Shown: positions 1-44,319 of the stretch, in pieces | How the letters are laid out: the number at the start of each line of letters is the position of its first letter | Position numbering within the stretch: the first letter of the stretch is position 1 | IMG/VR virus record: IMGVR_UViG_3300020156_000045 | Location: 1-44,319 of that record | Source: a virus | DNA length: 44,319 nt | Reading direction: 5' to 3' (one strand) | Notes under the pieces: generated by a model | Databases searched by the model: none | Told to the model about the DNA's origin: nothing | The model's input: the letters and a program-made list of their open reading frames with translations, nothing else | Position numbers and translations under genes: made by a program

Positions 1-101
1 TCAGGGCTTCGGTCAGGGCTTCGGTCGGGGATTCGGTCTGGGCTTCGGTCTGGGATTCGGTCTGGGATTCGGTCTGGGCTTCGGTCTGGGATTCGGTCGG
101 G
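1..101 (+). repeat. 12-bp tandem repeat array, left-hand copy
   Basis: Units of 12 bp (GMT-TCG-GTC-DGG) run to base 101. From base 28 the array is identical to the array at the window end. Bases 4-50 instead match 44050-44096, and positions 3 and 27 differ from the register that fits the rest, so this end carries a different copy order than the other end. Confidence 0.85.
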
Positions 102-287
102 GCTTACATATCTGATTTTTTCACACTTGCAAATTGGAAATATATAGACCACAAACCGGGTAAGAACCCGTTTCAACCGTGCATTGATTTATGGATGCTC
201 GGGCTTGTTCCTGGCTTTGATGGCAAAACGTGGAGGCTCCACAAAATGTGCGATAACGCAAAAATCATATACGAATGGACTAAATAG
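1..287 (+). CDS. C-terminal part of [A/D]SV[W/R/G] tandem-repeat protein (gene continues from the window end)
   Basis: The reading frame is open from base 3 and stops at TAG 285-287. It begins with about eight 4-residue repeats, then a non-repeated tail of about 61 residues (AYISDFFTLANWKYIDHKPG onward) containing CIDLWMLGLVPGFDGKTWRL. Bases 28-153 equal 44194-44319, so this is the 3' end of the gene starting at 43632. Short proteins with this repeat and a tail of this style (Leu-Val-Pro-x-Phe-Asp-Gly-Lys-x-Trp-Arg-Leu) occur in phages and Clostridia to my knowledge, with no known function. It sits in the early operon between a 135-aa unknown protein and small early genes. Confidence 0.8.
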   Translation, partial: RASVRASVGDSVWASVWDSVWDSVWASVWDSVGAYISDFFTLANWKYIDHKPGKNPFQPCIDLWMLGLVPGFDGKTWRLHKMCDNAKIIYEWTK

Positions 288-301
288 AAAGGCGGTGTCT
301 C

Positions 302-520
302 ATGTATACCAGTTTACTTGAAAAAGGTGAAACATTTACCACAAACAATCTTGTAGCTGTAGCACTGCGTAACTGTCACAGATGCCATGAGCCATATGAT
401 TTAGTCGGGTCGGATATGTTTCTGAAAGAGCCGCCGGAGTTATGTTACAGGCGCAGACGCGTAATAGCAAAAAGGAGGTCACAAAATGGTACTGGACTTC
501 GAACGGCTCAAAGACATTAG
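302..520 (+). CDS. hypothetical early protein, 72 aa
   Basis: The ATG at 302 follows a GGCGG-type ribosome site. The protein carries a CxxC pair (CHRCHEPYDLVG) that may bind metal and a strongly basic C-terminus (RRRRVIAKRR). It overlaps the next small gene by 35 bases in another frame. No family recognised. The overlap makes the exact extent uncertain; the N-terminal half with the CHRC motif is the more convincing part. Confidence 0.5.
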   Translation: MYTSLLEKGETFTTNNLVAVALRNCHRCHEPYDLVGSDMFLKEPPELCYRRRRVIAKRRSQNGTGLRTAQRH

Positions 521-635
521 CATTGATGATGATGGCATTAAATACACACTTTCAAGCGGTGACACAGTATATGTTTACATGAACAGGCAGGAAAAGGAAC
601 TATTGAAGGACAGGCTTATTGAGGCAAAAGTTTAA
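486..635 (+). CDS. hypothetical early protein, 49 aa
   Basis: A strong AAGGAGG at about 470-477 precedes ATG 486. The product (MVLDFERLKDISIDDDGIKY start) is acidic then lysine-rich, with a predicted beta hairpin (YTLSSGDTVYVYM) followed by a helix. It ends 27 bases before the HNH gene. No family recognised; ribosome site and spacing support it as a real early gene. Confidence 0.6.
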   Translation: MVLDFERLKDISIDDDGIKYTLSSGDTVYVYMNRQEKELLKDRLIEAKV

Positions 636-662
636 ATTTTTGCTGCGCAAGGAGGTGTTTAT

Positions 663-1112
663 TTGAACAAACCAATAGAATTTGTAGTTAATAACGGAGA
701 GTGTTGGCTGTGTATAAGCCATAAAGGAGGTAAGGGATACCCAGTAACAAAAATTAATCAAAAACATTACTCAGTTCACAGATTGTTTTATGAAAAATTT
801 ATTGGGCCAATTCCGGAAGGGATGGAAGTATGCCATAAATGTGACAATCCGCAATGTATTAATCCAGATCACTTATTTATTGGGACACATGCTGATAACA
901 TGCGCGATATGTGTGCAAAAGGAAGAAATAATTATATATTGCCACCTGTGTTAAAAGGTGAACTGAATCCTGGTGCAAAGCTTTCTCCATCTCAAGTTCT
1001 AGAAATCAGAAAAGATGAAAGAAAGAGGAAAGAAATTGCTGAACAGTACCACATTAGTTTAACTACTGTGTGTGAAATCAAGAACCGCATTAAGTGGAAG
1101 CATCTTGTTTAA
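663..1112 (+). CDS. HNH homing endonuclease with C-terminal HTH
   Basis: TTG start 663 is chosen because AAGGAGG lies directly upstream. Residues about 30-80 hold an HNH_3-type zinc-finger nuclease motif: histidines in YSVHRLFYEKF, Cys pairs in VCHKCDNPQCINPDHL and the GTHADNM segment typical of this family. The C-terminal 45 residues (LSPSQVLEIRK ... EIAEQYHISLTTVCEIKNR) form a helix-turn-helix likely used for target recognition. Free-standing HNH genes of this type act as selfish elements between phage genes. It is followed by a possible long-range RNA stem rather than a visible intron boundary. Confidence 0.85.
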   Translation: MNKPIEFVVNNGECWLCISHKGGKGYPVTKINQKHYSVHRLFYEKFIGPIPEGMEVCHKCDNPQCINPDHLFIGTHADNMRDMCAKGRNNYILPPVLKGELNPGAKLSPSQVLEIRKDERKRKEIAEQYHISLTTVCEIKNRIKWKHLV

Positions 1113-1116
1113 TCTT

Positions 1117-1185
1117 GGGTGGCTCCTTCCTTTGCTGATTAGTCGCCCACTGTGTTGGTATGACGAGCTTTGACTGTAGCCACCC
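1117..1185 (+). promoter_or_regulatory. possible structured RNA element between HNH gene and erf
   Basis: GGGTGGCT at 1117-1124 is perfectly complementary to AGCCACCC at 1178-1185, closing a 53-base interior with no gene. It could be a processing structure, a remnant of the HNH element's insertion, or a translational control structure for the downstream erf gene, whose ribosome site lies 25 bases further on. No T-run follows, so it is not an ordinary terminator. Confidence 0.35.
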
Positions 1186-1219
1186 TATAAAATATTTTTA
1201 GGGGATTTAAGGAGGGTAT

Positions 1220-1861
1220 ATGAACAAAAGTGAGAGTATCAAAAATTTATCAATAGCATTATCAAAGTTTCAAGGCGAGGTAAAAAATCCGCCGAATTCT
1301 GCAAACAACCCGTTTTTTAAAAGCAAGTACGCACCGCTTGATGTTGTCATAAGCACAGCTAAACCAGTTCTAGCAAAATATGGTCTATCCTTTATTCAAC
1401 TTCCAGGATGTGACGGAGAATATGTTACCTGTACCACAATTCTTATGTTTGAGGATGAATTTTTAGAAAGTGATTTAATCAAAATCAAACCTTCTAAAAT
1501 GGACGTTCAGGGCATGGGTGCAACAATCACGTACATCAAACGTTACCAGTTGTCGGCGATTCTTGGACTTGCGTCTGAAGAGGATAAAGATGGTGGAAAA
1601 CCTGCGCCGGAACAAACTGACGAAGAAAAGGACAAGGAAGAAGCAAAGAAAATTGAAAACAAACTTGCCGACAGCATGAAGATTGAAACAGTCAAAAAAA
1701 TGCTCGAAGAAACCGGCACTAATGAAGAACAATTCTGTGAACATTACGGTATACCTGCGCTAACGTTTATGACCAATGCTATTTTTATTCGCGCCATGAA
1801 CGCTCTTGGAAAGAAAAAGGATACTCAGTCAAAACAACCAAAACCACAATTAGACATATAG
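1220..1861 (+). CDS. erf: Erf-family single-strand annealing recombinase
   Basis: The 213-aa product matches the ERF superfamily: N-terminal LSIALSKFQGEVKNPPNSAN, then FKSKYAPLDVVISTAKPVLA and LPGCDG, then a GMGATITYIKRYQLSAILGL segment, which is the conserved core. Erf proteins form rings that anneal complementary single strands for circularisation and recombination of phage DNA. Ribosome site AAGGAGGG precedes ATG 1220. Residues 120-150 are a charged Glu/Lys linker and the C-terminus ends QPKPQLDI. It begins a recombination module with DUF1351, SSB and a Ref-like nuclease. Confidence 0.92.
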   Translation: MNKSESIKNLSIALSKFQGEVKNPPNSANNPFFKSKYAPLDVVISTAKPVLAKYGLSFIQLPGCDGEYVTCTTILMFEDEFLESDLIKIKPSKMDVQGMGATITYIKRYQLSAILGLASEEDKDGGKPAPEQTDEEKDKEEAKKIENKLADSMKIETVKKMLEETGTNEEQFCEHYGIPALTFMTNAIFIRAMNALGKKKDTQSKQPKPQLDI

Positions 1862-1871
1862 GAGGGATTTT

Positions 1872-2051
1872 ATGTTTACCGAGGAAGAGCTTGAAATTGT
1901 TAAAAGTACTTTAGATGATAGGATTTTAAAGCTTCGTTGTTTTGCAACCGACAAGGGCACTGAAAATTCATATTTGCATGAAACAATAGTTAAAATTCAA
2001 CATTTAACAAGTGCATTAACCAAAATTGAAATGATAGGAGAAAACAAATGA
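1872..2051 (+). CDS. hypothetical protein, 59 aa
   Basis: ATG 1872 is preceded by GGAGGG and the stop TGA overlaps the next start as ATGA, a translational-coupling arrangement. The protein is predicted all-helical (MFTEEELEIVKSTLDDRILK start). No family recognised; position between erf and DUF1351 suggests an accessory of the recombination module. Confidence 0.7.
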   Translation: MFTEEELEIVKSTLDDRILKLRCFATDKGTENSYLHETIVKIQHLTSALTKIEMIGENK

Positions 2052-2926
2052 AGGATTTATTGATTACTAAACAAGAGTTACCAATTATTAACATTAATTT
2101 TGAGGAAGTCAAGGAAGATTTAAAGGAACAGCTTGAGGGTTACAAAAGCCTTATTGTGACTGATGAATCACTTTCGTTATGTAAAAGCCAGCAGAAAAGT
2201 TTAGCGGGCTTAAAGGGCAAAATAGACACATATCGCAAAGACGTAAAGCGGGTAATGTCTGAGCCGATTGTTGCATTTGAGGATAAATGTAAGCAGTTAA
2301 TTTCATTGATTGAGCAGGCCGAGCAGCCCTTGAAAGATGGTGTCAAGGTTTTTGATGATATGAAGCGTGAAGAAAAACGCGCATCAGCGCAAGAAATAAT
2401 CAACTCCGCTGTCGAAAAGCATGGTTTATTACCGAAATATGCCTGCCAATTGACTGTTATTGACAAGTATCTGAACCTAACAGCTAAGCAGAGTGAAGTC
2501 AAGGAAGATGTTGACCAAAGGATATTTATTTTGGTTGGGCAGCAACAAAAAGAACAGGAATTACTTGAACTGATTCAGGATGCAATTGACACGGTAAATA
2601 AGACAATCAATCGTCAATTAAACATATCTGAATTTCAACTTTTGATTGATCGTGGCATATCTGCAAAAGAGGTTATACAGACAATTAATGCCAACGCTGA
2701 CCGCATCCGGGAAGCCGAAAACCCCAAACCAGTCGAAGAACCTTCTACGCCGACTACGCCAATTTTACAGCCTGAATCCGCCAAACAACTTCCGCAAAAG
2801 GTTGAAGAAATGTGGTTTGTTGATATGAGAATCACGGCAACGTCTTCACAAATTGGACAGTTAAAGCAATATTTACTTAACAATGGTATTACTTACTCGG
2901 TAAAAGATAAGGGAATTGTTGAATAG
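2048..2926 (+). CDS. DUF1351 family protein of recombination module
   Basis: A 292-aa protein, largely coiled-coil in residues 15-200, with the pattern YRKDVKRVMSEPIVAFEDKC typical of DUF1351 proteins found beside annealing proteins in Firmicute phages. The last 45 residues (WFVDMRITATSSQIGQLKQY ... GITYSVKDKG) look like a small separate alpha/beta domain after a Pro-rich linker (PVEEPSTPTTPILQPESAKQ). Its role is not established; gene order (erf - this - ssb) supports a job in DNA recombination. Confidence 0.8.
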   Translation: MKDLLITKQELPIININFEEVKEDLKEQLEGYKSLIVTDESLSLCKSQQKSLAGLKGKIDTYRKDVKRVMSEPIVAFEDKCKQLISLIEQAEQPLKDGVKVFDDMKREEKRASAQEIINSAVEKHGLLPKYACQLTVIDKYLNLTAKQSEVKEDVDQRIFILVGQQQKEQELLELIQDAIDTVNKTINRQLNISEFQLLIDRGISAKEVIQTINANADRIREAENPKPVEEPSTPTTPILQPESAKQLPQKVEEMWFVDMRITATSSQIGQLKQYLLNNGITYSVKDKGIVE

Positions 2927-2934
2927 GAGGACGT

Positions 2935-3348
2935 ATGAATAAAGTAATTTTAATGGGAAGGCTCACTAAAGACCCCGAATTACGCTACACCAGCAATAAC
3001 AACACTGCGGTATGCAATTTTACTCTTGCGGTTGACAGACGATTTAGCAAGCCCGGGGAAGCAAAACAGGCCGACTTTTTTAACTGCCAAGCATGGAAGA
3101 ACCAAGCTGAGTTTTGCAGCAAATATTTTGCCAAGGGATTAAAAATAGTTGTTGTTGGGAGTCTCCAAAACAGGTCATGGGATGACGCTGAAGGCAAGAA
3201 ACATTACACAACGGAAGTCATTGCCGATGAAGTATATTTTGCTGAAGGCCACAAGACTGAATCGACTAGCGCAACGCCAAGCAAACAAGATATATGCCCT
3301 GAGTGCGGAAAAACTATGGCTGAATGCGATTGTTCGCTGCCGTTTTGA
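2935..3348 (+). CDS. ssb: single-stranded DNA-binding protein
   Basis: The N-terminal 105 residues are an SSB OB-fold (MNKVILMGRLTKDPELRYT, NFTLAVDR, DFFNCQAWKNQAEF, VVVGSLQNRSW). It should coat ssDNA during replication and recombination. The tail is unusual: instead of an acidic tip it ends CPECGKTMAECDCSLPF, with CxxC and CxC pairs and only the final Leu-Pro-Phe resembling the usual DIPF. ATG 2935 follows AGGAGG. The stop overlaps the next gene's proposed TTG start. Confidence 0.95.
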   Translation: MNKVILMGRLTKDPELRYTSNNNTAVCNFTLAVDRRFSKPGEAKQADFFNCQAWKNQAEFCSKYFAKGLKIVVVGSLQNRSWDDAEGKKHYTTEVIADEVYFAEGHKTESTSATPSKQDICPECGKTMAECDCSLPF

Positions 3349-3725
3349 GTAAGTATGTAACTCCATTGCCAAAGACAAAAACTAAAAAGGCACAAAAGCT
3401 AAGAAATCCAGTACCAACGATAAATGACTTATGTTATGAGTGCTTGCAAGATGGAGTTACATCGCCGTATGCGGCCCTGCATGAAGTATTTTACGGAACA
3501 GGGTATAGCCAGCTATCAAAGAAATACAAGATGCAGATACGGCTTTGTAATTTCCATCACCAGGACAGCAGGCACGGGATACACTTTAACCGCAAATTTG
3601 ACTATCGCGTATCAAAAATGTATCAGCAGATATTCATTGAGCGACACGGCGATGAACTATTCAGGCAGATATTCGGTGATAACATGGCGGCAAAGGAATT
3701 AAAGCACGAAAGATGTAGTTTATGA
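3345..3725 (+). CDS. Ref-like (RecA-dependent) HNH-type nuclease
   Basis: CxxC (LCYECLQDG) then LHEVFYGTGYSQLSKKYKM, IRLCNFHH and GIHFNRKFDYRV match the compact Ref-like/HNH nuclease often placed after ssb in phage recombination modules; these cut DNA at recombination intermediates. TTG 3345 is favoured because it forms a TTGA overlap with the ssb stop; an in-frame ATG at 3324 would add 7 residues that overlap ssb. About 126 aa. Family name is by motif resemblance, not search. Confidence 0.7.
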   Translation: MSKYVTPLPKTKTKKAQKLRNPVPTINDLCYECLQDGVTSPYAALHEVFYGTGYSQLSKKYKMQIRLCNFHHQDSRHGIHFNRKFDYRVSKMYQQIFIERHGDELFRQIFGDNMAAKELKHERCSL

Positions 3726-3758
3726 AGAATATCCAAAGTAGGCGAAGGAGGAATTTTA

Positions 3759-3941
3759 ATGAAAACTAAACATGAAGAAGATGCAAAAGTATGTGATGAA
3801 AATTGTGAATGTAAAAGTAAATGCTTAACATACAACAATGGCAAGTCTTTTGCAGTTGCAGGAAACATTGATGGCAAAGAATTTATATGGCTAAAATCTG
3901 GCAGTTATGCTCCATGTGGACGAAAACTCGAATTGGAGTAA
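3759..3941 (+). CDS. small cysteine-rich protein, 60 aa
   Basis: A perfect GGAGGAA ribosome site precedes ATG 3759. Five cysteines lie in two groups (CDENCECKSKC and one near the C-terminus, APCGRKLELE), suggesting a metal site. Preceded by the recurring leader AAAGTAGGCGAAG at 3735-3746. No family recognised. Confidence 0.6.
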   Translation: MKTKHEEDAKVCDENCECKSKCLTYNNGKSFAVAGNIDGKEFIWLKSGSYAPCGRKLELE

Positions 3942-4039
3942 TTGCAATTAATCAGGACCGGTCAATAAAAAGTAGTCGAACCAATGACAAGGAATAAGAG
4001 GAAATAAGAAGCAGACAAAAGGAAAGAAGGTGATTTAAA

Positions 4040-4207
4040 ATGGCAGGTAAATATGGGTGTCCTTGGACAAATATCATATGCATGCAGGGTTGTGGATGTT
4101 GTAAGGATTGCGATAAGGCAAATGAATATCCGTGTAGTTCTCCTGAGTGCGCTTGCGGAATATGGCGCAATCACAGGAACGAACCGGAGATTGCGGAAAA
4201 GGAGTGA
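4040..4207 (+). CDS. small cysteine-rich protein, 55 aa
   Basis: ATG 4040 follows AAAGAAGGTG. The 55-residue product has nine cysteines (CGCCKDC, CSSPECACG and others), consistent with one or two zinc sites or disulphide knots. It runs into the ribosome site of the excisionase-like gene. No family recognised. The density of Cys in-frame argues that this, not the overlapping frame, is coding. Confidence 0.6.
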   Translation: MAGKYGCPWTNIICMQGCGCCKDCDKANEYPCSSPECACGIWRNHRNEPEIAEKE

Positions 4208-4212
4208 TTCAA

Positions 4213-4392
4213 ATGCAGGTAGTTTCTCAAATGGCATTTAACCGTAAAGAGGCAAGCCAATACCTGGGGATTTCAGAGAAAACATTGGACAAGATTCTTA
4301 GCCAGGGTGAGATAAAATTCCGTAGAGTGGATCGGGGATACATTATCCCTAAGATAGAACTGGATCGTTGGTTGGAAGGGGTGGGGGCATGA
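4213..4392 (+). CDS. excisionase / MerR-type HTH DNA-binding protein
   Basis: A 59-aa protein made almost entirely of an HTH_17-type helix-turn-helix: FNRKEASQYLGISEKTLDKI then FRRVDRGYIIPKIELDRWL. Such proteins act as excisionases or architectural repressors. ATG 4213 is chosen over the upstream ATG 4147 because AAAGGAG lies at 4199-4204 and the upstream part overlaps the Cys-rich gene. It may help integrase excision although it lies far from attP in the linear map. Confidence 0.75.
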   Translation: MQVVSQMAFNRKEASQYLGISEKTLDKILSQGEIKFRRVDRGYIIPKIELDRWLEGVGA

Positions 4393-4724
4393 GGAATTTA
4401 TCTGACATTATCGAAGATTGCAAGCTCAATAACCCCATTGACAATGCCGAACTTAGATATTCAGTGATTGCCCTTACAAGTCTTATGAATATGGCAATGT
4501 CGGCACTTAACGGATTCTATAAAGAGGACATGAAGATATTTGACAAAATGCATATTGAAAATGTCCACAACGCTTACAGAACAGTGTTGAACAAGTCACC
4601 AAAGGAATGGTTGGGGTGGAGCAACGACCCTGAAAATCCTGATTATCAAAGATTTCATGCTATGGGTAGCAAGTTGGTAGAAAAAGCCTTGAAGGGCGAA
4701 TTGCCAAATCAAAAGAACAAGTAA
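4389..4724 (+). CDS. conserved-looking phage protein, 111 aa
   Basis: Start ATG 4389 overlaps the previous stop (ATGA) and follows a G-rich ribosome site. The protein is predicted mainly helical (LRYSVIALTSLMNMAMSALN; VHNAYRTVLNKSPKEWLGW). No family recognised. Lies between the HTH gene and the PAPS-reductase-like gene. Confidence 0.6.
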   Translation: MRNLSDIIEDCKLNNPIDNAELRYSVIALTSLMNMAMSALNGFYKEDMKIFDKMHIENVHNAYRTVLNKSPKEWLGWSNDPENPDYQRFHAMGSKLVEKALKGELPNQKNK

Positions 4725-4783
4725 AGACGTCAAGACGATATTACGGCAAAATTAAAAGTAGGCGAAGTGAGGGAGGTCATAAA

Positions 4784-5953
4784 GTGAGTACAAAATTACT
4801 GGAGATAGATGAGATACAAAGAGCAAAAGAGCGTGAAGAATGGAAACAGGAAAAGGCAAGAAAAAAGGCAGTGTTTACTGCAATGCAACAGCTTCCCTAT
4901 GAGGTTAAGGTACGCAGAGCCGAACAGCGTGCATTTGAATTCTTAGCCGAGATGGAAAAACGAGGCCATGACTGTCATGTATCTGTTGGAGGCCTGGACA
5001 GCATCACCTTGTTGTTGTTCCTTAGAAAAATAGGTATTGATGTTCCTGCTATATCTGTATCGGTTCTCGAAGATAAAAGCATCCAACGCATACATGATCA
5101 GCTTGGAATTACAAAATTAATACCCTACAAGTCAAAGGTTGAAATCCTTAACAGTGTTGGTTTCCCTGTCATATCAAAGAAGGTAGCGGGAAGAATTGAC
5201 ACCCTGCAGCATCCTACGGAGAAAAATAAAACTGTCCGTCACGCAATTATTACAGGTGAATGCGGTGAACAGGGACACTTTGCAAAAGACAGCAGAATGA
5301 AAATGGCAAAAAAGTGGTTGAAACTTTTTGCCGGCATGGTAAATGAGGAATACGGCACTGATTACCAGGAGGCTGATTTCCTCGTATCGAACGACTGCTG
5401 TTATTGGACGAAAGAAAAACCGTGTGACGATTGGGCTAAACAACATAATAGCTATCCTTATTTAGGCCTGATGGCTTCCGAGGGTGGTCAGCGTGAAGAA
5501 TCTTTAATAGAACACGGCTGCAATTACTACGGCAAAACAGTGATCAGGAGCTGCCCTTTTGCTCCGTTTCTCAGAGAAGATATCTTGCAACTCAATCGTG
5601 ATCTTAATGCCCCAGTACCTGAAATTTATGGCGTTATTGAGAAGAATTCAAACGGAATGCTTTGCACGACAAAAGCTCAGCGTACTGGATGCTCTATGTG
5701 TGGATTCGGCGTTCATATGGAAAAACGCCCGCATAGATTTGATTATCTTCGGGAGAGAAATCCCAAAGAATGGGCGTTTTGGATGTATCGATGCTGTACT
5801 GATAAGGTTACTGGTGAGAAATATGGTTGGGGGAAAGTGCTGGATTATATTGGTGTCGGCTGGGAAGATGTTTATGTACCAAAACCGAAGCTTGAGAAAA
5901 AGAAAAAGGTAAAAAAGCCCGTCGAAGAATACCAACAGTATGCAATGTTCTGA
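4784..5953 (+). CDS. PAPS-reductase-like PP-loop ATPase superfamily protein
   Basis: 389 aa, GTG start 4784 behind GGGAGGT. After an N-terminal coiled coil (1-60) the nucleotide loop reads SVGGLDS where the family has SGGxDS: the first Ser is Val and the usual Lys is Leu. The C-terminal half holds clustered cysteines (NDCCYWTKEKPCDDW, IRSCPFAPFLREDI, TGCSMCGFGVHMEKRPHRFD) that could bind zinc or an iron-sulphur cluster. Phage members are commonly labelled phosphoadenosine phosphosulfate reductase, but the reaction is unknown; related PP-loop enzymes include DndC for DNA phosphorothioation and tRNA/thiolation enzymes. No sulphate pathway or Dnd partner is visible here. Confidence 0.8.
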   Translation: MSTKLLEIDEIQRAKEREEWKQEKARKKAVFTAMQQLPYEVKVRRAEQRAFEFLAEMEKRGHDCHVSVGGLDSITLLLFLRKIGIDVPAISVSVLEDKSIQRIHDQLGITKLIPYKSKVEILNSVGFPVISKKVAGRIDTLQHPTEKNKTVRHAIITGECGEQGHFAKDSRMKMAKKWLKLFAGMVNEEYGTDYQEADFLVSNDCCYWTKEKPCDDWAKQHNSYPYLGLMASEGGQREESLIEHGCNYYGKTVIRSCPFAPFLREDILQLNRDLNAPVPEIYGVIEKNSNGMLCTTKAQRTGCSMCGFGVHMEKRPHRFDYLRERNPKEWAFWMYRCCTDKVTGEKYGWGKVLDYIGVGWEDVYVPKPKLEKKKKVKKPVEEYQQYAMF

Positions 5954-5965
5954 GTTCGCATAAAA

Positions 5966-5979
5966 AGGACATACCGCAC
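5966..5979 (+). repeat. dispersed intergenic motif AGGACATACCGCAC, copy A
   Basis: Identical 14-mer to 42685-42698 and one base different from 10228-10241; each lies within about 15 bases after a stop codon and upstream of a new ribosome site. Confidence 0.6.
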
Positions 5980-5996
5980 TGAAAGAAGGTGATTTC

Positions 5997-6095
5997 ACGG
6001 AAGATATAGCAGAACTCCAAGCCTACATCGCAAGGCTTGAACGGCTTTTATGTAAAGGAATTATAGAGGAACTACGTTCAAAGGAGGTCAAATGA
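5997..6095 (+). CDS. possible 32-aa coiled-coil protein with ACG start
   Basis: The frame reads EDIAELQAYIARLERLLCKG then IIEELRSKEVK, with leucine-zipper spacing, and its stop overlaps the next ATG (ATGA). No ATG/GTG/TTG exists in frame, but AAGAAGG lies 7 bases before an ACG at 5997, the expected start distance. Either a non-standard start, a start-codon mutation, or a non-coding relic. Confidence 0.3.
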   Translation, partial: TEDIAELQAYIARLERLLCKGIIEELRSKEVK

Positions 6096-6652
6096 AAGCA
6101 ATATCAAAATTGATCAGACTATCCTTTAATGAATCAAACAAGCCCGAACTCACACTTGAATTGAACCTATCCCGGCAAGAAGCCATTTCAGGAGCTGCAG
6201 AGTTGAAGGAATTAATTGCCAATGGCAAGGAGTTAGCGGTTGAAATAAAGCAGTATTGTAAGCAAAGGAGCCTTAATGCAAACGCTTATTTTCATCTGCT
6301 TGCAGATAAAATCGCTAAAGCAATGGGTTTGGGTGAAGAAGAAACAAAAGCGAGGCTCGTGCTTGAATATGGGTCTATAATGCGCGAAGAAAACGGCGAA
6401 AAGGTTGGATTTAAACTACCTGCAAGCGTTGATGTAAAACAAGTATATAAATACGCCAAATGGTTTGATGAACGAACAGAGAATGGGCATAAATTCAACT
6501 GCTATATCATATATGAGCATACTCACAATTTAGACACAAAACAAATGGCAAGGCTAATCGATGGCACTGTATATGAAGCAAAGGAACTGGGGATTGAGAC
6601 AATGACGCCGGCAGAGTTGGCAAGCTTAAAAGAACAGTGGGGCAGGGGGTGA
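6092..6652 (+). CDS. phage replication/recombination-module protein, 186 aa (NinB-like?)
   Basis: ATG 6092 follows AAAGGAGG. The segment KQRSLNANAYFHLLADKIAK followed by EETKARLVLEYG is a recurrent motif in early proteins of Firmicute phages, sometimes compared with NinB. C-terminal TKQMARLIDGTVYEAKELGI. It is directly upstream of the replication initiator with overlapping stop/start (GTGA). Function unproven; a role in replication or recombination is inferred from location. Confidence 0.6.
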   Translation: MKAISKLIRLSFNESNKPELTLELNLSRQEAISGAAELKELIANGKELAVEIKQYCKQRSLNANAYFHLLADKIAKAMGLGEEETKARLVLEYGSIMREENGEKVGFKLPASVDVKQVYKYAKWFDERTENGHKFNCYIIYEHTHNLDTKQMARLIDGTVYEAKELGIETMTPAELASLKEQWGRG

Positions 6653-7467
6653 TAAATATTGAGGGGTACATAAAGCTTTACCGCAGCATACAGGATAATC
6701 CTATTTGGCAGCAAAAACCATTTTCCAAAGGTCAGGCTTGGGCCGACATGATGCTTAGGTGTAATCATGCATGCAAGCCAATTAATGGATTTGGAGGGCT
6801 TCAGTGGGTAAAACGTGGTGAATTTGTATCAAGCAATTATAAGCTTGCTGAGGCGTGGGGGTGGAGCGAAAGCGCAGTTAGGTTGTTTATGAGACAGCTT
6901 GAATATAACAAAATGGTTCTTCGTCAAAGTTTCGGCAAATTTTCGTTATACTTTCTCCAAAACTATGCGCACTTCCAGAGCACAGAAACAGACGATTTGA
7001 GCCAAATACCTAACGCACAAAGTGCGCACAGAAAACGCACAAGCAACGCACAGAAAACGCCAAACAAGAATGATAAGAATATAAAGAATGATAAGAATAT
7101 AAAAGATATATATTCATCGTCACACATGATAATGGCAGAAAAATTAAAATCATTAATTCTTATCAATAGCCCAGGAGCAAAAATTCCAGACGATTTATCA
7201 AAGTGGGCTGCTGAGTTTGAGAAAATGGAACGGTTGGACAAGCGATCACCTGAACAAATAAACAAGGTAATTGAATTCAGTCAAAAAGATAACTTTTGGA
7301 AAGCGGTTATATTATCAGCTAAAAAACTTCGCGAGAAATACGACACATTACTACTGCAAAAAGACAGACCCAAACAATCACAGCAATCTAATGCCATACA
7401 GAAGGGTAATTTTGAACAAAGAAAGTATACGGATGATGAAATTGAAAGGATGTACAAAGAAGTATGA
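6649..7467 (+). CDS. replication initiator-type protein (winged helix N-terminus, DnaD-like)
   Basis: GTG 6649 overlaps the preceding stop. Residues 1-100 (GYIKLYRSIQDNPIWQ ... FVSSNYKLAEAWGWSESAVR ... LEYNKMVLRQSFGKFSLYFL) form the winged-helix domain found in Firmicute phage replication proteins. A low-complexity Asn/Lys linker (NKNDKNIKNDKNIKDIYSSS) is encoded by a short direct DNA repeat near 7068-7100, followed by a helical C-terminal domain with FWKAVILSAKKL and a tail ending DDEIERMYKEV. It likely binds origin DNA and recruits helicase. Confidence 0.7.
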   Translation: MINIEGYIKLYRSIQDNPIWQQKPFSKGQAWADMMLRCNHACKPINGFGGLQWVKRGEFVSSNYKLAEAWGWSESAVRLFMRQLEYNKMVLRQSFGKFSLYFLQNYAHFQSTETDDLSQIPNAQSAHRKRTSNAQKTPNKNDKNIKNDKNIKDIYSSSHMIMAEKLKSLILINSPGAKIPDDLSKWAAEFEKMERLDKRSPEQINKVIEFSQKDNFWKAVILSAKKLREKYDTLLLQKDRPKQSQQSNAIQKGNFEQRKYTDDEIERMYKEV

Positions 7468-7673
7468 GCGTGATTGATAAATGTGCTTTAGCCCTAACGC
7501 AATGCTGGAAATGTGCCGGGTGCAATCAATTGGAAAACTATAACTTCAGAGGTGATGATAAATGCCAAAATTTTAGAAAGGCAGACGCCACAACACTAAT
7601 ACAGCGCAGATGCGGAGATGAAGAACCTGATAGTCAAAATATTAATTGGAAACCAAATAAATACATGAGGTGA
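7464..7673 (+). CDS. small cysteine-containing protein, 69 aa
   Basis: ATG 7464 overlaps the previous stop (ATGA). Cysteines are arranged as CWKCAGC and DDKCQNF plus RRC, a possible zinc or iron-sulphur site. No family recognised. Confidence 0.55.
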   Translation: MSVIDKCALALTQCWKCAGCNQLENYNFRGDDKCQNFRKADATTLIQRRCGDEEPDSQNINWKPNKYMR

Positions 7674-7676
7674 AAT

Positions 7677-8117
7677 ATGAAACTTAAAGGATCAAAGAAA
7701 CTTACTCGCGACCAAATCAATAAAATACAAGAACTTGTACATAGTGGACACCAGCCCAAAGAAATTACTACCATGACGGGCATAAACTACAACACAGTAA
7801 GGTCAAATATCCAGCGTGGACTAAATAGGCCAAATCGTATGCAAGTGGTATATGCCAGCGAATCTAAATTAAAGATTCTTCAGACAAAAATGGAAAACGC
7901 CAAGAGGATACTTGAGACCAAGCAGCCGGGAGATTTGATAATTTTGCAATATTATCACGACAAGAAACTGAGGCAAAAAAGTGGGCAAGTTATCACAAAA
8001 TACCCAGACAAACTAATCGTAAAAAACAATCACGGACACTCAATGATAACTATGGCTGATTTAATGACTTGTAGGGTTATGGAGAATCAAAACAGTGGTC
8101 AACTGGCAGTGAATTAA
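7677..8117 (+). CDS. HTH DNA-binding protein, 146 aa
   Basis: ATG 7677 follows GAGGTG. N-terminal 45 residues form a resolvase-like helix-turn-helix (LTRDQINKIQELVHSGHQ, EITTMTGINYNTVRSNIQRG). The C-terminal part (GQVITKYPDKLIVKNNHGHS, MITMADLMTCRVM) resembles the beta domain seen in small early phage regulators. Likely a transcriptional regulator of early genes. Confidence 0.65.
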   Translation: MKLKGSKKLTRDQINKIQELVHSGHQPKEITTMTGINYNTVRSNIQRGLNRPNRMQVVYASESKLKILQTKMENAKRILETKQPGDLIILQYYHDKKLRQKSGQVITKYPDKLIVKNNHGHSMITMADLMTCRVMENQNSGQLAVN

Positions 8118-8150
8118 TGTGTGAGTGCTTGAAGTGAAAGGATTGAAGCT

Positions 8151-8363
8151 ATGATTAACCAATTAGTAATGCGCCTTGGAAGATACAAAAAAGAATACGA
8201 AAAAAACGACAAAGAATACAGCGAAGGGAAAATGACGGAAGAACAATTCTACCGCAATCGATTTAGTATAAATCGCAGGATAGTTGCCACATATGATCTT
8301 GAACAAAAAAAAATTAAAGAAAAGGAATTCACTGATGCGCAGCTCGACATGTTTATAAATTAA
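8151..8363 (+). CDS. hypothetical protein, 70 aa
   Basis: ATG 8151 with GAAAGGA upstream. Highly charged helical protein (RLGRYKKEYEKNDKEYSEGK). Ends QLDMFIN. No family recognised. Confidence 0.6.
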   Translation: MINQLVMRLGRYKKEYEKNDKEYSEGKMTEEQFYRNRFSINRRIVATYDLEQKKIKEKEFTDAQLDMFIN

Positions 8364-8364
8364 T

Positions 8365-8457
8365 ATGCCACAGCAAATTATGTTAATGCGTGGGGTGTAC
8401 AAGCCATGTAGAGACAAAAACAAATTGAAATGTAAAAGTATATTACCAAGCAAATAA
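8365..8457 (+). CDS. possible 30-aa basic peptide
   Basis: ATG 8365 lies just after the previous stop; the product contains CRDKNKLKCKS. No good ribosome site, so it would depend on re-initiation. Weak candidate. Confidence 0.2.
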   Translation: MPQQIMLMRGVYKPCRDKNKLKCKSILPSK

Positions 8458-8513
8458 AAACTGCGTACAGGCTATTATGAAACAAATAGAGGTATTAGAT
8501 AAGGGGCGAGGGG

Positions 8514-8882
8514 ATGAACAGTAAACAAAAAGGTGCAAGAGGCGAGAGGGAACTTGCAAAGGTACTACGCGAATACGGATTTGAAACACGGCGCACACAG
8601 CAATACTGTGGTGGTACAGATGAATCAGCAGATGTAGTTGGATTGCCTTACGTACATATAGAGTGCAAGAGGGTTGAGAAGCTTAACATAGATGATGCAA
8701 TGGAGCAGGCATGGAATGATTCACTTTACAAAATTAACGATAGACCAACATTTTTAAATAAAATAGCTGCAGTGTTTCATCGGCGCAATGATAAAAGGTG
8801 GAAAGTTACAATGTACTTGGATGATTGGATGAAACTATATCAAGAATACTTTGCAGGAAGGGAGATACAAAAGCAGGAGTGA
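8514..8882 (+). CDS. PDDEXK nuclease, probable Holliday-junction resolvase
   Basis: 122 aa. The start KQKGARGERELAKVLREYGF carries the conserved Glu of the first helix; ESADVVGLPYVHIECKRVEK gives D-x(n)-E-x-K of the PDDEXK core. Typical of phage Hjc/VRR-like resolvases acting on recombination and packaging intermediates. ATG 8514 follows AAGGGGCGAGGGG. Confidence 0.8.
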   Translation: MNSKQKGARGERELAKVLREYGFETRRTQQYCGGTDESADVVGLPYVHIECKRVEKLNIDDAMEQAWNDSLYKINDRPTFLNKIAAVFHRRNDKRWKVTMYLDDWMKLYQEYFAGREIQKQE

Positions 8883-9102
8883 TTTTTGCAAATGTGGGTC
8901 TCTTATCATAGACAACGAATGCACAAACCGCACATGCCAGGATAAAAACGCTGAAATGTCGCACTAGATAATAAACGGCACACTGTACAGGTTTAAACAG
9001 CCTATGACACTATCTGAGGCGGAGCAGGCGGTGAAAGATAAGAAGTACATACCGGTAAATAAAAAGCTGGATAACAGTTATGTAAAGCCATATACGGGAT
9101 GA
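8851..9102 (+). pseudogene. small zinc-ribbon reading frame interrupted by in-frame TAG
   Basis: One frame from TTG 8851 to TGA 9100-9102 has a single internal TAG at 8965-8967. The part before it reads DFCKCGSLIIDNECTNRTCQ (four cysteines); the part after reads INGTLYRFKQPMTLSEAEQA with no clear start except ATG 9004. Either a nonsense-mutated 83-aa gene, two tiny genes, or a readthrough product. TAG is used as an ordinary stop by erf, DUF1351, the endolysin and other genes here, so general amber recoding is unlikely. Confidence 0.3.
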
Positions 9103-9133
9103 AGAATATAAAAAGAATGCGAAGTGAGGTCAT

Positions 9134-9745
9134 ATGAAAATACTTGTAGCTTGTGAAGAAAGCCAGGCAGTAACCAAAGAATTAAGAGCAAAAGGACATG
9201 AAGCATACAGTTGCGATATATTGGATTGTAGCGGTGGATATCCTGAATGGCATTTACAACAGGACGTAACTGAATTACTTAATCAAAAATGGGATATGAT
9301 TATTGCTTTTCCACCTTGTACATATCTCACGAATGCAGGAGCAATGAGGTTAAGAGTTAATGGAATTCTACAAGAGGACAGGCTTAAAAAGGCAGAATCA
9401 GCAAAAGAATTCTTTATGAAGTTTTATAATGCTGATTGCCCGAAAATAGCCATTGAAAACCCATTGCCTGGTAAAATTCATCAGCTGCCAAAGTACAATC
9501 AAATAATAGAACCTTATATGTTCGGAGAACCATGGAAAAAGCGTACTTGTCTATGGCTGCGTGGTTTACCCAAGCTTGTTGCTACTGATATTGTTAAGCC
9601 GTTAGGGTTATGGGTAGGTTCAACAAGTTCCAGGCGTGATGCTCACATATATAGCAAGTATGATTTATCATCAAACAGAAATCCAAGGATAAGAAGCAAG
9701 ACTTTCCCTGGTGTTGCAGCTGCAATGGCAGCTCAATGGTGTTAG
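9134..9745 (+). CDS. cytosine-5 DNA methyltransferase-like protein, 203 aa
   Basis: The Rossmann start ILVACEESQAV and acidic DILDCSG match SAM-binding motifs, IIAFPPCTYLTNAG carries the Pro-Pro-Cys catalytic loop, and IENPLPGKIH corresponds to the ENV-type motif. At 203 aa it is shorter than full C5 methylases and appears to lack the large target-recognition domain, as in a widespread group of phage proteins. It may methylate phage DNA or be an adapted relative. Good ribosome site GAGGT before ATG 9134, in a recurring GCGAAGTGAGG leader. Confidence 0.75.
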   Translation: MKILVACEESQAVTKELRAKGHEAYSCDILDCSGGYPEWHLQQDVTELLNQKWDMIIAFPPCTYLTNAGAMRLRVNGILQEDRLKKAESAKEFFMKFYNADCPKIAIENPLPGKIHQLPKYNQIIEPYMFGEPWKKRTCLWLRGLPKLVATDIVKPLGLWVGSTSSRRDAHIYSKYDLSSNRNPRIRSKTFPGVAAAMAAQWC

Positions 9746-9825
9746 TTCGGAATAACAGGAAAGACCACTATTTTACTGACATCGGTAAAATAGCAAAATA
9801 TAAAGAATGCGAAGGAGTTGAAATT

Positions 9826-9998
9826 GTGATAATTAAAGGTTCTGGAATGGTTGGGACAAAAAAAGACGTTGTATAAACGGCTGGTCGTATGCTGAAATGC
9901 AGAAAAAGTGGAGAACAGCAAACAAAGAAAACAAACAAGCTGGATATGGAAGAATATCATGGTTACATTGGAGAAATGGATTGTTGCACATAGTTTAA
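9826..9998 (+). pseudogene. small gene split by a -1 frameshift at a run of seven A
   Basis: GTG 9826 has an excellent ribosome site (GCGAAGGAG). The zero frame ends at TAA 9874-9876 after 16 codons. At 9858-9864 the sequence is A-AAA-AAA in the zero frame; a -1 shift continues into RRCINGWSYAEMQKKWRTAN ... RISWLHWRNGLLHIV and stops at 9998, giving 57 aa. The downstream frame has no start of its own after its preceding stop. Either programmed slippage, or an indel in a homopolymer (biological or sequencing). Confidence 0.4.
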
Positions 9999-10037
9999 TC
10001 TTGCAATATCAGAAATAGTAGGAATGGAAGGGTTGAA

Positions 10038-10226
10038 ATGAAAAAGTACGTTGTAACTCTTGAGATGCCGGAAGGTTTTAAAATTGGAGAATGTAATAAA
10101 TGCAGATTTGCAAGAAGGACAGATCAATGCAAATTAATAGAATTGGTTACAGATGGGAGTTGTAAAATAAACTGTTTTTGCCCAATTGGTGTGATTACCT
10201 TTGAGCATAAGCATAGTTCGGAATAG
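10038..10226 (+). CDS. small cysteine-rich protein, 62 aa
   Basis: ATG 10038 follows GGAAGG. The product has ECNKCRFARRTDQC, SCKINCFCP: six cysteines in a zinc-ribbon-like arrangement. No family recognised. Confidence 0.6.
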   Translation: MKKYVVTLEMPEGFKIGECNKCRFARRTDQCKLIELVTDGSCKINCFCPIGVITFEHKHSSE

Positions 10227-10227
10227 T

Positions 10228-10241
10228 AGGACATACCACAC
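10228..10241 (+). repeat. dispersed intergenic motif AGGACATACCACAC, copy B
   Basis: One substitution from copies at 5966 and 42685; it starts two bases after the stop of the preceding gene and precedes the DUF1492 gene. Confidence 0.55.
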
Positions 10242-10266
10242 TACAAAAGAATTGTGAGGTGATAGG

Positions 10267-10740
10267 ATGAATAAAGCCATAGACGAGATACTATACGAAT
10301 ATCCAAGGTTGGAGAAAGAAATCCTTGAGCGAAACAGAGAACTCACCGAATTTATTAAAAGCAAAAATGAAGAATATGGATCACTTGGCAATGGAGCAGT
10401 AAAATCTATTCCAGAGGGAAACGGAGAGGAACACAATCCGCTATTACAAGTGATACTGCGTTTTGACAAACATGTTCAATATTTGTCGGATAAGGTGCGT
10501 GAATTGATAGAGCAAAAGGAATACACAGAAAAGCTTCTTGATCGCCTTGATGCTACTGAAAAACGCATAGTTGAATTAAGATATTTTCAAAGAAATGGAT
10601 GGTACAGGGTAAGCATTAAAGCTCTTTACAACGAAAGTTGGTGCAGAGAAATTAATCGGAGACTTTTAAATAAATTAAAGTGGTGGGATAGCCAAACAAA
10701 CATAAAAGACCAGTTCAACATAAACACAAGCGGAAACTAG
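10267..10740 (+). CDS. DUF1492-type sigma-like late regulator
   Basis: 157 aa with a helical first half and a region-4-like helix-turn-helix at about 100-150 (LDRLDATEKRIVELRYFQRN, VSIKALYNESW, INRRLLNK). This matches DUF1492/ArpU-type proteins that lie at the end of early operons and switch on late genes. Start ATG 10267 follows GTGAGGTGATAGG. The late promoter candidate at 13967 is a possible target. Confidence 0.75.
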   Translation: MNKAIDEILYEYPRLEKEILERNRELTEFIKSKNEEYGSLGNGAVKSIPEGNGEEHNPLLQVILRFDKHVQYLSDKVRELIEQKEYTEKLLDRLDATEKRIVELRYFQRNGWYRVSIKALYNESWCREINRRLLNKLKWWDSQTNIKDQFNINTSGN

Positions 10741-10780
10741 CGTTTTCTTGACTTATAATATAAATGATGGCGAAGGACTA

Positions 10781-10809
10781 AGGGGGCAATCCAAAACGGG
10801 TTGTCCTTT
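10781..10809 (+). terminator. hairpin after the sigma-like gene
   Basis: AGGGGGCAATCC pairs, with G-U pairs, to GGGTTGTCCTTT around an AAAAC loop. The stem ends in CCTTTC rather than a long T-run, so it is a weak terminator or attenuator. Confidence 0.45.
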
Positions 10810-10829
10810 CACATTGCAAGGAGGGCGCT

Positions 10830-11117
10830 ATGGAAGATGTTTATATCTGTGAGTGCGGCCTGTGGAACAGAAAAAGACTTAAAGAATTGACAGACGGAAA
10901 ACCGATATGTGTCTGTGGTAAAAAAATGAAATTATCACAAAAAGATATACAGCCACTTCAAAAAACGCTCGTTTCAGTTGATAAAATGATTGAAATAGAG
11001 CATTTCAAGCAAAAAGAACAAATCAGAATTCACGGTAAAAAGTTTTACGATAAATACAATCCTAATCAAGGGTTTACAGATGGATGCTACAAATCCGGTG
11101 CAATGGGTGGAACATAA
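10830..11117 (+). CDS. small zinc-ribbon-like protein, 95 aa
   Basis: ATG 10830 follows CAAGGAGG. N-terminal YICECGLWNRKR and PICVCGKKMK give two Cys-x-Cys pairs spaced as in a zinc ribbon; the remainder is helical and basic (IRIHGKKFYDKYNPNQGF). No family recognised. Confidence 0.6.
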   Translation: MEDVYICECGLWNRKRLKELTDGKPICVCGKKMKLSQKDIQPLQKTLVSVDKMIEIEHFKQKEQIRIHGKKFYDKYNPNQGFTDGCYKSGAMGGT

Positions 11118-11138
11118 AAGACGCAAGGATGTGATAAA

Positions 11139-11210
11139 GTGAATTGGCACGATAGAGCATTACAACTATTGGCAGATAGTGAGGATGTGATAATTTGGCA
11201 GAGAAATTAA
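11139..11210 (+). CDS. possible 23-aa leader peptide
   Basis: GTG 11139 begins MNWHDRALQLLADSEDVIIW and ends inside the start of the metallophosphoesterase gene (overlap 16 bases). AAGGATG upstream is a weak ribosome site. It could couple translation to the next gene. Confidence 0.25.
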   Translation: MNWHDRALQLLADSEDVIIWQRN

Positions 11211-11995
11211 TAGTACATAAATTACCCGACTACGACAGCATTGACATATACCCCATAAGCGATATGCACGACGGAGATTCGCACACGGATGAAGTTGCAA
11301 TTCAAAACCTTGTAAAATTCATCAAAGCAGATGAAAAACGTTACTGGCTATATGCTGGAGATAATCTTAATAACGCTATAAAATCGAGCGTTTCAAATGT
11401 TTACAACGAAAAACGATCACCAGCACAGCAAAAAGAGCATTTTATTGAACTTGTCAGGCCGATTGCGGATAAGTGTCTTTGTTTTATTCCGGGGAACCAC
11501 GAAGCTAGAAGTAGCAAAGATTCCGATTGCCAATTAGTATGGGATATTGCCTGTAGGTTGGTTGGCGATGATCGGGCGCGGGAACTATACAGGGAAAACG
11601 AGGCTTTTATCAAAATATCAGTAGGAAAGTATAGCCAGCACGCGAAAAACGCCGAGCCAATCGCATACACCGGATGGATTCATCACGGGACCGGCGGGGG
11701 GATGTATGTCGGTGCAACGGTGAATAAACTCCAACTCAGGACAATGGCAGTTGAGGGATTGGATTTTGCGCTTCAGGGTCATGTGCACAAGGGTAAGGTT
11801 GGACATAAGTTTGATGTGCGACAAATAGATCCACGAAATAACATTGTAACCCAAAGAGAGATTTTGAATGCCGTTTGTTGCGCTTGGCAGGACTTTGGTG
11901 GGTACGCGGCGCGTTATATGATGCTGCCCGGACATAAGGGCCCATCAGTAATTACTCTAAATGGGCGCAAAAAGGAAGTAACCACAGTAATATAG
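11195..11995 (+). CDS. calcineurin-like metallophosphoesterase
   Basis: 266 aa, TTG start 11195 behind GAGGATG. All metal-ligand motifs are present: D-x-H at 23-25 (SDMHDGD), GDN at 55-57, GNHE at 100-103, HH at 163-164, and GHVH at 195-198. These bind two metals and cleave phosphodiesters or phosphomonoesters. Phage enzymes of this class act in DNA repair, end processing or removal of host nucleotide signals. Substrate unknown. Confidence 0.9.
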   Translation: MAEKLIVHKLPDYDSIDIYPISDMHDGDSHTDEVAIQNLVKFIKADEKRYWLYAGDNLNNAIKSSVSNVYNEKRSPAQQKEHFIELVRPIADKCLCFIPGNHEARSSKDSDCQLVWDIACRLVGDDRARELYRENEAFIKISVGKYSQHAKNAEPIAYTGWIHHGTGGGMYVGATVNKLQLRTMAVEGLDFALQGHVHKGKVGHKFDVRQIDPRNNIVTQREILNAVCCAWQDFGGYAARYMMLPGHKGPSVITLNGRKKEVTTVI

Positions 11996-12122
11996 CAGTT
12001 ACCTGAAGGCCGATATAGGGTGCTAAAGTAAGGTTGAACTGCTTATATAAACAAAGTGAGCGCATGTGCTGTAAAAGGCAGCTATCCAGGACGAACTGCA
12101 TCGCCGCCATTGGGAGGATAGT

Positions 12123-12359
12123 ATGTTAGATGAAATATACGGCATAAAGCCAATATATAGAGACATAGCAAACAAAGCATACACAACAATACTGCATACA
12201 ATGGTTGACGGGGCCAAAACTCACCCAAATGAAGAAGAATTCGCAGAAACCAGGGAGGAACACCTGAAACATGCGCTTGAACATATCAAGAAAGCCTTGG
12301 AAGGTGATACATCTGAGGACCATATAGGACATGCAATGGCAAGATGCGCGATGATATGA
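12123..12359 (+). CDS. small His-rich protein resembling dATP/dGTP diphosphohydrolase (DUF5664) core
   Basis: 78 aa. The segment EEHLKHALEHIKKALEGDTS followed by EDHIGHAMARCAM resembles the metal-binding helices of DUF5664/MazZ-like phage nucleotide hydrolases, but the protein is shorter than those families. Ribosome site GGGAGG. Could hydrolyse (d)NTPs or be a truncated relative. Last rightward gene before the antisense cassette. Confidence 0.5.
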   Translation: MLDEIYGIKPIYRDIANKAYTTILHTMVDGAKTHPNEEEFAETREEHLKHALEHIKKALEGDTSEDHIGHAMARCAMI

Positions 12360-12382
12360 AAAAAGACCTCACTTAGAGGCCT
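12359..12382 (-). terminator. terminator of antisense cassette
   Basis: Read leftward: AGGCCTC, loop TAAGT, GAGGTCT, then a T-run (12359-12364). The hairpin overlaps the stop of the RHH gene. Confidence 0.7.
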
Positions 12383-12509
12383 TCTTCATTTCTTCCTTTA
12401 GGAGCCATTCAATTAAACTTGATAAGGTTCTGCCGGTGTCCTCGGCGTATTGTTGAGCATTGGATTTAATTTCGGAGTTGATGCGGATAGTTAGTTGAGT
12501 ATCCTTCAT
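12369..12509 (-). CDS. ribbon-helix-helix DNA-binding protein, 46 aa
   Basis: MKDTQLTIRINSEIKSNAQQ then YAEDTGRTLSSLIEWLLKEE is a complete MetJ/Arc-type ribbon-helix-helix: a beta strand (QLTIRI) and two helices. It overlaps the end of the upstream gene (ATGA) so it is co-translated. Such proteins are antitoxins or repressors; as third gene of a separately transcribed cassette it may autoregulate the 13058-13086 promoter. Confidence 0.75.
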   Translation of the reverse strand: MKDTQLTIRINSEIKSNAQQYAEDTGRTLSSLIEWLLKEEMKKASK

Positions 12510-12844
12510 TTTGATACCTCCGCAACAAACTGCTTCAACAAATCATTAACTTGCTGCCGTATTTCTTCGTATCCGCTATTACCGCGTATTATGGCGCTGG
12601 CTGCATCATCATACTTGCGTACTATATCGTATGTGCTTTTAGTGTTTTTACTTTCGATTGGAGCGTATCCTGTTGAAATTAAAACTCCATCAACTTCGTG
12701 GTAATCACATGCCCAACCTTCTGACCTTGTGCTATATGCTATGGGTTCGTTATACCTTAGAAGGTATTGTGCGTTACAGTAACTTATTTTTATTATCCTA
12801 CTGTAGTTGCTTGATATTGATTTCTTTGTTGTTTTAAATTTCAT
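12506..12844 (-). CDS. unknown protein of antisense cassette, 112 aa
   Basis: Ribosome site AGGAG lies before ATG (complement of 12842-12844). Contains AQYLLRYNEPIAYSTRSEGW, YHEVDGVLISTGYAPIES and a helical C-terminus. Proteins of this style occur in phages without known role. Pairing with an overlapping RHH gene makes a toxin or host-directed effector with its regulator plausible, but no toxin motif is visible. Confidence 0.65.
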   Translation of the reverse strand: MKFKTTKKSISSNYSRIIKISYCNAQYLLRYNEPIAYSTRSEGWACDYHEVDGVLISTGYAPIESKNTKSTYDIVRKYDDAASAIIRGNSGYEEIRQQVNDLLKQFVAEVSK

Positions 12845-12885
12845 AATATCCTCCAGTTTGCCCGCTGCCCTTTGTCAGCTGTCGG

Positions 12886-13026
12886 CTACTTGTACCATAC
12901 TAATATGTCAACTCTTTCGGTGTCGTTAGTAGGGATAATTTCGTGGTGGTCTTCATCATCAAGGTTAATGTATAAGTCAATATCTTTGGTAAGAATGTCT
13001 TGGTATATTGCATCTGGTTTATTCAT
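12886..13026 (-). CDS. small acidic protein, 46 aa, first gene of antisense cassette
   Basis: Reverse frame from ATG (complement of 13024-13026) with AAAGGGGCG upstream: MNKPDAIYQDILTKDIDLYI then NLDDEDHHEIIPTNDTERVD, ending ILVWYK. Very acidic, with the negative charge of a DNA mimic or inhibitor, though that is only a suggestion. It directly follows a strong promoter. Confidence 0.6.
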   Translation of the reverse strand: MNKPDAIYQDILTKDIDLYINLDDEDHHEIIPTNDTERVDILVWYK

Positions 13027-13057
13027 TGTGTTCGCCCCTTTCGTTTGCTATGACCTA

Positions 13058-13086
13058 ATGTTACAACAAAGCAATTGCAATGTCAA
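13058..13086 (-). promoter_or_regulatory. strong leftward sigma-A promoter
   Basis: Read leftward: TTGACA (13086-13081), 17-base spacer, TAACAT (13063-13058). It drives the antisense cassette; an ATTGCAAT palindrome lies in the spacer and could be an operator. Confidence 0.75.
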
Positions 13087-13120
13087 TACATATTTTAAAA
13101 ATTCATACAAAAGTCCATAA

Positions 13121-13222
13121 AATGGTTCGCAAAGAAATAAGTTACTATGCAGAGTATTACGTGAATTAGGATATAATGAATTGATTGATATATATGAAAC
13201 AATAGATAAATGGTATGCATAA
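13121..13222 (+). pseudogene. 5'-truncated small gene beside the antisense cassette
   Basis: The open frame encodes LLCRVLRELGYNELIDIYET then IDKWYA and stops just before the small-terminase ribosome site. It has no usable start and its upstream side abuts the cassette promoter. It looks like the tail of a small phage protein whose 5' end was lost, perhaps when the antisense cassette was inserted. Confidence 0.35.
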
Positions 13223-13236
13223 AGGAGTGATAAAGG

Positions 13237-13686
13237 ATGAGAGGTAAGAAGATAACAGATGAACAGAAAGAAAAAGTAAAAGCCGTTATATACCTTAATC
13301 CTGAATTGAATAAATCTGAGATCAGCAAGGCATCTGGCATACCTGAATCAACTATACATGGATTATTGAAAGATGAAACCTTCTTGGATAAGGATAAATT
13401 TGAGGAAGCTCGCGCTACAAAAAAAGTTGAGTTCATCCAAGCAGCATGGGACACAGTCAAAAAGATACATTTAAAGATCAACGAGAAGCTTGATACAATG
13501 GACTTAGAAGCCCTCCAGAAGGTCAATGTGAGGGATTTAGCGGTAGCTTTAGGCACCATATATGATAAGCAAGCCTTGGCATCTGGCGAGCCTACAATTA
13601 TTTCAGAGAGACAAGAGCCCACTCCTGATCTAGTTAAAGAGCTTGAAGAAAAGGTAAGAAAGCTTAAGCAGATGACTGGAGCATAA
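13237..13686 (+). CDS. terS: terminase small subunit (probable)
   Basis: 149 aa: N-terminal helix-turn-helix (ITDEQKEKVKAVIYLNPELN, EISKASGIPESTIHGLLKD), a central helical region and a C-terminal coiled coil (LVKELEEKVRKLKQ). This is the usual small-terminase organisation: DNA recognition then oligomerisation. AAAGGAG precedes ATG 13237. It is separated from the large subunit by three small genes, which weakens the call slightly. Confidence 0.65.
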   Translation: MRGKKITDEQKEKVKAVIYLNPELNKSEISKASGIPESTIHGLLKDETFLDKDKFEEARATKKVEFIQAAWDTVKKIHLKINEKLDTMDLEALQKVNVRDLAVALGTIYDKQALASGEPTIISERQEPTPDLVKELEEKVRKLKQMTGA

Positions 13687-13966
13687 CCACAATATATAGT
13701 GATTGTATTCAAGATTACACAATTCCAATTCAGTTCAATCTCTTGCAACGTAGTAGTATCAGGGCATACAAGGTTTGTGTAACTTGACGCGAAAATATAA
13801 TTTCGTGTAATGTTTAGTATTGAGTACAAAGCCAGTAACTCGGTGCAAGACGGGTGGGTGTACTATGGCACCTATTATGAAGGTGGGTGGGGGGGTAGTA
13901 TATTTATCCCCTATATACCGCGCATATAACAAAAGGCATTATTCACACATAACATAAACATCATAC
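13687..13966. other. noncoding stretch upstream of structural genes
   Basis: No gene in about 340 bases (13687-14026). It holds a small hairpin (CGCGAAA / TTTCGTG, near 13787-13808) and G-rich runs (GGGTGGG near 13850 and GGTGGGTGGGGGGG near 13882). Possible roles are packaging-site recognition next to the small terminase, or control of late transcription. Confidence 0.4.
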
Positions 13967-13995
13967 TTGCAATACTTCCTAATGTATGATACAAT
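13967..13995 (+). promoter_or_regulatory. candidate late promoter
   Basis: TTGCAA at 13967-13972, 17-base spacer, TACAAT at 13990-13995; it begins the run of structural genes 32 bases later. The -35 is imperfect, compatible with dependence on a phage activator. Confidence 0.5.
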
Positions 13996-14026
13996 ATAAG
14001 CATAATATATGAAAGGGTGTGCTTAT

Positions 14027-14197
14027 ATGTTCGCAAAAAGAGAATTGGAAATACTTGCATTATCGTTACACTATAGCCGAGTAAGTTTTCTTTTTGCAGC
14101 ACCATCGTTTAAGGTGGAAGTTGAAAAGAAAATTGAGGAATCGGAAATCGATACGATACACAACAAGATAATACAGGAACTAAAGGGGGTATTATAA
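14027..14197 (+). CDS. hypothetical protein, 56 aa
   Basis: ATG 14027 is chosen over the in-frame ATG 14009 because GAAAGGG (14010-14016) sits nine or ten bases before it. Product MFAKRELEILALSLHYSRVS onward, helical; stop overlaps the next start (TAATG). No family recognised. Confidence 0.55.
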   Translation: MFAKRELEILALSLHYSRVSFLFAAPSFKVEVEKKIEESEIDTIHNKIIQELKGVL

Positions 14198-14610
14198 TGC
14201 CTCGCAGAAAATTATCACCCATGAAATACCGCGGCTTCTACTGTTCAGATGAAATGTGGGCTAAAATAACCGAATGCGCCATAGCTGCCGATGAAGATAA
14301 TTCCGAGTATATCCGCAGAGCTGTAGAAATGAGAAATGCACAACACGCACAAAAAACAACAGTTGATTTAATTAAGGAAATGGATGACAAGTCCGAGAAG
14401 GCGATAAAAGAATTGTCTGGTGTGAATCCGGTTGCATTAGGTATGGGCAAACAGAAAACGGTAATAAAAGAAGGATATGCCGAAATTGCGGAAAATTTTT
14501 TAACCCAACAAAAAGCAGTTGAAGGTAAAGCGAAAAAGCCATCCATCCCCGAACTCAAAGAAAAGGTTAAAGAAATGGAACGTCCAACATTCTTTAAAGG
14601 TGGTAAGTAG
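14197..14610 (+). CDS. small basic protein, 137 aa, possible RHH DNA-binding
   Basis: N-terminal YRGFYCSDEMWAKITECAIA then DNSEYIRRAVEMR fits a strand-helix-helix fold as in ribbon-helix-helix proteins; the rest is lysine-rich with coiled-coil tendency. Located between the terminase genes, so it may assist packaging or late control. Overlaps upstream stop by one base. Confidence 0.55.
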   Translation: MPRRKLSPMKYRGFYCSDEMWAKITECAIAADEDNSEYIRRAVEMRNAQHAQKTTVDLIKEMDDKSEKAIKELSGVNPVALGMGKQKTVIKEGYAEIAENFLTQQKAVEGKAKKPSIPELKEKVKEMERPTFFKGGK

Positions 14611-14611
14611 G

Positions 14612-14920
14612 ATGAAAGCATTTAACGAGATTCGCACCGAAAACGAAAAAGCCATAGTAAATGGAACCGAACAAGAATACAAAAAAGCGTTTGACGATGC
14701 AGTAGAGGAATACTTAAAACAATTATTTACCCAAACTTACAGAAGCAATTACATGCCAATCATTGATTCGACTACAATTATCCCATTAACCAATAGAGTG
14801 AGGATATCAGCATCAGACGGCAATGTGTATGAAGGTGATATAGCAAGCAACGATGATGGCATGATTACAATAAGGCTTGATAGTGGAGAATTAAAGTTGA
14901 TTGATTGCATACCAGATTAA
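14612..14920 (+). CDS. hypothetical protein, 102 aa
   Basis: ATG 14612 after GGTGGTAAGTAGG. N-terminal helices (NEIRTENEKAIVNGTEQEYK) then a beta-rich C-terminal part (GNVYEGDIASNDDGMITIRL) similar in look to small SH3-like folds. No family recognised. Followed by a terminator. Confidence 0.6.
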   Translation: MKAFNEIRTENEKAIVNGTEQEYKKAFDDAVEEYLKQLFTQTYRSNYMPIIDSTTIIPLTNRVRISASDGNVYEGDIASNDDGMITIRLDSGELKLIDCIPD

Positions 14921-14931
14921 CAAACCAATTT

Positions 14932-14955
14932 AGAAGCTGAAAGGCTTCTTTTTTT
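14932..14955 (+). terminator. rho-independent terminator
   Basis: AGAAGC, loop TGAAAG, GCTTCT, then a T-run. It precedes the large terminase by 15 bases, so it may attenuate rather than stop late transcription. Confidence 0.75.
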
Positions 14956-14969
14956 ATGGAGTTGATAAA

Positions 14970-16472
14970 GTGGACATATGGCAAAATCCAGAAGTTAAAC
15001 AGCTTCAGAAAGACATAGAAAGCATTCTTGGAACACTTGATAAGCGGATGAAGGAAAACCGCATAGAACTCTATAATATAGGCGAGAAAATTCATCACAA
15101 GCAAATCCTGTTCCATAAATGCGCCAAACGTATTAAAGCTATATTTGGAGGCAACAGAACCGGTAAAACGGTAGGCGGAGCTGTAGAAGCTGTAAATCAT
15201 GCTCTTGGAATAAGCCGGTTCAGAACAATAAAACCATCTTCTGGTTGGGTCGTTTCTTTATCGGGTGACGTTCAAAGAAAAGTTGCTCAAGCCGAAATAT
15301 TACGCTGGCTGCCGAAAAAAGAAATAGCTCCAGGCGGGTTGCTGATGCGCCATGGACGCAAAGATGATCCAGAAGGTTCGCTGATCGAAGAAATCCGCTT
15401 AAAAAATGGCTGTTTTATTGGATTCAAAACCTGCGAACAAGGCAGAGAAGTTTTTCAAGGCACTTCTCTTGGGTGGGTATGGTTTGATGAAGAGCCACCA
15501 GAGGATATATTTAAAGAGTGCTGGATGCGTGTCATGGATACCCGCGGTGATATATGGTTTACCATGACCCCATTACTCGGGTTGACTTGGGTATATAATT
15601 TAATCTACTTGAATGAGAATAATAACCCCAATATAGAATACTTTGAATTTGAATGGCTGGACAATCCGTGGCTCAGTCCTGAAGAAATTACTGAAATGGA
15701 AATGGTAATGACTGACGAGGAGCGAGAAGCTAGACAATACGGGCGATTTACCTCAATGTGCGGATTTGCTTTTAACGAACTTCGCAAAGATATTCACATA
15801 AAGCCTATTCAAGCTGTACCAGATTGGTACAAAAGATATGTTTCTCTGGATTATGGGTTTGATTCACTTGCGGCTTTATGGTATTACGTTGACAATTTTG
15901 GACACGCAAGAGTTTACAAAGCGTTACGGAAGAAAAACCTCATAATATCGGACGCAGCTAAAGAAATTTTGAAGGTTACCGGACATGACAAAATTGAATC
16001 TTTTTACGCTCCGCCGGATTTGTGGAACCGCCGTCAGGACACAGGCAAAAGCGCGGCAATGATATTCTTTGAAAACGGGATCACTTTACTAAAAGTATCA
16101 AACGATCGTGAAACCGGATGGCTTAACGTGCATGAATGGCTTAGACCTTATGAAACCAAAGATGAGCAAGACGGAAGGTCGTATAAAACAGCAAACTTAA
16201 CATTCGATGAAGGGCTCGACCCGGACCTGTGGAAACATTTGACGACAATCCAAAAATCAGAAAAAAACCCAAACGATGTAGCGACTCAGCCGCACGAATG
16301 CACACACTACCCGGATAGTTTAAGGTGTTTCTGCGTGTCTCGTATGGTTGCATCAAATTTGCCCGAATCTGAAAAACATCACAACTTTGACTTTGAGCGC
16401 CGACAAGACGATAACTACAACAAAGCCTACGGCGATAACTACGAAGAATCATTTTTTGATTATGGAGGGTAA
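14970..16472 (+). CDS. terL: terminase large subunit
   Basis: 500 aa, GTG 14970 with GGAG upstream. Walker A GGNRTGKT at residues 60-67, Walker B VWFDEE at 170-175, a motif around TMTPLLG at 198-204 and the nuclease start SLDYGFDSLA near 292-301 with Asp 294 as a likely metal ligand. It powers DNA translocation into the prohead and cuts concatemers. The length and architecture fit headful-packaging phages with P22-like portals. Confidence 0.95.
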   Translation: MDIWQNPEVKQLQKDIESILGTLDKRMKENRIELYNIGEKIHHKQILFHKCAKRIKAIFGGNRTGKTVGGAVEAVNHALGISRFRTIKPSSGWVVSLSGDVQRKVAQAEILRWLPKKEIAPGGLLMRHGRKDDPEGSLIEEIRLKNGCFIGFKTCEQGREVFQGTSLGWVWFDEEPPEDIFKECWMRVMDTRGDIWFTMTPLLGLTWVYNLIYLNENNNPNIEYFEFEWLDNPWLSPEEITEMEMVMTDEEREARQYGRFTSMCGFAFNELRKDIHIKPIQAVPDWYKRYVSLDYGFDSLAALWYYVDNFGHARVYKALRKKNLIISDAAKEILKVTGHDKIESFYAPPDLWNRRQDTGKSAAMIFFENGITLLKVSNDRETGWLNVHEWLRPYETKDEQDGRSYKTANLTFDEGLDPDLWKHLTTIQKSEKNPNDVATQPHECTHYPDSLRCFCVSRMVASNLPESEKHHNFDFERRQDDNYNKAYGDNYEESFFDYGG

Positions 16473-16473
16473 A

Positions 16474-16725
16474 ATGAAAATAGCAATAATCAGCACAGCA
16501 CTCGCGATAGTGCTTTTTTTATGCCTTTATTTAGGTTTCCGTACAGGCCTACGCCTTGGAATGCAAACAGCCAAGGTAGAAATACCCCAACCAATCAGAA
16601 GCCCATTGCAGGTCGTTTTAGAGGCCAAGGACAATATTGAAAACCGCAAGGAATCCAAAGAAGAATCTGCCGAAATAGCGGCAATGTTTGCTTATGACGG
16701 AACCATACCGAAGGAGGCAAAATAA
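16474..16725 (+). CDS. single-pass membrane protein, 83 aa
   Basis: ATG 16474 follows GGAGGG. Residues 3-21 (IAIISTALAIVLFLCLYLGF) are a transmembrane helix; the rest is charged and cytoplasmic-looking. No family recognised. The stop TAA overlaps the Com-like start. Confidence 0.65.
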   Translation: MKIAIISTALAIVLFLCLYLGFRTGLRLGMQTAKVEIPQPIRSPLQVVLEAKDNIENRKESKEESAEIAAMFAYDGTIPKEAK

Positions 16726-16832
16726 TGCAGGAAGTAAGGTGCAAAAACTGCGGAAAGCTTCTTTGTAAAACAGAAGGTAACGGCAAAGTTGAAATAAAAT
16801 GCCCAAGATGTGGAGAAATGAACACCAAATAA
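16725..16832 (+). CDS. Com-like zinc-finger protein, 35 aa
   Basis: MQEVRCKNCGKLLCKTEGNG then KVEIKCPRCGEMNTK matches the short zinc-binding Com family (four-Cys: CKNC, CPRC). Mu Com binds mom mRNA to allow translation; no mom gene is visible here, so its target is unknown. It overlaps the preceding stop (TAATG), with AAGGAGG upstream. Confidence 0.75.
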   Translation: MQEVRCKNCGKLLCKTEGNGKVEIKCPRCGEMNTK

Positions 16833-16846
16833 AGGAGAGTGTCAAT

Positions 16847-16963
16847 GTGAAAGTATACCCGTACTGCATGTACCACAAAGGGAAATTGCAAGCTTATGAA
16901 AACTGGGCAGATGATACAATTAAATATTTAAAAACAGTAGGGAAAATTCCCAAAAATACTTAG
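16847..16963 (+). CDS. hypothetical protein, 38 aa
   Basis: GTG 16847 behind AAAGGAGAGTG. MKVYPYCMYHKGKLQAYENW then ADDTIKYLKTVGKI. No family recognised; position between Com-like gene and a terminator. Confidence 0.5.
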   Translation: MKVYPYCMYHKGKLQAYENWADDTIKYLKTVGKIPKNT

Positions 16964-16974
16964 AGCTTCATTGA

Positions 16975-17013
16975 GAGCCATTCACTCCTAACGGATTGGG
17001 TGGCTCTTTTTTT
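16975..17013 (+). terminator. rho-independent terminator upstream of portal
   Basis: GAGCCA at 16975 pairs with TGGCTC at 17001, followed by seven T. Located between small genes and the portal gene. Confidence 0.7.
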
Positions 17014-17037
17014 ATTGTCTAAAAGGATGGTGATTAC

Positions 17038-18810
17038 ATGACAGAAAACACAAGTGAATGGGAACTATACCAAAAAGGGCTTGATTATAAGTCCAAAATA
17101 GGTCTATTGCCCGATGCCGACAAGAACGAACGTTTCTATGCAGGCAAGCATTGGCAGGGGCTAAATGCCAATAAATTATCCCTTATTGTTTTGAATGTCG
17201 TAAAAAGAATTGTAGACTTCAAAATTGCCACAGTCATGAGTGACAATATCACAATGCAATTCTCCGCCGATGGAATACCGAGCGACACGCAAGACCCTCA
17301 GCAGATGGAATGGCGTGACATGGCTAATGTCTTATCGATGTACTCTAAAACAGCATGGGAAAACCTTAAAGTTGATGCTATGAATGAAGATGGGCTTTTA
17401 GACGCCGCTTTGGCGGGTGATATGGTATCATACTGGTTCTGGAATGACAAGGTTGACGCCGGTAACGGAATTATAGGGGATCTTGACGGGGAGAAGATTG
17501 ATAATTGCAATTACTTTCCCGGGGATCCAAACGACGATCGCATAAATGACGCATATGGCCCTGTTCAACCTTATATCATTCTTGCATTCCGCAGACAAGT
17601 CGCAGACGTAAAGCGCGAAGCCAAGGAAAACGGTATCCCGCAGGAAGATATTGACCTGATTTCAGCAGACGATGAAACACAGAACCAATTCGGAGATAGA
17701 GCAAAGACTGAACTTGACCCCGACGGGGACGAGGGAAAATGCATTGTTCTTTTAAAACTGTGGCCAAAAGACGGAACCATATGGGCGAAAAAGTCCGTCC
17801 GTCAGGCAGCGGTACGCAAAGAATGGGACACTGAACTCCACCGTTACCCTGTGGCTTTATTCAATTGGTATAAGCGAAAAGGTTCGGCTCATGGTGAGGC
17901 CGATGTTACCTCAATGATTCCAAATCAGATTGAGATCAACCGGACAGCTTCCATGATTGCCAGATGGGTAAAAATACACGGTTTCCCCAAGGTCTTATAC
18001 GACAAAACCCGTATAGGTTCATGGACGAACGACTTTGCAATGGCAATGCCTGTTAATGGAGACATAACCAGTGCTGCCGCGTACATGCAACCTGCTCAGA
18101 TTTCAGCTGGCGTAATGGGATTTATGACGTGGTTCATCCAGATCACAAAAGAAATGGCCGGAGCTAACGAATCCGCTTTAGGAGAAGCAAACCCGACCAA
18201 TACGAGTGCAATCATAGTCAATTCAAAGTCGGCAACCATACCGCTAAACGCCGTAAAACGCAGATTCTATCGGTATGTTGAAGATATTGGGTTGATATGG
18301 CTTGACTTCTGGCTGACCAAATACGCTAAGTATCCGGAAAGGCTCTTGACAGTCACACAAGGCAATAACACTCAGGTTATTCCGTTTGATGCCAATAAAC
18401 TACAGGGCGCAAGGCTGAAACTGAAAATAGACGTAGGCCCTTCAAATCAATGGAACGAAGCCGCAGCTGCACAGACCCTTGATAATCTGCTTGAAAAGCA
18501 AATGATAACTTTCATTGAGTACCTCAAGAGACTTCCAAACGGCATGATACCTGACAAGCAAGGTTTAATCGACGAAAGGGAATCAGCAGAAGCGCAGGCG
18601 AGAGCCGATGACAAACAACTTCTCTTTGAACTTATGGCACAGTTTGTCGAGACCTTGCCGCCTGAAGCCTTAAAAGAACTTGACCTTTTAAAACAAAACG
18701 CACCTGACCAGTACGAGGCACAGGTTAAAACGCTTGTGAAAGAAAAGGCAGCAAGACCATATATGAACAATGTAGAGGGAGGGGAACAGAATGCAATGCA
18801 AACAGTGTAA
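17038..18810 (+). CDS. P22-like portal protein
   Basis: 590 aa, ATG 17038 after AAAGGATGGTG. The region WYKRKGSAHGEADVTSMIPN then QIEINRTASMIARW is a P22-type portal core; NESALGEANPTNTSAIIV and the helical barrel and C-terminal segment (EYLKRLPNGMIPDKQGLIDE) follow. It forms the dodecameric DNA gate at the prohead vertex. Size and gene order terL-portal-scaffold-coat match short-tailed P22-like phages. Confidence 0.88.
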   Translation: MTENTSEWELYQKGLDYKSKIGLLPDADKNERFYAGKHWQGLNANKLSLIVLNVVKRIVDFKIATVMSDNITMQFSADGIPSDTQDPQQMEWRDMANVLSMYSKTAWENLKVDAMNEDGLLDAALAGDMVSYWFWNDKVDAGNGIIGDLDGEKIDNCNYFPGDPNDDRINDAYGPVQPYIILAFRRQVADVKREAKENGIPQEDIDLISADDETQNQFGDRAKTELDPDGDEGKCIVLLKLWPKDGTIWAKKSVRQAAVRKEWDTELHRYPVALFNWYKRKGSAHGEADVTSMIPNQIEINRTASMIARWVKIHGFPKVLYDKTRIGSWTNDFAMAMPVNGDITSAAAYMQPAQISAGVMGFMTWFIQITKEMAGANESALGEANPTNTSAIIVNSKSATIPLNAVKRRFYRYVEDIGLIWLDFWLTKYAKYPERLLTVTQGNNTQVIPFDANKLQGARLKLKIDVGPSNQWNEAAAAQTLDNLLEKQMITFIEYLKRLPNGMIPDKQGLIDERESAEAQARADDKQLLFELMAQFVETLPPEALKELDLLKQNAPDQYEAQVKTLVKEKAARPYMNNVEGGEQNAMQTV

Positions 18811-18976
18811 TAGCAATTTAATGATTGCAGGCAGCCAGCTTAAAAGTGACATTGGAACTACGGATGTATACAGTGAGTTGAAGATGGTTTGCATAAATCC
18901 CAATTGCCCCAACTACGGAGGAACGGACTTAAACAAGGCAACAAAATTTGAGACTGTGAGGAATAAAGTAGGATGA
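18791..18976 (+). CDS. zinc-ribbon protein, 61 aa
   Basis: Overlaps the portal 3' end by 20 bases; GAGGGAGGGG precedes ATG 18791. MQCKQCNSNLMI and KMVCINPNCPNYGG give two Cys pairs (CxxC, CxxxxC) of a zinc ribbon. No family recognised. Its stop overlaps the first glycosyltransferase start. Confidence 0.65.
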   Translation: MQCKQCNSNLMIAGSQLKSDIGTTDVYSELKMVCINPNCPNYGGTDLNKATKFETVRNKVG

Positions 18977-19581
18977 AGGTCATAATAGAAGTTCCAAACA
19001 CTGGGCTATTCCCTTATCAGTTTGTTCAGATGTGGCCTTTAATGATGTTCACGGCGCAGCAAAAGGGCATTGACATATCCTACAACCTGAGAATGGGCAG
19101 CCTGATATACGATGCCAGGGAATGTGCTGCAAAAAAATTGCTTGAAAGCGATGCAGACGCAGTTTTATTTCTTGATAGCGATATGGTTCCTTCAGCAGAT
19201 ATGCTCGTAAAATTGGTCGAACACAATAAGCCCATCGTGACGGCTTTAGCATTCAAACGGGTGCCACCGTATACGCCGTGCATATTCAAGCACATATCCA
19301 AAAAAGAAGCAACGGTATACACAGACTATCCCAAAGAACTTACACAAATAGAGGCTTGCGGGATGGCGTGTTGCTTAATCAAGCGGGAAGCGTTTGAAAA
19401 GATTCCGCAACCTTGGTTTACACCGTCAAACGACTTTGGAGAAGATTTACTTTTTTGCCTGAGAGCAAAACAGGCAAAAATACCGATATTTTGCGACACG
19501 ACACTAATATGTAAGCATGTGTCAAGTTATGAAGTGGGGGAGGAGCATTATGCTTCACGGTTGTCTCTTAGTCAGGAATGA
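18973..19581 (+). CDS. GT-A fold glycosyltransferase 1
   Basis: 202 aa. YDARECAAKKLLESDADAVL then FLDSDM (DSD at 68-70) is the nucleotide-sugar/metal motif of GT-A enzymes; a second acidic motif (SNDFGEDLLFCLRAKQAK) lies near 155. It is one of three consecutive glycosyltransferases inserted between portal and scaffold; the ATG 18973 overlaps the upstream stop. Confidence 0.75.
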   Translation: MKVIIEVPNTGLFPYQFVQMWPLMMFTAQQKGIDISYNLRMGSLIYDARECAAKKLLESDADAVLFLDSDMVPSADMLVKLVEHNKPIVTALAFKRVPPYTPCIFKHISKKEATVYTDYPKELTQIEACGMACCLIKREAFEKIPQPWFTPSNDFGEDLLFCLRAKQAKIPIFCDTTLICKHVSSYEVGEEHYASRLSLSQE

Positions 19582-20227
19582 ATCCGGCAGATGGCTTGAA
19601 AAAGTCCTTGAACAAATGAAAATCTGTGACGATATTGTTGTTTTGGACGATGGCAGCACAGATGACACGCCAGATATATGCCGGAGTTACGGCGCGGATG
19701 TGTTTTACAGTGACCGGTCGTACTGGGGAACAAATGAACTGAAACAGCGTAAATTCCTTTGGGAGCTTGCGACACACGGAGCGCGTGAAAGTGATTGGAT
19801 AATCTGCTTGGACGCAGACGAAACTTTTGACCATCCTGAGCTCGTAAAATCATATATTCTTCAGGCTGACAATGCGGGATGCAACGGTTTAGGCTTTCCA
19901 CTATACGACATGTGGAGCGAAACCCATTATCGTAATGATGAATTGTGGAACGCCCATTTAAGACCGTGGGTGATGGCGGTCAAGTACGAGAAGAAAGACT
20001 GGTACTGGCGTGAAACAGCTTTACACTGCGGACGGTTCCCGATGAACGCCGGATGTAAAATTGCAACTTGCCCTGTAAGAATTCAGCACTGGGGATGGAG
20101 CCGACCGGAAGATAGACGAATAAAATTTGATCGCTACATGAAAGCCGACCCAAACGGAAAGAATGGGAGTTTGGAACAGTATCTTTCCATCATGGATGAA
20201 AACCCGAATTTAAGGAGGTTTACATGA
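19550..20227 (+). CDS. family-2-type glycosyltransferase 2
   Basis: ATG 19550 is used rather than 19517 because GGGGGAGGAG lies directly upstream. 225 aa: LVRNESGRWL, DDGSTDDT at 33-40 and LDADETFD with DAD at 88-90 are classical GT2 motifs. It overlaps both neighbouring genes, so the three enzymes are translated together. Sugar donor and acceptor unknown; virion protein or cell-surface glycan are options. Confidence 0.85.
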   Translation: MLHGCLLVRNESGRWLEKVLEQMKICDDIVVLDDGSTDDTPDICRSYGADVFYSDRSYWGTNELKQRKFLWELATHGARESDWIICLDADETFDHPELVKSYILQADNAGCNGLGFPLYDMWSETHYRNDELWNAHLRPWVMAVKYEKKDWYWRETALHCGRFPMNAGCKIATCPVRIQHWGWSRPEDRRIKFDRYMKADPNGKNGSLEQYLSIMDENPNLRRFT

Positions 20228-20997
20228 AAATCCTGATCGGTTCGCCGGTTCGATGTTCGGAACCGTGGCAAACAAAGGCATTTAAACATTACCTTGAATC
20301 TCTTGATAACCTTGAAAAGCCTTGCCAAACCGACAGGCTTTTTTTGTTGCACAATTCACCTCACCTCCGTGAATACGTTAAGGAAGGGGCAATTTCAGGC
20401 GGCACACAATATCTTGCCGATGTGGAAACACCGGACACATATAAATGCACCGAAAAAACCCACGAATGGGAATCGCCTAATCTTTTAGCAGTTACAGCAA
20501 TGAGAAATTATCTCATTTCAACCGCAAGGGAAATGGGGTATGACTATTACTTCATGGTTGACAGTGACCTTGTTTTACATCCTCAAACACTTGTAAAACT
20601 GATTGAAGCACAAAAAGATATAGTTGCTGAAGCTTTTTGGACAAAATGGACACCGGATGACATTGAAGCCGTAAATGCATGGGATAGAGATTTGTACTCC
20701 TTTTCCCCTGACCGCGACACAAGATTCAAGCAATTCAGAACGCCAGGACTATACAAAGTCGGCATGAGTGGTGCTTGCATTATGATGAACAAAAAGGTGC
20801 TGGAATCCAAAATCAATTATGATTACATACCTTGCGTGAGTTTTTGGGGAGAGGACAGAGCATTTTCAATCCGTGCGGCGTGTGCAGGCTTTGAAATCTG
20901 GCTTGACACGCACCATCCACCAATTCACCTTTACAGGCCATCGGAACTAAATAAATACGTTGAAAATGGCGGCTACAAGGCCGCTTTTTCCATATAA
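20224..20997 (+). CDS. GT-A fold glycosyltransferase 3
   Basis: 257 aa, ATG 20224 overlapping the upstream stop (ATGA) with AAGGAGG before it. AMRNYLISTAREMGYDYYFM then VDSD (DSD 113-115) and GACIMMNKKVLESKINYDYI followed by SFWGEDRAFSIRAA are GT-A features. A terminator-like hairpin lies inside the gene near 20316 and another at its end. Confidence 0.8.
   Translation: MKILIGSPVRCSEPWQTKAFKHYLESLDNLEKPCQTDRLFLLHNSPHLREYVKEGAISGGTQYLADVETPDTYKCTEKTHEWESPNLLAVTAMRNYLISTAREMGYDYYFMVDSDLVLHPQTLVKLIEAQKDIVAEAFWTKWTPDDIEAVNAWDRDLYSFSPDRDTRFKQFRTPGLYKVGMSGACIMMNKKVLESKINYDYIPCVSFWGEDRAFSIRAACAGFEIWLDTHHPPIHLYRPSELNKYVENGGYKAAFSI
20316..20345 (+). terminator. intragenic terminator-like hairpin in glycosyltransferase 3
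   Basis: AAAGCC at 20316 pairs with GGCTTT at 20336, followed by a run of T to 20345. It sits about 95 bases inside the gene, where it could reduce expression of the distal part when translation lags. Confidence 0.4.
20969..20989 (+). terminator. terminator at end of glycosyltransferase block
   Basis: GCGGC, loop TACAAG, GCCGC, then TTTTT, overlapping the last codons of glycosyltransferase 3. Confidence 0.65.
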
Positions 20998-21034
20998 TTT
21001 TTCGCCTCACCATAGGCAGAAAGAAGGGTATCAC

Positions 21035-21910
21035 ATGAAATTTTTCAATACGTTCAAAACACCATATTTGGACGAGGACGCAGGCGCAAATTTAGGCGGT
21101 GGAAGTACATCAACAGATACCGCAGGGCAACAGACCGATACCGGAGCAACCACAGGAAATGAAGGGCAGCAGCAGGCTCAAACGGCTCCTTCTTCAATTA
21201 AGATTAAATTTAACCATGAGGAAAAGGAAATTCCGTATGAAGAAGCTGTAACGCATATCCAAAAAGGCATGAACTATGACAAAGCTGTTGAGCGTGCCCG
21301 TCAAGAAGCTCGTGACGCTTGGGTTTCAGAGCAAGGTTATGAATGGAACGGCAAACCCATTAAAACCGAAGCTGAATACAAACAGGCGGTAGCCGAACAG
21401 GAATTAGCTAACAAGATTAAATCTCAGTACGCAAATGTACCGGACGAAATTGTTCAGCAGCTTCTTGAAGTGAATGATTTAAAAAAGTGGAAGCAAGAGA
21501 CTGAGAAGGAAAAGGCAGACAGAGAAGCCAAGTCCGCAGCCGACACCGAAAAGCAGCAGAGAATTCAGCGCGAAAACGCCGAGTTTGACAAGCTTTTTAA
21601 GGCTGAAAACGGCAGAGATTTTGACTTCAACAACGCCGAGGATATGAAAATATTTACTCAGCTTGGAACATTGCTGAAACAGGGCTATCCGCTTGACTAC
21701 GCATATTCTCGCCATCTGCTTGATGCACACCACGCATTACAGCAGAAGCAGAACGCAAATACGTCAAACGCGGGAAGCTCCACGGGTTCGGTCAGGACAA
21801 ACGGACAAACTGGTAAGTTTTTCACAAGAGAACAGGTCGAATCCATGTCAACGGACGAGGTCTACAAAAATTACGACACAGTTATAGAAAGTCAAAAGCA
21901 CTGGAAATAG
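21035..21910 (+). CDS. scaffolding protein
   Basis: 291 aa. ATG 21035 follows AGAAAGAAGGG; the upstream in-frame ATG overlaps the previous gene. A Gly/Thr/Gln-rich disordered N-terminus is followed by a long charged helical segment (EVNDLKKWKQETEKEKADRE, AADTEKQQRIQRENAEFDKL) and a C-terminal helix pair. Composition and position directly before the coat gene identify a scaffold for prohead assembly. Confidence 0.8.
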   Translation: MKFFNTFKTPYLDEDAGANLGGGSTSTDTAGQQTDTGATTGNEGQQQAQTAPSSIKIKFNHEEKEIPYEEAVTHIQKGMNYDKAVERARQEARDAWVSEQGYEWNGKPIKTEAEYKQAVAEQELANKIKSQYANVPDEIVQQLLEVNDLKKWKQETEKEKADREAKSAADTEKQQRIQRENAEFDKLFKAENGRDFDFNNAEDMKIFTQLGTLLKQGYPLDYAYSRHLLDAHHALQQKQNANTSNAGSSTGSVRTNGQTGKFFTREQVESMSTDEVYKNYDTVIESQKHWK

Positions 21911-21943
21911 TGCCTATTTTAATTTCAGAAAGGATGATGAAAA

Positions 21944-22774
21944 ATGCCAGCAAATTTCATACCCCAAATATGGGCAGCAGGTATCTTGAAAGAACGTGAT
22001 AAGCTTTTGATCGGCGTAAATCACTGCACAACCGAATATGAAGGGCAGATCAAAGAGCAAGGAGATCGCGTAAAGATCATAACCGTAGGCACGGTAAATT
22101 CTTACGACTACACCAAAGGAACGGACATAAACGCTCCTGAAACTCCGGCAGATGCTGACCAGTGGTTAGTTATCGACCAAGCGAAATACGCCAATGTTGG
22201 AATGGAGGATCTTGACAAGGTTCAGGCAAACCAAAACCTCATGACGGAATACAAACGTCAGATGGGCATTAAGCTTGCCAATGACCTTGATAATTTTGTG
22301 TTTGGCAAGTACACGGACGCGGGCAAGACATTCACAAACGCATCTGTAACCACGGCCAACATTTTCAGCGCGATTGCTGAAATAGCGGAGTATTTCAAGA
22401 CTGTCAATGTTCCGGAAGGAATTGAGAAGTACCTTGAAGTATCTCCTGCAATTGCAACAAAAATTATACTTGCTAAGATTCTCAGAGACACCGACAATAG
22501 CAAAATGATTGAGACCGGATTTCTTGGAAAAATACTCGGATTCAAGGTTTATGAATCTAACAACATTGTGAAAAACACCAACGCTTATGAGTGTCTCGCA
22601 AGAACCAAAGCGGCAGTAGCGTTTGCGGAACAGCTTACCAAAACCGAAGCGTACAGACCTGAAAAGAGATTTTCAGATGCTGTTAAGTCGCTCCAGGTTT
22701 GGGGTGGCAAAGTAATTAGACCAAAGGAACTTGTAAGGGCAACCTTTACTCCTGCGGCTGAATCTCAAATATAA
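21944..22774 (+). CDS. major capsid protein (P22 coat-like)
   Basis: 276 aa, ATG 21944 after AAAGGATGATG. MPANFIPQIWAAGILKERDK, then QWLVIDQAKYANVGMEDLDK and MGIKLANDLDNFVFGKYTDA match the HK97-fold coat of the P22-like group. No N-terminal cleavage domain or prohead protease gene is seen. Confidence 0.85.
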   Translation: MPANFIPQIWAAGILKERDKLLIGVNHCTTEYEGQIKEQGDRVKIITVGTVNSYDYTKGTDINAPETPADADQWLVIDQAKYANVGMEDLDKVQANQNLMTEYKRQMGIKLANDLDNFVFGKYTDAGKTFTNASVTTANIFSAIAEIAEYFKTVNVPEGIEKYLEVSPAIATKIILAKILRDTDNSKMIETGFLGKILGFKVYESNNIVKNTNAYECLARTKAAVAFAEQLTKTEAYRPEKRFSDAVKSLQVWGGKVIRPKELVRATFTPAAESQI

Positions 22775-22787
22775 GGAGGGATGATAA

Positions 22788-23153
22788 ATGGCTGATTTTA
22801 CTGCTTCTACCGCTGTGAGAAATTCCAGCGCAGCTTTTAACCTTTTAGCAGCACAGGCAAGCCAGACGGTTGATATGTCTAGTTCAGACGAAAAATATGT
22901 TCTTGTTGTCCAGAACGACAACGATTCAGTTGCTGTCAACACTGCTACGATTACTATTGCCCCGGGCGGGTTTCTGTCAAACGTTCTCGGCACTCTTTCA
23001 GTAGACGTTGCCGATGGCGGAACATGTAAGGTGATAGGCCCTCTGGATGGAATGCGTTTTAAATCCACTGCATCCAAACTGACAGTTGGCGTATCGGTCA
23101 CTCAGAGCGGTACTGTGAGCTCAGTAACACTGGGAATTATAAAATTGCCGTAA
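22788..23153 (+). CDS. probable capsid decoration protein, 121 aa
   Basis: ATG 22788 after GGAGGGATG. Beta-rich, Ser/Thr/Val-rich sequence (YVLVVQNDNDSVAVNTATIT, LTVGVSVTQSGTVSSVTLGI), directly after the coat gene and before a terminator-like stem. Suggests an external head protein; family not recognised. Confidence 0.55.
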   Translation: MADFTASTAVRNSSAAFNLLAAQASQTVDMSSSDEKYVLVVQNDNDSVAVNTATITIAPGGFLSNVLGTLSVDVADGGTCKVIGPLDGMRFKSTASKLTVGVSVTQSGTVSSVTLGIIKLP

Positions 23154-23159
23154 AGGAAC

Positions 23160-23175
23160 GGGGCCTTCGGGCCCC
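23160..23175 (+). terminator. strong GC stem with TTCG loop
   Basis: GGGGCC-TTCG-GGCCCC. The stem is very stable but followed by TCCTATTTT, so readthrough is expected; it may separate abundant coat/decoration mRNA from later genes. Confidence 0.65.
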
Positions 23176-23194
23176 TCCTATTTTAGGAGGTATT

Positions 23195-23497
23195 ATGAAA
23201 GCATATAAATTTTATTCAGAACCAAACAAATTAGTAAGCGACGGAAACACAGGGCTTCCGATTTTGGAATTCGACGAAAACGGCGAATATGTCACGCTTG
23301 ACCTTATGCTGGCAAAAAGAATGAAGCCTCACTTTGAAAACAAAGAAATTGAACTTATTGAAAAAGGCACAGAGAAGCCAGAAAAAGAACCTGAACAAGA
23401 ACTAAAAGAATTCCACTGCAAAAAGTGTGATTTTGTAACTGACAACAGAGGAAGCCTCATGGCTCATTACCGCGAAAATCATCCAAAGGAGGGTTAA
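23195..23497 (+). CDS. small head-region protein with C-terminal C2H2 zinc finger
   Basis: 100 aa, ATG 23195 after TAGGAGG. The C-terminus FHCKKCDFVTDNRGSLMAHY then RENH is a classic C-x2-C-x12-H-x4-H finger (C75, C78, H91, H96). The N-terminal 55 residues look like a small beta fold (FYSEPNKLVSDGNTGLPILE) followed by a charged linker. Placement suggests a structural or DNA-contacting connector component. Confidence 0.65.
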   Translation: MKAYKFYSEPNKLVSDGNTGLPILEFDENGEYVTLDLMLAKRMKPHFENKEIELIEKGTEKPEKEPEQELKEFHCKKCDFVTDNRGSLMAHYRENHPKEG

Positions 23498-23500
23498 CAT

Positions 23501-23674
23501 ATGAAGTATAACGCAAACGACGGATATTTTCATTGCACAAACGACGAACGTCTCGCACTTGACCTAACTACACTTGAAAACACATCAAAGTATTATGAAG
23601 TCGATACAAAACTATCCTACGAGGTATACAGCGCAACAGACGCAAAAGCAGATAATACATGGTATGCGCTTTAA
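23501..23674 (+). CDS. hypothetical protein, 57 aa
   Basis: ATG 23501 after AAAGGAGGG. MKYNANDGYFHCTNDERLAL then DLTTLENTSKYYEVDTKLSY. No family recognised; located between the zinc-finger protein and the spike gene. Confidence 0.55.
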   Translation: MKYNANDGYFHCTNDERLALDLTTLENTSKYYEVDTKLSYEVYSATDAKADNTWYAL

Positions 23675-23686
23675 GGAGGTGCTATT

Positions 23687-25309
23687 ATGGGAGGATTACA
23701 AAATATAAAATCACTTGGGAATAGTACTGCCTTGGCAGATATTACGAACAAATGGTATCCAGATTCAAACCAAAACATTGACATAGATATAGAACGGTTT
23801 ACAGAGGTTTATCCTCAGACTTTGCTTGCGATACCGTCATACGTTGAAGACGCGAAAAATGAGTTAGTACATCCAACATTGTTATACTTTCCAAACGGAT
23901 GGAATGGCTATAAATACTGGATGTGCGCAACGCCATATCCATCTGCTCAAAGTGCATACGAAAATCCATCAATGTATGTATCAAACGATTGTATAACGTG
24001 GATAGTACTTTCTGGAGTGACTAATCCAATAGAAGCAAAACCTGCTGGTTCAGCGTATAATTCAGACCCTACATTATTTATGATGCCAGATGGAATTACC
24101 ATGTGTTTGGTCATCAAAGTAAGCGGAGAAGAAGAATCGGAAAGATTCTATTTAAAAACTACAACCAACGGCATTAACTGGACTACCAGACAGCTTATAT
24201 TTGGAACGCTTGCTTCTGCTGAGCAAAATGTGAGCCCTTCATTTTGGTGGGATGGTTCTCAGTGGTATATGTTTTCAATCAATATTTTGCCAGCTACAAA
24301 CGTACTGCAATACAGGACATGCGCTACATTAGATGGAACATGGTCGGAGGCAATAGTTTGCAATATAGCAAATGTTCCGACGGGAAAAGAGCCTTGGCAT
24401 TTTGAAATCAGGAAGTATAAAAACGTCTATATAATGCTGATTAACTACATGACCACGGGCGGTAGCTCAAACGGCATTTTGAGGTTTGCTTGGTCGCCTG
24501 ATGGAGTTAATTGGGCGAGTTCCAGCCAAACAGTAGCTTATGCTAATACGACATCATTGTATAAATCATCGTTTATACTTGTCCAAGAAGGTAATTTAAT
24601 TAAGGCAAAAATTTTGATGGGCAAAGCTTCAGATTATTTAATCTATTACAAGGAAGTAATTTTTAGTCCTAAACCGTCATACAGTGCACTTGAAGCAAAA
24701 AAGCAATATAACCTTGATTTGTTCTCAGGAATAAACAATTTAGCACCTGCTGTATTTGGTGACACATTTACAAGAGCAGATTCGGCATCGAGCTTGGGTG
24801 TAGCTTCATCTGGACAAACGTGGACAACGGCAAGTGGAACGTTTGGCATATCGGGAAATAAAGCTTATCTTCCAAGTGATGCAGGATCAAAAGGTATTGT
24901 TGATATAGGAATATCGGATTTTAAAGCTGGTGTTGAGTTTTCATCTTTAAATAATGAAAGTTGGTTTTTGTTTCGATATGTAGACGGGAATAATTTCTTC
25001 CGTTTCGGTTGTACAGGTGCTAATGCAGCAGATAATCGCTATACTTGTCAAAGTGTTATTGGTGGTTCTGTTGTTACGCTGACGCTAAATATAAGCTCAA
25101 ACACAACAACCAATCTATATAATTATGTTGCAGCAGCTAATGACAAGGTTGAGGTTGAATGCATGGGCAGATTAATTAATCTGTACATCAATGGAGAACT
25201 TGTAGCCTATACAACACATGCGAGTTTAACAACTGCAACAAAAATAGGCATACAGGCATCAAAAGCAGGTGTAATGTTTGACAATGCGTATGCAAGAAAA
25301 GTATTTTAG
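23687..25309 (+). CDS. tailspike-like protein: five-bladed propeller plus lectin domain
   Basis: 540 aa, ATG 23687 after AAGGAGG. Residues 50-330 have repeated blade motifs (VHPTLLYFPNGWNGYKYWMC, NSDPTLFMMPDGITMCLVIK, NVSPSFWWDGSQWYMFSINI, WHFEIRKYKNVYIMLINYMT, LRFAWSPDGVNWASSSQ), like GH43/sialidase-type propellers. Residues 360-540 (FGDTFTRADSASSLGVASSG, YINGELVAYTTHASLTTATK) form a concanavalin/LamG-like lectin. Most likely binds or trims surface glycans. Confidence 0.75.
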   Translation: MGGLQNIKSLGNSTALADITNKWYPDSNQNIDIDIERFTEVYPQTLLAIPSYVEDAKNELVHPTLLYFPNGWNGYKYWMCATPYPSAQSAYENPSMYVSNDCITWIVLSGVTNPIEAKPAGSAYNSDPTLFMMPDGITMCLVIKVSGEEESERFYLKTTTNGINWTTRQLIFGTLASAEQNVSPSFWWDGSQWYMFSINILPATNVLQYRTCATLDGTWSEAIVCNIANVPTGKEPWHFEIRKYKNVYIMLINYMTTGGSSNGILRFAWSPDGVNWASSSQTVAYANTTSLYKSSFILVQEGNLIKAKILMGKASDYLIYYKEVIFSPKPSYSALEAKKQYNLDLFSGINNLAPAVFGDTFTRADSASSLGVASSGQTWTTASGTFGISGNKAYLPSDAGSKGIVDIGISDFKAGVEFSSLNNESWFLFRYVDGNNFFRFGCTGANAADNRYTCQSVIGGSVVTLTLNISSNTTTNLYNYVAAANDKVEVECMGRLINLYINGELVAYTTHASLTTATKIGIQASKAGVMFDNAYARKVF

Positions 25310-25313
25310 TTCG

Positions 25314-25325
25314 ACTATGGGACAT
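25314..25325 (+). repeat. 12-bp direct repeat, left side of RHH cassette
   Basis: ACTATGGGACAT, identical to 25666-25677; the pair brackets the RHH cassette and may be target-site duplication or recombination repeats. Confidence 0.7.
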
Positions 25326-25357
25326 AGTACGTAATAATACATACTATTACGTACTAT
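25324..25357 (+). promoter_or_regulatory. large inverted-repeat operator
   Basis: Perfect 13-bp arms ATAGTACGTAATA (25324-25336) and TATTACGTACTAT (25345-25357) separated by 8 bases, followed by a further partial half-site. It lies 11 bases upstream of the -35 of the RHH gene and is the obvious autoregulatory site. Confidence 0.7.
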
Positions 25358-25368
25358 TACGGAATTAC

Positions 25369-25397
25369 ATGACAAAAGCCGGAAAATGCCATATAAT
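25369..25397 (+). promoter_or_regulatory. promoter of RHH cassette
   Basis: ATGACA at 25369, 17-base spacer, TATAAT at 25392-25397. The ATG within the -35 is therefore not a start codon. Confidence 0.75.
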
Positions 25398-25419
25398 TAC
25401 ATCGTTGGAGGTGGTTATA

Positions 25420-25602
25420 TTGGCAGTACAGAAAGTTACCATATGTGTACCGCCTGAGCTATATGACGAATTTGTCCTATATGCCAGCCGTACCGGTGTA
25501 TCAATTTCCGGCTTTGTTCAGGCAAAAATGAAAGAGTTTATTTCAGAAGAAAAGGTAATGCGAAGGCTCATACAGGAAGGAAAACCGAAAGGGCGTCAAT
25601 AA
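25420..25602 (+). CDS. ribbon-helix-helix regulator, 60 aa
   Basis: TTG 25420 with GGAGGTGG upstream. VQKVTICVPPELYDEFVLYA then SRTGVSISGFVQAKMKEFIS is a ribbon-helix-helix (strand KVTICVP, helix PPELYDEFVLYA, helix ISGFVQAKM). It has its own promoter, operator and terminator in the middle of the tail genes, so it is likely expressed in the prophage. No partner gene lies in the cassette. Confidence 0.75.
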   Translation: MAVQKVTICVPPELYDEFVLYASRTGVSISGFVQAKMKEFISEEKVMRRLIQEGKPKGRQ

Positions 25603-25613
25603 GACGTCCTTTT
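25591..25613 (+). terminator. terminator of RHH cassette
   Basis: GGGCGTC, loop AATAA, GACGTCC (one G-T pair), then TTTT, overlapping the end of the RHH gene. Confidence 0.6.
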
Positions 25614-25665
25614 ACGTATTAATCCGTAAAATACCATAGTATTACTAAATATTACATAATTTACC

Positions 25666-25677
25666 ACTATGGGACAT
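25666..25677 (+). repeat. 12-bp direct repeat, right side of RHH cassette
   Basis: ACTATGGGACAT, identical to 25314-25325. The AT-rich bases before it (25614-25660) contain TACGTATTA and TATTAC, resembling parts of the operator. Confidence 0.7.
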
Positions 25678-25689
25678 TAATTGAAACAT

Positions 25690-25709
25690 GGAGGCTCCGG
25701 CCTCCTTTT
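25690..25709 (+). terminator. rho-independent terminator after RHH cassette
   Basis: GGAGGC, loop TCCG, GCCTCC, then TTTT. Confidence 0.7.
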
Positions 25710-25737
25710 ATATTGCTCAAAAAGGCAGGTGAGAAAA

Positions 25738-26316
25738 TTGTATACAGCACAAGATATTTTTAATATGTCAATAGCAATCAAGAATGATTTGTCTGAAACC
25801 GGACTTGTCACAGATGATGAAACTGCCGAATTCAAACACCGTGCGCCGTATCTTTTAGACGCATGGCAGAAGGAATTAGCTGACATTGGAGCATTAAGAA
25901 ACACAACCGAGTTTGAAAATACAGACGAAGGTAAAACAAATCAGTGGGTGAAATATTCACAGCCGGCAAATTTAAAATCAATTAAGCAAGTTTTATTTGA
26001 GGATTCAGACGAACAGCCACAGTCAATAAGATATAGAACGTTCGGTAAAAGCGATATTTATTTTTACTTTACAGAAATTGGTACAGTAAAAATGCTTTAT
26101 ATCACGGTACCGGTAAAAATAACTTCTCTTTCACAAACTCTCGAAGTAGATGACACTACTGCAATGAGTGGGGCGTATTACTTGGCTGAGCAATTTGCAA
26201 CCTCAGAGGAAGAAGATTCAACCGCAGACTTATGCAAGCGCAAATTCAATGAATTAAAAAATGAGCTTTCAAAAGAAGATCCATTATCTCCAGAGGAAAT
26301 AATTGACGTTTACTAG
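25738..26316 (+). CDS. head-tail adaptor (P22 gp4-like, probable)
   Basis: 192 aa. TTG 25738 is chosen as GGCAGGTGAGAAAA lies upstream and the earlier frame overlaps a terminator. Helical N-terminus (YTAQDIFNMSIAIKNDLSET, HRAPYLLDAWQKELADIGAL), a beta-rich middle, and a C-terminal helix pair (MSGAYYLAEQFATSEEEDST). The order portal ... adaptor ... hub matches P22 gp1-gp4-gp10. Inference mainly from position and fold pattern. Confidence 0.6.
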   Translation: MYTAQDIFNMSIAIKNDLSETGLVTDDETAEFKHRAPYLLDAWQKELADIGALRNTTEFENTDEGKTNQWVKYSQPANLKSIKQVLFEDSDEQPQSIRYRTFGKSDIYFYFTEIGTVKMLYITVPVKITSLSQTLEVDDTTAMSGAYYLAEQFATSEEEDSTADLCKRKFNELKNELSKEDPLSPEEIIDVY

Positions 26317-26334
26317 TAAAGGCGGGTGATAGAT

Positions 26335-28122
26335 ATGTCTGAGTTACAGACGGCACCCATAAAGCAGTTTCTTGGCGTAAATAAATCCGCCACAGAAACA
26401 CAGCTTCAAGTCGGAGAAGCATCTGATATGCTGAATTTTATGGTTACAAATGATTTGAAAATCCAGAAAATGTACGGGTATGAACATTTGAACACAGCGG
26501 ACGATCACCCCATAAAAGGGATGTGGTACGGTTCTTTAAACGGAACGTACCATTTTTTGTTTGCTAAGAATGGTCACATATACGAACATAACTTGACCAC
26601 TCATGCCGACACAGACAAAGGAGCATTAACTGACGCACTGACTACATTCCTTGTGTCCAACAACACCGTTTATATCATGAACGGTGTAGAGTTGTATTCA
26701 TGGTCAGGAACCGGTAATATCGCCGTAGTCGCGGGATATTCACCGACCGTTTTTACAGCTGCACCTCCAACCGGAGGGGGAACAATCCTTGAAGGAATTA
26801 ATTATCTGACTGGAAAGAAAACACAGAAGTTTTCAGCAGACGGCGCGGCTACAGTTTATCAGCTTGCAGAGTTAGACATAGATTCTGTTGACAGCGTTTA
26901 TGTTGACGGGGTTCTAAAAACCGTAACTACTGATTATGCGGTTGACTTAACTAATGGAACAGTAACTTTTGTCACATTCCCAGCAGAAGGCGTAAACAAT
27001 GTTGTGATAACCTGGACAAAAACCGATGCAGCAGACCGTCCTACGATCACAAAAAATATGTATTATGGCGGGGTTTATTACGCTAGATACTGGATATTCG
27101 GAAACCCGGATCATAAAAATACTCGATACTGCTCAGGCGTGACAATAAACGGCGTTTCAGATCCTACATACTGGCCTAAATTTACTGAATCCGATGTAGG
27201 GGATTACGAAATAACCGACATCGAAACTCAGTACAACCAGCAGATTATTTTCACAAGCGGCGATTCCTCCGGTGCATCTGCGTGGTATTCCATCGAGCAA
27301 GACTACACCGACCCCACAACCGGAGCCGTGACAGCTTTGTTCCCTGTATACCCGATAAACGCCAAGATAGGCAATTTAGCCAAAGGACAGGTTCAGATTA
27401 TCTACAACAACCCATTTTCACTCTGGAAGGGTGTTTATGAGTGGGTAAGCACTGTTGTAATGAATGAAAAAAATGCCCAATGGATTTCAGGTAAGGTTCA
27501 GCCTGACCTTGATGAAGTTGACCTGTCAACCGCGCTTACAGCGGATTGGGATGATAAAGGGCAGTATTGGCTATGCGTGGGCAAAAAGGTATGGGTTTAC
27601 AATTACCGCGAAAATATGAAGGTATGGCACATACTTGAACTCGCACATACCCCGACATGCTTTGCAATTATCGATGGTCAAATGTGTTTCGGTACAGACG
27701 ACGGGCAAATAATGAGGTTTGACGAGGATTTGACCACATACGACGGAGAAACAATTTCCGCTACATGGGAAATGGGATTTTATGATTTCGGCGCGGAATG
27801 GCTACAAAAGTTCATTAGGCAGTTGTTTGTTTCAATGAGACCAGGCGGACGTTCGCACCTCGACATAACCTATCAAACCGACAAAAGCGGATATTCACCA
27901 ACCAATACAGCGGGATACAACATGGCAACGTTCAAGAATTGTAACTTTGCAGACTATTCATTTAAAACCAATTACAACCCGCAGCCTTTCCGGTTCAAGA
28001 TTCGCGCAAAAAAAATAGCGTTTTTTAGACTTATTTTAACTAATGATGGTACGGACGGGGCTACATTGCTATCATTAACACTGCCGTTCCGCGTGGGTGG
28101 AATGGTAAAAAGGAGGAATTAA
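26335..28122 (+). CDS. tail hub / stabilisation protein (P22 gp10-like)
   Basis: 595 aa, ATG 26335 with AAAGGCGGG upstream (an in-frame GTG at 26326 is too close to the ribosome site). MSELQTAPIKQFLGVNKSAT, DMLNFMVTNDLKIQKMYGYE and GMWYGSLNGTYHFLFAKNGH begin a propeller-like protein; the C-terminus (EMGFYDFGAEWLQKFIRQLF) is typical of podovirus tail tube/hub proteins. It plugs the portal channel and anchors spikes. Confidence 0.75.
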   Translation: MSELQTAPIKQFLGVNKSATETQLQVGEASDMLNFMVTNDLKIQKMYGYEHLNTADDHPIKGMWYGSLNGTYHFLFAKNGHIYEHNLTTHADTDKGALTDALTTFLVSNNTVYIMNGVELYSWSGTGNIAVVAGYSPTVFTAAPPTGGGTILEGINYLTGKKTQKFSADGAATVYQLAELDIDSVDSVYVDGVLKTVTTDYAVDLTNGTVTFVTFPAEGVNNVVITWTKTDAADRPTITKNMYYGGVYYARYWIFGNPDHKNTRYCSGVTINGVSDPTYWPKFTESDVGDYEITDIETQYNQQIIFTSGDSSGASAWYSIEQDYTDPTTGAVTALFPVYPINAKIGNLAKGQVQIIYNNPFSLWKGVYEWVSTVVMNEKNAQWISGKVQPDLDEVDLSTALTADWDDKGQYWLCVGKKVWVYNYRENMKVWHILELAHTPTCFAIIDGQMCFGTDDGQIMRFDEDLTTYDGETISATWEMGFYDFGAEWLQKFIRQLFVSMRPGGRSHLDITYQTDKSGYSPTNTAGYNMATFKNCNFADYSFKTNYNPQPFRFKIRAKKIAFFRLILTNDGTDGATLLSLTLPFRVGGMVKRRN

Positions 28123-28123
28123 C

Positions 28124-28675
28124 ATGGCATTAACGACGTGTTCAGTAGCAACAAATAATATATCTTTATTGGATGATGAGCCCAACGATACCGGAGGGCT
28201 AACATCAGCACAACTTAAAGCAAAACACGATAAATTTGGCGCGGATTTTGTAACGTGGTTTAATGAAACACATTTGCCGGAAGTTAGTACAACCGGAATA
28301 TGGAATCCTGTAATAATTGGGTATATTACTCCGGGTGAAAATGTATGTCTCAGACAATTTGGAGAGTATGTCAAGGCAAACAACAAAGTTACAGTCAAAT
28401 TTGCCATTGATCTAGTTGGCAAAGATGTTAACATGGACGGAGGAATAGTCATAGGAGGATTGCCATTTGCGGCAAAAACAGATTTTGCATATTACAATAA
28501 AATAGTTGGCGTGAATTTAGCAACGCTTCTTAATAATTTATGCGGCAATGTATCAGGAGAGACAATTGTATTAATGCACACACCTACAGCAGAGGCATTT
28601 ACTAATGTCTTGCCATCGGACATAACAAACACTACAGGATTTTATGGAGAAATTACATACTTTACAGACGAATAA
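28124..28675 (+). CDS. tail fibre / receptor-binding distal protein, 183 aa
   Basis: ATG 28124 right after the hub stop, with AAAGGAGG. The start ISLLDDEPNDTGGLTSAQLK then FGADFVTWFNETHLPEV resembles fibre attachment segments; the rest is beta-rich (KVTVKFAIDLVGKDVNMDGG, IVIGGLPFAAKTDF) like trimeric fibre tips. Confidence 0.65.
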   Translation: MALTTCSVATNNISLLDDEPNDTGGLTSAQLKAKHDKFGADFVTWFNETHLPEVSTTGIWNPVIIGYITPGENVCLRQFGEYVKANNKVTVKFAIDLVGKDVNMDGGIVIGGLPFAAKTDFAYYNKIVGVNLATLLNNLCGNVSGETIVLMHTPTAEAFTNVLPSDITNTTGFYGEITYFTDE

Positions 28676-28694
28676 AACTTGTCCACTTGACCAG

Positions 28695-28723
28695 TATACA
28701 AATATACAAAATGTGGATATAAT
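28695..28723 (+). promoter_or_regulatory. promoter of protease cassette
   Basis: TATACA at 28695-28700, 17-base spacer, TATAAT at 28718-28723. The -35 is weak (4 of 6), the -10 perfect. Start codon lies 22 bases downstream. Confidence 0.55.
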
Positions 28724-28744
28724 TGTGGGTAGAGGTGAATATAT

Positions 28745-29530
28745 ATGAGGAAGTTTCTTATAATATTACTAATCATTCTAATTATACCCACTAGCGCAGG
28801 AGCTGGGGCATTGATTGCCTCATATACGCCCGTGCAAATACTGGTAGATGGGCAAGCTATAAACACACAGGTATACGCTATAAACGGGCGCAATTACGCT
28901 TCTGCGGCTGACGTTGCAAAGGCTATGGGTGGTATTGCTGAATGGGACGGAAAGAATGTGCAGATTGAAACTCAAAAGGCCGATCTCGAAAGAATTGCGC
29001 CGGAATGCAAAAAATCATGTGTATTAATTATTGTTCTCAATAATGGTCAACCGGTATCACAAGGATCTGGATTTGTTTATGGAAACCATATTATAACCGC
29101 AAAACATGTGCTTGATGGTGGGAACGCTTATAGAGTGCATTTTGATGGTGAGATATACGGGGTGTCAGCAGCAAGAAAAAACATAGATAATTTAGGATAT
29201 GATATTGGTGTATTAAGTTTACGGAATAGAATGCCAAGCGTTAAGCTTGGTGATTCAGATAAAATTAGAGTCGGGCAAAAAGTGTTTGGGATTACGAGCC
29301 CAAATGGCAATATGAATACAATAGATGAATGCATAACCAACGGAATAACTAAGTACCTAGATGGGAATTTTTTAGGATTAAACGATACAATAATGACAAC
29401 CGGTTCATCTGGAGGTGCAATTTTTAATTATGATGGCGAAGTAATCGGATTGGAATGCAAGGGGAATGAGGGTGGTATGAGCGCAATACCAATTAATGAA
29501 ATTAAGAACATAATTGAAAATTTGGAATAA
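28745..29530 (+). CDS. secreted trypsin-like serine protease with N-terminal CuAO-N1-like domain
   Basis: 261 aa. Residues 1-27 form a signal peptide or membrane anchor (FLIILLIILIIPTSAGAGAL). Residues 30-75 (VQILVDGQAINTQVYAINGR, ASAADVAKAMGGIAEW) resemble the copper-amine-oxidase N1 stalk domain common on Clostridial surface proteins. The protease domain has His121 (IITAKHV), Asp153 (YDIGVLSL) and Ser222 in TGSSGGAIF. Acts outside the membrane. With own promoter and terminator between virion genes, a lysogenic-conversion gene is likely; virion protein maturation is an alternative. Confidence 0.85.
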   Translation: MRKFLIILLIILIIPTSAGAGALIASYTPVQILVDGQAINTQVYAINGRNYASAADVAKAMGGIAEWDGKNVQIETQKADLERIAPECKKSCVLIIVLNNGQPVSQGSGFVYGNHIITAKHVLDGGNAYRVHFDGEIYGVSAARKNIDNLGYDIGVLSLRNRMPSVKLGDSDKIRVGQKVFGITSPNGNMNTIDECITNGITKYLDGNFLGLNDTIMTTGSSGGAIFNYDGEVIGLECKGNEGGMSAIPINEIKNIIENLE

Positions 29531-29548
29531 TAATTGTACGATATAAAG

Positions 29549-29571
29549 GCACCTAAAGCAGGTGCTTTTTT
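29549..29571 (+). terminator. terminator of protease cassette
   Basis: GCACCT, loop AAAGC, AGGTGC, then six T. Confidence 0.75.
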
Positions 29572-29596
29572 ATTGCAAAAAAAGGAGTGTGATTAT

Positions 29597-30907
29597 ATGG
29601 GATTTTATGAAGGTGGACAATATTACCGCTATCCCTGGGAAACAGCACCAGAAACTGAATACGATAATAAGGGCCAACCATTGCCTGGCCAGGGCGTGCT
29701 TATACCAACAACCACAGAAACGCCGGATTATTCAAATCCTGGGCTTACTAATCCGGGAGCGAACACGAACGCCCCAATCGTAACTGGTGCGGGAACAAGC
29801 ACAGGACTCGATGCTGATTTAAAAGCCAGATACGACAGCCTCAAGCAGTCTCGTCTTTCCGAGAGAACATCCGCTTTGCAAAAAATACGTGATGATGCAT
29901 TGTCAGGGCTTGGCACCAGCCGTAATACTGCTATGACAGGCTACGATTCAGAGGCAGCAGCGTTAAAACCGCAGTATTATAACCAGCGTAACCAAATGGG
30001 CGCACAGTCCGATGTAGGGGCTAAAAACTTTGCTGAATTTATGGCTTCAAGAGGAATAAGGGGCGCAGCCGGAGGAATGCCAGAGATTTATCGGAATGCA
30101 GCACTACAGGGCAATATCGGCGCGTCCAAAATGCAACAATCAGCAGCTGAAAACGACATAGGCCGCAGACGGTCTAACACCGAATCTGAATTTGCAACAA
30201 GACAAGCTGATGTCAACCGCTCATACGAACAGGACTTATCGCAGGCGCAGGCTGATATTGAGTCTGACATTACACAGCAGTACCTTGCAGAAATGCAGCG
30301 AGCAGATCAGCAAAGAATCGCCGACCTTGCAGCACAGGGCATGACATCTATCGGTCAGCCGACAGCGCAGACAGTTCAAAACACTGCCGGGGCATATTCT
30401 GATAATTATCAGACGCGGATTAATGACTTGCAGAATGATAATGACCCATCCAATGATTATCAGATACCTTATTTACAGGCAGCAAGACAGCAAAAGATTA
30501 AAGACCAAGAAGAATCACAAGCAGCTCTTGAAGCCGCAGCGGCCAAAGCAGAAGCAGCAGGACAGAAAGAACAGTACGATAGAGCAATGGAAATGTGGAA
30601 GGCAAGAGGGGAAGCAGATGAATCTATTGCATCGATACTTGGCGTTCCTGTAGGCGCAAAGACGGCCAGTTATGACATATCAAGAATGAATGCACTGACA
30701 GCACAGACAAATGCAAATAAACAAAAGGAACCAACGGTAAGCAATTCTGAAAAGGTAGCTTCTATAAAAGCCGATTTGAACAAAATGCCTGCCGCTGATG
30801 CTTACAATGAACTTTTGAATAACAGCGCGGACTATATACTCGATATAGGGTCTACGTTGTATAACGCATTGTTAGCTGATTACAAGACTTTTGCTGGGAT
30901 AAGATAA
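29597..30907 (+). CDS. ejection (inner virion) protein, 436 aa
   Basis: ATG 29597 follows AAAAAGGAG. Ala/Gln-rich, mostly long helices (GLDADLKARYDSLKQSRLSE, ATRQADVNRSYEQDLSQAQA, QEESQAALEAAAAKAEAAGQ) after a Pro/Thr-rich N-terminus. This composition and the place before the very large protein fit podovirus ejection proteins that travel with DNA through the envelope. Confidence 0.65.
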   Translation: MGFYEGGQYYRYPWETAPETEYDNKGQPLPGQGVLIPTTTETPDYSNPGLTNPGANTNAPIVTGAGTSTGLDADLKARYDSLKQSRLSERTSALQKIRDDALSGLGTSRNTAMTGYDSEAAALKPQYYNQRNQMGAQSDVGAKNFAEFMASRGIRGAAGGMPEIYRNAALQGNIGASKMQQSAAENDIGRRRSNTESEFATRQADVNRSYEQDLSQAQADIESDITQQYLAEMQRADQQRIADLAAQGMTSIGQPTAQTVQNTAGAYSDNYQTRINDLQNDNDPSNDYQIPYLQAARQQKIKDQEESQAALEAAAAKAEAAGQKEQYDRAMEMWKARGEADESIASILGVPVGAKTASYDISRMNALTAQTNANKQKEPTVSNSEKVASIKADLNKMPAADAYNELLNNSADYILDIGSTLYNALLADYKTFAGIR

Positions 30908-30919
30908 GGTGGTGATTGA

Positions 30920-33900
30920 ATGGCTGATTATTTAACCCCAAGACAGCGCAGATTAAGCGGAACAAAAACAGCAATAGAAAATAAGTCAAGCTATATATCA
31001 CCAATCGCAAGGCGCACAAAGGCCAATTTTGGAACTACTGATGTCGAAGTTGGTCAAAACATAAAAAGCGCACAAGGACAGAATGTACAAGAGAAAATTA
31101 AATCACCGTTAGAAAACTTACAATCATTCAAACCCAAAGCCGCAAGTTCACAGCCTGCGGCTTCTTCTATTTTTACCAATAACATGCAGGCGCAAAGCAT
31201 AGGTGCAAAAGGTACAGATATTCGCACTACTCCATCTGACAAAATCAATGCAAAGATTAGCGATATCGGACAAAGAACAGCAGCTAAAACGCTTGATGTG
31301 TTGGGTAGAGTTGGAAATGCTTCTGTTAATGTTATTAAGGAATCCGGCGCACTAAAACAGCTGGAGTATAGTAATGTAAACGGCAAACTGTATCCTAAGG
31401 CAAATATTCCGTTTAAAGTTAAAAGACCATCGTTTTATGGTAAGGGCAATATTGACCTTAATAATAGACCTACTGTAAAAAACAAAGATGGAAGCATAAG
31501 CACGGTTCGTTCAATGTCATTTGGCGATGAAAACGGAAAGGAAATACTTGTTCCGACAGTAAGTATGGATGGCAGAATAATGAGCAACCAAGAGGCAATT
31601 GACAATTACTATAAAACAGGTCAATTTCTTGGAAAGTTTGATTCAGTAGATGATGCTAATGCCGAAGCTGATAAAATACATAACTCTCAAGAGAAAATGT
31701 ATAATGCCCCTGTGCCAAAAGACTTAGGTGGTGCTTTTGTGCGCGGCATAACCGGTCAAGACAGGCCAGACCCTCTTGAAATAGCATTTAGCAAAGAAAC
31801 CATTCAGGATTTACAGAAAAAAGCTCCGTTATACACGGGTGCGGCTAATTTTGCACTTGGTACTCTTGCTGACCCCACTACCTACATTGGCGGCGGTGCA
31901 ATTAAAGGAATATTGGGCAAAAGCGCAAAAGTGGTAAGTAAGGCTGATGATGTACTAAAGACCGAATCAAAAGTAAAAAACATTCTTGATAATGAAATGG
32001 CAGATGCGGCTCTAAAAGGTTCAAAAGAAATTTCTAAATTTAAACAATACGCAGATGGTTCTATAGTACCGCAGTCTACTTTTGATGTTGTAAGAAAACC
32101 TGTTTCATATGCCGATGGCTCTGTTGGAGAAAAGGTGGATTACATTAAGAAACCCATGCTGGAATTTGAGTCTGCAAAGCCCATACAAGCAAAAATAAAT
32201 GATGGCAATGTAAATCAACCTGTTATACCAAAAGGCGTACAGGATGGCATTAAAGACACGACAGAGGGGTACATAGAATCAAACCTCCAATCCGCAACAG
32301 GAGATTTGCCCAAAGTAAGAAAAGTTACGCCGTTTGATGGGAATCTTCCGCGTCCTGCCGCCAAAATCAATTTGAACACCAAAAAGGAACGCAAACCGCT
32401 TAATTTGTACACTAGTATTGTTGATAACCAGAATCCGTTGAATAAGCTTTCTAAACAGACAGGCGGCAAAGAATATGAACTCGCTTCCAATAGTAGGAAT
32501 GTAGGTGGAACAGTTGACTATATCTTAAAAGATGCTCTTGTCGACCGTCAAGGCAATAAAATAGGTGAATCGCTTCAAACAGTATCAAGGCAAATTCCCA
32601 AAGGCAAAGAAGAAGTATTTTGGGAATATATGATGCAGCGAAACAATATTGATAGAGCTTTTGAAGATAAACCGGTATATTCAAATTACACGCCTGAAAT
32701 GTCTACGGAAGCTGTAAAAATTGCAGAAGCCGCAAATCCTGAATTCAAGCAGATAGGTAATAACATCACGGAATGGATAGATCAATTTATGCGAGCATGG
32801 GGAGTGGATGCCGGGACGGTAGATGAAGTTTTATACAATCAACTCCGAGACACGTATAAAAGCTACATTCCAACAAACAGAGAATTCAGCCAGCTTGAAA
32901 AATCCATCCCTGGAGGCGTAAGCAGAAAGTTTGTCGACCAAAATTCACCCATCAAAAAGGCAACCGGATCTGACCGCGACATTGCAAACCCAATCAAAAG
33001 TATCATGGGGCTTGTAGATCGCACGGTAAAAACTTCCCGGTATAACGATGTTGGGCAAGAACTTCTAAGATCTGTGCGTGATGGCAGAACAAACCTTGCT
33101 GAGATCGTTCCAGCACAAGAAGGTGTGTTTGCCAATACAGATAATGTTGTAACGGTGCTAGAGGGAGGCAAGCCGGTATACCTGAGAATCAATGATAAAA
33201 ATTTACTTGATGCGCTGAACGGACTTCCTAAAACCGTAAATAATGTACCGGGTATACGCAAAATAACCGGTGCATATAAAGGACTTATTACACAGAAGAA
33301 CCCTATATTTGCAGCAAGAAACATTGCAAGAGACTTGCCGACTTCTTATATTTACGGTAGCACAATGAACCCGTTAAAATTTGGAGCTAATTATGTCGGC
33401 GCGGTTAAAGATATAGCGACCAACAGTCCGCGCTATCAGCAATATAGAGCCGTAGGCGGTGGAAGCTCAAACTTCTTCCGTCAGGGCGACACTGTAGCAA
33501 ATGACCTTTTGAAAAAGCCCAGCCCGTTTCGGCGTGTCGGAAATGCGATTGAAAAACTGAACAATGCGACAGAAACCGCGCCAAGGCTTGCAGAATTCAA
33601 CCGGACTTTGAAAAAGACAGGCGATGTCAACAAAGCACTGTTTGAAGCTAACGATGTTACGGTTAACTTCGCAAGAGGCGGGAATACCACAAAAGCAGCA
33701 GAACCATTTGTACCGTATTTGAACGCAAGTGTACAAGGCTTAGATAAGTTTTTCCGAACCGTAAAAGATCCCAAGAAACTTGCACAGATGCTTGTTAAAG
33801 GCGGCATAAGCATAACAGCACCAACAATAGGATTATACCTTGTTAATAAAGACAACCCAAATTATCAACAGTTAGACAACCGCACAAAAGACACATATTT

Positions 33901-34702
33901 TTTGATACCATCAGGAGAAAAAGACCAGTATGGTTACGAAAAGACATTTATCAAAATACCTAAATCGCGTGAAATGGGTTTCCTGTTTGGCACTTTATTT
34001 GAACGGGCATTAAGGCAAAAGGACGGAGATAAAGAAGCGTGGAAAGGAATAGGCGGATTACGCGGAACAGCCGCAACAAACTTTTCTCCTACTAACCCAT
34101 TTGAAAATAACCTATTTTCTCCGCTCTATAACCTTAAAGCCAACAAAGACTTTGCTGGACGGTCTATTGTTTCCCAAGGAATGTTAATGGATAATCGATC
34201 GCCGTATCTTCAATATGACGAACGCACTACCGAACCGGCTAAATGGGCAGCAGAACAAGCTAAAAAGCTAGGCGTTGACTTATCGCCCAAGCAGCTTGAT
34301 TACTTGGTTAAATCTTATACTGGAATAGTTGGACAGGTAGGCCAGCCGTTAACAACACAAGGTGGTAATCCAACAAAGATATTTTCAACTAGTTTTGTTG
34401 CTGACCCGGTTTATAGTAACCAAACGGTGCAGGATTTCTATGATAACTATAATTTGCTCCAGACAGCCGCAACCGACAAAAACATTGTTGAACAGTTACC
34501 CACTAACGGGAAAGACAATGTTGTTACAGATGAGGAAAAGCTGAGAAATCAATTTGCAAAAGCAAGCGAAGAAATATCAGGCATTAATAAGCAGATTAGA
34601 CAATTAGAATCAAGTTTAATGCCGGATAAAGAATCTCAGATTAAAGCATTGCGGCAGCAGATTACGGAAATTGCAAAGGCAGCAAACCAACTACTTCAAT
34701 AA
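30920..34702 (+). CDS. large ejection / polyvalent protein with LPD38-like region, 1260 aa
   Basis: ATG 30920 after AAGGTGGTG. Residues about 170-245 hold a separate module (GNIDLNNRPTVKNKDGSIST, VRSMSFGDENGKEILVPTVS, IMSNQEAIDNYYKTGQFLGK) seen inside unrelated phage virion proteins. Residues about 785-980 (KNPIFAARNIARDLPTSYIY, VNFARGGNTTKAAEPFVPYL) match the LPD38-type large polyvalent protein domain. C-terminal coiled coil (EISGINKQIRQLESSLM). Likely injected with DNA. No transglycosylase or kinase motif found. Confidence 0.7.
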   Translation: MADYLTPRQRRLSGTKTAIENKSSYISPIARRTKANFGTTDVEVGQNIKSAQGQNVQEKIKSPLENLQSFKPKAASSQPAASSIFTNNMQAQSIGAKGTDIRTTPSDKINAKISDIGQRTAAKTLDVLGRVGNASVNVIKESGALKQLEYSNVNGKLYPKANIPFKVKRPSFYGKGNIDLNNRPTVKNKDGSISTVRSMSFGDENGKEILVPTVSMDGRIMSNQEAIDNYYKTGQFLGKFDSVDDANAEADKIHNSQEKMYNAPVPKDLGGAFVRGITGQDRPDPLEIAFSKETIQDLQKKAPLYTGAANFALGTLADPTTYIGGGAIKGILGKSAKVVSKADDVLKTESKVKNILDNEMADAALKGSKEISKFKQYADGSIVPQSTFDVVRKPVSYADGSVGEKVDYIKKPMLEFESAKPIQAKINDGNVNQPVIPKGVQDGIKDTTEGYIESNLQSATGDLPKVRKVTPFDGNLPRPAAKINLNTKKERKPLNLYTSIVDNQNPLNKLSKQTGGKEYELASNSRNVGGTVDYILKDALVDRQGNKIGESLQTVSRQIPKGKEEVFWEYMMQRNNIDRAFEDKPVYSNYTPEMSTEAVKIAEAANPEFKQIGNNITEWIDQFMRAWGVDAGTVDEVLYNQLRDTYKSYIPTNREFSQLEKSIPGGVSRKFVDQNSPIKKATGSDRDIANPIKSIMGLVDRTVKTSRYNDVGQELLRSVRDGRTNLAEIVPAQEGVFANTDNVVTVLEGGKPVYLRINDKNLLDALNGLPKTVNNVPGIRKITGAYKGLITQKNPIFAARNIARDLPTSYIYGSTMNPLKFGANYVGAVKDIATNSPRYQQYRAVGGGSSNFFRQGDTVANDLLKKPSPFRRVGNAIEKLNNATETAPRLAEFNRTLKKTGDVNKALFEANDVTVNFARGGNTTKAAEPFVPYLNASVQGLDKFFRTVKDPKKLAQMLVKGGISITAPTIGLYLVNKDNPNYQQLDNRTKDTYFLIPSGEKDQYGYEKTFIKIPKSREMGFLFGTLFERALRQKDGDKEAWKGIGGLRGTAATNFSPTNPFENNLFSPLYNLKANKDFAGRSIVSQGMLMDNRSPYLQYDERTTEPAKWAAEQAKKLGVDLSPKQLDYLVKSYTGIVGQVGQPLTTQGGNPTKIFSTSFVADPVYSNQTVQDFYDNYNLLQTAATDKNIVEQLPTNGKDNVVTDEEKLRNQFAKASEEISGINKQIRQLESSLMPDKESQIKALRQQITEIAKAANQLLQ

Positions 34703-34710
34703 AACGCAAG

Positions 34711-34743
34711 AGCCCCAAGGCTGGCAGGCCAAGGGGCTTTTTT
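34711..34743 (+). terminator. rho-independent terminator
   Basis: AGCCCC at 34711 pairs with GGGGCT at 34733, followed by T-run to 34743. Confidence 0.8.
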
Positions 34744-34745
34744 CA

Positions 34746-34782
34746 ACCTTCCTCTACTCACCGGGAGCAGACAAAGGAAGGT
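34746..34782 (+). promoter_or_regulatory. second hairpin upstream of lysis genes
   Basis: ACCTTCC at 34746 pairs with GGAAGGT at 34776, followed by CTTTTC. Could be a weak second terminator or an RNA switch for lysis timing. Confidence 0.4.
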
Positions 34783-34818
34783 CTTTTCATTATTACACAA
34801 ATATACGGGAGGTGCAAG

Positions 34819-35115
34819 ATGGATGATGCAAAATACAAAGACCTGTGGGAGCGTCAGGAAAAGTTAGATGGACGGTTAAGAGAGGTCGAACAAAAGCAAG
34901 CTGGAACAGTTGTGTACATTAAAGAAATTAAAGAAGATTTGCAGGAGATAAAAGCCGAGTTAAAAAAAATAAATCAAAGTGACATAAAAGGTTCATTCTG
35001 GTTTAGTGATTCAGGAAAGTTTCTCATAAAAACCTTATGTGTCATGGGTGTAATAGTTGTCATGGCAGCTATAGGAATGAACTATTTTAAAGAATACCTG
35101 GGGGTGATTAAGTGA
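34819..35115 (+). CDS. XhlA-like lysis-associated membrane protein, 98 aa
   Basis: ATG 34819 after GGGAGGTG. An N-terminal coiled coil (RQEKLDGRLREVEQKQAGTV, IKEIKEDLQEIKAELKKINQ) is followed by one transmembrane helix (LIKTLCVMGVIVVMAAIGMN), the layout of XhlA/haemolysin-like proteins that accompany holins. Overlaps the endolysin start by four bases (GTGA). Confidence 0.75.
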   Translation: MDDAKYKDLWERQEKLDGRLREVEQKQAGTVVYIKEIKEDLQEIKAELKKINQSDIKGSFWFSDSGKFLIKTLCVMGVIVVMAAIGMNYFKEYLGVIK

Positions 35116-35729
35116 TACAAAAAGCAATTGATTTTGCATTATTGATAGCAAAAGATGATTCTCACGGCTACGATCAGGCACATAGGCAAGGCAAACCGGA
35201 TTATGATTGCTCCAGTCTTATGATTGCATCATGGGAGAATGCTGGCGTAAAAGTCAAGGATGCTGGGGCCACATATACCGGAAACATGAAAAAGGCTTTC
35301 CTGAAATGCGGATTTGAAGAAGTTATCAGCAAAGTTAATATAAAAACCGGTGCCGGACTTACCCCTGGTGACGTTCTTCTTCATGAAGGCAAGCACACAG
35401 CAATGTACATAGGCGACGGGCAAATCGTCCACGCTGCCATAAACGAGAAGGGCAAAATTGTAGGCGGGAAATCTGGTGACCAGACGGGGAAAGAAATATG
35501 GGTACGCTCGTACTATAATCACCCGTGGAATGTTGTACTGCGTTATGTAGAGCCAAAATTGACCGCACAAGACATTATTCAAGGCAACATTGATATCTTG
35601 CATAACACTAGCCCTATTGTCATTAATGACGTTGCAGGAGCCTTAAAAGAGGCACTTATTAATCCGTGGGCGTTCAATGCTTTAAATAATATGGTTGCAT
35701 ATGTAAAAATAAAAGAAGGGAGGAAATAG
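35112..35729 (+). CDS. NlpC/P60 endolysin
   Basis: 205 aa, GTG 35112. Catalytic Cys33 (PDYDCSSLM), His95 (EGKHTAMYIG) and His107 (QIVHAAI) define an NlpC/P60 or CHAP-like peptidase that cuts peptide crosslinks of peptidoglycan at lysis. The C-terminal 60 residues are helical and may be a wall-binding part. No signal peptide, so it needs the holin. Confidence 0.88.
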   Translation: MIQKAIDFALLIAKDDSHGYDQAHRQGKPDYDCSSLMIASWENAGVKVKDAGATYTGNMKKAFLKCGFEEVISKVNIKTGAGLTPGDVLLHEGKHTAMYIGDGQIVHAAINEKGKIVGGKSGDQTGKEIWVRSYYNHPWNVVLRYVEPKLTAQDIIQGNIDILHNTSPIVINDVAGALKEALINPWAFNALNNMVAYVKIKEGRK

Positions 35730-35731
35730 AT

Positions 35732-35929
35732 ATGACACAGAGTAGGTTTAAATCAAAAGTTTTGTGGGCAGCAGTAATTGCTCAGGTTCTTGCGCTTGGA
35801 CAGCTTACAGGGGTATTTAAAGCCCTTGGCGTTGATGCTGGAATGGTGGGAAATGTAGCAGCAGGTATACTTCAGTTGTTTGTTATTTTTGGCGTACTGA
35901 ATGACCCGACTAATCCCGAAGGATTCTGA
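35732..35929 (+). CDS. phi-LC3-family holin, 65 aa
   Basis: RFKSKVLWAAVIAQVLALGQ then LTGVFKALGVDAGMVGNVAA and LQLFVIFGVLNDPTNPEGF match the phage holin family 1 signature, with two transmembrane helices. ATG 35732 has GAAGGGAGG upstream. Pairs with the endolysin. Confidence 0.92.
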   Translation: MTQSRFKSKVLWAAVIAQVLALGQLTGVFKALGVDAGMVGNVAAGILQLFVIFGVLNDPTNPEGF

Positions 35930-36003
35930 TACTTTCGTCCTCCTTATATAGCTTATGTGCCAAGTGCACAAAAAGTAAAGTTGGCGTTTTGCGCCAATAG
36001 GAA

Positions 36004-36034
36004 AAGGCTCTCGTTATTCGGGAGCCTTGTTTTT
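36004..36034 (+). terminator. strong, probably bidirectional terminator after lysis genes
   Basis: AAGGCTCTCG, loop TTATT, CGGGAGCCTT, then GTTTTTG. A smaller stem (TTGGCG / CGCCAA) sits just before it at 35981. Also ends the leftward operon that arrives from 36211. Confidence 0.85.
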
Positions 36035-36037
36035 GTT

Positions 36038-36211
36038 TTATAAAATAGCCCATTCTCCAATTGTTTCCTCTGGCTTTATGTAATATAAAAAACCATTTAA
36101 TGACATGTCATACACTCTGTCTGTAGCCAAAGATTTAACTCTTTTTACTTGTCCCGATGGCTGTTCCTTCCCCCAAAGTAGCAATAACGATAATGTGCTG
36201 TGCTTTGTCAC
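36038..36211 (-). CDS. small protein of leftward operon, 57 aa
   Basis: GTG (complement of 36209-36211) with GGAAG upstream. Product contains LLLLWGKEQPSGQVKRVKSL and YDMSLNGFLYYIKPEETIGE. No family recognised. Last gene before the terminator at 36004. Confidence 0.5.
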   Translation of the reverse strand: MTKHSTLSLLLLWGKEQPSGQVKRVKSLATDRVYDMSLNGFLYYIKPEETIGEWAIL

Positions 36212-36217
36212 TACTTA

Positions 36218-36307
36218 TCACTTCCTTTCATTCGACCGATTATCTGTTTCACTTGCGTTTATAGCTACTAGAATAGACGCTACTAGCAAGAAAATAATAA
36301 TCCCCAT
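36218..36307 (-). CDS. small membrane peptide, 29 aa
   Basis: ATG (complement of 36305-36307) with an excellent GGAGGTAATAGGG upstream. MGIIIFLLVASILVAINASE then TDNRSNERK: one transmembrane helix and a short charged tail. Small toxin, anti-holin or superinfection-exclusion peptide are possibilities; no homology claimed. Confidence 0.55.
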   Translation of the reverse strand: MGIIIFLLVASILVAINASETDNRSNERK

Positions 36308-36327
36308 CCCTATTACCTCCTATTATA

Positions 36328-36582
36328 TTATAGCCTTAACTTGCCGCTGTAGGCATCTTCAATGGTATTAATTATTGCTTCCTTACTAATAGTTTTAAGC
36401 GGAAGAACAGACATAAATCTTTGCAGTACAAATGTTGCAGACGATACGTTGTTTTCCTCTGTAAAGCTGTTTCTCATCGCTTCCCAAAATTCCCTGAAAA
36501 ACCTTTCCTGCTTGGTGTATTGGTTGCCTTGAAGTGTCATTTCTTCGATAACCTTTTTGCGATGCCATTTCTTTATGTCCAT
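36328..36582 (-). CDS. hypothetical protein of leftward operon, 84 aa
   Basis: ATG at the complement of 36580-36582 with AGGAGA upstream. Helical, Arg/Glu/Phe-rich (KKVIEEMTLQGNQYTKQERF, FREFWEAMRNSFTEENNVSS). No family recognised. Confidence 0.6.
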   Translation of the reverse strand: MDIKKWHRKKVIEEMTLQGNQYTKQERFFREFWEAMRNSFTEENNVSSATFVLQRFMSVLPLKTISKEAIINTIEDAYSGKLRL

Positions 36583-36603
36583 CCCATCTATCTCCTTTCT
36601 ATG

Positions 36604-36750
36604 CTAAAACGGAAGTCTGTTACAATACTTTCCATTCTTGCTTATACAAGCATCATGTTTAAATAAACACGCCCACTTATTACAAATACTATGCTTATTG
36701 TCATATGGAAGTTTTATTAAATCGATTATCCAATAAAATACCGTTTTCAC
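36604..36750 (-). CDS. small Cys-containing protein of leftward operon, 48 aa
   Basis: GTG (complement of 36748-36750) with AGAAAGG upstream. MKTVFYWIIDLIKLPYDNKH then ICNKWACLFKHDACISKNGK; an N-terminal hydrophobic helix and four cysteines. No family recognised. Confidence 0.55.
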   Translation of the reverse strand: MKTVFYWIIDLIKLPYDNKHSICNKWACLFKHDACISKNGKYCNRLPF

Positions 36751-36764
36751 CTTTCTTCCTCCTT

Positions 36765-36833
36765 CTATTCACCTATAAACTCACCGACTACACGCGGCAC
36801 TGTTACGGTTTTACCGACTAGCCGCCCCTTTAC
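36765..36833 (-). CDS. possible 22-aa peptide with GTA in start position
   Basis: GGAGGAGC lies seven bases before GTA AAG GGG; the frame encodes KGRLVGKTVTVPRVVGEFIG then E and stop. No canonical start. It may be a dead or non-standard-start gene, or part of the structured leader. Confidence 0.2.
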   Translation of the reverse strand, partial: VKGRLVGKTVTVPRVVGEFIGE

Positions 36834-36836
36834 TTG

Positions 36837-36902
36837 TTATGCTCCTCCACATTTATCCTCGGCTATGTGAGTTTGTTGTTGGTGGTAGGCAAGAAATTTC
36901 AT
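36837..36902 (-). CDS. possible 21-aa peptide in leader
   Basis: ATG at the complement of 36900-36902: MKFLAYHQQQTHIAEDKCGG A. Ribosome site weak; its start overlaps the stop of a longer leader frame ending ANRYREVQARCRAR. Confidence 0.25.
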   Translation of the reverse strand: MKFLAYHQQQTHIAEDKCGGA

Positions 36903-37012
36903 CTTGCACGACAGCGGGCTTGGACTTCCCGATACCGATTTGCTATTACGCTAAACCGTTTACTGCCTACAATTGCCTCTAGCGTCTTATTCCGCCACTA
37001 CCACCTATTTAT

Positions 37013-37041
37013 AGTATATTCTTTTTATGTGCTTATGTCAA
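37013..37041 (-). promoter_or_regulatory. strong leftward promoter
   Basis: Read leftward: TTGACA (37041-37036), 17-base spacer, TATACT (37018-37013). Confidence 0.75.
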
Positions 37042-37071
37042 GGAAAATCTAAAATAAATCTTACTTAACCC

Positions 37072-37100
37072 TTGTATAAGTCGTAGATAAGTGATATACT
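37072..37100 (+). promoter_or_regulatory. rightward promoter, divergent from 37041
   Basis: TTGTAT at 37072, 17-base spacer, TATACT at 37095-37100; 19 bases upstream of the RHH start. Confidence 0.65.
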
Positions 37101-37118
37101 ATTTATGGAGGTGAATAC

Positions 37119-37277
37119 ATGCAAGAATTTACAATAACTATTCACAGCGAAGCGGTAATAAAGAAGCTTGAATCACTCAAAAGGAAAAAAGGTGAGTACA
37201 TCAGTAAGCTTGTTGAGGAAAACATAAGGCTGGAAAATATCGAACGTAGGCTGAAGGAATTGGAGGGAGGAAAATGA
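37119..37277 (+). CDS. small RHH/antitoxin-like protein, 52 aa
   Basis: ATG 37119 with GGAGGTG upstream. MQEFTITIHSEAVIKKLESL then KRKKGEYISKLVEENIRLEN: strand plus two helices, like CopG/RHH antitoxins with a coiled-coil tail. First gene behind its own promoter and overlapping the next start (ATGA), so a regulator-effector pair is likely. Confidence 0.65.
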   Translation: MQEFTITIHSEAVIKKLESLKRKKGEYISKLVEENIRLENIERRLKELEGGK

Positions 37278-37486
37278 AAACAGGTAAACAAAGAGGCGTT
37301 TTCTTTGTAATAGAAGTGGATTCCAAGTTTTCACTAGGCGTTGATTGGATGAACAGTGTAAAAGGCGTAAGGCTTGGATTTATTGCAATTCATTTAGTAA
37401 AAGCGACTTTTGCAAATTTTGTTAAGGCTCAAATGGTTGCAGGACTTGAACGTGGAAGTATTGAGAAGATACTTAAATCAGCATAA
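37274..37486 (+). CDS. hypothetical partner protein, 70 aa
   Basis: MKTGKQRGVFFVIEVDSKFS then LGVDWMNSVKGVRLGFIAIH; alpha/beta, translationally coupled to the RHH gene. Possible toxin or anti-host effector by arrangement only. Confidence 0.55.
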   Translation: MKTGKQRGVFFVIEVDSKFSLGVDWMNSVKGVRLGFIAIHLVKATFANFVKAQMVAGLERGSIEKILKSA

Positions 37487-37522
37487 GGTTATCTGAAATA
37501 ATCAATAGAATGGAGAAGTAAT

Positions 37523-37921
37523 ATGAGAGAGCATAAATTCAGGGGAATAGATAAAATTTATTCTTTGCAAAATGGACACTCAGAGAACGTCTGGAGATAT
37601 GGAAACCTGGTAACATACGAAAACGGGCAGACGGGTATAACCTCGGGAAAGCAATGCGGATACAGTACAATAACATCTGAGGTTATTCCTGAAACAGTAG
37701 GCGAATATACTTGCTTGCCCGATAAGGGCGGAAGGGAGATATGTGAGGGGGATATATTGCAAGCCGATGATCCACGGGACAGGCTTACATTTTCAGTTAA
37801 ATGGTATGAGGATAATGCTGGATTCAACCTTCTGGGTATTAACACGTCAGCCTTTGCGGTCATTGGCAATATTCACGAAAACCCAGATTTACTCAATATA
37901 GATGGAAAGGAAGAAAAGTAA
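37523..37921 (+). CDS. yopX: YopX-family protein
   Basis: 132 aa. REHKFRGIDKIYSLQNGHSE, YGNLVTYENGQTGITSG, VIPETVGEYTCLPDKGGREI then CEGDIL and AVIGNIHENPDLL are diagnostic of the YopX family (beta-rich phage proteins of unknown function). ATG 37523 follows GGAGAAG. Confidence 0.88.
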   Translation: MREHKFRGIDKIYSLQNGHSENVWRYGNLVTYENGQTGITSGKQCGYSTITSEVIPETVGEYTCLPDKGGREICEGDILQADDPRDRLTFSVKWYEDNAGFNLLGINTSAFAVIGNIHENPDLLNIDGKEEK

Positions 37922-37922
37922 A

Positions 37923-38078
37923 ATGAAGGCAGAAACCAGAGAGTTGTTAAATCAAGCGCGCGAGATATGTGATAAAGAGGATAAATCAACCGCATATATG
38001 ATTCAGTTTATGCAAGATTATGCTCATGTTTCATATGAATGTGTAATGAAATATCTTGAAAGCCAAAGCGTAGGGTAA
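37923..38078 (+). CDS. hypothetical protein, 51 aa
   Basis: ATG 37923 begins just after the yopX stop, whose end supplies GGAAGGAAGAAA as ribosome site. Helical: MKAETRELLNQAREICDKED then KSTAYMIQFMQDYAHVSYEC. No family recognised. Confidence 0.55.
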   Translation: MKAETRELLNQAREICDKEDKSTAYMIQFMQDYAHVSYECVMKYLESQSVG

Positions 38079-38129
38079 TACCGTAATGAGTAGGGGAGAA
38101 TAGAAAAAGAGTGTGAAGGAGTTAATTTC

Positions 38130-38300
38130 ATGAAAATAAACGATTGCGTCCATCAAAAAGAAGAACTGAATTATGACAATGATACTTCTAAACCTTGGTG
38201 CAAGAAGATTGGTATGGTCTGTCCAAATAAACCAAAGCATTGTGAATGGTATAAAAAGAAAACAATTGATGATGTAATTAATCAGGACATTGCGCCCTAG
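38130..38300 (+). CDS. small cysteine-containing protein, 56 aa
   Basis: ATG 38130 with GAAGGAG upstream. Four cysteines: DCVHQ, PWCKKIGMVCPNKPKHCEW. No family recognised. Confidence 0.55.
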   Translation: MKINDCVHQKEELNYDNDTSKPWCKKIGMVCPNKPKHCEWYKKKTIDDVINQDIAP

Positions 38301-38338
38301 TACCATCTACCCACACAATAGTCCTGGAGATGCATTTT

Positions 38339-38440
38339 ATGTTAAAATACGGTAACAAGCATTGCATTCCCAGCCGGCGAGTTATAAAATTAACGTATAA
38401 ACATGGACAGGCTACAGTAATTCGACAGGAAATGTCATAA
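38339..38440 (+). CDS. possible 33-aa basic peptide
   Basis: ATG 38339 with TGGAG ten bases upstream. MLKYGNKHCIPSRRVIKLTY then KHGQATVIRQEMS. Weak candidate supported by the ribosome site. Confidence 0.35.
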   Translation: MLKYGNKHCIPSRRVIKLTYKHGQATVIRQEMS

Positions 38441-38557
38441 TAAGTCGAATGGTAGAGATTGAAAATTGCTCAAATCAGGCATAAAATAATATAGACAGTT
38501 AACAATACTACATCTTGTATACATCGGAAGTCAGACACAATTTTCAAAAATTCATAG

Positions 38558-38585
38558 TTGAAAAAATGGAAAGGGGTGGTATACT
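38558..38585 (+). promoter_or_regulatory. promoter upstream of the attP-adjacent gene
   Basis: TTGAAA at 38558, 16-base spacer, TATACT at 38580-38585. Confidence 0.55.
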
Positions 38586-38603
38586 TAATTTATAGGAGAA
38601 CGT

Positions 38604-38867
38604 ATGTTCGAGAAAGGAAGGAACAGCAGAATGTTAAGTAATGAACAGATTAGTATAAAATGTTCCGAAAATCTTTCTAAAAATTCAGATTATCAAAGGT
38701 TGAATGATGAAATTATAAAAATGTCACACGAGGTAATGCCAATCTTAATTAAAAACGGATACCAGAATATAGATAGATTAAAAAATGTTTTTATAGAAAT
38801 TGAAACGTGCATACAGGATGAATGTTATCAGGTCGGGTATAAAGATGGAGTTGACCCCTTAAAATGA
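38604..38867 (+). CDS. hypothetical attP-adjacent protein, 87 aa
   Basis: ATG 38604 after AGGAGA; an internal ATG at 38631 also follows GGAAGGAA. Helical acidic protein (QISIKCSENLSKNSDYQRLN, MSHEVMPILIKNGYQNIDRL). It is the last gene before attP and has a promoter, so in a prophage it would lie at the integrated end; a lysogenic-conversion role is possible. Confidence 0.55.
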   Translation: MFEKGRNSRMLSNEQISIKCSENLSKNSDYQRLNDEIIKMSHEVMPILIKNGYQNIDRLKNVFIEIETCIQDECYQVGYKDGVDPLK

Positions 38868-39003
38868 CCACATGTAGCTAGATGATTGTTGAAATCGAAT
38901 AGATAACTACACACAGCAAGTAGATTATAAAATGCAATTACCCTTAAAGCGTTGAAACTCCGTATAGCATATAAAATAAGCGGTTCAGAAAATACGCACT
39001 ATC

Positions 39004-39060
39004 GGATTTAGGTTCCAGTGGACAAAACCCGTGGGGGTTCAAGTCCCCCTATCCGCACCA
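39004..39060 (+). other. attP: attP core: 3' part of tRNA-Leu(UAG)
   Basis: 39007-39013 is an anticodon loop TTTAGGT (anticodon UAG), 39014-39018 the 3' stem, 39033-39049 a perfect T arm (GGGGG, TTCAAGT, CCCCC), 39050-39060 TATCCGC-A-CCA. The 5' half of a tRNA is missing and the 5' anticodon stem (TCGGA) already mismatches, so the identity with the host gene should begin near 39004. Integration would restore the host tRNA-Leu. The integrase ends 33 bases away. Confidence 0.85.
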
Positions 39061-39088
39061 TTTTGAAATGAATTTGACCCCTTAATTG

Positions 39089-39120
39089 ACACCCTACTTG
39101 TTTAATAGGGTGTTTATTTT
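39089..39120 (+). terminator. terminator between attP and integrase end
   Basis: ACACCCTA, loop, TAGGGTGT, then TTATTTT in the rightward direction; stops transcription running from 38604 into the antisense side of the integrase gene. Confidence 0.65.
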
Positions 39121-40200
39121 GTTTGCGGCTTCCTTATCCATTTCCTCAAGCGTATGAGTGTAAATCTGCAGCATTGTATCAGGACGATCACCAAATCTGG
39201 TCGCTGCTGTTTTTACATCTATCCCAAGCATTGCCATTATAGTAGCGTTAAAGTGTCTCAAGTCATGCAGCCTTAAATTTCCTAATCCGCATTTATCGGC
39301 TATTTTTCTGAATGCTTCAGATAGACCGTCTGGCCTAATGTATTTTCCGTTTTCGCGGCACACAACAAGGTCATAACCTAAATACTTTGCTTTGTATTTT
39401 TTTGTGTTTTGGTCGCATATTTCTTTTTGTTTTTTTAATATTTCCATTGTAATGTCGTCTACTGTGAATTTTCGCTTGCTTTGTTCTGTCTTAGGGTAAG
39501 GCTTGAATTTAATCTCACCTTTCAATACTATCAGTACTTGCTCTACATTAATTGTCTTATTATTAAAATCAATATCCGACCACCTCAATCCAGCTATTTC
39601 TCCGCGCCTTAATCCGGCTCGGGCAGCAAGAATCAAAGCGGTATATATAGAATGGTCTTTGACAATATTGACAACACTTTTATAGTCGTTTTGAGTGCAC
39701 ATGGTGGGCTTGAATTTTGTAAGCTTCGGGAGCTTAACGCCATTCATTGGATTGGTTAGCAGTATGTTATTTGAAACAGCAGACTTTATCACCTGGTTCA
39801 ATACTGCGTGGGCATGCTTTACTGTGTTTGCAGACAAGCCCTTTTTAATCATACTATTGTACATATCTTGGATTTGCAAAGGCGTGATTTTTTGCAGCGT
39901 TATATTGCCGAGTACAGGTTTGATATGCTTCTCGATATACATTTCATAACTCGCCTTCGTTGTGTCCTCCAAGGTCTTTTTATGTACATTGAACCATATA
40001 TCTATATAATGAGCTAAAAGTGATTTATCAGTTGGAACGTACTTACCTTCCGCCACGTCTGTTTCGATTTTGTACATGAGTATTTTTGCTGTTTTTTCAG
40101 AATCCGCATAAAAAGATTTACGTTTTTTGGTGCCGCTTATAGTGGGAACGCAAACTCTTACTTCCCATCGGCCGTCGTCACGTTTTCTATAGGTACCCAT
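39094..40200 (-). CDS. int: tyrosine-type phage integrase
   Basis: 368 aa. N-terminal arm-binding domain (GTYRKRDDGRWEVRVCVPTI), SAM-like core-binding domain (55-160), catalytic domain with Arg199 (GLRRGEIAGLRW), His312-Arg315 (LHDLRHF) and Tyr347 (LQIYTH). The usual His of the GH motif is Asp338 (FGDRPD). It catalyses site-specific recombination between attP (39004) and the host tRNA-Leu. Lies directly downstream of the repressor gene, so both may share a transcript. Confidence 0.95.
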   Translation of the reverse strand: MGTYRKRDDGRWEVRVCVPTISGTKKRKSFYADSEKTAKILMYKIETDVAEGKYVPTDKSLLAHYIDIWFNVHKKTLEDTTKASYEMYIEKHIKPVLGNITLQKITPLQIQDMYNSMIKKGLSANTVKHAHAVLNQVIKSAVSNNILLTNPMNGVKLPKLTKFKPTMCTQNDYKSVVNIVKDHSIYTALILAARAGLRRGEIAGLRWSDIDFNNKTINVEQVLIVLKGEIKFKPYPKTEQSKRKFTVDDITMEILKKQKEICDQNTKKYKAKYLGYDLVVCRENGKYIRPDGLSEAFRKIADKCGLGNLRLHDLRHFNATIMAMLGIDVKTAATRFGDRPDTMLQIYTHTLEEMDKEAANKINTLLNK

Positions 40201-40203
40201 AAT

Positions 40204-40518
40204 TTACCCCTTGCTGTTTTTAAGTTTAATAGATCCAATTACGATATCTTGTATTTCTTCGCCTGTTAACCCACCTTCATAAGCAATCTTGATTATGCGC
40301 TGTAGTTCAGCCATTACGTCATCTGACCCCGACATGTACTCGGTGCTTACATTAAAATACGCGGCAAGACTTTTTACAATCGGCATCTTAGGCTCATGTA
40401 TTCCGTTTTGGTATTTACTTAACAGCGAATTAGATACGCCTATTTGCCTTGCAACCTCTCTGAGTGATACGTCATCTCTTTTCATTAATTCTTTTAATCT
40501 TTCTGGGAAGCTGGACAT
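40204..40518 (-). CDS. CI-like HTH repressor, 104 aa
   Basis: An HTH_3 domain occupies residues 5-60 (LKELMKRDDVSLREVARQIG, VSNSLLSKYQNGIHEPKMPI). The C-terminal 40 residues are short and have no LexA-type peptidase, so induction is not by self-cleavage; the Rha/KilAC antirepressor may do it instead. Divergent from the Cro-like gene with operators between. Confidence 0.88.
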   Translation of the reverse strand: MSSFPERLKELMKRDDVSLREVARQIGVSNSLLSKYQNGIHEPKMPIVKSLAAYFNVSTEYMSGSDDVMAELQRIIKIAYEGGLTGEEIQDIVIGSIKLKNSKG

Positions 40519-40555
40519 TGTAACTTTATTCCTCCTTGTTTATATTTCAATACAT

Positions 40556-40584
40556 ATTATACGCAAGCTGAATAAAAAAGTATA
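40556..40584 (-). promoter_or_regulatory. repressor promoter
   Basis: Read leftward: TATACT or GTATAC region (40584-40579), 17-18 base spacer, TATAAT (40561-40556). Weak -35. Confidence 0.5.
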
Positions 40585-40594
40585 CACTTTGCGA

Positions 40595-40627
40595 AAAATA
40601 ATTATCATTTTTCATAAAATAATTATC
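40595..40627. promoter_or_regulatory. tandem palindromic operators
   Basis: AAAATAATTATC occurs at 40595-40606 and 40616-40627, 21 bases apart (two helical turns); each contains the perfect palindrome ATAATTAT. They lie between the two divergent promoters, as expected for repressor and Cro binding. Confidence 0.7.
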
Positions 40628-40635
40628 TGAAACTA

Positions 40636-40664
40636 TTGACTTGGGACAAACATAGATATATAAT
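40636..40664 (+). promoter_or_regulatory. early rightward promoter (PR-like)
   Basis: TTGACT at 40636, 17-base spacer, TATAAT at 40659-40664. Adjacent to operator 2, so repressor would block it. Confidence 0.8.
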
Positions 40665-40696
40665 ATGAATAGAAAACGAAGCAAGGGGGTGAGCAA

Positions 40697-40981
40697 ATGA
40701 AGCAGAAGAAATTTCCAGAACTAAACGCCCTGCGTGGTCTACTGGCACAATTCAAAATTTCCAATGAACAACTATCAAAATTAATAGGACGTTGCAGGAT
40801 GCATGTCAATAACGCAATCAATGGTTATACGGCATTCGCTCTTGACGATTGCAAGGAAATCCAAAAAATAATCAACGAAAAATCGAAATTGATTCTTGAT
40901 GATAAAGGCAACTTTAAGTCATACACTCTGGACGACATTTTTTTTACTCAAAGTGCGTCAAAAACTAAGCGAACAGCGTAA
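40697..40981 (+). CDS. Cro-like HTH regulator, 94 aa
   Basis: ATG 40697 after AAGGGGGTG. LRGLLAQFKISNEQLSKLIG then CRMHVNNAINGYTAFALDDC form a helix-turn-helix. First gene of the early operon, divergent from the repressor. Confidence 0.75.
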   Translation: MKQKKFPELNALRGLLAQFKISNEQLSKLIGRCRMHVNNAINGYTAFALDDCKEIQKIINEKSKLILDDKGNFKSYTLDDIFFTQSASKTKRTA

Positions 40982-41026
40982 CTAAATAACCACGGACAAG
41001 CCTAAACACCAAAGGTTTATATAACT

Positions 41027-41110
41027 ATGCTCATTGACAACAAAACATACCATTCCGCAGCAGTAACCCTCTGGGGTATATGTAGGTGCGGATGGGAAAA
41101 AAGAAAGTGA
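41027..41110 (+). CDS. possible 27-aa leader peptide
   Basis: ATG 41027 with AAAGG upstream: MLIDNKTYHSAAVTLWGICR then CGWEKRK. The stop lies just before the antirepressor ribosome site. Weak evidence. Confidence 0.25.
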   Translation: MLIDNKTYHSAAVTLWGICRCGWEKRK

Positions 41111-41117
41111 GGTACAC

Positions 41118-41822
41118 ATGACAAATTTAATTCCATTTAACAAAATGACATCTATGGAAATAGCAGAAGTTACTGGAAAACAACATGCTCATATCATGAG
41201 AGACATAAGGGATGAAATTGAAAAGCTTGAGGCCGGTGGAATTTCCGGTGAATCCAAATTTGGATTATCCTCATACACCACAGATCAGAACAAAGAAATG
41301 CCTTGTTACATTCTCACAAAAGAAGGTGTTCTTCAACTTGCCGCACGATATGACGCAGTTGTTAGGGCAAAACTGATTGAAATAGCAATGATGCAGGAAA
41401 AGCAGTTACCATCCAATTACAAAGAAGCATTACTGGCTCTTGTTGCTGCCGAAGAAGAAAAGGAACAACTTCAAATTGAAAACTTGAACAAATCACAGAT
41501 GCTTGAACATCAGAAGCCACTCGTCTTATTTGCTGAAACCTGCATAGCCTCAAACGATAGTTTATTAGTTCGTGAAGTAGCAAAGTTGGCAAGTAAGCAG
41601 GGCGTAATCATCGGCGAGAAACGCTTGTGGCAGAAGCTCCGTGAATGGGAAGTTGTTAGCCCGTCCAATGAACCATATCAGAAAGCATTTGACGCCGGAT
41701 GGTTTGAAGTCAGGCGCGGCACATACAACACGCCTTATGGGTCGGAAGCATACTCGACATACAAAATAACACCTAAAGGCCAAATCTACATTATTGAGAA
41801 ATTGAAGAAAGAAGCAGCATAA
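41118..41822 (+). CDS. Rha-family / KilAC phage antirepressor
   Basis: 234 aa. N-terminal Rha domain (MTSMEIAEVTGKQHAHIMRD, CYILTKEGVLQLAARYDAVV) then a coiled-coil linker and KilAC C-terminal domain (LVREVAKLASKQGVIIGEKR, YKITPKGQIYIIEKLKK). Such proteins bind repressors or operators and promote induction. ATG 41118 follows AAAGTGAGGT. Confidence 0.9.
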   Translation: MTNLIPFNKMTSMEIAEVTGKQHAHIMRDIRDEIEKLEAGGISGESKFGLSSYTTDQNKEMPCYILTKEGVLQLAARYDAVVRAKLIEIAMMQEKQLPSNYKEALLALVAAEEEKEQLQIENLNKSQMLEHQKPLVLFAETCIASNDSLLVREVAKLASKQGVIIGEKRLWQKLREWEVVSPSNEPYQKAFDAGWFEVRRGTYNTPYGSEAYSTYKITPKGQIYIIEKLKKEAA

Positions 41823-41908
41823 CGCACAGGCTTACTATTTTACGCTTTTTGGCAAGTAAATCGGTACGGAATATTAAAATAATGCGAAGTGACTTTAGAT
41901 AAAGTGAG

Positions 41909-42673
41909 GTGAGAAATACGTTTGAAATAGACAAAATTTATAATATGGATTGCCTTGTTGGAATGAGGGATATTCCAGACCAATCAATTGACATGATATT
42001 GTGCGACTTGCCATATGGAACAACTGCCTGTAAGTGGGATTCAGTAATTCCCTTTGAGCCTTTATGGAATCAGTATAAACGAATTATTAAACCAGCGGCA
42101 GCAATTGTTTTGACTACAGCACAACCATTCACAAGTCAATTAGTTATGAGTTGCCCCGACTGGTTTAAATACGAATGGGTATGGGACAAAATCAAAGGAA
42201 CGGGGTTCTTAAACGCCAAGAAACAGCCCATGCGAAACCATGAAAACATATGTGTGTTTTACAAAAATCAATGCACATACAACCCGCAAAAGACCTATGG
42301 GCATGTCTTAAAGAAGTCGTTTCGAAAGAAAGAGCTGCAGACTGATGTTTATGGACAAATGAATAACGACTATATGTATGAGTCTGCAGAACGCTATCCA
42401 AGAAGCATACAAGTATTTTCGATGGATACGCAGAATTCATCATTGCACCCAACACAGAAACCGGTAGCACTCTTTGAATATTTAATAAAAACGTACACAA
42501 ATGAAGGCGAAACAGTTCTGGACAGTTGCATCGGTAGCGGAACAACCGCGGTTGCTTGCATTCGATCAAAGCGTCATTTTATGGGGTTTGAGATTGAAAA
42601 GGCGTATTTTGATATAGCAAGCAAGCGTATTAAGGAAGAACTTAGTCAAGTGTCAATTTTCAATATAGGATAG
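41909..42673 (+). CDS. beta-class DNA N6-adenine/N4-cytosine methyltransferase
   Basis: 254 aa. IDMILCDLPYGTTACKWDSV has the catalytic D-x-P-Y motif (DLPY) near the N-terminus and ETVLDSCIGSGTTAVACIRS then FMGFEIEKAYFDIA the SAM-binding region near the C-terminus: the beta-class order. Protects phage DNA from host restriction or marks it; no restriction enzyme neighbours it. GTG 41909 has only a weak ribosome site; ATG 41945 is an alternative. Confidence 0.88.
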   Translation: MRNTFEIDKIYNMDCLVGMRDIPDQSIDMILCDLPYGTTACKWDSVIPFEPLWNQYKRIIKPAAAIVLTTAQPFTSQLVMSCPDWFKYEWVWDKIKGTGFLNAKKQPMRNHENICVFYKNQCTYNPQKTYGHVLKKSFRKKELQTDVYGQMNNDYMYESAERYPRSIQVFSMDTQNSSLHPTQKPVALFEYLIKTYTNEGETVLDSCIGSGTTAVACIRSKRHFMGFEIEKAYFDIASKRIKEELSQVSIFNIG

Positions 42674-42684
42674 TTCAACTAATC

Positions 42685-42698
42685 AGGACATACCGCAC
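42685..42698 (+). repeat. dispersed intergenic motif AGGACATACCGCAC, copy C
   Basis: Exact match to 5966-5979; starts 12 bases after the methyltransferase stop and is followed by AAAGGAGG of the next gene. Confidence 0.6.
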
Positions 42699-42711
42699 AA
42701 AGGAGGCTCCC

Positions 42712-42888
42712 ATGACACTACATGACCACGCACGCATAAAAAACACATCCATAGAAGGCATAATTGTAGCAATAGACGGGGATTACGCTGAACTGCTTAC
42801 AAAGTCATGCAAGGAGCCACTGAGGTATAAGCTGAGTGAGTTGGAGCCCGTTAAAAAAAATATAAGCCGAAAGGCAAGGAGGGGTTGA
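42712..42888 (+). CDS. hypothetical protein, 58 aa
   Basis: ATG 42712 after AAAGGAGG. Beta-rich core (IEGIIVAIDGDYAELLTKSC) like a small KOW/SH3-type fold, with a basic C-terminus. No family recognised. Confidence 0.6.
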   Translation: MTLHDHARIKNTSIEGIIVAIDGDYAELLTKSCKEPLRYKLSELEPVKKNISRKARRG

Positions 42889-42889
42889 A

Positions 42890-43075
42890 ATGACACACTG
42901 GGAATTCTACAACACATTTGAAAAGCTCATATTCTTGATAGGCTACTTTGCAATAGTCTACCGTGGCATAAAGATTACAGCATGGGCATTCACGAAATAT
43001 GACAACTGGAAGATACGTAAGCAGGCTGAGACATCAAAGAACCTGGACAGAAGCAGATATGATAAATGGGCGTGA
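42890..43075 (+). CDS. small membrane protein, 61 aa
   Basis: ATG 42890 after AAGGAGGGG. One transmembrane helix (LIFLIGYFAIVYRGIKITAW) and a basic tail. Family not recognised; an early membrane protein could influence host physiology or superinfection. Confidence 0.6.
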   Translation: MTHWEFYNTFEKLIFLIGYFAIVYRGIKITAWAFTKYDNWKIRKQAETSKNLDRSRYDKWA

Positions 43076-43088
43076 AAGGAGAAAGAGG

Positions 43089-43496
43089 ATGATAAAAGGA
43101 TATGATTTAATGAAACTTGCAGCAGATAATCCGCAGAAGTATGAGGGGAAGAAGTATGAGGTAGTTAATAGGACTTCTGCAATGTATAACTTTGCAACTG
43201 CTCCAAAACGTTACACTGAGTGCGTTATAAAAAGCGGTGTTTTCAGATCGAACGAGTTGCCATTGATGATATTTTCTGACACAGAGCTTGAAGAAATTCC
43301 CCAAAGCGTTCCATTCCTTGAAGCAGTAAAGGCGTACAGCGAAGGTAAGACGATAAGGTGCGCGGGTAAATGTGTCGCAATGGAACAGGTTTATTCACCT
43401 AATACAGCCGCAAGCACAATACCTTTGCGCACTACAAATGGAACGGCCATTACTGACAAGGAAATACTAAGCGGTATTTGGTTTATTGAGGAATAA
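43089..43496 (+). CDS. hypothetical early protein, 135 aa
   Basis: ATG 43089 after GGAGAAAGAGG, preferred over ATG 42999, which overlaps the membrane gene. YDLMKLAADNPQKYEGKKYE, VIKSGVFRSNELPLMIFSDT. Pattern resembles phage proteins that pair a beta domain with a short helix; no family recognised. Confidence 0.6.
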   Translation: MIKGYDLMKLAADNPQKYEGKKYEVVNRTSAMYNFATAPKRYTECVIKSGVFRSNELPLMIFSDTELEEIPQSVPFLEAVKAYSEGKTIRCAGKCVAMEQVYSPNTAASTIPLRTTNGTAITDKEILSGIWFIEE

Positions 43497-43497
43497 A

Positions 43498-43521
43498 AGA
43501 AAAAGCCTCACGCAAGAGGCT
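43498..43521 (-). terminator. hairpin with T-run on the minus strand
   Basis: AGCCTC, loop, GAGGCT; the T-run is on the leftward strand only (43503-43498). No leftward gene is nearby, so it may also just shield the 3' end of rightward mRNA. Confidence 0.4.
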
Positions 43522-43631
43522 AAAACAAACATCCATCTATACTATACATCCGACAAACTAATCTTGCAATACCACAGAAAAAGCATAGAGATACAAAAGA
43601 ATTAAGTAAACAAATTTGGGGAGGTAAGTTT

Positions 43632-44319
43632 ATGTGTAAATTTTTCAGTGTTGTATCAGACGGTGCGGGCGAAATAATGTATTTTAACGCCGATCATAGA
43701 AAGCAAATCATTTCCGGTACGCTGGTTGATAAAAACGGTAATAGAATATCCGAAACCGACAGTCACTCAAGTATCATGGCGTACAACGAGATACTCGGCA
43801 AAGATGAAGATATGTACAACAAATATGAGTACAATCCACTCACAAAAGAATTTGTTAAGGACCACGTAAGCAACAAGGATGATTCTGCCGCGGTTAAGGG
43901 TAAATGTATGTCACTGGATTTTAAAACTGTTGTTCCAGAACTTCAAGTTAAGGAAATTATTAATCCGCTTAATATTCAGCACAGTGACACTGTAAGTGAT
44001 TCAGAAATTGCATTGTTGGAAATGTGGGATTCGGTCAGGGATTCGGTCTGGGCTTCGGTCAGGGCTTCGGTCGGGGATTCGGTCTGGGCTTCGGTCGGGG
44101 CTTCGGTCTGGGCTTCGGTCTGGGCTTCGGTCGGGGCTTCGGTCGGGGATTCGGTCTGGGCTTCGGTCGGGGCTTCGGTCAGGGCTTCGGTCTGGGATTC
44201 GGTCTGGGCTTCGGTCTGGGATTCGGTCTGGGATTCGGTCTGGGCTTCGGTCTGGGATTCGGTCGGGGCTTACATATCTGATTTTTTCACACTTGCAAAT
44301 TGGAAATATATAGACCACA
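43632..44319 (+). CDS. N-terminal part of [A/D]SV[W/R/G] tandem-repeat protein (runs off window end, completes at 287)
   Basis: ATG 43632 with GGGGAGG upstream. The first 132 residues (FFSVVSDGAGEIMYFNADHR, AYNEILGKDEDMYNKYEYNP) form a unique domain, followed by 20 repeats of four residues, then the tail continuing at base 1. Whole protein is about 275 aa. Every synonymous position in the repeat is fixed while two nonsynonymous positions vary. Function unknown; the unique N-terminal domain may be the active or binding part, the repeat a tunable spacer. Confidence 0.8.
   Translation, partial: MCKFFSVVSDGAGEIMYFNADHRKQIISGTLVDKNGNRISETDSHSSIMAYNEILGKDEDMYNKYEYNPLTKEFVKDHVSNKDDSAAVKGKCMSLDFKTVVPELQVKEIINPLNIQHSDTVSDSEIALLEMWDSVRDSVWASVRASVGDSVWASVGASVWASVWASVGASVGDSVWASVGASVRASVWDSVWASVWDSVWDSVWASVWDSVGAYISDFFTLANWKYIDH
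44028..44267 (+). repeat. 20-copy 12-bp tandem repeat
   Basis: Units GMT-TCG-GTC-DGG (M = A or C, D = T, A or G). Order of variants: DR DW AR AG DW AG AW AW AG AG DW AG AR AW DW AW DW DW AW DG, naming residues 1 and 4 of each unit. Confidence 0.9.
44194..44319 (+). repeat. terminal overlap with window start
   Basis: 126 bases identical to 28-153. Most simply the overlap of a circular assembly; a true terminal repeat cannot be excluded. Confidence 0.85.

Follow-up and report, generated by a model that had tools for sequence, protein, structure and literature searches.

A shuffled 12-bp coding repeat with a fixed, mixed residue alphabet in a putative early accessory gene of phages

Results and Discussion

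The window, i.e. the whole stretch of 44,319 nucleotides of the IMG/VR virus record IMGVR_UViG_3300020156_000045 that was analysed here, encodes a protein with an array of 20 tetrapeptide units in which only two residues vary. The array presumably represents a coding minisatellite that is shuffled by recombination or slippage, while selection keeps a fixed mixed alphabet with little order, and it seems to reside in an early accessory gene of the phage; we assign this interpretation a probability of slightly below 0.6.

Organisation of the array gene

In agreement with the initial annotation of the 20 x 12 bp repeat, 10 of the 12 bases of the unit are invariant and the array is in frame, its variation being restricted to the second base of codon 1 (A in eight units, C in twelve) and the first base of codon 4, which is base 10 of the unit (T in eleven, G in six, A in three). 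Six unit types occur, in an order without evident pattern. The TRF score of 375 is far above chance, and within the window the 12-bp unit pattern was detected only in the array and its left-end copy, with no occurrence on the minus strand. We name the [AD]SV[WRG] family here and define its members as arrays of at least 10 consecutive x-S-V-y units with Asp or Ala at x and Trp, Arg or Gly at y, both positions being mixed. The window array belongs to this family, with both variable positions mixed and the silent sites fixed.

The open reading frame starts with MCKFFS, reads in frame through the array and runs off the window end (Table 1). Comparison of the window protein with Pfam, PHROG and NCBIfam revealed nothing significant, including no match above the cut-off to the Pfam models of DUF6745 (PF20530) and DUF7666 (PF24703).

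A partial copy of the array followed by the shared downstream flank at the left end of the window had been missed in the initial annotation. Both mismatches of the resulting terminal repeat affect the base that distinguishes Trp, Arg and Gly (base 10), and the 48 bases past the array part are identical. Since the ends share array and flank, the contig is circular and was broken inside the array. Thus, the array gene continues at positions 154-287 of the window, and the real length and order of the window array are uncertain due to the assembly break. The two mismatches may stem either from distinct alleles in the population or from an artefact of the assembly.

Table 1. Features of the array gene and its surroundings in the window.
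Feature	Position	Strand	Basis
N-terminal domain of the array protein, MCKFFS-type	43632..44027	+	ORF; homologues L002-L008; no Pfam family above threshold
[AD]SV[WRG] array, 20 units of [GAT/GCT]-TCG-GTC-[TGG/AGG/GGG]	44028..44267	+	ORF, TRF, unit alignment
First part of the C-terminal domain (AYISDFFTLANWKYIDH...), in frame, truncated by the window end	44268..44319	+	ORF
Terminal direct repeat, pairs with 44167-44319	1..153	+	151/153 identical
Repeat of the final eight units of the array at the left end	3..101	+	TRF, unit pattern scan
C-terminal domain of the array gene, stop codon 285-287	102..287	+	ORF
ERF-type annealing protein, downstream across the junction	1220..1861	+	Pfam; gene assigned by reading the sequence
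SSB, after the ERF gene	2935-3348		Pfam; gene assigned by reading the sequence
DNA methylase gene (N6_N4_Mtase), neighbour	41909..42673	+	Pfam; gene assigned by reading the sequence

Relatives and protein backbones

With the window protein as query, 58 loci were detected in viral contigs, and pattern scans added many further ones. Silent positions were free or nearly free in the general scans; the scan pattern required GMN..NGG (or GVN..NGG) in four units in a row and left the silent codons and the W/R/G ratio free. Pattern scans and homologue search together revealed the array pattern in hundreds of phage arrays.

The arrays are carried by backbones that are unrelated to one another, namely MCKFFS-type proteins (L002-L007, like the window protein), proteins of the 'YKLAxPDGWDF' type, and DUF7666 and DUF6745 proteins. 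Many array proteins carry the DUF6745 domain C-terminal to the array, with E-values down to 1.6e-62 (Pfam match in the relatives L014, L017 and L030), whereas the window protein does not match it. Array-free DUF6745 relatives were found in Streptomyces and in Microcystis phages, and the array therefore represents an optional segment. DUF7666, which was not detected in the window protein, forms the N-terminal domain of the array proteins L010 and L015.

The clearest such array found among annotated phage records is that of gp38 of the Mycobacterium abscessus prophage prophiGD102-1 (MW584211; L397, 5938-7383), a DUF6745 protein with 46 units of [DG]QL[WRG]. One locus (L005, 5001-7271) contains three paralogous array genes in succession, whose arrays differ. 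At two others (L051, 3707-4840; L249, 929-2550) runs of short array ORFs, or of arrays, were detected whose alphabet is looser (N, S, G, E, V). The QV array of a Nocardia farcinica plasmid (L396, 818-1290) shifts its reading frame within the array. The long EQVEKSVEESVG repeats in a protein of a Halobaculum plasmid (L401, 3767-4654) are probably of a different type, charged and coiled-coil-like. A match on a Lactococcus plasmid (H15), a uniform SIGV repeat antisense to an annotated gene, was set aside.

Constant amino acids and changing codons

In 199 non-redundant SV arrays (4155 units) the mean heterozygosity of base 2 amounted to 0.457 and that of base 10 to 0.605, whereas the third bases of codons 1-3 reached 0.030, 0.020 and 0.043, so that silent heterozygosity is 10- to 30-fold below that of the variable bases. 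Position 1 was occupied by Asp in 47% and Ala in 44% of the units of the first set of 144 arrays, and position 4 by Arg (32%), Trp (31%) and Gly (28%), the exact frequencies being partly ascertained by the fixed scan pattern.

The same 144 arrays comprise 28 distinct silent frames. Each array uses one of the Ser codons TCG, TCC, TCA, TCT, AGC and AGT and one of the Val codons GTC, GTG, GTT and GTA, these choices varying between arrays; likewise, Arg is encoded by AGG or CGG in an array-specific manner. Parallel families obey one grammar, the QV arrays following [AD]QV[WRG] and the QL arrays [DG]QL[WRG]. In the latter, Asp/Gly (44% each) replaces Asp/Ala, and Gly, Arg and Trp account for 37%, 28% and 26% at the last position. 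The small alphabet recurs with different silent codons, core dipeptides (SV, QV, QL) and flanking domains. Since the codons differ between arrays while the amino acids hold, the signal lies at the protein level, and the pattern is set there. The spread in composition among the 144 arrays exceeds the binomial expectation, and this over-dispersion means that composition is not tightly controlled.

Turnover of the array units

Both flanks of the pair L247/L257 show 100% identity over stretches exceeding 1300 bp, and the arrays of the pair differ by two unit-indel events and zero substitutions. Unit indels without substitutions were also found in L027/L042 and L218/L252, where just one flank or the contig end is comparable. 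In L030/L211 the upstream flanks are 100% and the downstream flanks 99.0% identical over 1500 bp each, and the 52-unit arrays are heavily rearranged; the arrays of L019/L183 are reshuffled between flanks of 98.6% and 95.2% identity. As judged from these alignments, the pairs show that the arrays acquire, lose and reorder units far more rapidly than the adjacent DNA diverges, with the restriction that most arrays stem from metagenome contigs, in which the tendency of tandem repeats to mis-assemble could mimic some of the indels. We infer that unequal recombination or slippage presumably acts on few founder variants. Two copies in Nocardia farcinica NCTC11134 differ by gaps only, with zero mismatches, and their alignment is uninformative on allelic change.

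Furthermore, 69 of the 168 SV arrays from the pattern scans extend to no more than 60 bases from the end of the retrieved sequence, which in the checked cases was the contig end. Such a position in turn points to problems with length or polymorphism.

The initial annotation had proposed a recent spread of copies or gene conversion combined with selection, and had regarded abundant silent variation and a stable unit order in relatives as arguing against it. This part of its interpretation is supported by the rearranged arrays and the homogeneous silent sites: silent positions are near-invariant within each array of the relatives, and unit order is unstable even where the flanks are 99-100% identical.

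Mixed and monotonous arrays

In simulations of pure unit turnover in arrays of 20 units, all but one allele were lost after a median of about 85-250 events. Since turnover alone soon fixes one allele, the mixtures that are kept need an explanation.

In three Neisseria-type loci (L088, L139, L236), whose flanks are 93-98% identical, all units are ESVR in two arrays and ESVG in the third. These monotonous arrays represent a natural case of complete homogenisation.

In the set, which was ascertained by pattern, two monotonous arrays stand against 199 mixed ones. Because mixed arrays dominate the sample, the most plausible explanation is selection that maintains a mixture at precisely these two positions, although sampling by pattern limits how strongly the frequencies can be interpreted.

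Unit order and charge

No strong autocorrelation was found within arrays at lags 1-12, nor any association between A/D and W/R/G within the unit (144 arrays), and clear internal block duplications were present in only 10 of the 144 arrays. A coded order of the residues, as initially suggested, is thus doubtful, the order being close to random. A period-2 or period-3 order, looked for as a sign of solenoid stacking, gave no clear signal at lags 1-12.

A weak charge patterning was observed, in that Asp follows Arg more often than expected (z=3.7) and adjacent Asp units are under-represented (z=-3.1). The fractions of Asp and Arg correlate across arrays (rho 0.33). However, the correlation is not significant in pure-alphabet arrays (rho 0.17, p 0.11), and a role in charge balance is therefore weak.

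Genomic neighbourhood and putative function

Across the junction the genes of the window are arranged in the order integrase, repressor-like HTH protein, pRha/KilAC, methylase, array gene, HNH, ERF, DUF1351 and SSB; the families were taken from a Pfam tally and assigned to the ORFs by reading. The gene for gp38 of the Mycobacterium prophage has Gam-like, ERF and RepA-like genes in its vicinity. The neighbourhood of the array genes is hence one of replication, recombination and regulation, and the N-termini that were inspected by eye showed no obvious signal peptide. A surface-binding protein, as considered in the initial annotation, or a tail protein is not supported by this setting between a pRha/KilAC-type regulator with a methylase and the HNH/ERF/SSB block. 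Another short tandem repeat, composed of 11/22-bp and 18-bp units, is located in an ORF of the replication region (window positions 7012-7103).

AlphaFold models predicted a helical array at very low confidence (pLDDT of about 54 and 33), and Foldseek searches against PDB and viral libraries returned nothing at E<=0.001. A weak profile match to the PDB chain 9ikm (TLP-4), a (TASX)n chain sharing Ala/Ser letters only, was dismissed as a composition match. In PADLOC-DB, which was searched for known anti-phage defence proteins, no match was obtained for the window protein or L002, and weak partial matches only for three relatives.

The array protein is probably an early, cytosolic accessory protein of the phage, and an intracellular multivalent interaction region appears to be the most likely function of the array. 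According to the proposed model, a temperate-type phage would carry, in one of its early accessory genes, a coding minisatellite whose few founder variants would be shuffled as described above, while selection at the protein level would keep both residue classes mixed and purge other residues. The array would form an extended region between two globular domains and serve as an order-tolerant multivalent interaction surface, with Trp and Arg providing contacts, Asp balancing the charge and Gly acting as spacer, probably inside the infected cell. Tentatively, the array may also be regarded as a widespread {Asp or small}-{Ser/Gln}-{Val/Leu}-{Trp/Arg/Gly} module that would repeatedly have taken on new silent codons and be shuffled by recombination, forming a modular intracellular interaction array whose unit order or composition would tune its binding partners in the host.

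Alternative explanations

It is rather doubtful that the array is a combinatorial recognition array, in which the order of [AD] and [WRG] would specify a target and reshuffling would be favoured for altering specificity or evading host recognition. An invariant scaffold that carries two variable residues side by side ([WRG][AD]), the rapid turnover of order between near-identical flanks and the alphabet kept across many arrays with different codons would fit such a role; however, the order is nearly random and uncorrelated, sub-order is common to recent relatives only, and W/R/G persists although a broader alphabet would presumably result from an arms race. An unlikely explanation is that of a neutral minisatellite, whose two-position variation would be a founder leftover of no consequence. 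Coding minisatellites do turn over fast, the order looks random, and the existence of monotonous arrays (all-ESVR versus all-ESVG in the Neisseria relatives) demonstrates that homogenisation happens, but one alphabet is found across the 28 silent frames and three core dipeptides with the much lower silent heterozygosity given above, and neutral turnover as simulated would fix one allele.

The initial annotation had also considered directed change. Directed mutagenesis, e.g. by a diversity-generating retroelement writing both variable positions, is very improbable. The arrays share restricted variable positions and an invariant scaffold with such elements, the only two adenines of the unit GATTCGGTCAGG are located exactly at both variable positions, and the window ends differ solely by base-10 substitutions. 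In contrast to such elements, the record of the window lacks a reverse transcriptase match (RVT_1, PF00078), and no template copy of the unit was found in the window beyond the array and the terminal repeat. Recurrent point mutations at base 10 would furthermore mix AGG and CGG, and such mixing is almost absent: among 190 arrays holding either codon 137 were AGG-only, 51 CGG-only and 2 mixed, compared to about 152 mixed arrays expected under free drawing. The 51 CGG-only arrays have no adenine in the Arg codon, and the closest pairs differ by indels of whole units only. With neither reverse transcriptase nor template nor adenine-specific substitution found, we rejected this mechanism. On/off switching, as would be expected of the phase-variable array suggested initially, is not supported either, since repeat number alters reading frame or expression in contingency loci and in-frame units of 12 bp never change the frame. 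The strict 12-bp periodicity and the base invariance within one array might also point to a DNA- or RNA-level element such as a binding-site array or a structure. This seems extremely unlikely and was rejected, as the Ser, Val and Arg codons change between arrays while the amino acids stay and both flanks continue in the frame of the array.

Comparison with known systems and biological meaning

The NANP/NVDP tetrapeptide repeats of the malaria CSP represent a coding minisatellite with concerted evolution. Such coding minisatellites resemble the phage arrays in their short in-frame units, rapid gain and loss of units and limited unit types, whereas the phage arrays are distinguished by a fixed 2x3 alphabet of near-equal use, by almost no silent variation and by a pattern that recurs in many arrays although their codons and cores differ. 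TALEs are repeat-code proteins of near-identical units with two neighbouring variable residues. The phage arrays share these properties; however, their unit comprises four residues, no conservation or correlation of order was seen, and they are not known to have a target. Searches of open-licence full texts for the motif strings, DUF6745 and DUF7666 found no paper, and broader text searches of the same source yielded no relevant paper on the array grammar.

In these arrays two forces are cleanly separated in one stretch of DNA, the silent sites being homogenised and two residue positions mixed. The recurrence of this separation in array after array with different codons strongly argues that selection acts on a restricted set of residues within a rapidly rearranging repeat. 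The arrays may explain why many phage contigs break at such genes and, as the flanking domains of the array proteins are known only as DUFs, they give a testable handle on early phage proteins.
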